DNA of 40,022 nucleotides from positions 1 to 40,022 of the forward strand of contig CANRHD010000018.1 in NCBI GenBank assembly GCA_947630285.1, read 5' to 3'. The notes under the pieces were generated by a model. It did not search any database. It had not been told where the DNA came from and worked only from the letters and a program-made list of their open reading frames with translations. The position numbers and the translations under genes were made by a program. Of this stretch, positions 1-40,022 are shown piece after piece (position 1 is the first letter of the stretch; the number at the start of each line of letters is the position of its first letter). The stretch is from an uncultured Clostridia bacterium (GTDB lineage Bacteria > Bacillota > Clostridia > Oscillospirales > Acutalibacteraceae).

Positions 1-39
1 GAGAAACGGAAGGAACTCGAAGCCGCACCGGGATGCTGA
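1..39 (+). CDS. Possible 3' end of a truncated upstream gene
   Basis: Frame 1 is open from the window edge to a TGA at 37-39 and encodes 12 residues rich in Lys, Glu and Ala (EKRKELEAAPGC). The codons resemble those of real genes here, but the stretch is too short to name a family. The stop lies inside the first arm of the hairpin at 30-76. It may also be non-coding. Confidence 0.3.
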   Translation, partial: EKRKELEAAPGC

Positions 40-76
40 CTTCGGTCAGCCTACGGCCTCCCTCCGTCAGCATCCC
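30..76. repeat. Nested inverted repeat with UUCG-capped stem
   Basis: An 11-bp arm (GGGATGCTGAC, 30-40) is perfectly repeated in inverse at 66-76. Inside it a second 6-bp stem, GCTGAC-TTCG-GTCAGC (35-50), closes on a UUCG tetraloop. The two structures share bases 35-40 and are mutually exclusive. No U-tract follows at 77 onward, so it is not a standard intrinsic terminator. It may be a repeat or a 3' processing structure of the gene ending at 39. Confidence 0.5.
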
Positions 77-165
77 CCACTCCACACAACAAACTCTTTC
101 AATTTTCCGGTCTCACATCATTGACAAATCTACAATAAAGGTTTCCAAAATGTTAACAATTTTAT

Positions 166-193
166 TTGCTTTTTTTGATATATTATTTATAAT
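166..193 (+). promoter_or_regulatory. Probable sigma-A promoter of uppP
   Basis: A perfect -10 TATAAT lies at 188-193, with a -35-like TTGCTT at 166-171 and a 16-bp spacer in AT-rich DNA. It is 33 bp upstream of the uppP start. The -35 is weak, so the call rests mainly on the -10 and position. Confidence 0.6.
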
Positions 194-226
194 AGATATA
201 TTAATATAAGCGTTCAAGGAGATTTT

Positions 227-1072
227 ATGGCGGTAATTATTGAATTTTTCAAGGTTATTATACTCGGAATAGTCGAGGGCATTACGGAATGGCTCCCGAT
301 AAGCAGCACCGGTCACATGATACTTGTAGACGAATTTCTGCGTCTGAGCGTAAATGAGGATTTTAAAAATCTGTTTTTGGTTGTTATACAGCTTGGCGCA
401 ATTTTGGCGGTAGTGGTGCTTTTCTGGAATAAGCTTTGGCCTTTCGGATATGACGAACACAAAATTGTTATCAAAAAGAATATTTTTGACATGTGGTTCC
501 ATGTAATCGTTTCGTGTATTCCTGCGATAATAATAGGTCTGCCGTTTGACGACTTCTTTGAAAAATATCTTTACAATTATGTAGTGGTTGCGCTTGCGCT
601 CATAGTTTTCGGCGTCGCCTTTATTATAATTGAAAACAAAAATAAGGATATGCGCCCGAAAATAAATTCAATCTCTCAGATAAGCTATAAAACGGCGTTT
701 ATCATAGGTCTTTTTCAGCTTATAGCCGCTGTTTTCCCCGGCACCTCCCGTTCGGGAGCAACTATTTTGGGTGCGCTTTTGATAGGCGTTTCAAGGACCG
801 TTGCCGCAGAATACACATTTTTCCTTGCCGTTCCCGTTATGGCAGGCGCAAGCCTTTTAAAGGTGGTAAAGTACGGATTTAATTACAGCCTTATTGAGGT
901 GTGCTATCTATTGGTCGGTATGGCGGTGGCGTTCTTGGTTTCGGTTTTCGTAATTAAATTCCTTATGTCATATATCAAAAAGCACGATTTCAAGGTCTTC
1001 GGCTGGTACAGGATCGCCTTGGGTCTGCTTGTCTTGGTATATTTTGCGGCCAAAACAATTATTTCAAAATAA
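227..1072 (+). CDS. uppP: Undecaprenyl-diphosphatase UppP (BacA family)
   Basis: Integral membrane phosphatase that converts undecaprenyl diphosphate to undecaprenyl phosphate, recycling the lipid carrier for peptidoglycan and other envelope polymers; overproduction gives bacitracin tolerance. The 281-aa length is typical. Both family signatures are present: EGITEWLPISSTGH at residues 17-30 (catalytic Glu17/Glu21, Ser and His30) and PGTSRSGATI at 171-180 with the key Arg175. Hydrophobic segments run throughout, as expected for about eight membrane helices. The ATG is preceded by AAGGAG (216-221). It is monocistronic: its terminator hairpin follows at 1097-1118 but has been split from its U-tract by repeat element A. 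Confidence 0.96.
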   Translation: MAVIIEFFKVIILGIVEGITEWLPISSTGHMILVDEFLRLSVNEDFKNLFLVVIQLGAILAVVVLFWNKLWPFGYDEHKIVIKKNIFDMWFHVIVSCIPAIIIGLPFDDFFEKYLYNYVVVALALIVFGVAFIIIENKNKDMRPKINSISQISYKTAFIIGLFQLIAAVFPGTSRSGATILGALLIGVSRTVAAEYTFFLAVPVMAGASLLKVVKYGFNYSLIEVCYLLVGMAVAFLVSVFVIKFLMSYIKKHDFKVFGWYRIALGLLVLVYFAAKTIISK

Positions 1073-1096
1073 GCTTTTAAATAACTTAAATAATTA

Positions 1097-1122
1097 AAAC
1101 CGTATTCTTTGCAATACGATTT
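1097..1122 (+). repeat. Left 26-bp terminator duplication flanking element A
   Basis: The hairpin CGTATT-CTTTGC-AATACG (1101-1118) and its flanks match 1384-1409 at 25 of 26 positions; the one difference is A1119 versus G1406. It abuts the CAG end of element A at 1123. Only three T follow the stem, so this gene-proximal terminator of uppP is weakened. Confidence 0.9.
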
Positions 1123-1383
1123 CAGCGTGTAGAAAAAGTATGTTTCACTTGGCAATATGCACAAAAGGAATAAGATTATGGTGAACCCCCGGCGAGGGTT
1201 CCCCACCGAAAAACAGTCCACCGGACTGTTTTTCGCCCCTCCTGCGCTTTTTGAAGCGTAAGTTTTTCACAGTCTGCGGACTGCGCCGGGGGCTTTGCCC
1301 CTCGACCCCACCGCCTTTTTGAAAAAAGACGGACAAAAACTTTTGAACATTTTGCTATCGTAAAACAGTTTATCGACAGTCTG
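1123..1383 (+). mobile_element. Interspersed palindromic element, copy A (MITE-like, full length)
   Basis: A 261-bp element from CAG (1123-1125) to CTG (1381-1383). Its left end reads CAGCGTGTAGAAAAAGTATG. The inverted right end matches at 15 of the first 22 positions, so it has imperfect terminal inverted repeats. Inside are consecutive stem-loops: a GAACCC/GGGTTC hairpin (about 1183-1204), a perfect 13-bp stem with ACC loop (1207-1235), CAGTC/GACTG (1270-1284), GGGGC-TTT-GCCCC, and a CCGCCTTTTT/AAAAAAGACGG stem (about 1311-1332). No conserved protein is encoded. It is flanked by the duplicated uppP terminator. I infer a non-autonomous transposable element; no transposase lies in the window. 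Confidence 0.85.
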
Positions 1384-1417
1384 AAACCGTATTCTTTGCA
1401 ATACGGTTTTTGTTTTT
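1384..1417 (+). terminator. Rebuilt uppP terminator (right 26-bp duplication of element A)
   Basis: AAACCGTATT (1384-1393), loop CTTTGC and AATACGGTTT (1400-1409) form a 10-bp stem, followed by TTGTTTTTG. This is the complete terminator; bases 1384-1409 duplicate 1097-1122. Transcripts of uppP reading through element A would stop here, 50 bp before spoVAD. Confidence 0.85.
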
Positions 1418-1467
1418 GTATAAATTAATAATCAAAGTTAAAAATATAAAAAAGGAAGGTTGATATA

Positions 1468-2496
1468 ATGGCTAACAGAGTTGGTAAATATACTGTTGTT
1501 TTTAAATCTGCGCCGTCAATAATCGGAAGTGCGGGCGTAGTCGGCAAAACCGAGGGCGAAGGTCCTTTGAGCAAAGAGTTTGACTTTGTTTTCCCCGATG
1601 ACACCATGGGCGAAGCGTCCTTTGAAAAGGCCGAGAGCGCCATTGAGCGTGAGGCGATAATCAGGGCGTTCAACAAGGCAGAAATCTCAATGAGCGAGAC
1701 CGATTACATCTTTGCCGGAGACTTGCTCAACCAGTGCATCGCCTCCACTTTCGGCCTGCGTGAGTTGGGTATTCCGTTTTTGGGGGTTTTCGGCGCATGT
1801 TCGACTATGTCGCTGTCGCTGGGTCTTGCGTCCGTTTTCGTTGACTCGGGCGCAAGCAATATATCGGTTGCGGCAACATCATCGCATTTCTGCTCCGCCG
1901 AAAGGCAGTTCAGGCTTCCGCTGGAGTACGGCGGCCAGCGTCCTCCCACGGCACAGCGCACCGTTACGGGCGCAGGAGCAAGCATAGTTTCAAAGCACAG
2001 ATCCGACTGTCCGTCCGTAAGCGCCGTAACATTCGGAAAAATCACGGATTTGGGAATAAAGGACGCAAACAATATGGGTGCGGCCATGGCGCCTGCGGCC
2101 TCAGATACCATTTCAAACTTTTTTGACGATACCGGGCTTGATATTTCCGATATAGATTACATTGTAACAGGCGACCTCGGCTTTGTCGGAAGCGAACTGC
2201 TTATCGAACTGCTCAAAAAAGATCACAATCTTGACATCAGCGACAAGCACCTCGACTGCGGCAAGATGATTTTCTACAGAAAAGACCAAGATGTTCACGC
2301 AGGCGGTTCGGGTTGCGGCTGTTGCGCAAGCGTTTTCAATTCCTATTTCATCAACAGGCTTAAAACGGGCGAATACAAAAATATTCTTGTCACCGCCACG
2401 GGGGCGCTAATGTCGCCCACCTCCTCACAGCAGGGCGAAAGTATTCCGTCGATAGCCCATTGCGTGCTTGTCACAAAGCCCGACAATATAGGTTGA
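1468..2496 (+). CDS. spoVAD: Stage V sporulation protein AD (SpoVAD)
   Basis: Part of the SpoVA channel that moves Ca-dipicolinic acid into the forespore; SpoVAD is the soluble thiolase-fold subunit known to bind dipicolinate. The N-terminus (GKYTVVFKSAPSII, then VVGKTEGEGPLSKEFD) follows the family pattern, as does the KAS/thiolase-like core with the ACSTMSLSLG segment near residue 111. At 342 aa the length is normal. RBS AGGAAGG (about 1453-1459) lies 8 nt before the ATG. Unusually, neither spoVAC nor spoVAE is adjacent; the only partner is a 55-aa membrane peptide starting 9 bp downstream. Expression is probably forespore-specific, but I saw no convincing sigma-G promoter. Confidence 0.93.
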   Translation: MANRVGKYTVVFKSAPSIIGSAGVVGKTEGEGPLSKEFDFVFPDDTMGEASFEKAESAIEREAIIRAFNKAEISMSETDYIFAGDLLNQCIASTFGLRELGIPFLGVFGACSTMSLSLGLASVFVDSGASNISVAATSSHFCSAERQFRLPLEYGGQRPPTAQRTVTGAGASIVSKHRSDCPSVSAVTFGKITDLGIKDANNMGAAMAPAASDTISNFFDDTGLDISDIDYIVTGDLGFVGSELLIELLKKDHNLDISDKHLDCGKMIFYRKDQDVHAGGSGCGCCASVFNSYFINRLKTGEYKNILVTATGALMSPTSSQQGESIPSIAHCVLVTKPDNIG

Positions 2497-2505
2497 GGTG
2501 GCGTT

Positions 2506-2673
2506 ATGTTGAATTTTTTTAAAGATTTAAAAGTAATTTCGTCCATGTCGAAAATGATTAACGGCCTCACCGTTTTAAAGACGGTACTGACGGTTGGGAT
2601 AATAGTCTTTACCGTTTTTGAAACAGTAACTAAATTTTTCAGCATTAATAAGGACGAACTGTCCGAAATATGA
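2506..2673 (+). CDS. Small single-pass membrane protein downstream of spoVAD
   Basis: A 55-aa ORF starting ATG at 2506, 9 bp after the spoVAD stop, with a GAGGTGG-like RBS (2494-2500) overlapping that stop; the two are probably translationally coupled. Residues about 24-43 (from VLKTVLTVGI) form one hydrophobic helix between a Lys-containing N-terminus and a charged tail ending KDELSEI. I do not recognise the family; it is too short for SpoVAE. Position suggests a sporulation membrane peptide that might anchor or accompany SpoVAD (inference). Confidence 0.65.
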   Translation: MLNFFKDLKVISSMSKMINGLTVLKTVLTVGIIVFTVFETVTKFFSINKDELSEI

Positions 2674-2675
2674 AA

Positions 2676-2713
2676 AAGGCGCAGAGCTTTCTGCGCCTTA
2701 AGCTCTGCGCCTT
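2676..2713 (+). terminator. Compound hairpin after the spoVAD unit
   Basis: Three overlapping arms give two alternative folds: GGCGCAGA-GCTT-TCTGCGCC (2678-2697) and a perfect 14-bp inverted repeat, AAGGCGCAGAGCTT (2676-2689) with its complement at 2700-2713. The hairpin core GCAGAGCTTTCTGC recurs, on the opposite strand, in the terminator at 2940-2965 on the other side of element B. The U-tract is poor. Confidence 0.6.
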
Positions 2714-2716
2714 ATA

Positions 2717-2936
2717 ATTAAAAGTTTTTGTCCGTCTTTTTTCAAAAAGACGGTGGGGTCGAGGGGCAAAGCCCCCGTCGCAGTCCGCAGACTGCGAAAC
2801 ACCTGTACTTAAAAAGCGCAGGAGGGGGAGCAAAACAGCCCGGTGGGCTGTTTTGCGGTGGGGAACCCTCGCCGGGGGTTCCCAAAAACATATTCTTTTG
2901 TAAATATGCCGTGAACTACGCCCTTTTTAATGCCGA
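2717..2936 (-). mobile_element. Interspersed palindromic element, copy B (diverged)
   Basis: Same family as copy A in opposite orientation, recognised from AAAGTTTTTGTCCGTC near 2720 through the conserved GC-rich core to about 2936. The outer ends have decayed: the CAG/CTG termini are not recognisable and the end nearer 2717 lacks about 40 bp. The 12-bp core hairpin (2830-2856) is intact but has GCCC/GGGC where other copies have GTTC/GAAC or GTCC/GGAC, a compensated change. It fills the gap between two convergent genes. Confidence 0.75.
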
Positions 2937-2966
2937 AAAATCGACGCAGAAAGCTCTGCGCCGATT
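2934..2966 (-). terminator. Terminator of the leftward membrane-protein unit
   Basis: On the minus strand an 11-bp stem, ATCGGCGCAGA with TCTGCGTCGAT (one mismatch) around a GCTT loop, is followed by TTTTCGG. It lies just downstream of the stop at 2984 and would end the murA-distal transcript carrying gltX, glnS and the membrane protein. Confidence 0.75.
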
Positions 2967-2983
2967 TATCTTTAATTAATATT

Positions 2984-3655
2984 TTACTGTTTGGAAGCCT
3001 TGGGTTTTTCGCCTGCCGTAATCAAAAGCTGAGCGCCCTCCCACAAAGCGATTGCGGTATAAATCAGAAGCATCATAACCCATGCGGAGCTCAAGTGCAG
3101 AACAGAAATACTCGCAACATACGGCAGTATAAGCTGTGCAAGCTCGGACTCAAAGAATGACGCCAGCGAAATTGTACCGTCTGTAAGCGGAATTGAAACC
3201 TGCCTGAAAGCGATAAACATACCTATGGTGCATACGAGGCCGAAGCAGGCGAAGCACAGCGGAATTTTCTTTGAATTTGAAAATATAGAAACGAATAAAA
3301 TTATAACCGCCGTGATTATTATAAGCGCAAAGAACACGGCCGTGAGTATCAGGGGAACATGTATGGCCTGGGCGTTGTTCCAAATTCCCGTCCATGCGTC
3401 CTTGTTTTCCTTAGCGCCCTTTGTAAGTATTTCGGAAAAGAAATAGTGCAGGCTTATATAGCCGTAAGTAGAGCCGTCGTCCTCGGTGTTTCCCTGAAGC
3501 TGAGACAAAAGCTTAAAAACCGACGACTCGACTACATAATAAATCAGGTTCATAAAGTATGCCACAACGGGAACCGCCGCCGCAAGCAATGCGGTTATTA
3601 TTCTGCAAACTATATCCGTCCTGTCGGCCCTTAGCTTTTTGCTTTTTTTACTCAT
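2984..3655 (-). CDS. Hypothetical four-helix membrane protein
   Basis: A 223-aa protein of unknown function. The start is placed at ATG 3655 (MSKKSKK), preceded by AAGGAGATGCGAAT, rather than the longer open frame. A Lys/Arg-rich cytoplasmic N-terminus is followed by four hydrophobic segments: residues about 18-45, 90-115, 120-140 and 185-205. A loop of about 40 residues (SVFKLLSQLQGNTEDDG onward) lies between helices 1 and 2. It starts 14 bp after glnS ends, on the same strand, so it is probably cotranscribed with the tRNA synthetases. No motif suggests an enzyme. Confidence 0.7.
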   Translation of the reverse strand: MSKKSKKLRADRTDIVCRIITALLAAAVPVVAYFMNLIYYVVESSVFKLLSQLQGNTEDDGSTYGYISLHYFFSEILTKGAKENKDAWTGIWNNAQAIHVPLILTAVFFALIIITAVIILFVSIFSNSKKIPLCFACFGLVCTIGMFIAFRQVSIPLTDGTISLASFFESELAQLILPYVASISVLHLSSAWVMMLLIYTAIALWEGAQLLITAGEKPKASKQ

Positions 3656-3668
3656 ATTCGCATCTCCT

Positions 3669-5324
3669 TTATTTCCACGAAGAATTAAGCGCAACCGTCA
3701 AATTGAAAACCTTTTTATTCTCGTCCGAGTCCTTATCAACACAGAAATAACCCTGACGCATAAACTGAAACACATCGCCCGGTTCGGCGTTTATGATGCT
3801 GTTTTCAACAAGGCAGTTTTCAATAACCTTTAATGAATCGGGGTTAAGATTTTGTCTGAAATCGCCCTCGGAGTCGTCGGACGGGTTCGGCGTGTTGAAA
3901 AGCCTGTCGTACATTCTGACCTCCGCCTTAAAGCAGTCCTCGCCGCTTACCCAATGTATAGTTCCCCTGACCTTTCTGCCGTCGGGCGATTCGCCGCCCT
4001 TTGACAACGGGTCGTAGGTGCAGTAGATTTTGGTCGGGTTGCCGTCAGCATCTGTATCAAACCCGGTACAGGTTACAAAATATGCGCCCTTAAGCCTGAC
4101 CTCATTGCCCGGATAAAGCCTGAAATACTTTTTGACGGGCTCTGCCATAAAATCATTTTTTTCTATATACAGACGCTTGGAAAACTTAACGGTTTTACTG
4201 CCCATTTCGGGGTGGTCGGGGTGATTGGCTATCTCTATTTCCTCAACCTTGCCGTCGGGATAATTGGTAATTTCAAGCTCAATAGGCTCCAGCACCGCCA
4301 TTGCCCTTGGCGCAGTTTCGTTTAACACATCTCGTACACAGGACTCAAGCAAATTCATATCAACAACGGAGTACGCCTTGGAAACTCCGATTTTGTCGCA
4401 AAAATCACGCACGGCCTTTGCAGGATAGCCCCTTCTTCTCATTCCGCTGAGGGTTACCATTCTCGGGTCGTCCCAGCCGTCAACTATGCCGTCGTTTACA
4501 AGCGAAAGGCATTTTCTTTTGCTTGTGAGGCTGTAGTTAAGGTTGAGCCTTGCAAACTCAATCTGTCTGGGCGGTTCTTTGATTTCGCACGCCTGAAGCA
4601 CCCAGTCATAAAGCGGTCGGTGGTTCTCAAACTCAAGCGAGCAAAGCGAATGTGTTACGCCCTCCTTTGCGTCGGAAAGCGGATGGGCAAAGTCATACAT
4701 CGGATAGACGCACCATTTGTCGCCCGTCTGATGATGGGAAATGTGCGCTATTCTGTATATAACGGGGTCACGCATATTAATGTTGGGCGAGTTCATATCA
4801 ATTTTTGCCCTTAATACCTTTTCCCCGTTTTCAAATTCACCGTCCGTCATTCTCTTAAAAAGCTCAAGGTTTTCCCCGACGCTTCTGTCACGGTAAGGGC
4901 TGTTTTTGCCCGGCTGTGTAAGCGTTCCCCTGTATTCCCTGATTTCATCTGCGGTAAGATCGTCAACATAGGCAAGGCCCTTATTAATGAGCTTAACGGC
5001 GCACTCGTAAATAAAATCAAAGTAGCTTGAAGCAAACAGGCACTTGTCCCATTTAAAGCCGAGCCATTCAATGTCCTGCTTTATTGCGTCAACATATTCC
5101 ACATCTTCCTTGGACGGGTTCGTGTCGTCAAGCCTTAAATTACATACTCCCCCATACTTTTCCGCCGTTCCGAAGTCAATGCAGACCGCCTTTGCGTGGC
5201 CTATATGCAAATAGCCGTTGGGTTCGGGCGGAAAACGGGTCTGCACCCTGTTATACACGCCCTCCTCTAAATCCTTGTCAATAAAATCGTGTATAAAATT
5301 GGAAACCTTAATTTCTTCTTCCAT
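3669..5324 (-). CDS. glnS: Glutaminyl-tRNA synthetase
   Basis: Class I synthetase charging tRNA-Gln directly with glutamine; cytoplasmic. It is 551 aa from ATG 5324, which has AAGGAGAAGAATTGAT upstream; a longer open frame extends into gltX but lacks an RBS. PPEPNGYLHIGHAK carries the HIGH motif at residues 40-43 and TSKRK at 267-271 is the KMSKS-like loop, followed by the GlnRS-typical GWDDPRM and GMRRRGYP. This pattern distinguishes it from GluRS. The start is 1 bp beyond the gltX stop, so the two are probably coupled. GlnRS is uncommon in Firmicutes, most of which make Gln-tRNA by GatCAB transamidation. Confidence 0.95.
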   Translation of the reverse strand: MEEEIKVSNFIHDFIDKDLEEGVYNRVQTRFPPEPNGYLHIGHAKAVCIDFGTAEKYGGVCNLRLDDTNPSKEDVEYVDAIKQDIEWLGFKWDKCLFASSYFDFIYECAVKLINKGLAYVDDLTADEIREYRGTLTQPGKNSPYRDRSVGENLELFKRMTDGEFENGEKVLRAKIDMNSPNINMRDPVIYRIAHISHHQTGDKWCVYPMYDFAHPLSDAKEGVTHSLCSLEFENHRPLYDWVLQACEIKEPPRQIEFARLNLNYSLTSKRKCLSLVNDGIVDGWDDPRMVTLSGMRRRGYPAKAVRDFCDKIGVSKAYSVVDMNLLESCVRDVLNETAPRAMAVLEPIELEITNYPDGKVEEIEIANHPDHPEMGSKTVKFSKRLYIEKNDFMAEPVKKYFRLYPGNEVRLKGAYFVTCTGFDTDADGNPTKIYCTYDPLSKGGESPDGRKVRGTIHWVSGEDCFKAEVRMYDRLFNTPNPSDDSEGDFRQNLNPDSLKVIENCLVENSIINAEPGDVFQFMRQGYFCVDKDSDENKKVFNLTVALNSSWK

Positions 5325-5325
5325 A

Positions 5326-6999
5326 TCAATTCTTCTCCTTAAAAAGCAGTTCGGCCCTTGCAAGTCTTGCGTCCGTCTCATCTGCGCCCAATATGCCGAT
5401 AATTGCGTGCAAATCGGGAGTGTTTGTTCTTCCTGTGAGGGCAATTCTTATAACGGTTGAAACATCGCCCACATGGCCCTTGAAAGCGTCCGGCGTTTTC
5501 TTGTACTCCTTGACATTTGCCGTAAATCCGAGCGGAGCGCAGATTGACCTTATCTTGTCAAACCAAACCTGCTTATCGTCCCTCACATCGAAAACGCCCC
5601 TGTAAGCCCTGATTATTTCGCAGGCGTCATCGGCGGTTATATTTTGCGGCAGGGTGTAGTTTTCGCTGTAAATTTCATTGTAAAAATAGCTTACGCAATC
5701 CTTCACCTGCGACCATTTGGCAATGTCCTTCCTCGGCTTGGGATTTTCCCTGTCGATATTCAAAATTCTGACGGCCTTTTCTTTATCAAGCGAAAACAGC
5801 CTGTAAAGCTCCCCGTCATAATTTTTTGCCCACTCGTAAACCCTGTCAAAAACAGTTTGCGCACTCATAACGGAAACGGCGTTTTTGCTTATGTCGGCAA
5901 GCTTTACCAAATCAAACAGACAGCCGCTTGCGCTCATCTTTTTCAGGTTAAACGGGAATGAAAAAATATCGGCCGAGGCGTTGGCTCTGCGCCAATCCTC
6001 AAAGTTTGAATTAAGCAGTCCCATAAGGTATTCTATCAGAGCCTCCTTGGGATAGCCCTCCCTGACAAAATAGCTGACCGCCGCTTCGGGGTCTTTTCGT
6101 TTCGAGAACTTTCGCTTTGCCCCTGTTTCCCCGTCAATTTTCATAATCTGCGGAGTGTGGGCGTACTTGGGCGTTTTAAAGCCGCAGGCCTTAAACATTT
6201 GTATGTGCTTTGCGATGGAGGAAAGCCATTCCTCGCCCCTTATCACATGCGTTGTTCTCATAAAATGATCGTCGCACACATGTGCAAAATGATAGGTCGG
6301 TATTTTATTGCTCTTTAGCAGAACCTCGTCGATTACATTTTCGGGTACTTCCATTTTGCCCTTGATAATATCGTCGAAAACTATTCTCTTTTCCCCGTCG
6401 CCGTCGGAGCGGAAACGCAGTACATACGGCTCTGCATTTTTGATTTTTTCCTCTATCTGAGCGTATGTAAGGTTTCTGCACTTAGCCCATTTTCCGTAAT
6501 ATCCGCCGAACGGCGCACCCTCTTTTTCCTGCTGTGTGCGTATGCCGTCAAGCTCCTCGGCGGAACAGAAGCAGGGGTACGCTTTGCCCTCTGCCACAAG
6601 CTTTTTTGCGACCGCCCAATAAATCTCAAGCCTTTCCGACTGAATATACGGCCCGTAAGCTCCCTTTTGGGTTTTTATGCCCGTAACGCCCTCGTCAAAG
6701 CTGAGGCCGAAATCCCTGAAGCCGTCTATAATGGCCTCCAGACCGTCGCCTACCTCACGCTTTTTGTCGGTATCTTCAATTCTCAGCACCGAAACGCCGC
6801 CGCTCGCCTTTGCCGTAAGTATATCGGTGAGCGCACCGAAAAGCCCGCCTATATGCAAATAGCCCGTGGGGCTTGGGGCAAACCTCGTTACCCGTGCGCC
6901 CTCGGGAAGCTCCCTCGGTGGGTATTTTTCCTCAAAATATTCAACGGTTTTATCAGTATCTCCAAACAGCAGTTCTGCCAATTTCTCGTTATCCGTCAA
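5326..6999 (-). CDS. gltX: Glutamyl-tRNA synthetase
   Basis: Class I synthetase charging tRNA-Glu. RFAPSPTGYLHIGG carries the HIGH-like motif at residues 49-52 and KFSKRK at about 297-302 the KMSKS-like loop. I place the start at TTG 6999 (MTDNEKLAELLFG, 557 aa). The GTG at 7008 overlaps the only Shine-Dalgarno, GAGG (7011-7008), so it cannot be the start, whereas 6999 is 8 nt from it and fits the family's N-terminus. The gene is followed after 1 bp by glnS. A terminator-like hairpin separates it from murA, so it may have its own weak promoter or rely on readthrough. Confidence 0.92.
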   Translation of the reverse strand: MTDNEKLAELLFGDTDKTVEYFEEKYPPRELPEGARVTRFAPSPTGYLHIGGLFGALTDILTAKASGGVSVLRIEDTDKKREVGDGLEAIIDGFRDFGLSFDEGVTGIKTQKGAYGPYIQSERLEIYWAVAKKLVAEGKAYPCFCSAEELDGIRTQQEKEGAPFGGYYGKWAKCRNLTYAQIEEKIKNAEPYVLRFRSDGDGEKRIVFDDIIKGKMEVPENVIDEVLLKSNKIPTYHFAHVCDDHFMRTTHVIRGEEWLSSIAKHIQMFKACGFKTPKYAHTPQIMKIDGETGAKRKFSKRKDPEAAVSYFVREGYPKEALIEYLMGLLNSNFEDWRRANASADIFSFPFNLKKMSASGCLFDLVKLADISKNAVSVMSAQTVFDRVYEWAKNYDGELYRLFSLDKEKAVRILNIDRENPKPRKDIAKWSQVKDCVSYFYNEIYSENYTLPQNITADDACEIIRAYRGVFDVRDDKQVWFDKIRSICAPLGFTANVKEYKKTPDAFKGHVGDVSTVIRIALTGRTNTPDLHAIIGILGADETDARLARAELLFKEKN

Positions 7000-7034
7000 C
7001 GCCAACACCTCAAGTAAAAGTAAAAATATTTAAA

Positions 7035-7062
7035 ATGGAGTCTTCAAACAAGAAGGCTCCAT
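7035..7062 (-). terminator. Terminator between murA and gltX
   Basis: On the minus strand, ATGGAG-C-CTT pairs with AAG-A-CTCCAT around a loop of about 8 nt, followed by TTTAAATATTTTTA. It lies just after the murA stop and could end or attenuate transcription into gltX-glnS. Confidence 0.7.
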
Positions 7063-7067
7063 ACTGA

Positions 7068-8357
7068 TTATCCGGCTCCCATTTGGATTTTATTGTCGGG
7101 AAAATCTTTTCTCTCTATTAAAGCGCCCAAAGAGCGGAACTTTTCAACGACATTTTCATAGCCTCGCTCAATATGGTGTATTTCTTCGATTTCCGAAACG
7201 CCCGAAGCCGCCATACCTGCAATGAGCATTGCGGCGCCGGCTCTTAAATCGTCGGCCTTAATCGGAGCGCCCCTTAGGCAGTCAACGCCCTCAACGACAG
7301 CGGTTTTGCCGTCAACATGGATTATTGCGCCCATTCTTGCAAGCTGTTCGGCGTAGCGGAAACGGTTGTCCCAAACGCTTTCCGAAATAATGCTTGTCCC
7401 CTTTGCAAGGCTTAACAGCACCGCAAACTGGGGCTGCATATCCGTCGGGAAACCGGGATGGGGCATGGTCTTAATATTGCATCTTCCGGGTCTTTCCGAC
7501 AGGCTGACCCTTACGGCGTCATCATATTCCTCAACATTGACTCCGCACTCAACAAGCTTTGCCGTAATCGACTCCAAATGCTTGGGAATTACATTCTTGA
7601 CAAGCACATTGCCGTGTGTGGCGGCGGCGGCAACCATATAGGTACCTGCCTCTATCTGGTCGGGAATTATCGAATACTCACAGCCGTGAAGCCTTTCAAC
7701 GCCCCTGATTTTAATAACATCTGTACCTGCGCCCCTTATATCCGCTCCCATAGTGTTAAGGAAGTTTGCAAGGTCAACAATATGCGGCTCTTTGGCGGCG
7801 TTTTCTATTATGGTAAGCCCCCTTGCCTTAACGGCGGCAAGCATACAGTTAATAGTAGCCCCTACGGAAACGACATCAAGGTAAATCGAACTGCCCAAAA
7901 GCCTTTGAGCGCTTGCGTTCACCATGGCGTTTTCCTCCATGGTTACGGTTGCGCCGAGAGCCTCAAAGCCCTTGATGTGCTGGTCTATGGGGCGTACCCC
8001 GAGATAACAGCCGCCGGGCATTGCAACCTGCGCCCTGTTGAACCTGCCCAAAAGTGCGCCTATAAGATAATATGACGCCCTGAGCTGTTTTGAAAGCTCG
8101 TATTCCACTACGAACGAATTAATGTGCCTTGTATCAATTTCAATGGTGTTTTTGTTTATATATTTAATATGCGCTCCCATGATGTCAAGTATTTTTATCA
8201 TGGCAGAAACATCGCTTATGTTCGGTATATTTTCAATTCTGCAAACATCTTCGGCAAGAATAGTTGCAGGAAGTATTGCAACAACAGCGTTTTTTGCGCC
8301 GCTTACGGAAACCTCGCCCGTCAGCGGATTGCCGCCGGTAATAACAAACTTTTCCAA
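7068..8357 (-). CDS. murA: UDP-N-acetylglucosamine 1-carboxyvinyltransferase
   Basis: First committed step of peptidoglycan synthesis: transfers enolpyruvate from PEP to UDP-GlcNAc; the target of fosfomycin. It is 429 aa, normal for the family. The loop PGGCYLGVRP carries the catalytic Cys at residue 117, so the enzyme should be fosfomycin-sensitive (family knowledge). The N-terminal signature SGAKNAVVAILPATIL is clear. The start is TTG 8357, with GGGGAG 10 nt upstream. Many Firmicutes carry two murA paralogues; which one this is cannot be told here. It heads the leftward murA-gltX-glnS set. Confidence 0.95.
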   Translation of the reverse strand: MEKFVITGGNPLTGEVSVSGAKNAVVAILPATILAEDVCRIENIPNISDVSAMIKILDIMGAHIKYINKNTIEIDTRHINSFVVEYELSKQLRASYYLIGALLGRFNRAQVAMPGGCYLGVRPIDQHIKGFEALGATVTMEENAMVNASAQRLLGSSIYLDVVSVGATINCMLAAVKARGLTIIENAAKEPHIVDLANFLNTMGADIRGAGTDVIKIRGVERLHGCEYSIIPDQIEAGTYMVAAAATHGNVLVKNVIPKHLESITAKLVECGVNVEEYDDAVRVSLSERPGRCNIKTMPHPGFPTDMQPQFAVLLSLAKGTSIISESVWDNRFRYAEQLARMGAIIHVDGKTAVVEGVDCLRGAPIKADDLRAGAAMLIAGMAASGVSEIEEIHHIERGYENVVEKFRSLGALIERKDFPDNKIQMGAG

Positions 8358-8436
8358 AAACGATACACTCCCCTATTGATTTTTCACACAATTTATAGAA
8401 ATGCTTTCGCAGATAAAAATCCACACTAACGATGAT

Positions 8437-8466
8437 ATTATACCACTAACAAACACAAATTAAAAG
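8437..8466 (-). promoter_or_regulatory. Extended -10 promoter of murA
   Basis: On the minus strand a TATAAT (8442-8437) is preceded by TGG, giving the extended -10 TGnTATAAT; the -35 region (TTTTAA) is poor, as is common for extended -10 promoters. The leader to the murA start is about 75 nt. Confidence 0.65.
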
Positions 8467-8576
8467 GGTTTTTATGTAATTTTTTTATTTTATTGTGATT
8501 TTTTCCTCCGCCCTCCGATTTTTAAGGAGAGTGGAGTCAAAAATATAAAACAAATATTGCCCTCATATAAGACAAA

Positions 8577-8608
8577 AAGCAAAAACGGGGAAGCTATGCT
8601 CCCCCGAT
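8577..8608 (-). terminator. Rebuilt terminator of the GH2 gene (left duplication of element C)
   Basis: On the minus strand the GGGGAGC/GCTTCCCC stem is followed by TTTTTGCTTTTTG. Bases 8583-8608 duplicate 8869-8898, except for a 4-nt loop indel (TTCT) and two mismatches near the element-proximal end. It is the distal, U-tract-bearing copy for the leftward GH2 gene. Confidence 0.8.
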
Positions 8609-8868
8609 CAGCGTGTAGAAAAAGTATGTGTCACTTGACAATATGCACAAAAGGAGTAAGATTATCGGGAACCCCCGGCGAGGGTTCCCCACCGAAAAAC
8701 AGTCCACCGGACTGTTTTTCGCCCCTCCTGCGCTCTTTATGGACAAAGATTTCGCAGTCTGCGGACTTCGCCGGGGGCTTTGCCCCTCGACCCCACCGTC
8801 TTTTTGAAAAAAGACGGACAAAAACTTTTGGATATTTTGCTATTGCAAAACAGTTTATCGACAGACTG
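8609..8868 (+). mobile_element. Interspersed palindromic element, copy C (full length)
   Basis: 260 bp from CAG (8609-8611) to CTG (8866-8868), closely matching copy A. It includes the 13-bp core hairpin (8693-8721), the CAGTC/GACTT hairpin, GGGGC-TTT-GCCCC and the CCGTCTTTTTTG/AAAAGACGG stem. In relation to the neighbouring GH2 gene (leftward) it lies in the opposite orientation from copy A relative to uppP, so insertion is not orientation-specific. No reading frame is conserved with the other copies. Confidence 0.85.
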
Positions 8869-8898
8869 AAACGGGGAAGCTTCTTATGCTCCCCGGTC
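8869..8898 (-). repeat. Gene-proximal terminator duplication beside element C
   Basis: Hairpin of the GH2 gene with loop TTCTTA, directly abutting the CTG end of element C. On the minus strand its stem is followed by TTTCAG instead of a long U-tract, so termination here is weakened. Confidence 0.8.
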
Positions 8899-8939
8899 TT
8901 TCGCCGCCATCGTCCTAATTTGACGGCTTTAAGCTCTGT

Positions 8940-10565
8940 TTATTTGTCCTTTTTTACGCCCTCGCTCTGCAAATCACAAAGCAGTCTGTACGACGGCTTT
9001 TCATTGGCGTATAAATCGGTTGAGCCGTGAACACGGCGGCGCATTTTGTCCTCGCCCTCTTCGCCGCAATGGGTGCGGTAATCGTTTAAAGAAAACCATA
9101 CATAGCCCTTGATATTCGGTATTTCGGCATACATTTTAAGCCGTTCTTTGAGGATCTCGGCCCGTTTTTCATCTCCGCCCTTAAAATGCGGCTCACAAAG
9201 CCCGAATTCCGAAACCACAAGCGGTTTTCCCTGCGCCTTTTTACAGGTTCTGAGCATATGTCCCTCTATATCCTCGCTGGGTTCCCACAGCCCCAAATAG
9301 TCGTTCCACATGGCAATGTCCCCGTAAAGCGTTGCGTCGTCCCTGTCAATGTTTTCGACCCTGCTCAAAGTGTTTGAAACATAGTTTACAAGCCGTCTTA
9401 AATCAAGCGATTTAAAGTAGCTTACCATATCCTTTACATAATTGATTGTTTCCTGAGTTTCTGCTCCAAGCTCGTTGCCGACGCCCCAAAACACTATCGA
9501 CGGGTGATTGGCATGGTAATAAACCATTTCGTCCGCCTGCTGTTTTGCTATATCAAGCTGTAACGGCGTCGCCTGTTTGGGATAGCCCCAATATGGTATC
9601 TCCTCCTGAACAAGCAGACCGTTTTCGTCGCACCAGTCAAAAATCCCGTCGTCCTGCTGCCAATGGAAACGGGTAAACACACAGCCCGAATTTTTCAGCT
9701 GTCTTAAGCATTTAACGCTGTGTTCAAGCGGTTCCGCCATACCGTAATCGGGATGAGAGCCCGGCATCCATTCACAGCCTTTAAGATAAATTTCACTGCC
9801 GTTTAGCAGTATTTTTTCTCCCCTGACCTCGATTTTCCTAAATCCCGTCCTTATTTCAAGACAGTCGCTGTCGGTTTCGAGAGAAATCCTGTATAGGTTC
9901 GGGGCGTAACAGCTCCAAAGTTTCAGCCCGTCAAAGTCTGTTGTAATTTCCCCGTCTATGCTTTCAAAGCGCTTTTCGATGACCGTTTCGTTGCTTGAAA
10001 AGTCCGTAACCTTCAGCGTGCCGTCATGGGGCTTTGCGTCCGAAAACCCGACAAAGATTTTCAGAGTTCCCGAACACAGGCCGTTTTCAATTTTTTCTAT
10101 GTTTTCCTGCGCGCGCAAATATTTTACGGCGTCGGGCTCGGTAAATTTAAGCTCCGCCTTTCTGATAATTCCGCCGTCGTCCGCCCAGTCGAAGTCGTCC
10201 CCGTGGGGCAGCATTTCGGCGATATGGGTATTGTCGGCAATAACCTTTATCTGATTTTCCGCTCCGAAAATCACCTTATCCGTAATATCAAATTCAAAAG
10301 GCGTAAAACCCGAACGGCCGTGACAGCCTGCGAATTTTCCGTTAATATACACCTTCGCCGTATGATATACTGCGTTAAATGAAACAGACGCCCTCTTGCC
10401 GCTGAGCTTTTCATCAATAAAAACAGCGGTTTCGTATTCGGCCTCGCCCCTGTGCTTCATAACTTCTTCGTCCACATTCCAGGTGTGCGGCACGGTGACG
10501 CTCTTTTTACAGCCCGTCTCCCCGACCGAAAACTCCCATTTGTTTAAAGGAATATTGTATCTCAT
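8940..10565 (-). CDS. Glycoside hydrolase family 2 (beta-galactosidase/glucuronidase-like)
   Basis: A 541-aa retaining glycosidase with the GH2 order: N-terminal jelly-roll sugar-binding domain (about 1-140, PHTWN and VYINGKFAGCHGRSGFTPF), immunoglobulin-like domain (about 145-245) and catalytic TIM barrel. Acid/base Glu365 lies in FWGVGNE and nucleophile Glu453 in VVSEFG. There is no signal peptide, so it is intracellular. The glucuronidase-type NxK motif is not seen near the C-terminus (HGSTDLYANEKPSY instead), so beta-galactosidase or another GH2 specificity is possible; substrate unassigned. ATG 10565 has AAGGAG upstream. It follows fba after a hairpin. Confidence 0.88.
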   Translation of the reverse strand: MRYNIPLNKWEFSVGETGCKKSVTVPHTWNVDEEVMKHRGEAEYETAVFIDEKLSGKRASVSFNAVYHTAKVYINGKFAGCHGRSGFTPFEFDITDKVIFGAENQIKVIADNTHIAEMLPHGDDFDWADDGGIIRKAELKFTEPDAVKYLRAQENIEKIENGLCSGTLKIFVGFSDAKPHDGTLKVTDFSSNETVIEKRFESIDGEITTDFDGLKLWSCYAPNLYRISLETDSDCLEIRTGFRKIEVRGEKILLNGSEIYLKGCEWMPGSHPDYGMAEPLEHSVKCLRQLKNSGCVFTRFHWQQDDGIFDWCDENGLLVQEEIPYWGYPKQATPLQLDIAKQQADEMVYYHANHPSIVFWGVGNELGAETQETINYVKDMVSYFKSLDLRRLVNYVSNTLSRVENIDRDDATLYGDIAMWNDYLGLWEPSEDIEGHMLRTCKKAQGKPLVVSEFGLCEPHFKGGDEKRAEILKERLKMYAEIPNIKGYVWFSLNDYRTHCGEEGEDKMRRRVHGSTDLYANEKPSYRLLCDLQSEGVKKDK

Positions 10566-10606
10566 ATTTTTCTCCTTAAATTAAAAAACAAATACCAAAT
10601 AAGTAT

Positions 10607-10633
10607 AAATCCCCTGTGCCGAACAGGGGATTT
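10607..10633. terminator. Terminator between fba and the GH2 gene
   Basis: AAATCCCCTGT and ACAGGGGATTT form a perfect 11-bp stem around GCCGA. The plus-strand side runs into TTTTTTATAG; the minus-strand side, which matters for fba, runs into ATACTTATTT. It is 42 bp before the GH2 start, so it may end the fba transcript or attenuate entry into the GH2 gene. Confidence 0.8.
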
Positions 10634-10658
10634 TTTTATAGTAATTAAAGCAAGCGTA

Positions 10659-11594
10659 TTATGCCTTTCCCTCACAGCCGAGAACCGTCTCGATTTTATG
10701 CGAAACGACCTCTTCAATGGCGTTCCTTGCAGGGGTAAGGTACTTTCTCGGGTCAAAGTCCGCCGGATTTTCCGCAAAATGCTTTCTGATTGCGGCAGTC
10801 ATTGCAATACGAATGTCGGAGTCAACATTAATCTTGCAAACCGCCATAGAAGCCGCCTTGCGGAGCATATCCTCGGGGATACCGATAGCGTCGGGCATCA
10901 TACCGCCGAATTCATTTATCATCTTGATATGTTCCTGATTTACCGAGCTTGCACCGTGGAGAACTATCGGGAAGCCGGGAAGTCTTCTTTCAACCTCCTC
11001 AAGAATATCAAAACGGAGCTGGGGCTTTTGACCCGGCTTAAACTTATATGCGCCGTGCGATGTTCCTATAGCTATGGCAAGCGAATCAACGCCCGTCCTT
11101 GTGACAAAATCAAACACCTGGTCGGGGTTTGTGTAGGACTCGTGGCCCTCTTCAACAACAACCTCGTCCTCAACGCCGGCAAGCGTTCCGAGCTCGCCCT
11201 CAACAACTACGCCGTGAGCATGCGCATACTCGACAACCATCTTTGTAAGCGCAACATTTTCCTCGTAGGGAAGAGAGCTTCCGTCAATCATAACGGAGGT
11301 AAAGCCGCCGTCTATGCAGGCCTTGCAGGTTTCAAAATCCGGGCCGTGATCAAGGTGAAGCGCTATGGGAAGCCCCGTTTCCTCTGCGGCCGCCTTTACC
11401 ATAGCTACAAGGTAGCTGTGGGAAGCATATTTCCTTGCTCCGGCCGAAACCTGAAGAATTACGGGAGCATCAAGCTTTTTTGCCGCCCTTGTAATGCCCT
11501 GTATAATTTCCATATTGTTTACATTAAAAGCGCCGATGGCGTAGCCGCCCTCATATGCTTTTTTAAACATTTCCGTTGTTGTTACTAATGGCAT
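10659..11594 (-). CDS. fba: Class II fructose-bisphosphate aldolase
   Basis: Zinc-dependent aldolase of glycolysis and gluconeogenesis, cleaving fructose 1,6-bisphosphate to DHAP and G3P. It is 311 aa from ATG 11594 (MPLVTTTEMF), with AAGGAG 8 nt upstream; an in-frame GTG three codons earlier overlaps the RBS region and is rejected. The HLDHG motif holds His80/Asp82/His83; further zinc ligands are His180 (GTSHGAYKF) and His213 (LHGASSV). The substrate specificity loop looks like FBP aldolase, though tagatose-bisphosphate aldolases are close relatives. A consensus promoter lies upstream. Confidence 0.93.
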   Translation of the reverse strand: MPLVTTTEMFKKAYEGGYAIGAFNVNNMEIIQGITRAAKKLDAPVILQVSAGARKYASHSYLVAMVKAAAEETGLPIALHLDHGPDFETCKACIDGGFTSVMIDGSSLPYEENVALTKMVVEYAHAHGVVVEGELGTLAGVEDEVVVEEGHESYTNPDQVFDFVTRTGVDSLAIAIGTSHGAYKFKPGQKPQLRFDILEEVERRLPGFPIVLHGASSVNQEHIKMINEFGGMMPDAIGIPEDMLRKAASMAVCKINVDSDIRIAMTAAIRKHFAENPADFDPRKYLTPARNAIEEVVSHKIETVLGCEGKA

Positions 11595-11636
11595 ATTTTT
11601 CACTCCTTGAGTTTTTGTTTATAAATCAACGCTGAT

Positions 11637-11665
11637 ATTATACTCCTCCGCCGCCGATATGTCAA
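11637..11665 (-). promoter_or_regulatory. Perfect-consensus sigma-A promoter of fba
   Basis: On the minus strand TTGACA (11665-11660), a 17-bp spacer and TATAAT (11642-11637): all 12 hexamer bases match consensus, as suits a highly expressed glycolytic gene. The leader to the ATG is about 35 nt. Confidence 0.92.
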
Positions 11666-11753
11666 ATAAAACAGTAAATTTTTGCTGTTTTAAACATAAT
11701 ATATTGTATCGGCAGGGGCGCTGTGAGAATAAAATATTCGGGGAGGGATTAGT

Positions 11754-12776
11754 GTGAAATACTTTTTTACCTGCGAAAGCGTGCAGAGCATTACCGATAA
11801 CTGCGAAAACAAAATAAACGCCTTCGCACTAAAGGGAAGCTGTCCTTTGATAAAGAGCAAACTGCTGTATGAAATAGCCAACGAAGCCGGCCTTTCGGGA
11901 ATGACTTGCGAAAAGTTTTTATCGCCCTTTAATTACGAAGAATTGGCGTGCGTTTATATAAAGAGAAAAAACTGCATCGTTTACGACAGCGAATACCTTG
12001 ACTGTCCGCCCGAGGGCGCTAAAACAATCAATATCGACGAGCTGTGCGGCGGCGAGCTCCCCACAGAGCGGATCGAAAAGCTTGAGAGGAATAAATACAA
12101 AACGCTTTCCCGTGCGGCAAAGGAGAAAAATTCCGCCGCAGTTCTGCAAAAAGAAAACGAACGCCTCAGCAAAAAATATATAAGCAAGGCGAAAATATTA
12201 AACTATATACTTAGATTTGTCGGCAGGAACGGCGCTGCCCCGTCGGGCAAGGTGGGGAAAATGAGCGTGCGCTCGATTTCCGGCATAACCGCATGGGGAG
12301 TTCACAGCCTGTACGAGACGGTTTTTGAGGACTGCAACCGTATCTACACCGTAACGGGAACGCTTCGGCACGCAAACACCATGCTCATTTCGGGTCTGTG
12401 CGAGGCGTTTTTACAGCTGGGCTGTGATGTGACCGTTTTTAAATGCTCTCTCACGGGGGAGGCGGAGCATTTGTGCGTTCCCTCGCTTTGCATTGCTTTT
12501 TTAAGCGATAACGATTATCATTTTCTCCCCTATATTCAGTCGGGAGAAATTCATACGGAGCGCTTTTTAAAATCAAAGCTTCCCGAAAGCGTCAGCTTCC
12601 GCATAAATCTTAACGAAGAGCAAATTGACGACTATATAGGCAGGAGCGTTTTTTCAATGTACGATGCCCTCGAAATGCACAATGCGCTGTCCGACCTGCT
12701 GTTTGACGCACAGAACGAGTATTTTGACAATAAGCTGAAGCCCCGTATTATATCGGAGGTTTTGGACAATAATTAA
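11754..12776 (+). CDS. Degenerate two-domain P-loop NTPase-like protein (PRK06851-like)
   Basis: A 340-aa protein with two similar halves that resemble clostridial proteins I know as PRK06851. In those, each half begins with a functional Walker A (GxPGTGKST). Here the equivalent sites are ALKGSCPLIKSKLL (about 25-38) and TVTGTLRHANTML (199-211), so both P-loops have lost the GKS/T core. The surrounding pattern persists: a CDVTVFKCSLT strand, then a VPSLCIAFLSDNDYH strand. GTG start 11754 has GGGGAGGG upstream. It stands alone, between its own start region and the cyclase promoter. The role is unknown; nucleotide hydrolysis is unlikely. Confidence 0.6.
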   Translation: MKYFFTCESVQSITDNCENKINAFALKGSCPLIKSKLLYEIANEAGLSGMTCEKFLSPFNYEELACVYIKRKNCIVYDSEYLDCPPEGAKTINIDELCGGELPTERIEKLERNKYKTLSRAAKEKNSAAVLQKENERLSKKYISKAKILNYILRFVGRNGAAPSGKVGKMSVRSISGITAWGVHSLYETVFEDCNRIYTVTGTLRHANTMLISGLCEAFLQLGCDVTVFKCSLTGEAEHLCVPSLCIAFLSDNDYHFLPYIQSGEIHTERFLKSKLPESVSFRINLNEEQIDDYIGRSVFSMYDALEMHNALSDLLFDAQNEYFDNKLKPRIISEVLDNN

Positions 12777-12786
12777 CATATCGTAA

Positions 12787-12814
12787 TTGACTTATATTGA
12801 CTATTTGTTATAAT
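12787..12814 (+). promoter_or_regulatory. Promoter of the cyclase-family gene
   Basis: TTGACT (12787-12792), a 16-bp spacer and TATAAT (12809-12814), 32 bp before the ATG at 12846. It would drive the three-gene set to 15223. Confidence 0.8.
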
Positions 12815-12845
12815 AGACTTGTGTGAAAGAACGGGAGGGCTGAAC

Positions 12846-13448
12846 ATGAAAATAATCGACATTTCCAACGACCTGCTTACCGCCGAGGTGTTTGAGGGCG
12901 ACCCTGTGCCCGAGCTTGTTAAGCTAAGGGAAATATCACCGGAGTCCCCTTACTGTCTGAGCGGTATAACCGCCTGCCTGCACAACGGCACTCATGTTGA
13001 CGCACCGTCTCATTTTATCCCCGACGGCGGCGCAATAGAGAGCTACGATTTGGAAAAGTTTATAGGCCCGTGCCGTGTTATCGAGGTTTCGGCCGGAATT
13101 ATCACGGGCAGGCTTGTCGAGGACTGCTTCCCCAGGGAATGTAAAAGAATACTTATAAAGTCAAAGGGAAAAGCGTTTTTACACGAAACCGCCGCAGAGG
13201 TGCTTTCTTATTTGGGATATGAGCTTGTGGGCACCGACGGCACAAGCATCGAGTCGGCCGACTCAAACGGAACGGCGCACAGGGCTCTGCTCGGCAGAAA
13301 CATTGCCGTGCTTGAGGGGCTTAATCTTGAAAGCGTTACAAACGGCGAATATTTTTTAATCGCTCCGCCTGTTAAAATAGACTCCGCCGAGGCCGCTTTT
13401 TCAAGGGCGGTTTTGGTTGCCGATTACATATTCTGGAGCAAGAAGTAA
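12846..13448 (+). CDS. Cyclase family protein (kynurenine formamidase-like metal hydrolase)
   Basis: A 200-aa member of the Cyclase family (PF04199), metal-dependent hydrolases that include bacterial arylformamidase and isatin hydrolase. The metal-binding motif HNGTHVDAPSH is complete at residues 46-56. The start is ATG 12846 with GGGAGGG upstream; the frame extends nine codons further, without an RBS. No kynurenine pathway genes are nearby, so the substrate is unassigned. The FAD oxidoreductase begins 30 bp downstream on the same strand, probably in one transcript. Confidence 0.88.
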   Translation: MKIIDISNDLLTAEVFEGDPVPELVKLREISPESPYCLSGITACLHNGTHVDAPSHFIPDGGAIESYDLEKFIGPCRVIEVSAGIITGRLVEDCFPRECKRILIKSKGKAFLHETAAEVLSYLGYELVGTDGTSIESADSNGTAHRALLGRNIAVLEGLNLESVTNGEYFLIAPPVKIDSAEAAFSRAVLVADYIFWSKK

Positions 13449-13478
13449 AAAGCAAGAAGTAAAAACGGAGGAAGCAGA

Positions 13479-15029
13479 TTGAAAGATGTACTGATTATCG
13501 GCGCAGGGCCGGCAGGGCTTACCGCCGGGCTTGAGCTTTTAAGAAAGGCAGGAGACGAATACTCTGTTACCATACTTGAGGCAAGCGGCAGAATAGGCGG
13601 AATTTCCGCAACCGTAAGGCACAACGGCAACTGTATGGACTTGGGCGGCCACCGCTTTTTTTCAAAAGATAAAAGAGTAAACGAGTGGTGGGAAAGCCTT
13701 TTAAAGATGCAGGGCGCTCCCTCCTTTGACGACAAAATGCTTTCAAGGCGCAGGGAACTTTCCCCAAACGGTCCCGACCCCGAAAACAGCGACAGAGTAA
13801 TGCTTTTAAGGCAGAGAATTTCAAGAATTTATTATCTTAACAAGTTCTTTGATTATCCGGTTTCGCTCAAAATGCAGACCGTACTCAATCTCGGCCTTGC
13901 ACGGACGCTGAAATCAGGCTTCAGCTATCTCAATGCGGCGGCGTTTAAGAAAGAGGAAACATCTCTTGAAAATTTTTATATAAACCGCTTCGGAAGAGAG
14001 CTTTACTCCATGTTCTTTGAAGGCTACACGCAAAAGCTTTGGGGCAGACACCCGTCTGAAATATCGGCGGACTGGGGCGCACAGAGGGTAAAGGGCATCT
14101 CTGTCAAAGAGGTGCTTAAAAACGCCGTTTCAAAGGTTTTCTCCACAAAAAATTCAAGCTCCGAGACTTCTCTGATAGAGGAATTTAAGTACCCGAAATT
14201 CGGCCCGGGTCAGCTTTGGGAAGCGGCGGCGGACGAATTTACACGGCTCGGCGGAAAAATCGTTTTTAATTCAAAGGTCGATAAAATCCGTATGCTTGAC
14301 GGCAAAATAAAATCCGCATCGGCAGGCGGCACGGAATACCCTGCCGATATATTTATCTCGTCCATGCCGATAAAGGATTTGGTAAACGCCTTAGAGGGTG
14401 CGGAGGTTCCGAGAAATATAACCGAAATTGCAAACGGCCTGCCGTACAGGGATTTTGTGACTGTAGGTCTGCTCGTTGACAGGCTTGCGCTTAAGAACAA
14501 AACCAAAATTAAAACGGTTTGCGATATTGTGCCGGACTGTTGGATTTATGTGCAGGACAAGGGCGTAAAGCTCGGCAGAATACAAATATTCAACAACTGG
14601 TCGCCATATCTTTTAAAGGACATTAACTCCACTGTCTGGCTGGGGCTTGAATATTTTTGCAGCGAGGGCGATGATTTTTGGAATATGGAGGAGAAAAAAT
14701 GCGTTGATTTTGCAGTCTCCGAGCTCAAAAAAATCGGCGTTATCGACTCGCAGACGAAAATACTTGACAGCCACAGGGAAAAGGTGCAAAAGGCATATCC
14801 CGCATACTTTGACAGCTACGGGGATTTGCCTAAGGTAATCAATTACCTGAACTGTTTTGAGAACCTTTACTGCGTCGGCAGAAACGGCCAGCACAGGTAT
14901 AACAATATGGATCATTCAATGATAACCGCATTTGAGACGGTAGACAATATACTTTCGGGAAGGACCGACAAAACCGATATTTGGAATGTCAACACCGAAA
15001 AAGAATATCACGAAGAAAAGGGAAGCTGA
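13479..15029 (+). CDS. NAD(P)/FAD-dependent oxidoreductase (amine oxidase/UGM-like fold)
   Basis: A 516-aa flavoprotein. The N-terminal Rossmann FAD motif is GAGPAG at residues 8-13, with the ribose-binding acid in ILEASGRIGG about 20 residues on, followed by DLGGHRFFSKD. The C-terminal FAD contact is NMDHSMITAFETV. Relatives are annotated as protoporphyrinogen-oxidase-like or UDP-galactopyranose mutase-like proteins and often sit near envelope polysaccharide genes; the exact reaction cannot be given. TTG start 13479 has GGAGG 7 nt upstream. It is followed 2 bp after its stop by the DUF6472-like gene, so the two are tightly coupled. Confidence 0.85.
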   Translation: MKDVLIIGAGPAGLTAGLELLRKAGDEYSVTILEASGRIGGISATVRHNGNCMDLGGHRFFSKDKRVNEWWESLLKMQGAPSFDDKMLSRRRELSPNGPDPENSDRVMLLRQRISRIYYLNKFFDYPVSLKMQTVLNLGLARTLKSGFSYLNAAAFKKEETSLENFYINRFGRELYSMFFEGYTQKLWGRHPSEISADWGAQRVKGISVKEVLKNAVSKVFSTKNSSSETSLIEEFKYPKFGPGQLWEAAADEFTRLGGKIVFNSKVDKIRMLDGKIKSASAGGTEYPADIFISSMPIKDLVNALEGAEVPRNITEIANGLPYRDFVTVGLLVDRLALKNKTKIKTVCDIVPDCWIYVQDKGVKLGRIQIFNNWSPYLLKDINSTVWLGLEYFCSEGDDFWNMEEKKCVDFAVSELKKIGVIDSQTKILDSHREKVQKAYPAYFDSYGDLPKVINYLNCFENLYCVGRNGQHRYNNMDHSMITAFETVDNILSGRTDKTDIWNVNTEKEYHEEKGS

Positions 15030-15031
15030 AT

Positions 15032-15223
15032 ATGGCTCAAAAAAAGAGGCTTACGAGGTGCGAATGCTGCGCATATTACCTGTATGACGAAGAATACGAC
15101 TGTTACAGCTGTGAGATAGACCTTGACGAGGACGAAATGGCAAGGTTTTTAAGCTGTTCGGATTTCGAGTGTCCTTATTATAACCCGTATGACGAGTACA
15201 AAATTGTCAGTAAGCAAAATTAA
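15032..15223 (+). CDS. Small Cys-rich DUF6472-like protein
   Basis: A 63-aa acidic protein starting at ATG 15032 (MAQKKRLTRC), 2 bp after the preceding stop, with AGGGAAG as RBS. It has six Cys: CECC near residue 10, CYSC near residue 30 and two more at the ends of the SCSDFEC stretch, with DEEYDCYSC and LDEDEMARF between. I recognise the pattern as the clostridial family DUF6472. The Cys spacing suggests a metal-binding or thiol-rich module; function unknown. A terminator hairpin begins 6 bp after the stop. Confidence 0.75.
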   Translation: MAQKKRLTRCECCAYYLYDEEYDCYSCEIDLDEDEMARFLSCSDFECPYYNPYDEYKIVSKQN

Positions 15224-15228
15224 ACGAA

Positions 15229-15259
15229 AAAGCGGCCTTTTGAAGTCGCTTTATTTTTG
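15229..15259. terminator. Left terminator duplication of element D
   Basis: AAAGCGGC/GTCGCTTT stem followed by ATTTTTG, serving the rightward genes. It matches 15462-15494 apart from a 2-nt loop indel and one stem substitution. Confidence 0.8.
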
Positions 15260-15461
15260 GAATTTTTTGGGGAACCCCCGGCGAGGGTTCCCCACCGCAA
15301 AACAGTTCACCGAACTGTTTTGCTCCCCTCCTGCGCTTTTTGAAGCGTAAGTTTTTCGCAGTCTGCGGACTGCGCCGGGGGCTTTGCCCCTCGACCCCAC
15401 CGTCCTTTTGTAAAAGGCGGCCGAAAACTTTGAATACTTTTAGCGATTTACCGACAAAAAC
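15260..15461 (+). mobile_element. Interspersed palindromic element, copy D (left end lost)
   Basis: Same orientation as A and C, but the first 60 or so bp (the CAG terminus and GTGTAG region) are missing; homology begins at GGGGAACCCCCGGCG near 15269. The right end reads TTTACCGACAAAAAC where intact copies have TTTATCGACAGNCTG. The core hairpin (15297-15323) has GTTC/GAAC instead of GTCC/GGAC, again compensated. It lies between the DUF6472-like gene and convergent ileS. Confidence 0.78.
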
Positions 15462-15494
15462 AAAGCGGCCTCTTTTGAAGCCGCTTTATTTTTG
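15462..15494 (-). terminator. ileS terminator (right duplication of element D)
   Basis: On the minus strand GCGGCTTC/GAGGCCGC-type stem followed by TTTGTTTTTG, 19 bp beyond the ileS stop. It starts exactly where copy D ends and duplicates 15229-15259. Confidence 0.82.
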
Positions 15495-15512
15495 CAAATT
15501 TTTACTTTTAAA

Positions 15513-18500
15513 TTACGCCTTTTTTACGCTGACCTTTACCTTGTGCTCGTCTATTGCAAACTCGTTTTCAGCGTCGTCCGCAAAATCAAGGCTGTCGCAC
15601 AAAAGCTCTGATTTAATAAATTCGGAATTTTTGTCTATAACGCCTTTTATATATTCGTCTGTGCAAACTCTCACGCCTATATGGTCGGTTACCTCAAAGC
15701 CGCTTGATTTACGAAGATTTTGAACCTTTGAAATGAACTCCCTTACAGAGCCCCTCTCAATAAGGTCAGCGTTGAGCGATGTGTTCAATATTACCGTAAT
15801 GCCGTAGTTTGTCTCGGTAATATAGCCCTCTTTCGCCTTCTCCGTCACAAGCAAATCGTCCATGGTAAGCTCGATCTCGGCGCCGTCAATAACGGTTTTG
15901 TAAACGCCGTCCGACTTGATGGTGTTTATGATTTCCGTATTCCTGTCCGTATTGAAATACTCGCCTATCGCTTTAAGGTGTCTGCCGTACTTCGGGCCGA
16001 GAGTTTTAAGCTGAGGCTTTATCTCATAGCAGATAATGCTTTGGGTATCAAAATCCGTGATAACGCTGTCAACATTGAGCTCCTCGGCAATGGTGTTAAG
16101 CTCTTCCTCGCCGAGTTTTACCCCGTTTTCGATTTTTACTATACACCGGCTCAACGGCTGACGGTTGCGGATACGGACAAGCTCACGAAGCTTTCTGCCG
16201 ATTTCAACGGCCTTATAGGAAATTTCCATTTGGCTTTCAAGCTCGGGATCGTCCCAATCTTCTCTGAACTGTGGGAACTGTGCAAGGTGTACGCTCTCGG
16301 GTGCGTCCGGGAAATATCTTGCTACGAGGCCCTGATAAATCGACTCCGCAACAAAGGGCGTTACGGGCGCAACTACCCTCGCCAGCGTTTCAAGCACGGT
16401 GTAAAGAACCATATATGCCGTGATTTTATCTTCCGTCAGTTCTGAATTGAAGAAGCGGCGGCGGTTTCTTCTGATATACCAGTTTGAAAGCTCGTCAATG
16501 AAGCTCTCCATAGCCCTTGTCGCCTCAAAGATATGATATGAGTCAAACTCTTTGGTAACTTTCTTTACAAGCGAATTTACCCTTGAAAGCACCCATTTGT
16601 CAATGGAGCGGAGCTTGCAGTCCTCAAGCCTGTATTTGCTCGGGTCAAAGCCGTCAATCTCGCTGTAAAGCGAATAGAAATATACCGACGCCCACATTGT
16701 GCCTATAAACCTGTTTTGGAACTGTGCAAGCGTCTGCTTGTTAAAGGAGGTTGAAATCCACGGTGCGTTGGCTATGCAGAAATAGAGCCTTGTAGCGTCC
16801 GAACCGAACTCGTCAAGAACCTCCCACGGATCTACAACATTGCCGATGTGCTTTGACATTTTAATGCCGTTCTCATCGTTTACAAGCCCGAGGGCAATAC
16901 AGTTTTTATAAGGCGATACGCCGAAAATTGCCGTTGAAAGCGCCTGCAAAGCGTAGAACCAGCCCCTTGACTGGTCGCTTCCCTCGCTTATGAAATCGGC
17001 AGGGAACTGCTGTTTAAATATTTCCTGATTTTCAAAAGGATAATGGTGCTGTGCATACGGCATTGAGCCGGAATCTATCCAACAGTCGCATACCTCCGGC
17101 GTGCGGCGCATGGTTTTTCCGCATTCGGGGCAGGTCATTGTGAGCCTGTCAACCATCGGCTTATGCAGGTCAATGTCGGGATCTGCGCCGGTAAGCTCAA
17201 CCAGCTCGGCAACAGAGCCTACAACATGCTTATGGCCGCATTCCTCGCAGACCCAAATCGGGAGCGGAGTACCCCAATACCTGTCACGGGAAACCGCCCA
17301 GTCGATAACATTTGAAACGAAATTGCCCATTCTGCCCTCTTTGAAGTTTTCGGGGAACCAATTAACGCTTCTGTTATCGGCAACAAGCTCGTCACGAAGC
17401 GTTGACATTGCGATAAACCACGAATCCTTTGCATAGTAAATAAGGGGGCTGTTACAGCGCCAGCAATGGGGATAGCTGTGCTCTATTTTCTTTACCTTTA
17501 ATATTACCTTAGAGCCGATAAGCTCCTTTATAATATCGTCGTTTGCGTCAAATACAAGTTTGCCGGCATATGGGCCGCAAATATCGGTAAATTTACCGGC
17601 AAAGTCAACGGGCTTAACGCAGGGCAAATTGTTCTGCTTTCCCACTCTTGAGTCATCCTCGCCGAAAGCCGGAGCTATATGAACTATGCCCGTACCTGCG
17701 TCAAGAGATACATAATCGTCGGCGATAACATAATACGCTTTTTCCTTGAATGTTCCCTTTACAAAGGAATAAATCGGTTCATATTCCCTGCCGATTAAAT
17801 CCGAGCCCTTTAAGACGGAAACCGTTTCGTAATTTTCACCGAAAAGGCTCTCGGCAAGCTCCGTTGCGATATAGTAAAATTCGCCGTCAACCTTGACCTT
17901 TGAATATTCAAACTTCTCATTTACGCAGAGCGCCACATTTGAAATCAGGGTCCACGGAGTGGTTGTCCAAACCGCAAAGTAGGTATTTTCCTCGTCCGGG
18001 CACTTAAATCTTACAAATACAGATTCGGTTTTTACCGTTTTGTAGCCCTGCGCCACCTCGTGAGAGCTGAGAGCAGTAGAGCATCTCGGGCAATACGGAG
18101 AAACCCTGAAGCCCTTATAGATAAGGCCCTTTTTGTCAAGCTCTTTAAGTCCCCACCAAACCGACTCGATATAGTTGTTTGTATAGGTTATATAGGGGTG
18201 CTCAAAATCGCACCAAAAGCCGACCCTCTCGGACATTTTCTCCCAAAGGTCCTTATAGGTCCAAACGCTTTCACGGCATTTTTGAATAAACGGCTCTACG
18301 CCGAATGCTTCAATATCCGCCTTGCCGTTAGTGTGTATTTGCTTTTCAACCTCAAGCTCAACGGGGAGGCCGTGAGTGTCCCAACCGGCCTTTCTCTCAA
18401 CATGGTAGCCCTGCATTGTTTTATATCTGGGGATAACATCTTTAACGACCCTTGTTAAGACATGGCCTATATGGGGCTTACCGTTTGCGGTGGGAGGCCC

Positions 18501-18638
18501 GTCGTAAAAGACATAGTTCTTTGTATTAACATCATTTTTTGCCACAGCCTTTTTAAAGATGTCATTTTCCTTCCAGAAATCAATAACATCCTGCTCAGCC
18601 TTGGCAAAATTGTAATTTCGTTCGATTTTCTTTTCCAA
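15513..18638 (-). CDS. ileS: Isoleucyl-tRNA synthetase, long eukaryote-like type
   Basis: Class I synthetase charging tRNA-Ile, with an editing domain inserted in the Rossmann core. At 1041 aa it is longer than the common bacterial form, and its start (EKKIERNYNFAKAEQDVIDFWKENDIF) and PHIGH at residues 55-59 with KMSKH near 595 fit the type 2 (eukaryote/archaeal-like) IleRS, a class associated with low mupirocin sensitivity. Zinc-like CEECGH and CPECGK pairs lie near residues 470 and 510. TTG start 18638 has a GAGGGTGA RBS. No T-box leader is present in the short upstream region. Confidence 0.94.
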   Translation of the reverse strand: MEKKIERNYNFAKAEQDVIDFWKENDIFKKAVAKNDVNTKNYVFYDGPPTANGKPHIGHVLTRVVKDVIPRYKTMQGYHVERKAGWDTHGLPVELEVEKQIHTNGKADIEAFGVEPFIQKCRESVWTYKDLWEKMSERVGFWCDFEHPYITYTNNYIESVWWGLKELDKKGLIYKGFRVSPYCPRCSTALSSHEVAQGYKTVKTESVFVRFKCPDEENTYFAVWTTTPWTLISNVALCVNEKFEYSKVKVDGEFYYIATELAESLFGENYETVSVLKGSDLIGREYEPIYSFVKGTFKEKAYYVIADDYVSLDAGTGIVHIAPAFGEDDSRVGKQNNLPCVKPVDFAGKFTDICGPYAGKLVFDANDDIIKELIGSKVILKVKKIEHSYPHCWRCNSPLIYYAKDSWFIAMSTLRDELVADNRSVNWFPENFKEGRMGNFVSNVIDWAVSRDRYWGTPLPIWVCEECGHKHVVGSVAELVELTGADPDIDLHKPMVDRLTMTCPECGKTMRRTPEVCDCWIDSGSMPYAQHHYPFENQEIFKQQFPADFISEGSDQSRGWFYALQALSTAIFGVSPYKNCIALGLVNDENGIKMSKHIGNVVDPWEVLDEFGSDATRLYFCIANAPWISTSFNKQTLAQFQNRFIGTMWASVYFYSLYSEIDGFDPSKYRLEDCKLRSIDKWVLSRVNSLVKKVTKEFDSYHIFEATRAMESFIDELSNWYIRRNRRRFFNSELTEDKITAYMVLYTVLETLARVVAPVTPFVAESIYQGLVARYFPDAPESVHLAQFPQFREDWDDPELESQMEISYKAVEIGRKLRELVRIRNRQPLSRCIVKIENGVKLGEEELNTIAEELNVDSVITDFDTQSIICYEIKPQLKTLGPKYGRHLKAIGEYFNTDRNTEIINTIKSDGVYKTVIDGAEIELTMDDLLVTEKAKEGYITETNYGITVILNTSLNADLIERGSVREFISKVQNLRKSSGFEVTDHIGVRVCTDEYIKGVIDKNSEFIKSELLCDSLDFADDAENEFAIDEHKVKVSVKKA

Positions 18639-18692
18639 CTTAAATCACCCTCGCTGATGGATTTATAGATTATTTGTTAGCATACAAAGAAT

Positions 18693-18721
18693 ATTATAAT
18701 TTACAAGTCAAGAAAAATCAA
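18693..18721 (-). promoter_or_regulatory. Promoter of ileS
   Basis: On the minus strand TTGATT (18721-18716), a 17-bp spacer and TATAAT (18698-18693); leader about 50 nt. Confidence 0.75.
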
Positions 18722-18756
18722 GAAAAAACAAGGAAAATCAGGGAAAATAATTATTT

Positions 18757-18865
18757 CAGCCTGTCGATAAACTGTTTTGCGGTGGGGAACCCTCGCCGGG
18801 GGTTCACCATAATCTTACTCCTTTTGTGCATATTGCCAAGTGAAACATACTTTTTCTACACGCTG
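18757..18865 (-). mobile_element. Interspersed palindromic element, copy E (internally deleted)
   Basis: Both termini survive: CAG (18757-18759) with CTGTCGATAAACTG, and CTTTTTCTACACGCTG ending at 18865. Only 109 bp remain. The missing block equals what would be lost by recombination between AAACTATTTTGCG and GAACTGTTTTGCG as seen in copy F (37889 and 38041, 152 bp apart), plus one base. No matching 26-bp flanks were found (18731-18756 versus 18866-18891). Confidence 0.78.
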
Positions 18866-18945
18866 TTATTTTTCGGATTTTTAACAGGTGTTTTTAAAAT
18901 ACTGCCGAAAACTTTGAATTTTTTACAGTTTACAATAAAACTACA

Positions 18946-18972
18946 GCGGCAATCACGCTCGGTGATCGCCGC
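18946..18972 (-). terminator. Terminator of the ribosomal protein superoperon
   Basis: GCGGCAATCAC and GTGATCGCCGC pair with one A-C mismatch around GCTCG; on the minus strand TGTAGTTTTATTG follows. It lies 40 bp after the rplQ stop and would end the 16-kb transcript. Confidence 0.8.
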
Positions 18973-19011
18973 TTGTTTGTTGACAGTATTAATTTCCGAA
19001 TACCTGAAATA

Positions 19012-19623
19012 TTATTCGTTCTCTGTTGCGTCCGCAGTCTGCTCTGCAACTGCTTCTTCTGCCTGCTCCGCAACGGGCTCTGCCGCTTCGGGAGCTTCAG
19101 TCGCCTCTTCAGCAGTTTCCTCTGCCTTAGCAGGTTCTTCCGCCTTAACAGGTTCCTCTGCCTTAGCAGGCTCCTCGGCCTTTTCAGCCTTCTTTTCGGG
19201 AGCCGCTTTCTTTGTTGAAGCGGTTTTCTTTGCGGCCCTTGACGCTGTTTTCTTTACAGGCTTTTCCTCAGCGGCCTTAGGCTCGACGAGCTCGATTATA
19301 GCCATCTCCGCCGCATCGCCCCTGCGTGTGCCTGTCTTTATAATACGGGTATATCCACCGTTAACACCCTTGTATTCGGGCGCAATCTCGTCAAAGAGTT
19401 TTTTAACAACATCTTCCTTGGTAACATATGCAAGAACCTGTCTTCTTGCGTGCAAAGTGTTGTCTTTTGCAATGGTGATCATCTTTTCAGCCATAGCGCG
19501 GACTTCTTTAGCTCTTGTAACGGTTGTCTCAACTCTGCCTTTTTCAAGCAAGTATGTTACCAAACCCCTGAGCATGGCTCTGCGATGGTCAGTAGGTCTG
19601 CCGAGTTTTCTTGTACCGGGCAT
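19012..19623 (-). CDS. rplQ: 50S ribosomal protein L17 with long charged C-terminal tail
   Basis: Residues 1-114 form a complete L17 ([20 protein letters not shown] to the IIELVEP end), a 23S-binding protein near the exit tunnel. L17 normally ends at about 112-130 aa, but this protein runs to 203. Residues about 121-150 are Lys/Ala-rich; about 151-203 are Glu/Ala-rich, with repeated AKAEEP units. The tail should be disordered and strongly acidic at its end. Frame and codon use continue without a break. Last gene of the superoperon, 15 bp after rpoA. Confidence 0.96.
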
Positions 19624-19638
19624 GTAATATCACTCCTT

Positions 19639-20589
19639 TTATTCGTCTTCCTTGTGAAGAGTGAAGCCAAGTGATTCGAGCTTTGCAACAACCTCTTCAA
19701 GAGATTTTCTGCCAAGGTTTCTCACTTTCATCATATCTTCTTCAGTCTTATTAATCAAATCTTCAACCGTGTTGATGCCTGCTCTCTTTAAGCAGTTAAA
19801 GGAACGAACCGAAAGGTCAAGCTCTTCAATAGTCATTTCAAGAGTCTTACCCTTAATATCGTCGCTCTTAACAACCATAACCTCGGTATTGCCTGCCTCC
19901 TCCGAAAGCTCGATAAAGAGGTTAAGATGCTCGTTGAGTATCTTTGCGCCGAGAGAAACAGCCTCTTTTGCGGAGATTGTTCCGTCGGTCCATGTTTCTA
20001 TCGAAAGCTTGTCAAAGTCGGTAATCTGGCCTACACGGGTGTTTTCAACCGTATAGTTTACCTTCAACACGGGAGTGTAAATTGAATCTATTGCAATAAC
20101 ACCGATAACAGGCTGGAGCATCTGCTTATTTCTTTCAGCCGAAACATAACCTCTGCCCTTGTCGGCAGTCATTTCCATAACAAGGCTTGCATTATCTGAA
20201 AGCGTAGCGATATGGTGTTCGGGGTTGAGAATTTCGACATCGGAATCAGTTTTAATATCACCTGCGGTTACTTCGCATTTGCCCTTGGCGTCAATGTATA
20301 TGGTCTTGGGGCCGTCGCCGTGAATTTTAAGGATTACGCCTTTAAGGTTAAGAACTATCTCCGTAACATCTTCTTTAACGCCCTCAACGGTTGAGAACTC
20401 ATGAAGGACGCCGTCTATCTTAACGGAAGTTATTGCGTAACCGGGAAGCGAAGAAAGCAAAACACGACGAAGACTGTTTCCGATTGTTGTGCCGTAGCCT
20501 CTTTCCAACGGTTCCATTACGAATTTGCCGTAAGTACCGTCTTCGGTCAAGTCGAGTGCTTCAATGCTGGGCTTATCAATTCCTATCAT
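19639..20589 (-). CDS. rpoA: RNA polymerase alpha subunit
   Basis: 316-aa alpha subunit that nucleates RNA polymerase assembly. The N-terminal domain contains [21 protein letters not shown] (two segments near residues 29-49); after a short linker, the C-terminal helix-hairpin-helix domain ([15 protein letters not shown], then [10 protein letters not shown]) contacts UP elements and activators. Length is normal. It follows rpsD after 71 bp and precedes rplQ by 15 bp, the standard alpha-operon order. Confidence 0.98.
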
Positions 20590-20660
20590 TTAAAAGCCTC
20601 CTAAATACTGTTCGGTAAACCGAACGCAAAATAGTTTTAATTGGTTCAAGCAGCAGACTG

Positions 20661-21287
20661 TTATTTTGAGTACAACTCGACGATAAGATGGTCCTCAACG
20701 GGAACTTCAATCTGATCTCTGTCGGGAAGCTTTACAATTTTGCCTTCAAAAGCATCTGCGTTCTTGTCTATCCATTCCGGAACAGGGCGTGACGCATTAG
20801 CTTCGATAACTGCTTTGATTTTTTCGCTGTCACGGCTCTTTTCTTTAATAGAAATCACATCGCCCGCTTTAAGGAGATATGACGGAATATCAACCTTTTT
20901 GCCGTTTACCAAGTAATGTCCGTGATTTACCAACTGTCTTGCTTCAGCTCTTGATGAAGCCCATCCCAAAAGATAAACTGCATTGTCAAGACGGCTTTCG
21001 CAAATTCTTAAAAGGTTTTCGCCCGTCATACCCTGACGGCGCTCTGCCATAAGGAAATACTTATGGAACTGACCCTCCTGAATACCGTAATAACGCTTAG
21101 CTGTTTGCTTTGCACGAAGCTGCAAACCGTATTCAGAATTCTTTTTACGGCTCTGACCATGCTGGCCCGGAGCGTAGCTGCGGCGATCAACAGAGCATTT
21201 ATTAGTATAGCAGCGATCGCCTTTAAGGAAAAGCTTCTTTCCCTCACGGCGGCATAATTTACAAACCGCACCGGTATATCTTGCCAT
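20661..21287 (-). CDS. rpsD: 30S ribosomal protein S4, zinc-binding (C+) form
   Basis: 208-aa primary 16S-binding protein of the small-subunit body, often an autoregulator of the alpha operon. Cys9, Cys12, Cys26 and Cys31 form the intact zinc site of the C+ class. An S4 RNA-binding domain spans about residues 98-160 ([10 protein letters not shown] onward). RBS GGAGGTG precedes ATG 21287. Confidence 0.98.
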
Positions 21288-21304
21288 ATATTACACCTCC
21301 AAAG

Positions 21305-21709
21305 TTATACTCTTCTTCTCTTGGGCGGACGGCAGCCGTTGTGCGGAATCGGGGTAACATCTTTAATCATAGTTACCTCAAGTCCGGCTGTCTGCAAAGC
21401 ACGGATTGCCGCTTCACGCCCTGAGCCTGGACCTTTAACATAAACTTCAATAGTTTTCATACCGTGGTCAACAGCGATTTTAGCTGCTGTCTCCGCCGCT
21501 GTCTGGGCTGCGAAGGGAGTGGATTTCTTTGAACCTCTGAAGCCCATTTCGCCTGCCGAAGCCCACGAAACCGCATTTCCCTTAACATCGGTAATTGTAA
21601 CTATTGTATTATTGAAGGTGGATTGAATATGAGCTGCACCTTTTTCAATGTTTTTACGGTCACGGCGCTTGCGTGCCGCACCTTTTTTTGCTGTGCCTTT
21701 AGTAGCCAT
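21305..21709 (-). CDS. rpsK: 30S ribosomal protein S11
   Basis: 134-aa platform protein. [14 protein letters not shown] and [14 protein letters not shown] are family hallmarks, and the tail [15 protein letters not shown] is the usual basic end. It lies 16 bp after rpsM and 17 bp before rpsD. Confidence 0.98.
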
Positions 21710-21725
21710 TTACAAATCCCTCCTC

Positions 21726-22094
21726 TTACTTCTTCTTGTTTGCGATTGTCTTCTTCGGACCCTTGCGTGTGCGTGCATTGTTTTTTGAGGTCTGTCCTCT
21801 TACGGGGAGACCCTTACGATGACGGATACCACGGTAACAGCCGATTTCTACCAATCTCTTAATGTCGAAAGCTGTGTCACGGCGAAGGTCGCCTTCAACC
21901 TTAACATTGTGCTCAATGTATTCACGCAGCTTAGCTACATCTTCTTCAGTTAAATCCTTAACACGGGTGTCGGGATTTACGCCTGTTGCGGCAATAATGT
22001 CACTTGCGGTTTTTCTGCCTATCCCGTAGATGTATGTGAGGCCGATTTCGACTCTCTTCTCTCTGGGTAAGTCAACACCTGAAATTCGTGCCAT
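21726..22094 (-). CDS. rpsM: 30S ribosomal protein S13
   Basis: 122-aa head protein contacting 16S rRNA and, in the intersubunit bridge, L5. It starts [19 protein letters not shown] and ends in the basic [11 protein letters not shown]. It is separated from rpmJ by 116 bp, one of the longest gaps in the superoperon. Confidence 0.98.
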
Positions 22095-22163
22095 TTAGAG
22101 TTTGCACCTCCATTAAATTTGTGGGCATAAGCCCTTAAAACTTCGTCTGCGATCAAGTGCAAT

Positions 22164-22190
22164 ATCGTTGTTTAGATCTTTAACAACGAT
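22164..22190. other. Hairpin in the rpmJ-rpsM spacer
   Basis: Perfect 9-bp inverted repeat ATCGTTGTT/AACAACGAT around a 9-nt loop; no U-tract follows on the minus strand. A second small hairpin (GGGC-ATAA-GCCC, about 22129-22140) lies closer to rpsM. It may be an mRNA processing or translational control site. Confidence 0.45.
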
Positions 22191-22210
22191 ACGCAGCTTA
22201 GCTGTAGCTA

Positions 22211-22324
22211 TCAGCCCTGACGCTGCTTATGCTTCGGGTTTTCGCAAATTACCATTACTTTACCCTTGCGCTTGATAATCTTGCACTTATCGCATATCTT
22301 TTTGACAGAAGGTCTAACTTTCAT
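22211..22324 (-). CDS. rpmJ: 50S ribosomal protein L36, zinc-binding form
   Basis: 37-aa protein read from ATG 22324 to TGA 22211: [14 protein letters not shown], then the basic middle and a [11 protein letters not shown] end. Cys11, Cys14, Cys27 and His32 form the zinc ribbon. The RBS is AGGAGG just upstream. It lies 34 bp after infA, in the usual infA-rpmJ-rpsM order. Confidence 0.97.
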
Positions 22325-22358
22325 TTTAAATACCTCCTAAAAATAACCACTGTACTTT

Positions 22359-22577
22359 TTATTTCGAGCGCCATGTAATACGCCCACGGGTAAGGTCGTA
22401 TGGCGACATCTCTACCGTTACCTTGTCTCCCGGAAGAATACGAATGTAATTCATTCTGAGCTTTCCGGAAATGTGGGCTGTAATTTGGTGTCCGTTTTCA
22501 AGCTCTACCTGAAATACTGCGTTAGGTAATGCTTCAACGACTGTACCTTCAATTTCGATCATATCTTGCTTTGACAT
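22359..22577 (-). CDS. infA: Translation initiation factor IF-1
   Basis: 72-aa S1/OB-fold protein binding the ribosomal A site during initiation. [24 protein letters not shown] and the C-terminal [13 protein letters not shown] are diagnostic. Its ATG (22577) lies 19 nt inside the end of the KOW-protein gene, with GGAGG upstream, so the two are probably translationally coupled. Confidence 0.98.
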
Positions 22578-22822
22578 AAATCCGCCTCCCGAATTAAGTT
22601 TAACGCTTTCTTTGCCGACCTGTCGGAGCGCATCTGCGTTTCGCTCAGCTCCGAATTTATCGGTGCAATGTGTTTTGGATTTTTAAGCTTTGGGTTAATA
22701 AGCTTTCTTTCTTTTCCGTCACACACATAAACGCCATTGCGTTCTGCCTTGACGACGCACATAAGGCGGTTTTTATCCCTGCCCTTAAGCGTCAGCACAA
22801 CCGAGCCTCTTTTCAATTCCAT
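22559..22822 (-). CDS. KOW-domain RNA-binding protein (L14e/L27e-like)
   Basis: 87-aa protein with an N-terminal KOW motif (residues about 4-33, [20 protein letters not shown]) as in eukaryotic/archaeal L14e and L27e. Such a gene is commonly found between map and infA in Firmicutes and is annotated as a KOW-domain RNA-binding or L14-like protein; its ribosomal role is not settled. The C-terminal 30 residues are basic and probably flexible. It overlaps infA by 19 nt and follows map by 10 bp. Confidence 0.85.
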
Positions 22823-22832
22823 AATGCGCCTT

Positions 22833-23582
22833 TCAGATTTTTGTTAAAATCACGGGGCCGTTTTTGGTAATTGCTATTGTATGCTCGTAATGCGCCGCAA
22901 GCTTGCCGTCTTTGGTCTTTACCGTCCATCCGTCCGGTAACTGCTTAATAGCTTTGTCGCCCTGCGTTATCATGGGCTCTATTGCAATTACCATTCCCGG
23001 CAGTAAACGAGCGCCTCGTCCGGGTGTGCCGAAATTCGGTACACTGGGGTCTTCATGGAGCTTTGCGCCGACGCCGTGTCCCGTGTACTCACGCACAACG
23101 CCGAAGCCGTTTTCTTCGCAATAAGTCTGGATAGCGGAAGCTATATCTCCGATTCTGTTGCCCGCAATGGCCTGTTCAATGCCTAAGTAAAGGCTTTTTT
23201 CAGTCACACTGCACAGCCGCTTTGCCGACTCGGTAATATCACCGGCGGCAAATGTGGCAGCATTATCGCCGTTATAGCCGTCAACCTTGGCGCCTAAGTC
23301 AATGCTGACTATGTCGCCCTCCTTAATGACTCTTTTTTTGCTTGGTATTCCGTGAATGACCTCATCATTTATGGAAATGCATGCCGTGGCAGGGAAATCG
23401 TAAAGATGCAGGAAATTAGGTTCTGCGCCCTGCTTTTTAATGTAATCATATGCGATTTTGTCTATTTCCCAAGTGGTAACACCCGGTTTAACAGCCTCGC
23501 CTGCCACTTGTAATGCCTCCGCAGAGATTATGCAAGCTTTTCTTATAAGCTCAATCTCTCTTGCGGTTTTCAGCACTATCAT
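22833..23582 (-). CDS. map: Type I methionine aminopeptidase
   Basis: 249-aa metalloprotease removing N-terminal Met from nascent proteins. The five metal ligands can be placed: Asp95 and Asp106 in DLGAKVDGYNGD, His169 in GHGVG, Glu202 in AIEPM and Glu233 in HYEHT. No N-terminal extension is present, so it is the basic type Ia form. It starts 2 bp after the adk stop. Confidence 0.97.
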   Translation of the reverse strand: MIVLKTAREIELIRKACIISAEALQVAGEAVKPGVTTWEIDKIAYDYIKKQGAEPNFLHLYDFPATACISINDEVIHGIPSKKRVIKEGDIVSIDLGAKVDGYNGDNAATFAAGDITESAKRLCSVTEKSLYLGIEQAIAGNRIGDIASAIQTYCEENGFGVVREYTGHGVGAKLHEDPSVPNFGTPGRGARLLPGMVIAIEPMITQGDKAIKQLPDGWTVKTKDGKLAAHYEHTIAITKNGPVILTKI

Positions 23583-23584
23583 GC

Positions 23585-24217
23585 TTAATCCTCCAATGCT
23601 TTAAAGGTAAGGACGGTAGTATCCGCTACATTTTCCTGACCTTCAACTACTCGAAGAATTCCTTTCTTCTCGTAGAAGCCTTTTAACGGCTCTGTCTGCT
23701 CATGATAAGTCTTGAGCCTGTCGAGCACCGTTTCGGGCATATCGTCTTTACGCTGAACCAGCTTGTCGCCGCAGGCGTCGCAAATTCCGTCCGCCTTGGG
23801 CTTCTTAAACTGAGTATGATAAGTTGCGCCGCACTTTAAGCATACGCGTCTGCCTGAAAGTCTTGACGCAATTTTATCGTCGGGCACCTCAATGTCAATT
23901 ACCCTGTCAATTCTGATGCCCATTGAGTCCAAAGCCTCCGCCTGCGGAATGGTTCTCGGAAAGCCGTCAAGGATAAAACCGTTTTTGCAGTCATCCTCTT
24001 TTAATCTGTCGTTTATAATGCCGATTACGACTTCGTCCGGAACGAGCGCACCGGCCTCAATAAAGGATTTTGCTTTAAGGCCCATTTCAGTTCCGTTTGC
24101 CATAGCTTCACGCAAAATATTTCCTGTGGAAATTGCGGGAATTGAAAGCTTTTCACAAATTTTTTCAGCCTGTGTTCCTTTTCCTGCGCCGGGAGCGCCT
24201 AAAAGAATAAGGTTCAT
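23585..24217 (-). CDS. adk: Adenylate kinase with zinc-binding lid
   Basis: 210-aa enzyme interconverting ATP + AMP and 2 ADP. The P-loop GAPGAGKGT is at residues 7-15 and the DGFPRT motif at about 84-89. The lid carries Cys126, Cys129, Cys146 and Cys149, the zinc-binding form of Gram-positive enzymes. Start chosen at ATG 24217, 7 nt after AAGGAG; a TTG two codons earlier is too close to the RBS. It lies between secY and map as in many Firmicutes. Confidence 0.97.
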   Translation of the reverse strand: MNLILLGAPGAGKGTQAEKICEKLSIPAISTGNILREAMANGTEMGLKAKSFIEAGALVPDEVVIGIINDRLKEDDCKNGFILDGFPRTIPQAEALDSMGIRIDRVIDIEVPDDKIASRLSGRRVCLKCGATYHTQFKKPKADGICDACGDKLVQRKDDMPETVLDRLKTYHEQTEPLKGFYEKKGILRVVEGQENVADTTVLTFKALED

Positions 24218-24232
24218 AAACAATCTCCTTTA

Positions 24233-25549
24233 TTAATCGAGGAATCCCTTGTAATGACGCATCATCATCTGGCTCTCAAGCTGTTTTACGGTTTCAAGCG
24301 CAACGCCTACCAAAATGATGATTGATGTACCGCCTATTACTATACTTACCTGGTGGTGGAACGCCGCCGTTATCTGTGAGAACAGTATCGGGAAAAGCGC
24401 TACAACCGAGAGGAGCAAAGCTCCTACAAGCGTAAGTCTGTTCAAAACCTTTGTAATATAGTCGGAAGTGGGTTTGCCGGGACGAATACCGGGAACCGCA
24501 CCGCTGTTTTTACGGATATTGTTAGCCATTTCAATGGGATTGTACTGAATTGCGGCATAGAAATATGCAAAGAAAATAATCAGTATAAAGTACATTATTG
24601 CATAAGCCCAATGCGTAGATTCAAAAATTCCGAAAAAGCCCGTCCAGAACTTGCTGTTTGATACATCGACAAACATATTGATGGTCGGGGGAATTGAAAG
24701 GATTGAAGAAGCGAAGATTATGGGGAGAACGCCGCACATATTTACCTTAATGGGCATATGAGTGTTCTGACCGCCGTACATCTTGCGTCCTACAACTCTT
24801 TTGGCGTATTGGACCGGTATCCTTCTTTCCGCATTGTCCATCCAAACGATAAAAGCAACCATAAGGATAAGCGAAACAGCGGCTATCGGAACAAGTGCAA
24901 AGTAAGCGCCTCGTCTTTCGAGATATGAATAGAGGCTGCTGATTGTTGTAGGCATACGGGATACGATACCTGCAAAAAGGATAATCGAAATACCGTTTCC
25001 TATACCCTTTTCGTTTACCTGCTCGCCGAGCCACATAATAAATGTCGAACCTGCCGTATAACATAGGATTATCGAAACAGCCTGGAAAACAGCGGCAAAG
25101 CCTGTGTATTTAGCGCCGCTTGCTGCCGTTGCAAGATAACCCTGGGCACGGATATAGAAATAATATGCGGTACTCTGCATAAGAGCAAGAACAACAGAGG
25201 TATAACGGGTAATCTTTGAGAGCTTTTTGCGTCCCTCTTCGCCCTCTTTTGAAAGCTTTTCAAGGTAGGGGATTGCGACTGCAAGAAGCTGAATGATAAT
25301 TGATGCGTTGATGTACGGTGTGATTGACATTGCAAACAGCGTACCGTAGTTAAAAGCATCGCCTGTCATCATGCTCAAATATGTCATAAAGTTGTTGGCG
25401 TTGGGGTCCGAAACTATGCCTTCGCTGATATTAACGAAAGGTACGGGGAGAGCGGCGCCTATTCTGAAGATAAGGATTATGAAAGCCGTATAAATCATCT
25501 TCTTGCGAAGATCCGCAACCTTCCAAGCATTTATAATAGTTTTAAACAC
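24233..25549 (-). CDS. secY: Preprotein translocase subunit SecY
   Basis: 438-aa central channel of the Sec translocon in the cytoplasmic membrane, with ten predicted helices, beginning MFKTIINAWKVADLRKKMIYT. The cytoplasmic loop RRIPVQYAKRVVGRKMYGGQ and IRPGKPTSDYI are family hallmarks for ribosome and SecA contact. The GTG start follows the rplO stop with no gap, so translation is probably coupled. Confidence 0.98.
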   Translation of the reverse strand: MFKTIINAWKVADLRKKMIYTAFIILIFRIGAALPVPFVNISEGIVSDPNANNFMTYLSMMTGDAFNYGTLFAMSITPYINASIIIQLLAVAIPYLEKLSKEGEEGRKKLSKITRYTSVVLALMQSTAYYFYIRAQGYLATAASGAKYTGFAAVFQAVSIILCYTAGSTFIMWLGEQVNEKGIGNGISIILFAGIVSRMPTTISSLYSYLERRGAYFALVPIAAVSLILMVAFIVWMDNAERRIPVQYAKRVVGRKMYGGQNTHMPIKVNMCGVLPIIFASSILSIPPTINMFVDVSNSKFWTGFFGIFESTHWAYAIMYFILIIFFAYFYAAIQYNPIEMANNIRKNSGAVPGIRPGKPTSDYITKVLNRLTLVGALLLSVVALFPILFSQITAAFHHQVSIVIGGTSIIILVGVALETVKQLESQMMMRHYKGFLD

Positions 25550-25993
25550 TTATATCACCTCAGCCTTTCCGCCGGCTGCCTCGATTTTCTGCTTTGCCGA
25601 GTCGGAAAAGCCGTTAACCTGAACAGTAAGCTTTTTGCTGATCTCACCATTTCCGAGTATTTTTACACCGTCAAGCGCCTTTTTAACAAGACCTGCCTGA
25701 ATAAGCGCTTCAACAGTAACAGTTGCGCCGTCATCGAAAGCCTTGTCAAGAGCCGAAACATTAACCGTTGCAATTTCCTTTGCAAAGATATTGTTGAAAC
25801 CGCGCTTGGGAAGTCTTCTCTGTAAAGGCATCTGGCCGCCTTCAAAACCGGGGCGCATGCCTCTGCCGGCACGAGCCTTTTGGCCCTTATGTCCCTTACC
25901 GGCGGTTTTGCCCTGACCCGAAGCAGGACCTCTGCCGATACGCTTTACGCTTTTTTTTGAGCCCTCTGCCGGTGAAAGTTCGTGCAATTTCAT
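25550..25993 (-). CDS. rplO: 50S ribosomal protein L15
   Basis: 147-aa protein with the Gly/Lys-rich N-terminus ([20 protein letters not shown]) and the [11 protein letters not shown] motif typical of L15. It abuts secY downstream and follows rpmD by 12 bp. Confidence 0.98.
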
Positions 25994-26005
25994 ATTCGCA
26001 CCTCC

Positions 26006-26185
26006 TTAGCCTTCTTTAACATCAAGGAGATGTGAAATCTTCTTGATTTTTCCCTGTGTCTGAGGATTGTCGGGCTGAACCGATTTATCCCCGATTTTTC
26101 TAAGACCGAGTGCATGGGCTGTGGCAATCTGGTCTTTCTTTGAACCAATAAGACTCTTTTTAAGAGTAACTTCTAAATTAGCCAT
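26006..26185 (-). CDS. rpmD: 50S ribosomal protein L30
   Basis: 59-aa protein of the short bacterial form. ATG 26185 ([14 protein letters not shown]) is preceded by AAGGAG; a GTG three codons earlier lies within the RBS spacing and is rejected. [20 protein letters not shown] is the family core. Confidence 0.96.
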
Positions 26186-26197
26186 TACACACACTCC

Positions 26198-26701
26198 TTA
26201 TTCTGCGATTTCCGCAACCGACTTGCCTCTGACAGCCGCAACCTCTTCGATGTTGCGAAGCTTTGAAAGGCCGTCGATAGTAGCTCTTACAACATTGTTC
26301 GGATTGTTTGAACGCAGAGCCTTTGAACGGATATCCTTAATTCCTACCATTTCAACAACCGCACGGACAGGGCCGCCGGCGATAACGCCGGTACCGGGAG
26401 CGGCCGGCTTCATTAAAACTACGCCTGCGCCGAATTTGCCTATAATCTCGTGAGGAATTGTTGTACCTTTAAGAGAAACCTTTATAAGGTTCTTCTTTGC
26501 GTCTTCAATACCCTTGCGGATAGCGTCGGGAACTTCGCTTGACTTACCCATACCGAAGCCGACTATTCCGTTTCCGTCGCCTACAACTACCAAAGCGGAG
26601 AACTTCATTATACGGCCGCCTTTAACAGTTTTGGAAACACGGTTGATGGAAACAACTCTTTCTTCAAGATTTAACTTTGAAGCGTCAATTAAATTTGCCA
26701 T
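26198..26701 (-). CDS. rpsE: 30S ribosomal protein S5
   Basis: 167-aa protein with the double-stranded RNA-binding S5 domain (about 10-75: [17 protein letters not shown]) and C-terminal domain ([15 protein letters not shown]). It acts in decoding fidelity; changes in its loop give spectinomycin resistance in other species. The loop (VSKTVKGG) looks wild-type. Confidence 0.98.
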
Positions 26702-26719
26702 TGTTTTTGTTCTCCTCTC

Positions 26720-27079
26720 TTAGAAGTTAAGTCCGCCCTCACGAGCGCCCTCGGCGAGCTCCTGTACTCTGCCGTGATATACATAACCGCCTCTGTCAAA
26801 AACAACATCTTTAATGTTCTTTTCAAGGGCTCTCTGAGCTAATTTTTTGCCAACTTCACGAGCTGCCGCTTTATTTCCGCCATACTGTGTGAAATCTTTC
26901 TCCGTTGATGATGCGCTGGCAAGCGTTGTGCCTGTTGTGTCGTCAATCAACTGAGCGTAGATATTCTGGAGTGAGCGGAAAACGTCAAGGCGAGGGCATT
27001 CAGGTGTGCCTTTAACCTTGGAGCGAACTCTTGTGTGGCGTTTAAGTCTGGCCTTATTGCTGTCAGGTTTATTAACCAT
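26720..27079 (-). CDS. rplR: 50S ribosomal protein L18
   Basis: 119-aa 5S rRNA-binding protein (central protuberance). The basic N-terminus and the end [20 protein letters not shown] are characteristic. 18 bp on each side separate it from rplF and rpsE. Confidence 0.97.
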
Positions 27080-27097
27080 ATAAATACACTCCTTTTA

Positions 27098-27643
27098 TTA
27101 TTTTCCGCCTTTACCGGCTTTGCCTTCCTTGCGGCGGATATGCTCGTCAACATACTTGATGCCTTTGCCCTTATAGGGTTCGGGGGGACGCTTTTCACGA
27201 ACTTCCGCTGCAAACTGGCCGACCTTTTGCTTGTCAGGACCGGAAATAACGACTTTATTGGGTGACGGAACCTCAATAGTAATTCCGTCCGTTTCGGGAA
27301 CCGTAACCTGATGTGAGAAACCGATGTTCAAAACAAGATCTTTGCCCTGCTTTGCGGCACGGTAACCTACACCGTTGATTTCAAGCTCCTTGGAATAACC
27401 CTTTGTAACGCCCTCAACCATATTGGCTATAAGGGTACGGGTCAAACCGTGAAGTGATTTATTTAAGTTGCTGTCATCGGGACGAGTAACAGTGATCTCG
27501 GCACCGTTGAGCTCAACCTTCATATTGTTGTGTACTGTTCTGGTAAGAGTGCCCTTGGGGCCTTTTACGCTAACAGTACTTCCGTCGATTTTTACCTCGA
27601 CGCCTGCCGGAACAGCTATGGGCTGTCTGCCGATTCTTGACAT
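27098..27643 (-). CDS. rplF: 50S ribosomal protein L6
   Basis: 181-aa protein with two L6 repeats. ATG 27643 ([15 protein letters not shown]) with AAGGAGG upstream; the open frame continues 16 codons into the rpsH end but has no RBS. The C-terminal signature [11 protein letters not shown] is present. Confidence 0.98.
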
Positions 27644-27656
27644 ACTGTTAACCTCC

Positions 27657-28055
27657 TTACCAAACGAATGCAAGGACTTCGCCGCCGACATTTGCCTTGC
27701 GTGCGTCCTTGTCTGTCATAACGCCCTTCGATGTGGAAAGGATTGCAATACCGAGGCCCTTCATGACCTTAGGCATATTTTCGCAATCCGTGTAAATACG
27801 CAGGCCGGGCTTGGAAACTCTGCGTAAACCGGTGATTACCGACGATTTGTTGGGGCCGTATTTGAGTTCAATCTCAATCATACCCTGCTTGCCGTCGTCC
27901 TCAACCTTAAATCCTTTGATATAACCTTCATCAACAAGAATCTGAGCAATTGCTTTCTTCATGTTTGATGCAGGAACCTTTACGGTATCATGCTTTGCGG
28001 AATTTGCATTACGAATTCTTGTAAGCATATCGCCGATTGTATCGGATATTTGCAT
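27657..28055 (-). CDS. rpsH: 30S ribosomal protein S8
   Basis: 132-aa 16S-binding protein of the platform and, in many bacteria, the translational repressor of the spc part of this operon. It starts [17 protein letters not shown], and the C-terminal [16 protein letters not shown] is diagnostic. Confidence 0.98.
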
Positions 28056-28082
28056 ACTTTTGCCTCCTTTGCAATTGCTCTA

Positions 28083-28268
28083 TTACCAGCTTGCTTTCTT
28101 AACGCCGGGAATCTGTCCTGCGTGTGCCAACTTTCTGAAACAGATACGGCAAACGCCGTACTTGCGGAGATAAGCGTGCGGCCTGCCGCAGATTTTACAT
28201 CTGTTGTGCTGTCTTGTTGAATATTTAGCAGGTCTTGCCTGTTTAACCTTCATTGATGTTTTAGCCAC
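28083..28268 (-). CDS. rpsN: 30S ribosomal protein S14, zinc-binding (type Z)
   Basis: 61-aa short form with a zinc ribbon: Cys24, Cys27, Cys40 and Cys43 (CKIC, CRIC). GTG start at 28268 with AAGGAGGGA upstream. The short, Cys-rich type is usual in Gram-positives within the main operon. Confidence 0.97.
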
Positions 28269-28281
28269 TTGTTATCCCTCC

Positions 28282-28824
28282 TTATCTCTCAAACGGAGCG
28301 CCCATAAGCGTCAAAAGCTCACGAGCTTCTTCATCTGTTTCGGCAGTGGTTACGAAGCAAATGTCCATGCCGCGTACTGCGTCAATCTTATCATATTCGA
28401 TTTCGGGGAAAATCAACTGCTCTTTAACGCCCATTGAGTAATTGCCTCTGCCGTCAAAGGAGTTGGGGTTAATTCCTCTGAAGTCACGAACTCTCGGAAG
28501 AGCAAGATTGAAAAATCTGTCCAAAAATTCGTACATTCTGTCGCCGCGGAGCGTTACCTTAACGCCGATAGTCATACCTTCACGGATTTTAAAGTTGGCA
28601 ACCGATTTCTTTGCCTTACATTCAACAGGCTTCTGGCCCGTGATGATTGAAAGGTCGTTCATAATTGCGTTTACAACCTTGGAATTGTCCTTTGCCTCTC
28701 CGCATCCTACATTAATGATTATCTTGTCAAGCTTCGGGATCTGCATAACGCTCTTGTAGCCGAACTTTTTTTGAAGCGCCGGAGCGACTTCACTTTTATA
28801 CATTTCTTTAAGTCTTGCTGCCAT
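28282..28824 (-). CDS. rplE: 50S ribosomal protein L5
   Basis: 180-aa 5S rRNA-binding protein contacting S13 across the subunit interface. It starts [21 protein letters not shown]; the core includes [20 protein letters not shown]. Confidence 0.98.
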
Positions 28825-28840
28825 GTGTTATGTCCCTCCC

Positions 28841-29161
28841 TTATTCAAACTGTGCGCCGCACTTTTTGCAAACGCGTTTTTTATCCTTGCCTTTGCCCTC
28901 ATGGCCTACTCTTGTAGCCTTGCCGCACTTGGGACAAACTAACTGAACCTTGTCGGCATAGAGAGCGCTCTCTGCTTTGATAAGTCCGCCGGGCTCACCC
29001 ATCTGCTTGGGTTTAACATGCTTTGTAACCATGTTTACGCCTTCAACGATTACCTTGCCTTCTTTGGGGCTTACCTGCATAACCTTGCCCTGTTTACCAC
29101 GGTTCTTACCGTTAATGACAACTACGGTATCACCTGTTTTAACATGAACCTTATTATTCAC
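28841..29161 (-). CDS. rplX: 50S ribosomal protein L24 with C-terminal zinc-ribbon-like Cys pairs
   Basis: 106-aa assembly initiator of the large subunit. The start is GTG 29161 ([11 protein letters not shown]), 8 nt after AAGGAGG; an upstream ATG in the rplN end is out of place. The KOW motif is [19 protein letters not shown]. The C-terminus has CPKC (Cys76, Cys79) and CKKC (Cys98, Cys101), a likely zinc ribbon seen in some Clostridia but absent from most L24. Confidence 0.96.
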
Positions 29162-29174
29162 TACAGGCACCTCC

Positions 29175-29543
29175 TTAAAGTACTTCGGGAGCAAGCGAAA
29201 GAATCTTCATATAATCCTTATCACGAAGCTCTCTTGCAACCGGTCCAAAGATACGGGTACCTCTGGGGGTCTTATCATCTTTTATAATAACTGCTGCGTT
29301 TTCATCGAAACGGATATAAGTACCGTCGTCCCTGCGAACGCCCTTGCAGCTTCTTACAACGACTGCTTTAACTACATCGCCTTTTTTGACAACGCCGCCG
29401 GGCGCTGCTTTTTTGACAGACGCAACTATAACATCGCCGATATTAGCATACCTTCTGCCCGAACCACCGAGTACACGAATGCACATAATTTCTTTCGCAC
29501 CGGTGTTATCGGCAACTTTGAGGTAAGTCTGTTGTTGTACCAC
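29175..29543 (-). CDS. rplN: 50S ribosomal protein L14
   Basis: 122-aa protein of the subunit interface, near the binding region of translational factors and RsfS. It starts at GTG 29543 ([19 protein letters not shown]); the internal [17 protein letters not shown] is characteristic. Confidence 0.98.
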
Positions 29544-29564
29544 AGTAATTTCCTCCTTAGAAAA

Positions 29565-29822
29565 TTATTTCGCTTTCTCGATGATTTCTACAACACGCCA
29601 TCTCTTATCTCTTGAAAGAGGACGGGTTTCCATAACAAGAACCTTGTCGCCCATACCGCACTCGTTGTTCTCGTCATGTGCCTTGATTTTAACTGTACGG
29701 TTGACTATCTTTTTGTAAAGCGGATGCTGAACTCTGTCTTTGATTGAAACAACGACGGTTTTGTTCATCTTATCGCTTGTTACGATGCCAACCTGAGTTT
29801 TTCTGAGATTTCTTTCACTCAT
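29565..29822 (-). CDS. rpsQ: 30S ribosomal protein S17
   Basis: 85-aa OB-fold primary 16S-binding protein; [20 protein letters not shown] at the start and [16 protein letters not shown] near the end are family signatures. Confidence 0.98.
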
Positions 29823-29842
29823 TGCTATTGTCCTCCTCTTCC

Positions 29843-30046
29843 TCAGTCTTCAGTGCCGTGAAGCTCAATATCGCGAATAACTGTTTTAACTCTTGCGATA
29901 TCCTTTTTCACAGCGCTTATGCGCATTGGGTTATCGAGCTGGTTGATGGCCTGCTGGAAGCGTAATTTAAAAAGCTCGTCTTTCAACTCCAGGAGTTTAG
30001 CATCCAACTCTGAAGCAGAGAGTTTTCTTATTTCATTTGCTTTCAT
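29843..30046 (-). CDS. rpmC: 50S ribosomal protein L29
   Basis: 67-aa helical hairpin at the exit tunnel near the SRP and trigger factor docking site. [18 protein letters not shown] and the core FKLRFQQA are typical. Its ATG overlaps the rplP stop (ATGA, 30043-30046). Confidence 0.97.
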
Positions 30047-30471
30047 TTCTGCTCACCATCCTGTTCTTCCTTACTTACAAACTTGCACTTAACCGGAAGC
30101 TTGTTCGCCGCAAGACGCATAGCCTCACGGGCTGTCTCCTCCGGAACGCCGGCGATTTCAAACATAACTCTGCCGGGCTTTACAACAGCTACCCAATATT
30201 CGGGAGAACCTTTACCTGAACCCATTCGGGTTTCAGCCGGCTTTTCTGTAATCGGCTTATCCGGGAAAATCTTTATCCAGACCTGACCGCCACGCTTGAT
30301 ATATCTTGTCATGGCAATACGGGCCGCCTCTATCTGATTGGCTGTAATCCACGCAGGCTCTGTGCTGACAAGGCCGTAGTCGCCGTAAGTGACCTTATTG
30401 CCCCTTGAAGCGGTACCTGTCAAGCGGCCTCTCTGAACTCTGCGGTATTTAACTCTCTTAGGTAAAAGCAT
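30043..30471 (-). CDS. rplP: 50S ribosomal protein L16
   Basis: 142-aa protein near the A-site finger and 5S rRNA. ATG 30471 ([19 protein letters not shown]) with AAGGAGG upstream; the open frame extends further within rpsC without an RBS. It shares one base with the rpsC stop (TAATG) and four with rpmC. Confidence 0.97.
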
Positions 30472-31142
30472 TATTTTGCGCCTCCTTCTCTGCGAGGCTT
30501 GCGGTTTTCGTGAAGAACTTCGCCCTTGTAAAGCCAAACCTTAACGCCTATGCGTCCGTAGGTTGTCTTGGCCTCCGCAAAGCCGTAGTCGATGTCGGCA
30601 CGGATTGTCTGAAGCGGAATTGTACCCTCATGATAGCTTTCCGAACGGGCAATTTCAGCGCCGCCTACACGACCGCTAACCTGTGTTTTGATACCCTTAG
30701 CGCCGAGCTTCATAGCTCTGCCGATTGCCTGTTTAAGAGCGCGTCTGAAAGAAATTCTTCTCTCAAGCTGTGACGCAATGCTTTCTGCTACAAGCTGAGC
30801 ATTCAAATCAGGCTGTTTTATCTCAATAATATTAACGAAAACCTCTTTGTTTGAGCCAAGCATTTTTTGGCAGGTTGCCTTGAGCTTTTCGATTTCTGCG
30901 CCGCCCTTGCCGATAACCATACCGGGCTTGGCACAATGAATATTTATGCGAACTCTTTTGGCGTCTCTTTCAATCTCTACCTTAGGAACGCCTGCCGGGG
31001 CAAGCGTCTTGAGGAGATAGTTTCTCAGCTGTGCGTCCGATACAAGAGTATTGCCAAAATCTTTCTTTTCGCAGTACCAACGCGATTCCCAATCCTTAAT
31101 TATTCCGATACGAAGACCGGTAGGATTAATTTTCTGACCCAT
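30471..31142 (-). CDS. rpsC: 30S ribosomal protein S3
   Basis: 223-aa mRNA-entry protein. It starts [14 protein letters not shown]; the KH domain has the GxxG loop in [15 protein letters not shown] (near residue 75) and the C-terminal domain contains [15 protein letters not shown]. Confidence 0.98.
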
Positions 31143-31161
31143 TGTATTACCTCCTCCTCAC

Positions 31162-31494
31162 TTATTCTGCTTCTTTAAGCACAAGAGAGATGTGCGAAGT
31201 CTTTTTATTTATTCTGAATGCTCGGCCCTGAGCTCTCGGTCTTATTCTCTTGAGCGTGGGGCCCTGGTCTACACGGCACTCCGAAATATAAAGTCTTGAA
31301 GTGTCCATGTCCTTGTTCTCTGCATTTGCCATTGCTGATTTCAAAAGCTTTTCAAGCGGTTCACACGCAGCCTTGGGTGTGTACTTGAGAATTGCTAATG
31401 CTTCATCGCAGGGCTTATTTCTTATTAAATCAAGTACGATTTTTACCTTACGGGGCGCAATGCGTACATGTGTTGCTTTTGCCGTTGCTTCCAT
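31162..31494 (-). CDS. rplV: 50S ribosomal protein L22
   Basis: 110-aa protein whose beta-hairpin lines the exit tunnel. [18 protein letters not shown] and the loop [20 protein letters not shown] are intact, with no sign of a macrolide-resistance deletion. Confidence 0.98.
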
Positions 31495-31518
31495 TAGTTA
31501 ATACACTCCTTTCGCTGA

Positions 31519-31800
31519 TTATTTACCGTTGTTTGATGTTTTTGAACCGGCATGGCCCCTAAAGGTTCTTGTCGGTGCAAACTCGCCGAGCTTGTGGCCA
31601 ACCATATCTTCGGTAACATATACCGGAACATGCTTTCTGCCGTCGTGGACAGCAAATGTATGTCCGACAAAGTCCGGGAATATAGTAGAGCTGCGGCTCC
31701 ATGTTTTAAGAACTATCTTTTCGCCGTTCTTATTCATTTCCCTTACCCTTGCAAGAAGCTTCGGTGCAACGAAAGGGCCTTTTTTAGTACTTCTGCTCAT
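31519..31800 (-). CDS. rpsS: 30S ribosomal protein S19
   Basis: 93-aa head protein that pairs with S13. [11 protein letters not shown], then [20 protein letters not shown], are hallmarks. Confidence 0.98.
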
Positions 31801-31818
31801 AATCTACACTCCCTTCTA

Positions 31819-32649
31819 TTATTTACCGTTACGGCGTTTAACAATCATCTTGTTAGAAGCCTTTTTCTTATTTCTTGTCTTATAGCCAAGAGCAGGTTTG
31901 CCCCAAGGTGTGCAGGGACCGGGACGGCCGATGGGCGACTTTCCTTCGCCGCCGCCATGCGGGTGGTCGTTCGGGTTCATTACGGAACCTCTTACCGTCG
32001 GTCTGATGCCGAGGTGCCTTGTGCGGCCTGCCTTACCGAGTTTAACATTTTCGTGGTCGGTGTTTCCTACCTGGCCTATTGTAGCCATACAGTCGGCGGA
32101 AACATTGCGAAGCTCTCCCGAGGGGAGACGGAGAAGCGCAAGTCCGTTTTCCTTAGCCATAAGCTGAGCGGAATTGCCTGCCGCCCTTGCAAGCTGGCCG
32201 CCTCTTCCGGGATAGAGCTCAACATTGTGGATAACCGTACCTGTGGGTATATCCTTGAGCTGTAATGCGTTGCCGACCTTGATATCTGCGCCTGAACCCG
32301 ATTCAATCTTATCGCCTACCGAAAGACCTACGGGAGCGATGATATATCTCTTTTCGCCGTCCTCATACTCAACAAGAGCTATATGCGACGAACGGTTCGG
32401 GTCATATTCAAGTGTGAGTACGGTAGCCGTTCCTACCTTATCTCTCTTGAAATCAATAATTCTGTATTTTCTGCGGTTTCCGCCTCCGCGGTGGCGGACT
32501 GTAATTCTTCCGTAGCTGTTACGGCCTGCGTTCTTGCCCAGCGGTGCAAGAAGACTTCTTTCGGGAGCGACCTTTGAAAGCTCGGAATAATCCGTAACCG
32601 ACATATTTCTTCTTGAGTTGATAGTCGGTTTATAGACCTTAATAGACAT
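31819..32649 (-). CDS. rplB: 50S ribosomal protein L2
   Basis: 276-aa protein essential for peptidyl transfer and subunit joining. The conserved C-terminal stretch [20 protein letters not shown] contains the key histidine of the family. It is preceded by a 64-bp gap to rplW. Confidence 0.98.
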
Positions 32650-32713
32650 TTATTTCACTCTCCTTAATGCGGCTTAGCGGAGCTGTCCTCACTCCATACA
32701 TTACCGTTTGGGA

Positions 32714-33007
32714 TTACATCATTCCGTCAAAGAATTCAATAGTCTTTGATTCCTCTGTAAGTGTAACTACAGCCTTTTTCCAAGCTTTTGTATAGCCCTC
32801 AAAGCGGCCGTATCTTCTTAAATGGCCCTTGCAGTTGATTGTGTTTACCTTTTCGACCTTAACGCCGAAAAGCTTTTCAACCGCTGTCTTAATTTCCGGT
32901 TTTGTAGCATCCTTGGCAACTTCAAAGGTATATTTCTTATCCGCCGTGCCCAGCATGCTCTCCTCTGTGATGATCGGACGGAGGATAATATCCTGTGCAA
33001 ACTTCAT
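32714..33007 (-). CDS. rplW: 50S ribosomal protein L23
   Basis: 97-aa exit-tunnel protein, the docking site for trigger factor and [17 protein letters not shown] and the loop [16 protein letters not shown] match the family. Its ATG overlaps the rplD stop by one base (TAATG). Confidence 0.97.
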
Positions 33008-33630
33008 TACGCATAAACCTCCTCAATCTTAGAAACCGCATCCTTAGCAACCACCATTGTATTGCAGTTGAGAATGTCGTAAACATTAAGCGTGTTGACT
33101 AAAGCTACCTTTACGCCGTCAATATTGCGTGCGCTCTTGTAGATAACATCGTCTTTCTCGGGGAGAACGATAAGAGTTTTCCTGTCCGCCTTAACAGCCG
33201 AAAGAACCTCTGCCATTTCCTTTGTTTTGATTGCGTCCATATTGAGGGACTCAACAACGATCATCTCGTTTTCCGCAACCTTTGAAGAAAGTGCAGACTT
33301 CATGGCAAGTCTTCTTACCTTCTTATTTACATCAATACCGTATTCACGGGGCTTGGGGCCGTGAGCGATACCGCCGTGTGTCCACTGCGGAGCTCTTGTG
33401 GAACCCTGTCTTGCACGGCCTGTTCCCTTCTGTCTCCAGGGCTTTTTGCCGCCGCCGGAAACCTCGGAACGAGTAAGTGTTGACTGAGTGCCCTGACGCT
33501 GTGCCGCAAGGTAGCTTACTACCATAAGGTGCATAGCCGACATATTAGGGGTAATTGCGAAGATACCGTCGTTAAGCTCAATATCCGAAACTTTTTTGCC
33601 TTGTTTATCCAATACTGCTATTTTAGCCAT
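33007..33630 (-). CDS. rplD: 50S ribosomal protein L4
   Basis: 207-aa tunnel protein and, in several bacteria, the autoregulator of the S10 operon. The extended loop [19 protein letters not shown] near residue 60 is intact. This matters for the leader hairpin near 34745. Confidence 0.98.
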
Positions 33631-33647
33631 TCCTCAACACTCCTCTC

Positions 33648-34286
33648 TTACTTATTTTTCTTAACTGTGTCTGCAAGGACAACAATTCCGCCCTTGGGGC
33701 CCGGAACAGCGCCTTTAATTGCGATTAAATTGTTTTCGGCGTCAACCTTTACAACATCAAGGTTCTGGATAGTAACCCTTTCGCTGCCGAGGTGGCCTGC
33801 GAGCTTTTTGCCCTTAAATACTCTTGACGGGTCGGAGCAGGCGCCCAATGAACCTGCGTGCCTTGCAACAGGGCCTGTACCGTGGGATTCCTTAAGCCTG
33901 CTGAAGTTCCATCTCTTGATGGCTCCGGCAGTTCCCTTACCCTTGCTTGTGCCGACAACATCTACCTTGTCGCCTGCGGCAAAAACATCTGCCTTAATGG
34001 TGTCGCCTACTTTGTACTCGCTCAAATCCTCAAGTCTGAATTCCTTTAAAACCTTTTTCGGCGCAACATTTGCTTTCTTGAAGTGACCTGCGTCGGGTTT
34101 GTTGACTCTCTGGATTTTAACATCGCCGTAGCCTACCTGGATAGCCTCATAACCGTCTGTTTCAACGGTTTTCTTCTGCACTACGGTGCAGGGGCCTGCT
34201 TCAACAACGGTTACCGGAATTACTTTTCCGTTTTCGTCGAAGAGCTGGGTCATACCGATCTTTTTGCCAATAAGACCTTTTTTCAT
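33648..34286 (-). CDS. rplC: 50S ribosomal protein L3
   Basis: 212-aa protein next to the peptidyl transferase centre. [16 protein letters not shown] at the start and [20 protein letters not shown] in the finger region are characteristic. Confidence 0.98.
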
Positions 34287-34350
34287 TTCTATATCCTCCT
34301 TTGGTTATTGGTTGGCATAAGCCAACTTGACCTGTAAGCGAAAAAGCAAA

Positions 34351-34665
34351 TTATTTAATTTCAACTTCAACGCCTGCGGGAAGCTCAAGACCTGTAAGAG
34401 CCTCAACTGTTTTGTTTGAGGGCCTTAAAATGTCGATAAGCCTTTTGTGTGTTCTCTGCTCAAACTGTTCACGGCTGTACTTATACTTGTGAACCGCACG
34501 AAGGATAGTAACTATCTCCTTCTCGGTGGGAAGCGGAACGGGACCCGAAACCTGGGCGCCTGTGCGCTTAGCCGTCTCTACGATTTTCTCTGCCGCCTTG
34601 TCAACAAGGTCATGATCGTAGCCTTTGAGTCTGATTCTGATTTTTTTGCCTTTTGCTGCTGCCAT
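34351..34665 (-). CDS. rpsJ: 30S ribosomal protein S10
   Basis: 104-aa head protein, also the antitermination factor NusE. ATG 34665 ([20 protein letters not shown]) with AAGGAGG upstream; the frame is open further upstream in the leader but has no RBS. First gene of the superoperon, about 300 nt from its promoter. No tuf or fus gene follows or precedes it here. Confidence 0.97.
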
Positions 34666-34735
34666 TTTTGTTTGCCTCCTTAATTTCAGGGCAATGCTTT
34701 TGTGCCAACCGTGCCGGGCGTTTCTACACCCCGCA

Positions 34736-34769
34736 TTATAAAAATCCGAAAAGATACGGCTTTTTCGGA
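34736..34769 (-). terminator. Terminator-like hairpin in the S10 leader (candidate attenuator)
   Basis: On the minus strand TCCGAAAAAG (34769-34760) pairs with CTTTTCGGA (34753-34745) with one bulge, loop CCGTAT, followed directly by TTTTTATAA. It has full intrinsic terminator form but lies inside the leader, about 70 nt before rpsJ, so it would control entry into the whole superoperon. Confidence 0.72.
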
Positions 34770-34972
34770 CGCACAAACAGCACATGACGCTCCGCCTCTT
34801 CGGCGCAGTTGGGGTACGCCAAACCCTTGGAACGCCTGAATTTCGCCCGGTTTACAATCGGACATACTCCGCAATAATTCCCTATGTCAAAGCATAGCCA
34901 CCTATCGCATCGACGCACATCTTGATATTGCGGAAAGGGCGCAGTTCCCCTACTCCCACAATATGCTTGAAT

Positions 34973-35001
34973 ATTCTACCATACAATTTTGGCAAATGCA
35001 A
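34973..35001 (-). promoter_or_regulatory. Promoter of the S10-spc-alpha superoperon
   Basis: On the minus strand TTGCAT (35001-34996), a 17-bp spacer and TAGAAT (34978-34973), with TGG before the -10 (extended -10). The leader is about 300 nt. A second, weaker TTGACA is at 34890-34885. Confidence 0.78.
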
Positions 35002-35286
35002 CAACTTTTTTAAAAAAAGTTCGTTGAAAAAGACGAATTTTTTTAATAATAGTTTTTGCGCTCAATCGAACCACAACATTTTGTGCCTTTTATGTTATAT
35101 CAACGAATTACAGTGCGTTTTTTACCTGATTTTACATAAATAAATATCCCCTGCAAATACAGAAGATACTTTTAAACAAAAAATAGAGGAACATCGATGA
35201 CGCTCCCCTTACAAAAACATATTGTTTTTTGATTTCACTATTATTATATTCATTTTTATAAAAAAGTCAATAATTTTCTATTAAAT
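35002..35286. other. AT-rich spacer without a recognisable gene
   Basis: Between the superoperon promoter and the abi gene. Weak hairpins only: a TTCGT/ACGAA stem with seven T on the plus strand (35020-35044) and CAAAAACA/TGTTTTTTG (35213-35230), which may end abi transcription. No ORF with an RBS was seen. Confidence 0.5.
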
Positions 35287-36261
35287 TTAAGCTTTATTAT
35301 GTTTTACAGTAAAGTCTGCCAATTTTTTTATAAACGAATATGCAGAAATTAATATCTGTTGATTTGAGTAATATGTTTTGTTTTTTACCATTCTTGTATT
35401 AATCAAATCATTCAGTTCATCATATCTATGATTTTTTACATTTTCCGAAACAGCGCTGTCATATACAATTAGCAATGAACAAAATTCAAATATGGGCTGA
35501 ACAGACAGACACTTTTTTCTTGCGCTTTTTCCTATTTCCGGTATATTATTGGCGACAAACTGCGTAACCTTTTCCGTAGGTTTTGTCGATGACCTTCTCA
35601 AATTATTAATAATACAGTTGTTGTGCGCACAGGCATTTCTCAAACTCTTTATGGGATTTAACAACTGCATACTTATAGGTGTGTCCAAATCATAATAGTA
35701 GTCATATAGCTTAATAAAAGTGCCGAAAGAAATTATTTCTAAAAACGCCCATATCGGACATCTTATGTCAACATCATCAATTATAACTTTATTTTTAACA
35801 TTTCTATGAGTTTCAAAGCTAAAGAATTTATTTATTAAATTACCAACATAAGTAGAATTTCTTTTATTGTATATTTCTTCTTTTAAGTATTCGTTTAAAG
35901 CAATAAACGAGCTAACTATTTCATAGCCGTCTTCATCTGAATCAAGAGTTATATCGTTGAGCAGACGCACTTTTAAATCGTGTTCAATATCCAAGCACAT
36001 TCTGAAAATCAAATTGCGTAAATGCATGTCAATGACAGATAAATCAACAAGATAAGCAAAATCAAGGTCTATATATTTCCCCTTGTTTTCTCCGTTTAAT
36101 TTTTTATCATAGTTTTTTCTGTATGCCGCCAATCTATAATAATTGTTTTTTGTTTTTAAAAAATTAACGGCTTCATCTTCTCTCATATATTGAAAAGAAA
36201 TTCCCTTATCATTTTTCATTTTCTCAACAAGCTGTTCCGGCGAAAGCTTAGGCTTAATCAT
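35287..36261 (-). CDS. Abi_2/AbiF-like HEPN abortive infection protein
   Basis: A 324-aa protein resembling Abi_2 (PF07751) phage-defence proteins of the AbiD/AbiF group. Features: N-terminal KPKLSPEQLVEKMKNDKGI, then YYRLAAYRKNY, and the HEPN-type Rx4-6H motif RNACAH (Arg208 to His213) followed by NNCIINN. HEPN proteins with this motif are usually metal-independent RNases that halt growth on infection. ATG 36261 has GAGGTG upstream; the frame extends 11 codons further, without support. The gene is strikingly AT-rich and rich in AAA/ATT codons compared with the housekeeping genes on both sides, a sign of transfer. It stands alone, between the superoperon promoter and purA. Confidence 0.82.
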   Translation of the reverse strand: MIKPKLSPEQLVEKMKNDKGISFQYMREDEAVNFLKTKNNYYRLAAYRKNYDKKLNGENKGKYIDLDFAYLVDLSVIDMHLRNLIFRMCLDIEHDLKVRLLNDITLDSDEDGYEIVSSFIALNEYLKEEIYNKRNSTYVGNLINKFFSFETHRNVKNKVIIDDVDIRCPIWAFLEIISFGTFIKLYDYYYDLDTPISMQLLNPIKSLRNACAHNNCIINNLRRSSTKPTEKVTQFVANNIPEIGKSARKKCLSVQPIFEFCSLLIVYDSAVSENVKNHRYDELNDLINTRMVKNKTYYSNQQILISAYSFIKKLADFTVKHNKA

Positions 36262-36330
36262 TCTAAACACCTCACTTAACAATAAGTTTAACATACCGAT
36301 TTAACATTTGCAACCCACGCCGTTTTCTCT

Positions 36331-36379
36331 GCTATATATAAATAGTATAATATAATATAGCTTGGAATTTAAAAATTCC
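36331..36379. repeat. Two adjacent AT-rich palindromes upstream of abi
   Basis: GCTATAT (36331-36337) with ATATAGC (36355-36361), and GGAATTT (36364-36370) with AAATTCC (36373-36379). They cover a possible minus-strand promoter for abi (TATACT at 36349-36344, weak TTAAAT -35), so an operator is possible. Confidence 0.45.
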
Positions 36380-36444
36380 CACCCTATCCCACAGCATTTT
36401 ATTTAATAAAACTCCCCCCTGCAATAAAATTAACCTGTTTTTCG

Positions 36445-36474
36445 TTGACACATCGGCTGTTGCTATTATATAAT
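36445..36474 (+). promoter_or_regulatory. Promoter of purA
   Basis: TTGACA (36445-36450), an 18-bp spacer and TATAAT (36469-36474). The leader is about 65 nt with GGAGG at 36531-36535. No purine riboswitch core was recognised. Confidence 0.82.
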
Positions 36475-36546
36475 AGTTATCTGTCGGATTAATGATTAAC
36501 ACAATTTTAAGTTTTTTACTTATTATTCAAGGAGGACTGTTTCAAA

Positions 36547-37824
36547 ATGGTTAAAGCTATTGTCGGAGCTAACTGGGGCGACGAGGGTAAAGGCAAGATA
36601 ACCGATATGCTTGCCGGCGAAGCCGATATTGTCGTCCGTTTCCAGGGCGGCGCTAACGCAGGTCACACTATAATAAACGAACGCGGAAGATTTGTCCTTC
36701 ACCTTATGCCCAGCGGAGTCTGTTACGAAAATGTAAAATGCGTTATAGGCAACGGCGTTGCGCTTGACATCAACAAATTTTTTAACGAACTCGACGGCCT
36801 AAAAAAAGCCGGACTCAATCCCAACCTCTGTGTTTCGGACAGGGTTCAGCTTCTTATGCCCTACCATATTCTTCTTGACGAATACGAGGAGGAGCGTCTC
36901 GGCAAAAACGCTTTCGGCTCTACAAAAAGCGGTATCGCTCCGTTTTTCTCGGATAAATATGCAAAAATCGGTATTCAGGTAAACGAGCTTTTTGACGAGG
37001 AAACGCTCAGGGCGAAATTAAAGAACATATGCACCCTTAAAAATCTTACGCTCAAATATGTGTATAACAAGCCCCTGCTCTCCGAAGAGGAGCTTTATGA
37101 AACCTGTATGCAGTATAAGGAAAAAATCGCCCCGTATGTTTGCGACACCCATAAGCTCTTGTTTGACGCTGTAAAAGAGGGCAAAAACATACTGCTTGAG
37201 GGCCAGCTCGGCACACTTAAAGACCCCGATTTCGGAATTTACCCCATGGTCACATCATCTCCCACCCTCGCAGGCTACGGCGCTGTCGGCGCAGGTATCC
37301 CTCCGCATGAAATAAAGGAGATTGTCGTTGTTACAAAGGCTTACTCCTCCGGCGTAGGCGCAGGCGAGTTCGTTTCCGAAATACTTGACGAAGAGGAAGC
37401 TCAGGAGCTTAGAATACACGGCGGCGACAGGGGCGAATTCGGCGCAACAACGGGCAGACCGAGAAGGGTCGGCTGGTTCGACTGCGTTGCGAGCCGTTAC
37501 GGCATAGACTGTCAGGGCACTACAAAGGTTGTAATGACAGCCCTCGACTGTCTTTCGTACCTCGATGAAATAAAGATTTGCACCGCATATGAGGTTGACG
37601 GCAGGATCATAAAGGATTTTCCGCCCACTCCCGTTTTGAAAAAGTGCAAGCCCGTTTACGAAACCCTCAAGGGCTGGAAATGCGACATCAAAGAAATAAA
37701 AAATTACGACGATTTGCCGAAAGAGGCAAAGGCCTATGTGGAATTCATCGAAAAACAGCTTGGCCGTAAAATAAATATGGTATCGAACGGTCCGCAGAGA
37801 GAAGCCATAATTTACAGAGATTGA
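36547..37824 (+). CDS. purA: Adenylosuccinate synthetase
   Basis: 425-aa GTP-dependent enzyme joining IMP and aspartate, the committed step to AMP. NWGDEGKGK holds the P-loop and catalytic Asp12; GGANAGHTI carries His40; GDRGEFGATTGRPRRVGW near residue 295 is the GTP/IMP region. Length is normal. Its terminator follows at 37851-37876 but is interrupted by element F. Confidence 0.97.
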   Translation: MVKAIVGANWGDEGKGKITDMLAGEADIVVRFQGGANAGHTIINERGRFVLHLMPSGVCYENVKCVIGNGVALDINKFFNELDGLKKAGLNPNLCVSDRVQLLMPYHILLDEYEEERLGKNAFGSTKSGIAPFFSDKYAKIGIQVNELFDEETLRAKLKNICTLKNLTLKYVYNKPLLSEEELYETCMQYKEKIAPYVCDTHKLLFDAVKEGKNILLEGQLGTLKDPDFGIYPMVTSSPTLAGYGAVGAGIPPHEIKEIVVVTKAYSSGVGAGEFVSEILDEEEAQELRIHGGDRGEFGATTGRPRRVGWFDCVASRYGIDCQGTTKVVMTALDCLSYLDEIKICTAYEVDGRIIKDFPPTPVLKKCKPVYETLKGWKCDIKEIKNYDDLPKEAKAYVEFIEKQLGRKINMVSNGPQREAIIYRD

Positions 37825-37850
37825 TTTTGATGTAAAGCCGAATAAAATTT

Positions 37851-37876
37851 TTCTCCCCTTGAAAGCAAGGGGAGCT
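37851..37876 (+). repeat. Left 26-bp terminator duplication of element F
   Basis: Perfect copy of 38139-38164: a CTCCCCTTG/CAAGGGGAG hairpin with short loop. It is followed at once by CAG of element F in place of a U-tract, so the purA-proximal terminator is incomplete. Confidence 0.95.
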
Positions 37877-38138
37877 CAGTTTGTCGATAAACTATTTTGC
37901 GATAGCAAAATGTCCAAAAGTTTTTGTCCGTCTTTTATCAAAAAGACGGTGGGGTCGAGGGGCAAAGCCCCCGTCGCAGTCCGCAGACTGCGAAATTCTT
38001 GCGCTTCAAAGAGCGCAGGAGGGGGGCAAAACAGTTCAGTGAACTGTTTTGCGGTAGGGGAACCCTCGCCGGGGGTTCCCCATAATCTTACTCCTATTGT
38101 GCATGTTGCCGAGTGGCACATACTTTTTCTACACACTG
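37877..38138 (-). mobile_element. Interspersed palindromic element, copy F (full length, exact 26-bp flanking duplication)
   Basis: 262 bp between CAG (37877-37879) and CTG (38136-38138), in the opposite orientation to A, C and D. The termini align inversely at 16 of 22 positions (CAGTGTGTAGAAAAAGTATG against CAGTTTGTCGATAAACTATT). Internal hairpins are all present: TTTTGCGATAGCAAAA near the left end, CCGTCTTTT/AAAAGACGG, the 12-bp core stem (38026-38052), and GGGAACCC/GGGTTCCC. The two flanking 26-bp repeats are identical, so this is probably the youngest copy here. Confidence 0.9.
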
Positions 38139-38170
38139 TTCTCCCCTTGAAAGCAAGGGGAGCTTTTTAT
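38139..38170 (+). terminator. Rebuilt purA terminator (right duplication of element F)
   Basis: CTCCCCTTG/CAAGGGGAG hairpin (38141-38162) followed by CTTTTTATATCTTTT. Complete intrinsic terminator; bases 38139-38164 equal 37851-37876. Confidence 0.9.
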
Positions 38171-38242
38171 ATCTTTTGTCCTGCGAAAATAATTAGTATC
38201 GGCAAATATAATTTATCGTCCGTATAACTTTTTCCTACTCCC

Positions 38243-38271
38243 TTGCAATAACTCCGAAAATTATATATAAT
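38243..38271 (+). promoter_or_regulatory. Promoter of guaA
   Basis: TTGCAA (38243-38248), a 17-bp spacer and TATAAT (38266-38271); leader about 40 nt with TAGGAGG before the ATG at 38320. Confidence 0.85.
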
Positions 38272-38319
38272 TATAATATTCAAAATGCAAGCTCTTTTGC
38301 TTTAGGAGGACGCTTTTTA

Positions 38320-39849
38320 ATGGAAAAAATTCTCGTTTTGGATTTCGGCGGCCAATACAATCAGCTTATCGCCCGAAGAGTGCGCGATAACAATGTCTAT
38401 GCCGAAATTCTGCCATACACAACGCCTATTGAAAAAATCAGGGAAAATAATTACAAGGGTATAATTTTTACCGGCGGGCCTAACAGCGTTTATGACGAGG
38501 CTTCGCCGCACTACAGCAGGGAAATATTAAATCTCGGTATTCCGGTACTCGGAATTTGCTACGGCTGTCAGCTTATCGCCTGGATGCGTGAGGGAAAGGT
38601 TGCCACCGCCCCCGTTTCGGAGTACGGAAAAATCGAGGTTACGCTTAATTGCAACAGTCTGCTTTTCAAGGATATACCCGAAAAAAGCACGGTTTGGATG
38701 AGCCATACCGATTATATTTCTCAGCCGCCGCAGGGCTTTAAAATCACCGGCACAACGGATAACTGTCCCTGCGCCGCTATGGAAAATCCCGAAGAAAAAA
38801 TATATGCGGTACAGTTCCACCCCGAGGTTACACATTCCCGGTTCGGCAAAGAGATACTGCGCAATTTCCTGTATCTTGTCTGCCGTTGCTCCGGCGACTG
38901 GATAATGGACGACTTTATCGACAGAACCGTAGCCGATTTGCGTAAAAAAATCGGAGACAAAAAAGTAATTCTCGGCCTTTCCGGCGGAGTTGACTCGTCC
39001 GTTGCCGCCGCTCTCATTTCCCGTGCCGTCGGCAAACAGCTAACCTGCGTTTTTGTTGACCAGGGGCTTATGCGTAAGGACGAGGGCGATTTTGTGGAAA
39101 AGACCTTCACTTCGCTTTTTGATATGAATTTTGTAAGGGTGAATTGTCAGGAGCATTTTCTTTCAAAGCTCAAGGGCGTTACCGACCCCGAGGAAAAGAG
39201 AAAAATAATCGGCACCGAATTTTTCAATGTCTTTTGGAACGAAATTCGCAAGGAAAACGACAGAGGATTTTTTGCTCAGGGCACAATTTACCCCGATTGC
39301 ATCGAATCCGGCAAGGGCGACGCCGATGTTATAAAGACCCACCACAACAAGGTTAAAATGCCCGATGATGTGGAGTTTGAGGGACTTATAGAGCCGCTGT
39401 GCGACCTGTTTAAGGACGAGGTCCGTGCCGTCGGCGAAAAGCTGGGTATACCAAAGGAGCTTGTCTGGCGCCAGCCGTTCCCAGGGCCGGGACTCGGCGT
39501 GCGTATTATAGGCGAAATTACTGCTGAAAAGGTTAAAATTTTGCAGGAGGCGGACGCAGTTTTCCGTGACGAAATGGCAAAATCGGGCTACGAAAGCGAA
39601 TTGAGCCAGTTTTTTGCGGTTCTCCCGAATGTAAAAACCGTCGGCGTTATGGGCGATCACAGAACATACGAGCACCTTATTGCCCTGCGTGCCGTCACAA
39701 CCGACAATTTTATGACCGCCGACTGGGCGCAGATACCTTATGACCTCCTCGCCCGTGTTTCCAACCGCATAACAAACGAGGTGGAGCATGTCAGCAGAGT
39801 AGTCTACGACATAACCTCCAAACCCCCCGGAACAGTTGAGTGGGAATGA
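38320..39849 (+). CDS. guaA: GMP synthase (glutamine-hydrolysing)
   Basis: 509-aa two-domain enzyme converting XMP to GMP. The class I glutaminase domain (1-185) has Cys80 in GICYGC, with His167 and Glu169 in FHPEV. The ATP-pyrophosphatase domain has SGGVDSS at 221-227. The C-terminal dimerisation domain ends KPPGTVEWE. The last bases GAGTGGGAATGA form the conserved guaA 3' end used as an att site by many genomic islands; the coding frame is intact. Confidence 0.98.
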
Positions 39850-39856
39850 TTGCGAA

Positions 39857-39896
39857 AGCCCCAAAAAGCCAGTAACCATGCGGGTTTTTGGCTTCC
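39857..39896 (+). terminator. Probable guaA terminator
   Basis: AAGCC plus AAAAA with inner CC pair with GG, TTTTT and GGCTT across small bulges, around a loop of about 11 nt. The stem is imperfect and no long U-tract follows. Confidence 0.5.
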
Positions 39897-39906
39897 CAAA
39901 GTGCCT

Positions 39907-39927
39907 TTTGATAACAATTTGATAACA
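39907..39927. repeat. Tandem TTTGATAACA direct repeats after guaA
   Basis: TTTGATAACA occurs at 39907-39916 and 39918-39927 (11-bp period), and a related GGTTATCAG lies at about 39973-39981. Short direct repeats beside an att core are typical of tyrosine-recombinase binding sites. The rest of the window to 40022 has no ORF I can support. Confidence 0.5.
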
Positions 39928-40022
39928 GCCCCCAAAGGCGGCATTATTCCTGCTGCCCGGTGGTTTACAGGTTATCAGAGTATTTTCTGATGGCTTGCGG
40001 CTGAAAAATCCATATTAGAAAA

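Follow-up and report, generated by a model that had tools for sequence, protein, structure and literature searches.

A probable IS1182-type MITE in an uncultured Clostridia bacterium whose insertions are bounded by duplicated whole hairpins

Most DDE transposases generate a short target duplication of fixed length. Members of the IS1182 family have been reported to target palindromes and terminator hairpins, and in the available text of the same papers a duplicating outcome for IS1272 is confined to pathway b of a model (PMC4923244, PMC5678879). The accessible parts of other sources describe an IS1182 element with 4-bp repeats (PMC3196728) and place IS1182 among ten families that are overrepresented between convergent genes (PMC9208149). 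For IS1630 of Mycoplasma fermentans, duplications of 16–26 bp are given in the accessible accounts. In the available texts of the openly licensed literature, neither IS1182-family elements nor a MITE were recognized as duplicating a whole hairpin. ISfinder reportedly lists IS1182 duplications of 0–60 bp, and its curators may have seen hairpin duplication. The first-pass annotation of the locus described here regarded such a MITE as undescribed in Clostridia, which needs dividing: hairpin targeting by the IS1182 family is already in print (PMC4923244, PMC5678879), and duplicating the hairpin instead of deleting it is the new part, as far as the accessible portions of this literature extend.

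The window, the whole stretch of 40,022 nucleotides that was analyzed, contains a 262-bp element, element F (37877..38138, plus strand), between purA, which encodes adenylosuccinate synthetase (ORF at 36547..37824, plus strand; Pfam PF00709, E 2e-94), and guaA, which encodes GMP synthase (ORF at 38320..39849, plus strand; Pfam PF00117 and PF00958). The element ends in CAGTTTGTCGATAAAC on one side and in CAGTGTGTAGAAAAAG when read from the other side, and it is taken to be an IS1182-type MITE on the basis of its sequence, of 40 full-length genome copies that were scored, and of the match of its ends to those of the IS1182 family. A 26-bp direct repeat without mismatches (37851-37876 and 38139-38164) bounds the element, and the CAG end (37877) and the CTG end (38138) touch the two repeats with zero bases between them, just as the first-pass annotation had described. 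The repeat folds into a 9-bp stem with a 4-nt loop and, in agreement with the earlier claim that it is restricted to the purA locus, occurs in the window in two copies, both at element F (repeat finder, family D10). Each copy had also been read as a whole terminator hairpin; both are hairpins, but a terminator scan of 37800-38330 reported the right copy alone as terminator-like. The right hairpin copy (38139..38164, plus strand), together with its T-tract, thus constitutes the remaining terminator, and the left copy (37851..37876, plus strand), in which the T-tract is missing, is not a terminator by sequence because element F stands where the T-tract was.

Element F carries neither a transposase nor a known gene; a 122-aa ORF with a TTG start lies at 37859-38227. 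A search of 37500-38500 against RNA families gave no match at E <= 1. The RNA fold of the element is strong (z -8.4), and two-sided changes are present in 4 of 63 consensus pairs; an RNA function was considered and dropped, and none is claimed, because the palindromic modules of a MITE would yield the same folding and covariation signal.

As had been stated earlier, the window has five other sites with complete or partial copies of the element (about 1123-1383, 2720-2891, 8609-8868, 15264-15447, and 18757-18867), and three of these copies sit between duplicated hairpins of other sequence, which the first-pass annotation had overlooked. Copy A, recognized by sequence, is full-length (1123..1383, minus strand) and lies between hairpin copies at 1097..1122 and 1384..1409 that are 96% identical (repeat family D7). 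Copy C (L008), also full-length (8609..8868, minus strand), is flanked on either side by a GGGGAGCATA...CTTCCCCG hairpin whose two copies have diverged, and copy D, recognized by sequence and with decayed ends (15264..15447, minus strand), is accompanied by a hairpin pair at 15237-15268 and 15472-15503 (repeat family D8, 91%). No hairpin duplication was seen around the other two copies, both recognized by sequence: copy B, which is partial and has unrecognizable ends (2720..2891, plus strand), and copy E, a 111-bp copy with an internal deletion and both ends kept (18757..18867, plus strand), which has TTATTT on either side and no hairpin. Elsewhere in the window, at 19104-19193, an 18-bp tandem repeat is present in four units that are 64–81% alike in the register shown (family D4).

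A search of the host genome (2.03 Mb in 33 contigs) listed 48 matches, of which 40, full-length or nearly so and 86–100% identical, were all taken with their flanks, and eight, of 26–28 bases, were discarded as self-complementary inner pieces. The 39 full-length copies besides element F are 86–92% identical to it; as the first look gave 117 candidates, 40 of which were scored, the genome probably contains more copies. Duplications were called by aligning the left flank of each copy to its right flank, with a score of at least 13 required and with mismatched flank pairs serving as the control. A direct repeat bounds 34 of the 40 full-length copies, compared with 3 of 1560 mismatched left–right pairs; the first-pass annotation had proposed this genome-wide flank test and had named a majority of copies without duplications or terminators as the result that would speak against it, and that result was absent. 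All but one of the 34 repeats are whole stem-loops folding at -8 kcal/mol or below, compared with 79 of 1700 equally long stretches nearby. These 33 folding repeats measure 21–40 bp (median, 27) and differ in sequence between sites. No more than two bases are left unpaired outside the stem at the 5' edge of any of the 33, and the same holds for the 3' edge of 30 of them. The hairpin boundary in the MITE set was judged by these fold offsets and not by the pairing profile; an ungapped test of the symmetric pairing profile, covering 30 of the 40 copies, showed no step at the boundary. Being short, non-coding, and multi-copy, with terminal inverted repeats and target duplications, the element has the properties by which a MITE is recognized.

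The duplication is missing in six of the 40 copies. One of them (L011) has a hairpin at the right side only, two (L021 and L023) have a hairpin at the left with none like it at the right, and the remaining three (L019, L029, and L040) were seen by eye to have AT-rich repeats of 7, 8, and 4 bp, respectively. The repeat at L032 is AT-rich, 23 bp long, and non-folding; both L029 and L032 are located in AT-rich sequence. Eleven extra left ends in the host genome were inspected, none of which belongs to an autonomous copy: a duplication is present in two (L092 and L097) and an AT-rich repeat of 11 bp in one (L095), another (L098) is not the element, a right end is missing from four, and three run into a contig end. 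The internally deleted copies of about 110 bp, namely copy E of the window and L095, thus have AT-rich flanking repeats of 6 and 11 bp and no hairpin.

The gene context of the 34 duplicated copies, according to a simple ORF call, is convergent at 14 sites, tandem at 16, divergent at 1, and unresolved at 3. Over stretches of 8 bases, the T fraction is 0.65 where the right hairpin copy ends and 0.33 where the element begins, and the A fraction is 0.57 where the left hairpin copy starts. Two further regularities were sought and given up. An orientation rule relative to transcription is not claimed, the tandem sites among the 34 giving 11 (+,+) and 5 (-,-) cases, and selective decay of the left hairpin copy was rejected, as among the pairs that differ the left copy is the more stable in 7 and the right copy in 9.

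Several observations concern the body of the element. In an alignment of the 40 host copies, the internal hairpins show matched alleles (e.g., TTC-GAA and TCC-GGA) that occur in different combinations from copy to copy, as though hairpin modules had been swapped or their pairing maintained. Two copies, L088 and L094, appear by eye to be mosaics with a seemingly inverted inner part, and two others, L090 and L096, are interrupted near the ends of host contigs by another sequence, the end of which resembles an IS3-type terminal repeat.

Both ends of the element share the pattern CAGNNTGTNGANAAA, and the same pattern was found at both ends of transposase-bearing insertion sequences in other genomes. 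In 15 of 98 genomes sampled from the order, none of the 15 belonging to the host's family, a PF13751 match was present. Five transposases used as queries all match the NCBIfam IS1182 model (NF033551; 403.5 bits for the first, the cut-off being 270), as well as Pfam DDE_Tnp_1_6 and DUF772. At two of the IS1182-family loci, L115 and L112, the pattern is present at both ends with zero mismatches, and L115 and L111 are flanked by exact copies of a perfect hairpin of 30 bp and 34 bp, respectively. A scan of species genomes with an alignment of the five transposases covered the best 80 of 569 relatives. At 90 of the 103 loci L108-L210, the transposase was detected by tblastn. Ends were recognizable at 77 of these 90 by a pattern that had been derived from the MITE itself; 13 loci without recognizable ends and 10 with a flank of fewer than 20 bases were set aside, leaving 67 loci from Clostridia and Bacilli.

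At 49 of the 67 analyzed loci, the ends of the element anchor a direct repeat, compared with 2 of 4422 mismatched pairs in the control. The repeats are 20–42 bp long, 41 of the 49 are exact, and 48 of the 49 fold as hairpins; the elements that they enclose are 1473–1845 bp long. At L177 (Clostridiales bacterium CCNA10), and at L123 and L164, which look like one site counted twice, the two hairpin copies are identical except that the loop is exactly inverted (AGAT versus ATCT), equivalent to one hairpin copy having been flipped, at two independent sites among the 49 duplications.

These observations make it quite probable that element F is an IS1182-family MITE that was placed by a trans-acting transposase at a terminator cruciform, with the whole hairpin being duplicated. 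According to this model, a transposase from an insertion sequence with CAG...CTG ends would be supplied in trans to mobilize the element and would bind the palindrome of an intrinsic terminator extruded as a cruciform. With regard to strand polarity, the 3' ends of the element would be joined to the two 5' feet of the stem-loops, across the four-way junction, so that each stem-loop would stay on one side and repair would copy both, leaving a complete hairpin on either side of the element. The duplication would then be as long as the hairpin (20–42 bp), because the points of attack would lie at the junction whatever the arm length. For transcription coming from the left, the right copy would keep its T-tract, and for transcription coming from the right, the left copy would keep its A-tract; as the far copy thus keeps a T-tract in each direction, the terminator should remain and the element should simply join the transcript. 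Such neutral insertion would explain the dozens of copies at gene ends, and the largely convergent and tandem gene context of the 34 duplicated copies agrees with terminator-preserving insertion.

The alternative that survives best, although we consider it unlikely, is that the duplication arises on linear duplex DNA through a long and variable stagger, the palindrome serving for binding only and no cruciform being extruded. It draws on the composition of the IS1182 repeats, whose first base is A in 38 of 49 and whose last base is T in 41 of 49, and on their pairing profile, in which complementarity about the center is 0.86–0.94 at 1–7 bases inside the boundary, 0.61–0.69 over the outermost base of the repeat and the next two beyond it, and 0.29–0.55 at 3–8 bases outside; pairing at the repeat boundary is therefore gradual, with no sharp step. 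However, the repeats match stem-loops over a range of 20–42 bp, which would be hard to achieve with one fixed transpososome geometry. Extending the preferred cruciform model to a Bacillota group of IS1182-type transposases and its MITEs, the four-way junction would be recognized over sequence, the hairpin would set the length of the duplication, and the attack would occur at the 5' feet; the model for IS1272 uses the 3' feet, and duplication and deletion would be two outcomes of one structure-guided mechanism. We lean toward this broader reading with a good deal less confidence than toward the model for element F itself.

As for the family to which the transposase would belong, no IS1182 transposase was found in the host genome with the PF13751, PF05598, and NF033551 profiles, and none was found above the cut-off in 39 genomes of the genus, three of which gave weaker matches. 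A PF05598 search of 30 relatives gave three matches, one of them within the genus, at a locus without such ends, and one of the three genus genomes with weaker matches (G129) contains a relic of such an insertion sequence (L211), with the same end abutting a hairpin. An autonomous partner was accordingly seen neither in the host genome nor in the genus genomes examined; it is possible that the partner has been lost or is unassembled, and the link from MITE to transposase rests on the ends and on the shared target. The first-pass annotation had pointed to IS1630, and an IS30-family transposase of that kind, which duplicates inverted repeats, would account for the behavior, to judge from the title of the IS1630 paper and from the duplications described in M. 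fermentans. The likeness therefore holds for behavior, as far as the accessible record goes, but not for descent: no HTH_38 match is present in the host genome, and a PF13936 search of 26 genomes, followed by inspection of seven IS30-type loci of relatives, gave scattered matches with two mismatches, no end with fewer than two mismatches to the pattern, and no convincing ends, while IS1182 loci carry the pattern at both ends, some without a mismatch. An IS30-type partner is therefore very improbable. With ends that fit the pattern, and with the same target mode as IS1182 members that have these ends (34 of 40 MITE copies and 49 of 67 loci), element F is, judged from sequence comparison, most likely a MITE of IS1182 type and not of IS30/IS1630 type.

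Sites without the insert were examined in relatives. The upstream gene end of 24 of the 34 duplicated copies was sought in one congeneric relative, G001, and 21 of the 24 sites were located. A left end of the element was absent within 220 bases at all 21, and 20 of the 21 had no element-like match in 500 bases. At the site orthologous to that of L014, which holds a full element in the host genome, G001 has a 79-base match to the element core behind the gene, with no ends (L248). Ten of the 21 sites were regarded as homologous, in that the hairpin and the flank beyond it both align better than 95% of base shuffles. A second hairpin copy was found at none of these ten, and nine fold as one hairpin, the exception (L259) being a 13-base match that does not fold; at the L004 site, G001 has one copy of the 24-bp hairpin, with no differences in sequence. 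Two hairpins at empty orthologous sites, the other finding that had been named as contrary to the first-pass annotation, were thus not encountered, and its central claim of transposition with duplication of a whole terminator stem-loop gains support from these sites as well as from the host copies.

At the purA site, G001 has one hairpin that is unrelated in sequence, so the site is not comparable base by base. A survey of the sequence downstream of purA covered 21 relatives including G001, one of which has no sequence behind purA; in 19 of the other 20, no element-like match is present in up to 500 bases, the exception (L222) being a 20-base match to the element end with an E value of 0.001, and no pair of like hairpins was seen behind purA by eye.

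Natural empty sites of an IS1182-type relative provide further backing for a whole-stem-loop target duplication. Three of five plasmid copies lie between exact hairpin repeats, of 30 bp (L238), 22 bp (L240), and 27 bp (L241), and two (L239 and L242) do not. The L241 copy, on an Enterococcus faecium plasmid, has a transposase about 45% identical to the query, and of 126 matching plasmid records, nine cover at least 80% of the joined flanks. Three empty-site records contain the 27-bp hairpin once, two of them exactly and one with two mismatches, and the occupied site contains it twice. Two more copies on Bacillota plasmids, 72% and 51% identical to the query used to find them, are flanked by a 24-bp hairpin repeat. 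A staphylococcal plasmid match annotated as IS1182 family covers 47% of that query at 23.9% identity. Hairpin duplication was seen at none of five proteobacterial IS1182-family plasmid copies (L271-L275), three of which have other ends and two of which have no recognized ends; together with the IS1182 element with 4-bp repeats (PMC3196728), these copies indicate that hairpin duplication is not a property of the whole family. That the hairpins instead belong to the mobile unit, as the ends of a 314-bp element inserted with no target duplication, is scarcely credible even though they adjoin the element ends without a spare base, as their sequence and length vary from site to site while the element ends stay constant, and as insert-free sites contain one hairpin of like sequence.

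The simple duplication model does not yield all the IS1182 loci. At 13 of the 18 loci without a duplication (L110, L113, L131, L132, L134, L138, L139, L159, L166, L185, L186, L189, and L205; 13 of the 67 analyzed), a hairpin abuts each end, the two being different, and the other five (L119, L167, L178, L194, and L206) have doubtful ends; L167 and L189 were scored as non-duplicated, and an alternative choice of ends gives a duplicated hairpin at both. Recombination between copies or chimeric assembly would explain the two-hairpin loci, 11 of which come from metagenome assemblies and none from named isolates, compared with 31 of the 49 duplications from isolates, as assigned from genome titles. 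Such loci would also be expected if hairpin pairs in general were produced when terminators recombined or when replication switched template from one to another, the element being a mere bystander. To this explanation we give almost no weight, since at 49 of 67 loci the repeats begin right at the element ends and insert-free sites have one hairpin with continuous flanks.

Among 40 genomes searched, the host included, 14 match the MITE, and 13 of these 14 lie within the genus. Both ends were sought at nine loci of relatives and found at four, of which three (L041, L065, and L055) have a duplicated hairpin and one (L042) has two different hairpins. In one relative, G006, five contigs (C14, C18, C29, C34, and C35) break off within the element, about 75–150 bases in, and the hairpin adjoining the left end was judged by eye to differ from contig to contig. 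The divergence of the host copies from element F, together with only 8 identical repeat pairs among the 34, makes the spread look old, and the lack of a partner in the assembled genome along with the diverged copies suggests that the family is probably no longer moving in this host.

That the duplication ranges in length between 20 and 42 bp and is coextensive with the hairpin at the target suggests that DNA shape is being recognized. Duplicating a terminator would constitute a safe-landing strategy, in which the target is non-coding and a terminator is left for each direction of transcription, and it would account for the origin, at gene ends, of families of intergenic repeats that fold strongly and are not RNA genes. 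The dozens of natural target sites and the insert-free counterparts of some of them offer material for a direct test of cruciform targeting, and with a gene-less element and transposase-bearing relatives at hand, shape versus sequence recognition by the transposase becomes testable.

Among known systems, SPRITE, and QMITE2 as the target of IS1111, resemble element F as small repeats with or at stem-loops and differ from it in that the accessible text describes no whole-hairpin target duplication for them (PMC10969869). IS1630 (Calcutt 1999, cited in PMC3317919) shows like behavior, judged by the title of the paper, and is described as IS30-type; the comparison of ends covered the IS30-type loci of relatives, which lack those of element F. 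The proteobacterial plasmid elements share the IS1182-family annotation but not the hairpin duplication. IS1272/TnSha1 of staphylococci, a member of the IS1182 family, also targets hairpins, many of them terminators, with no fixed sequence, but it is reported in the available text to delete or replace the stem-loop without duplication (PMC4923244, PMC5678879), a target mode seen neither for the element nor for the IS1182 relatives analyzed here, in which the hairpin is duplicated. The closest systems are insertion sequences of the IS1182 family that have CAG ends and occur in Clostridia and Bacilli (NF033551; e.g., L115, L136, and L241), which are like element F in their ends, in the duplication of a whole hairpin, and in the length range of that duplication, and which differ from this 262-bp element without a known gene in carrying a DDE transposase (about 477–508 aa in the five queries).
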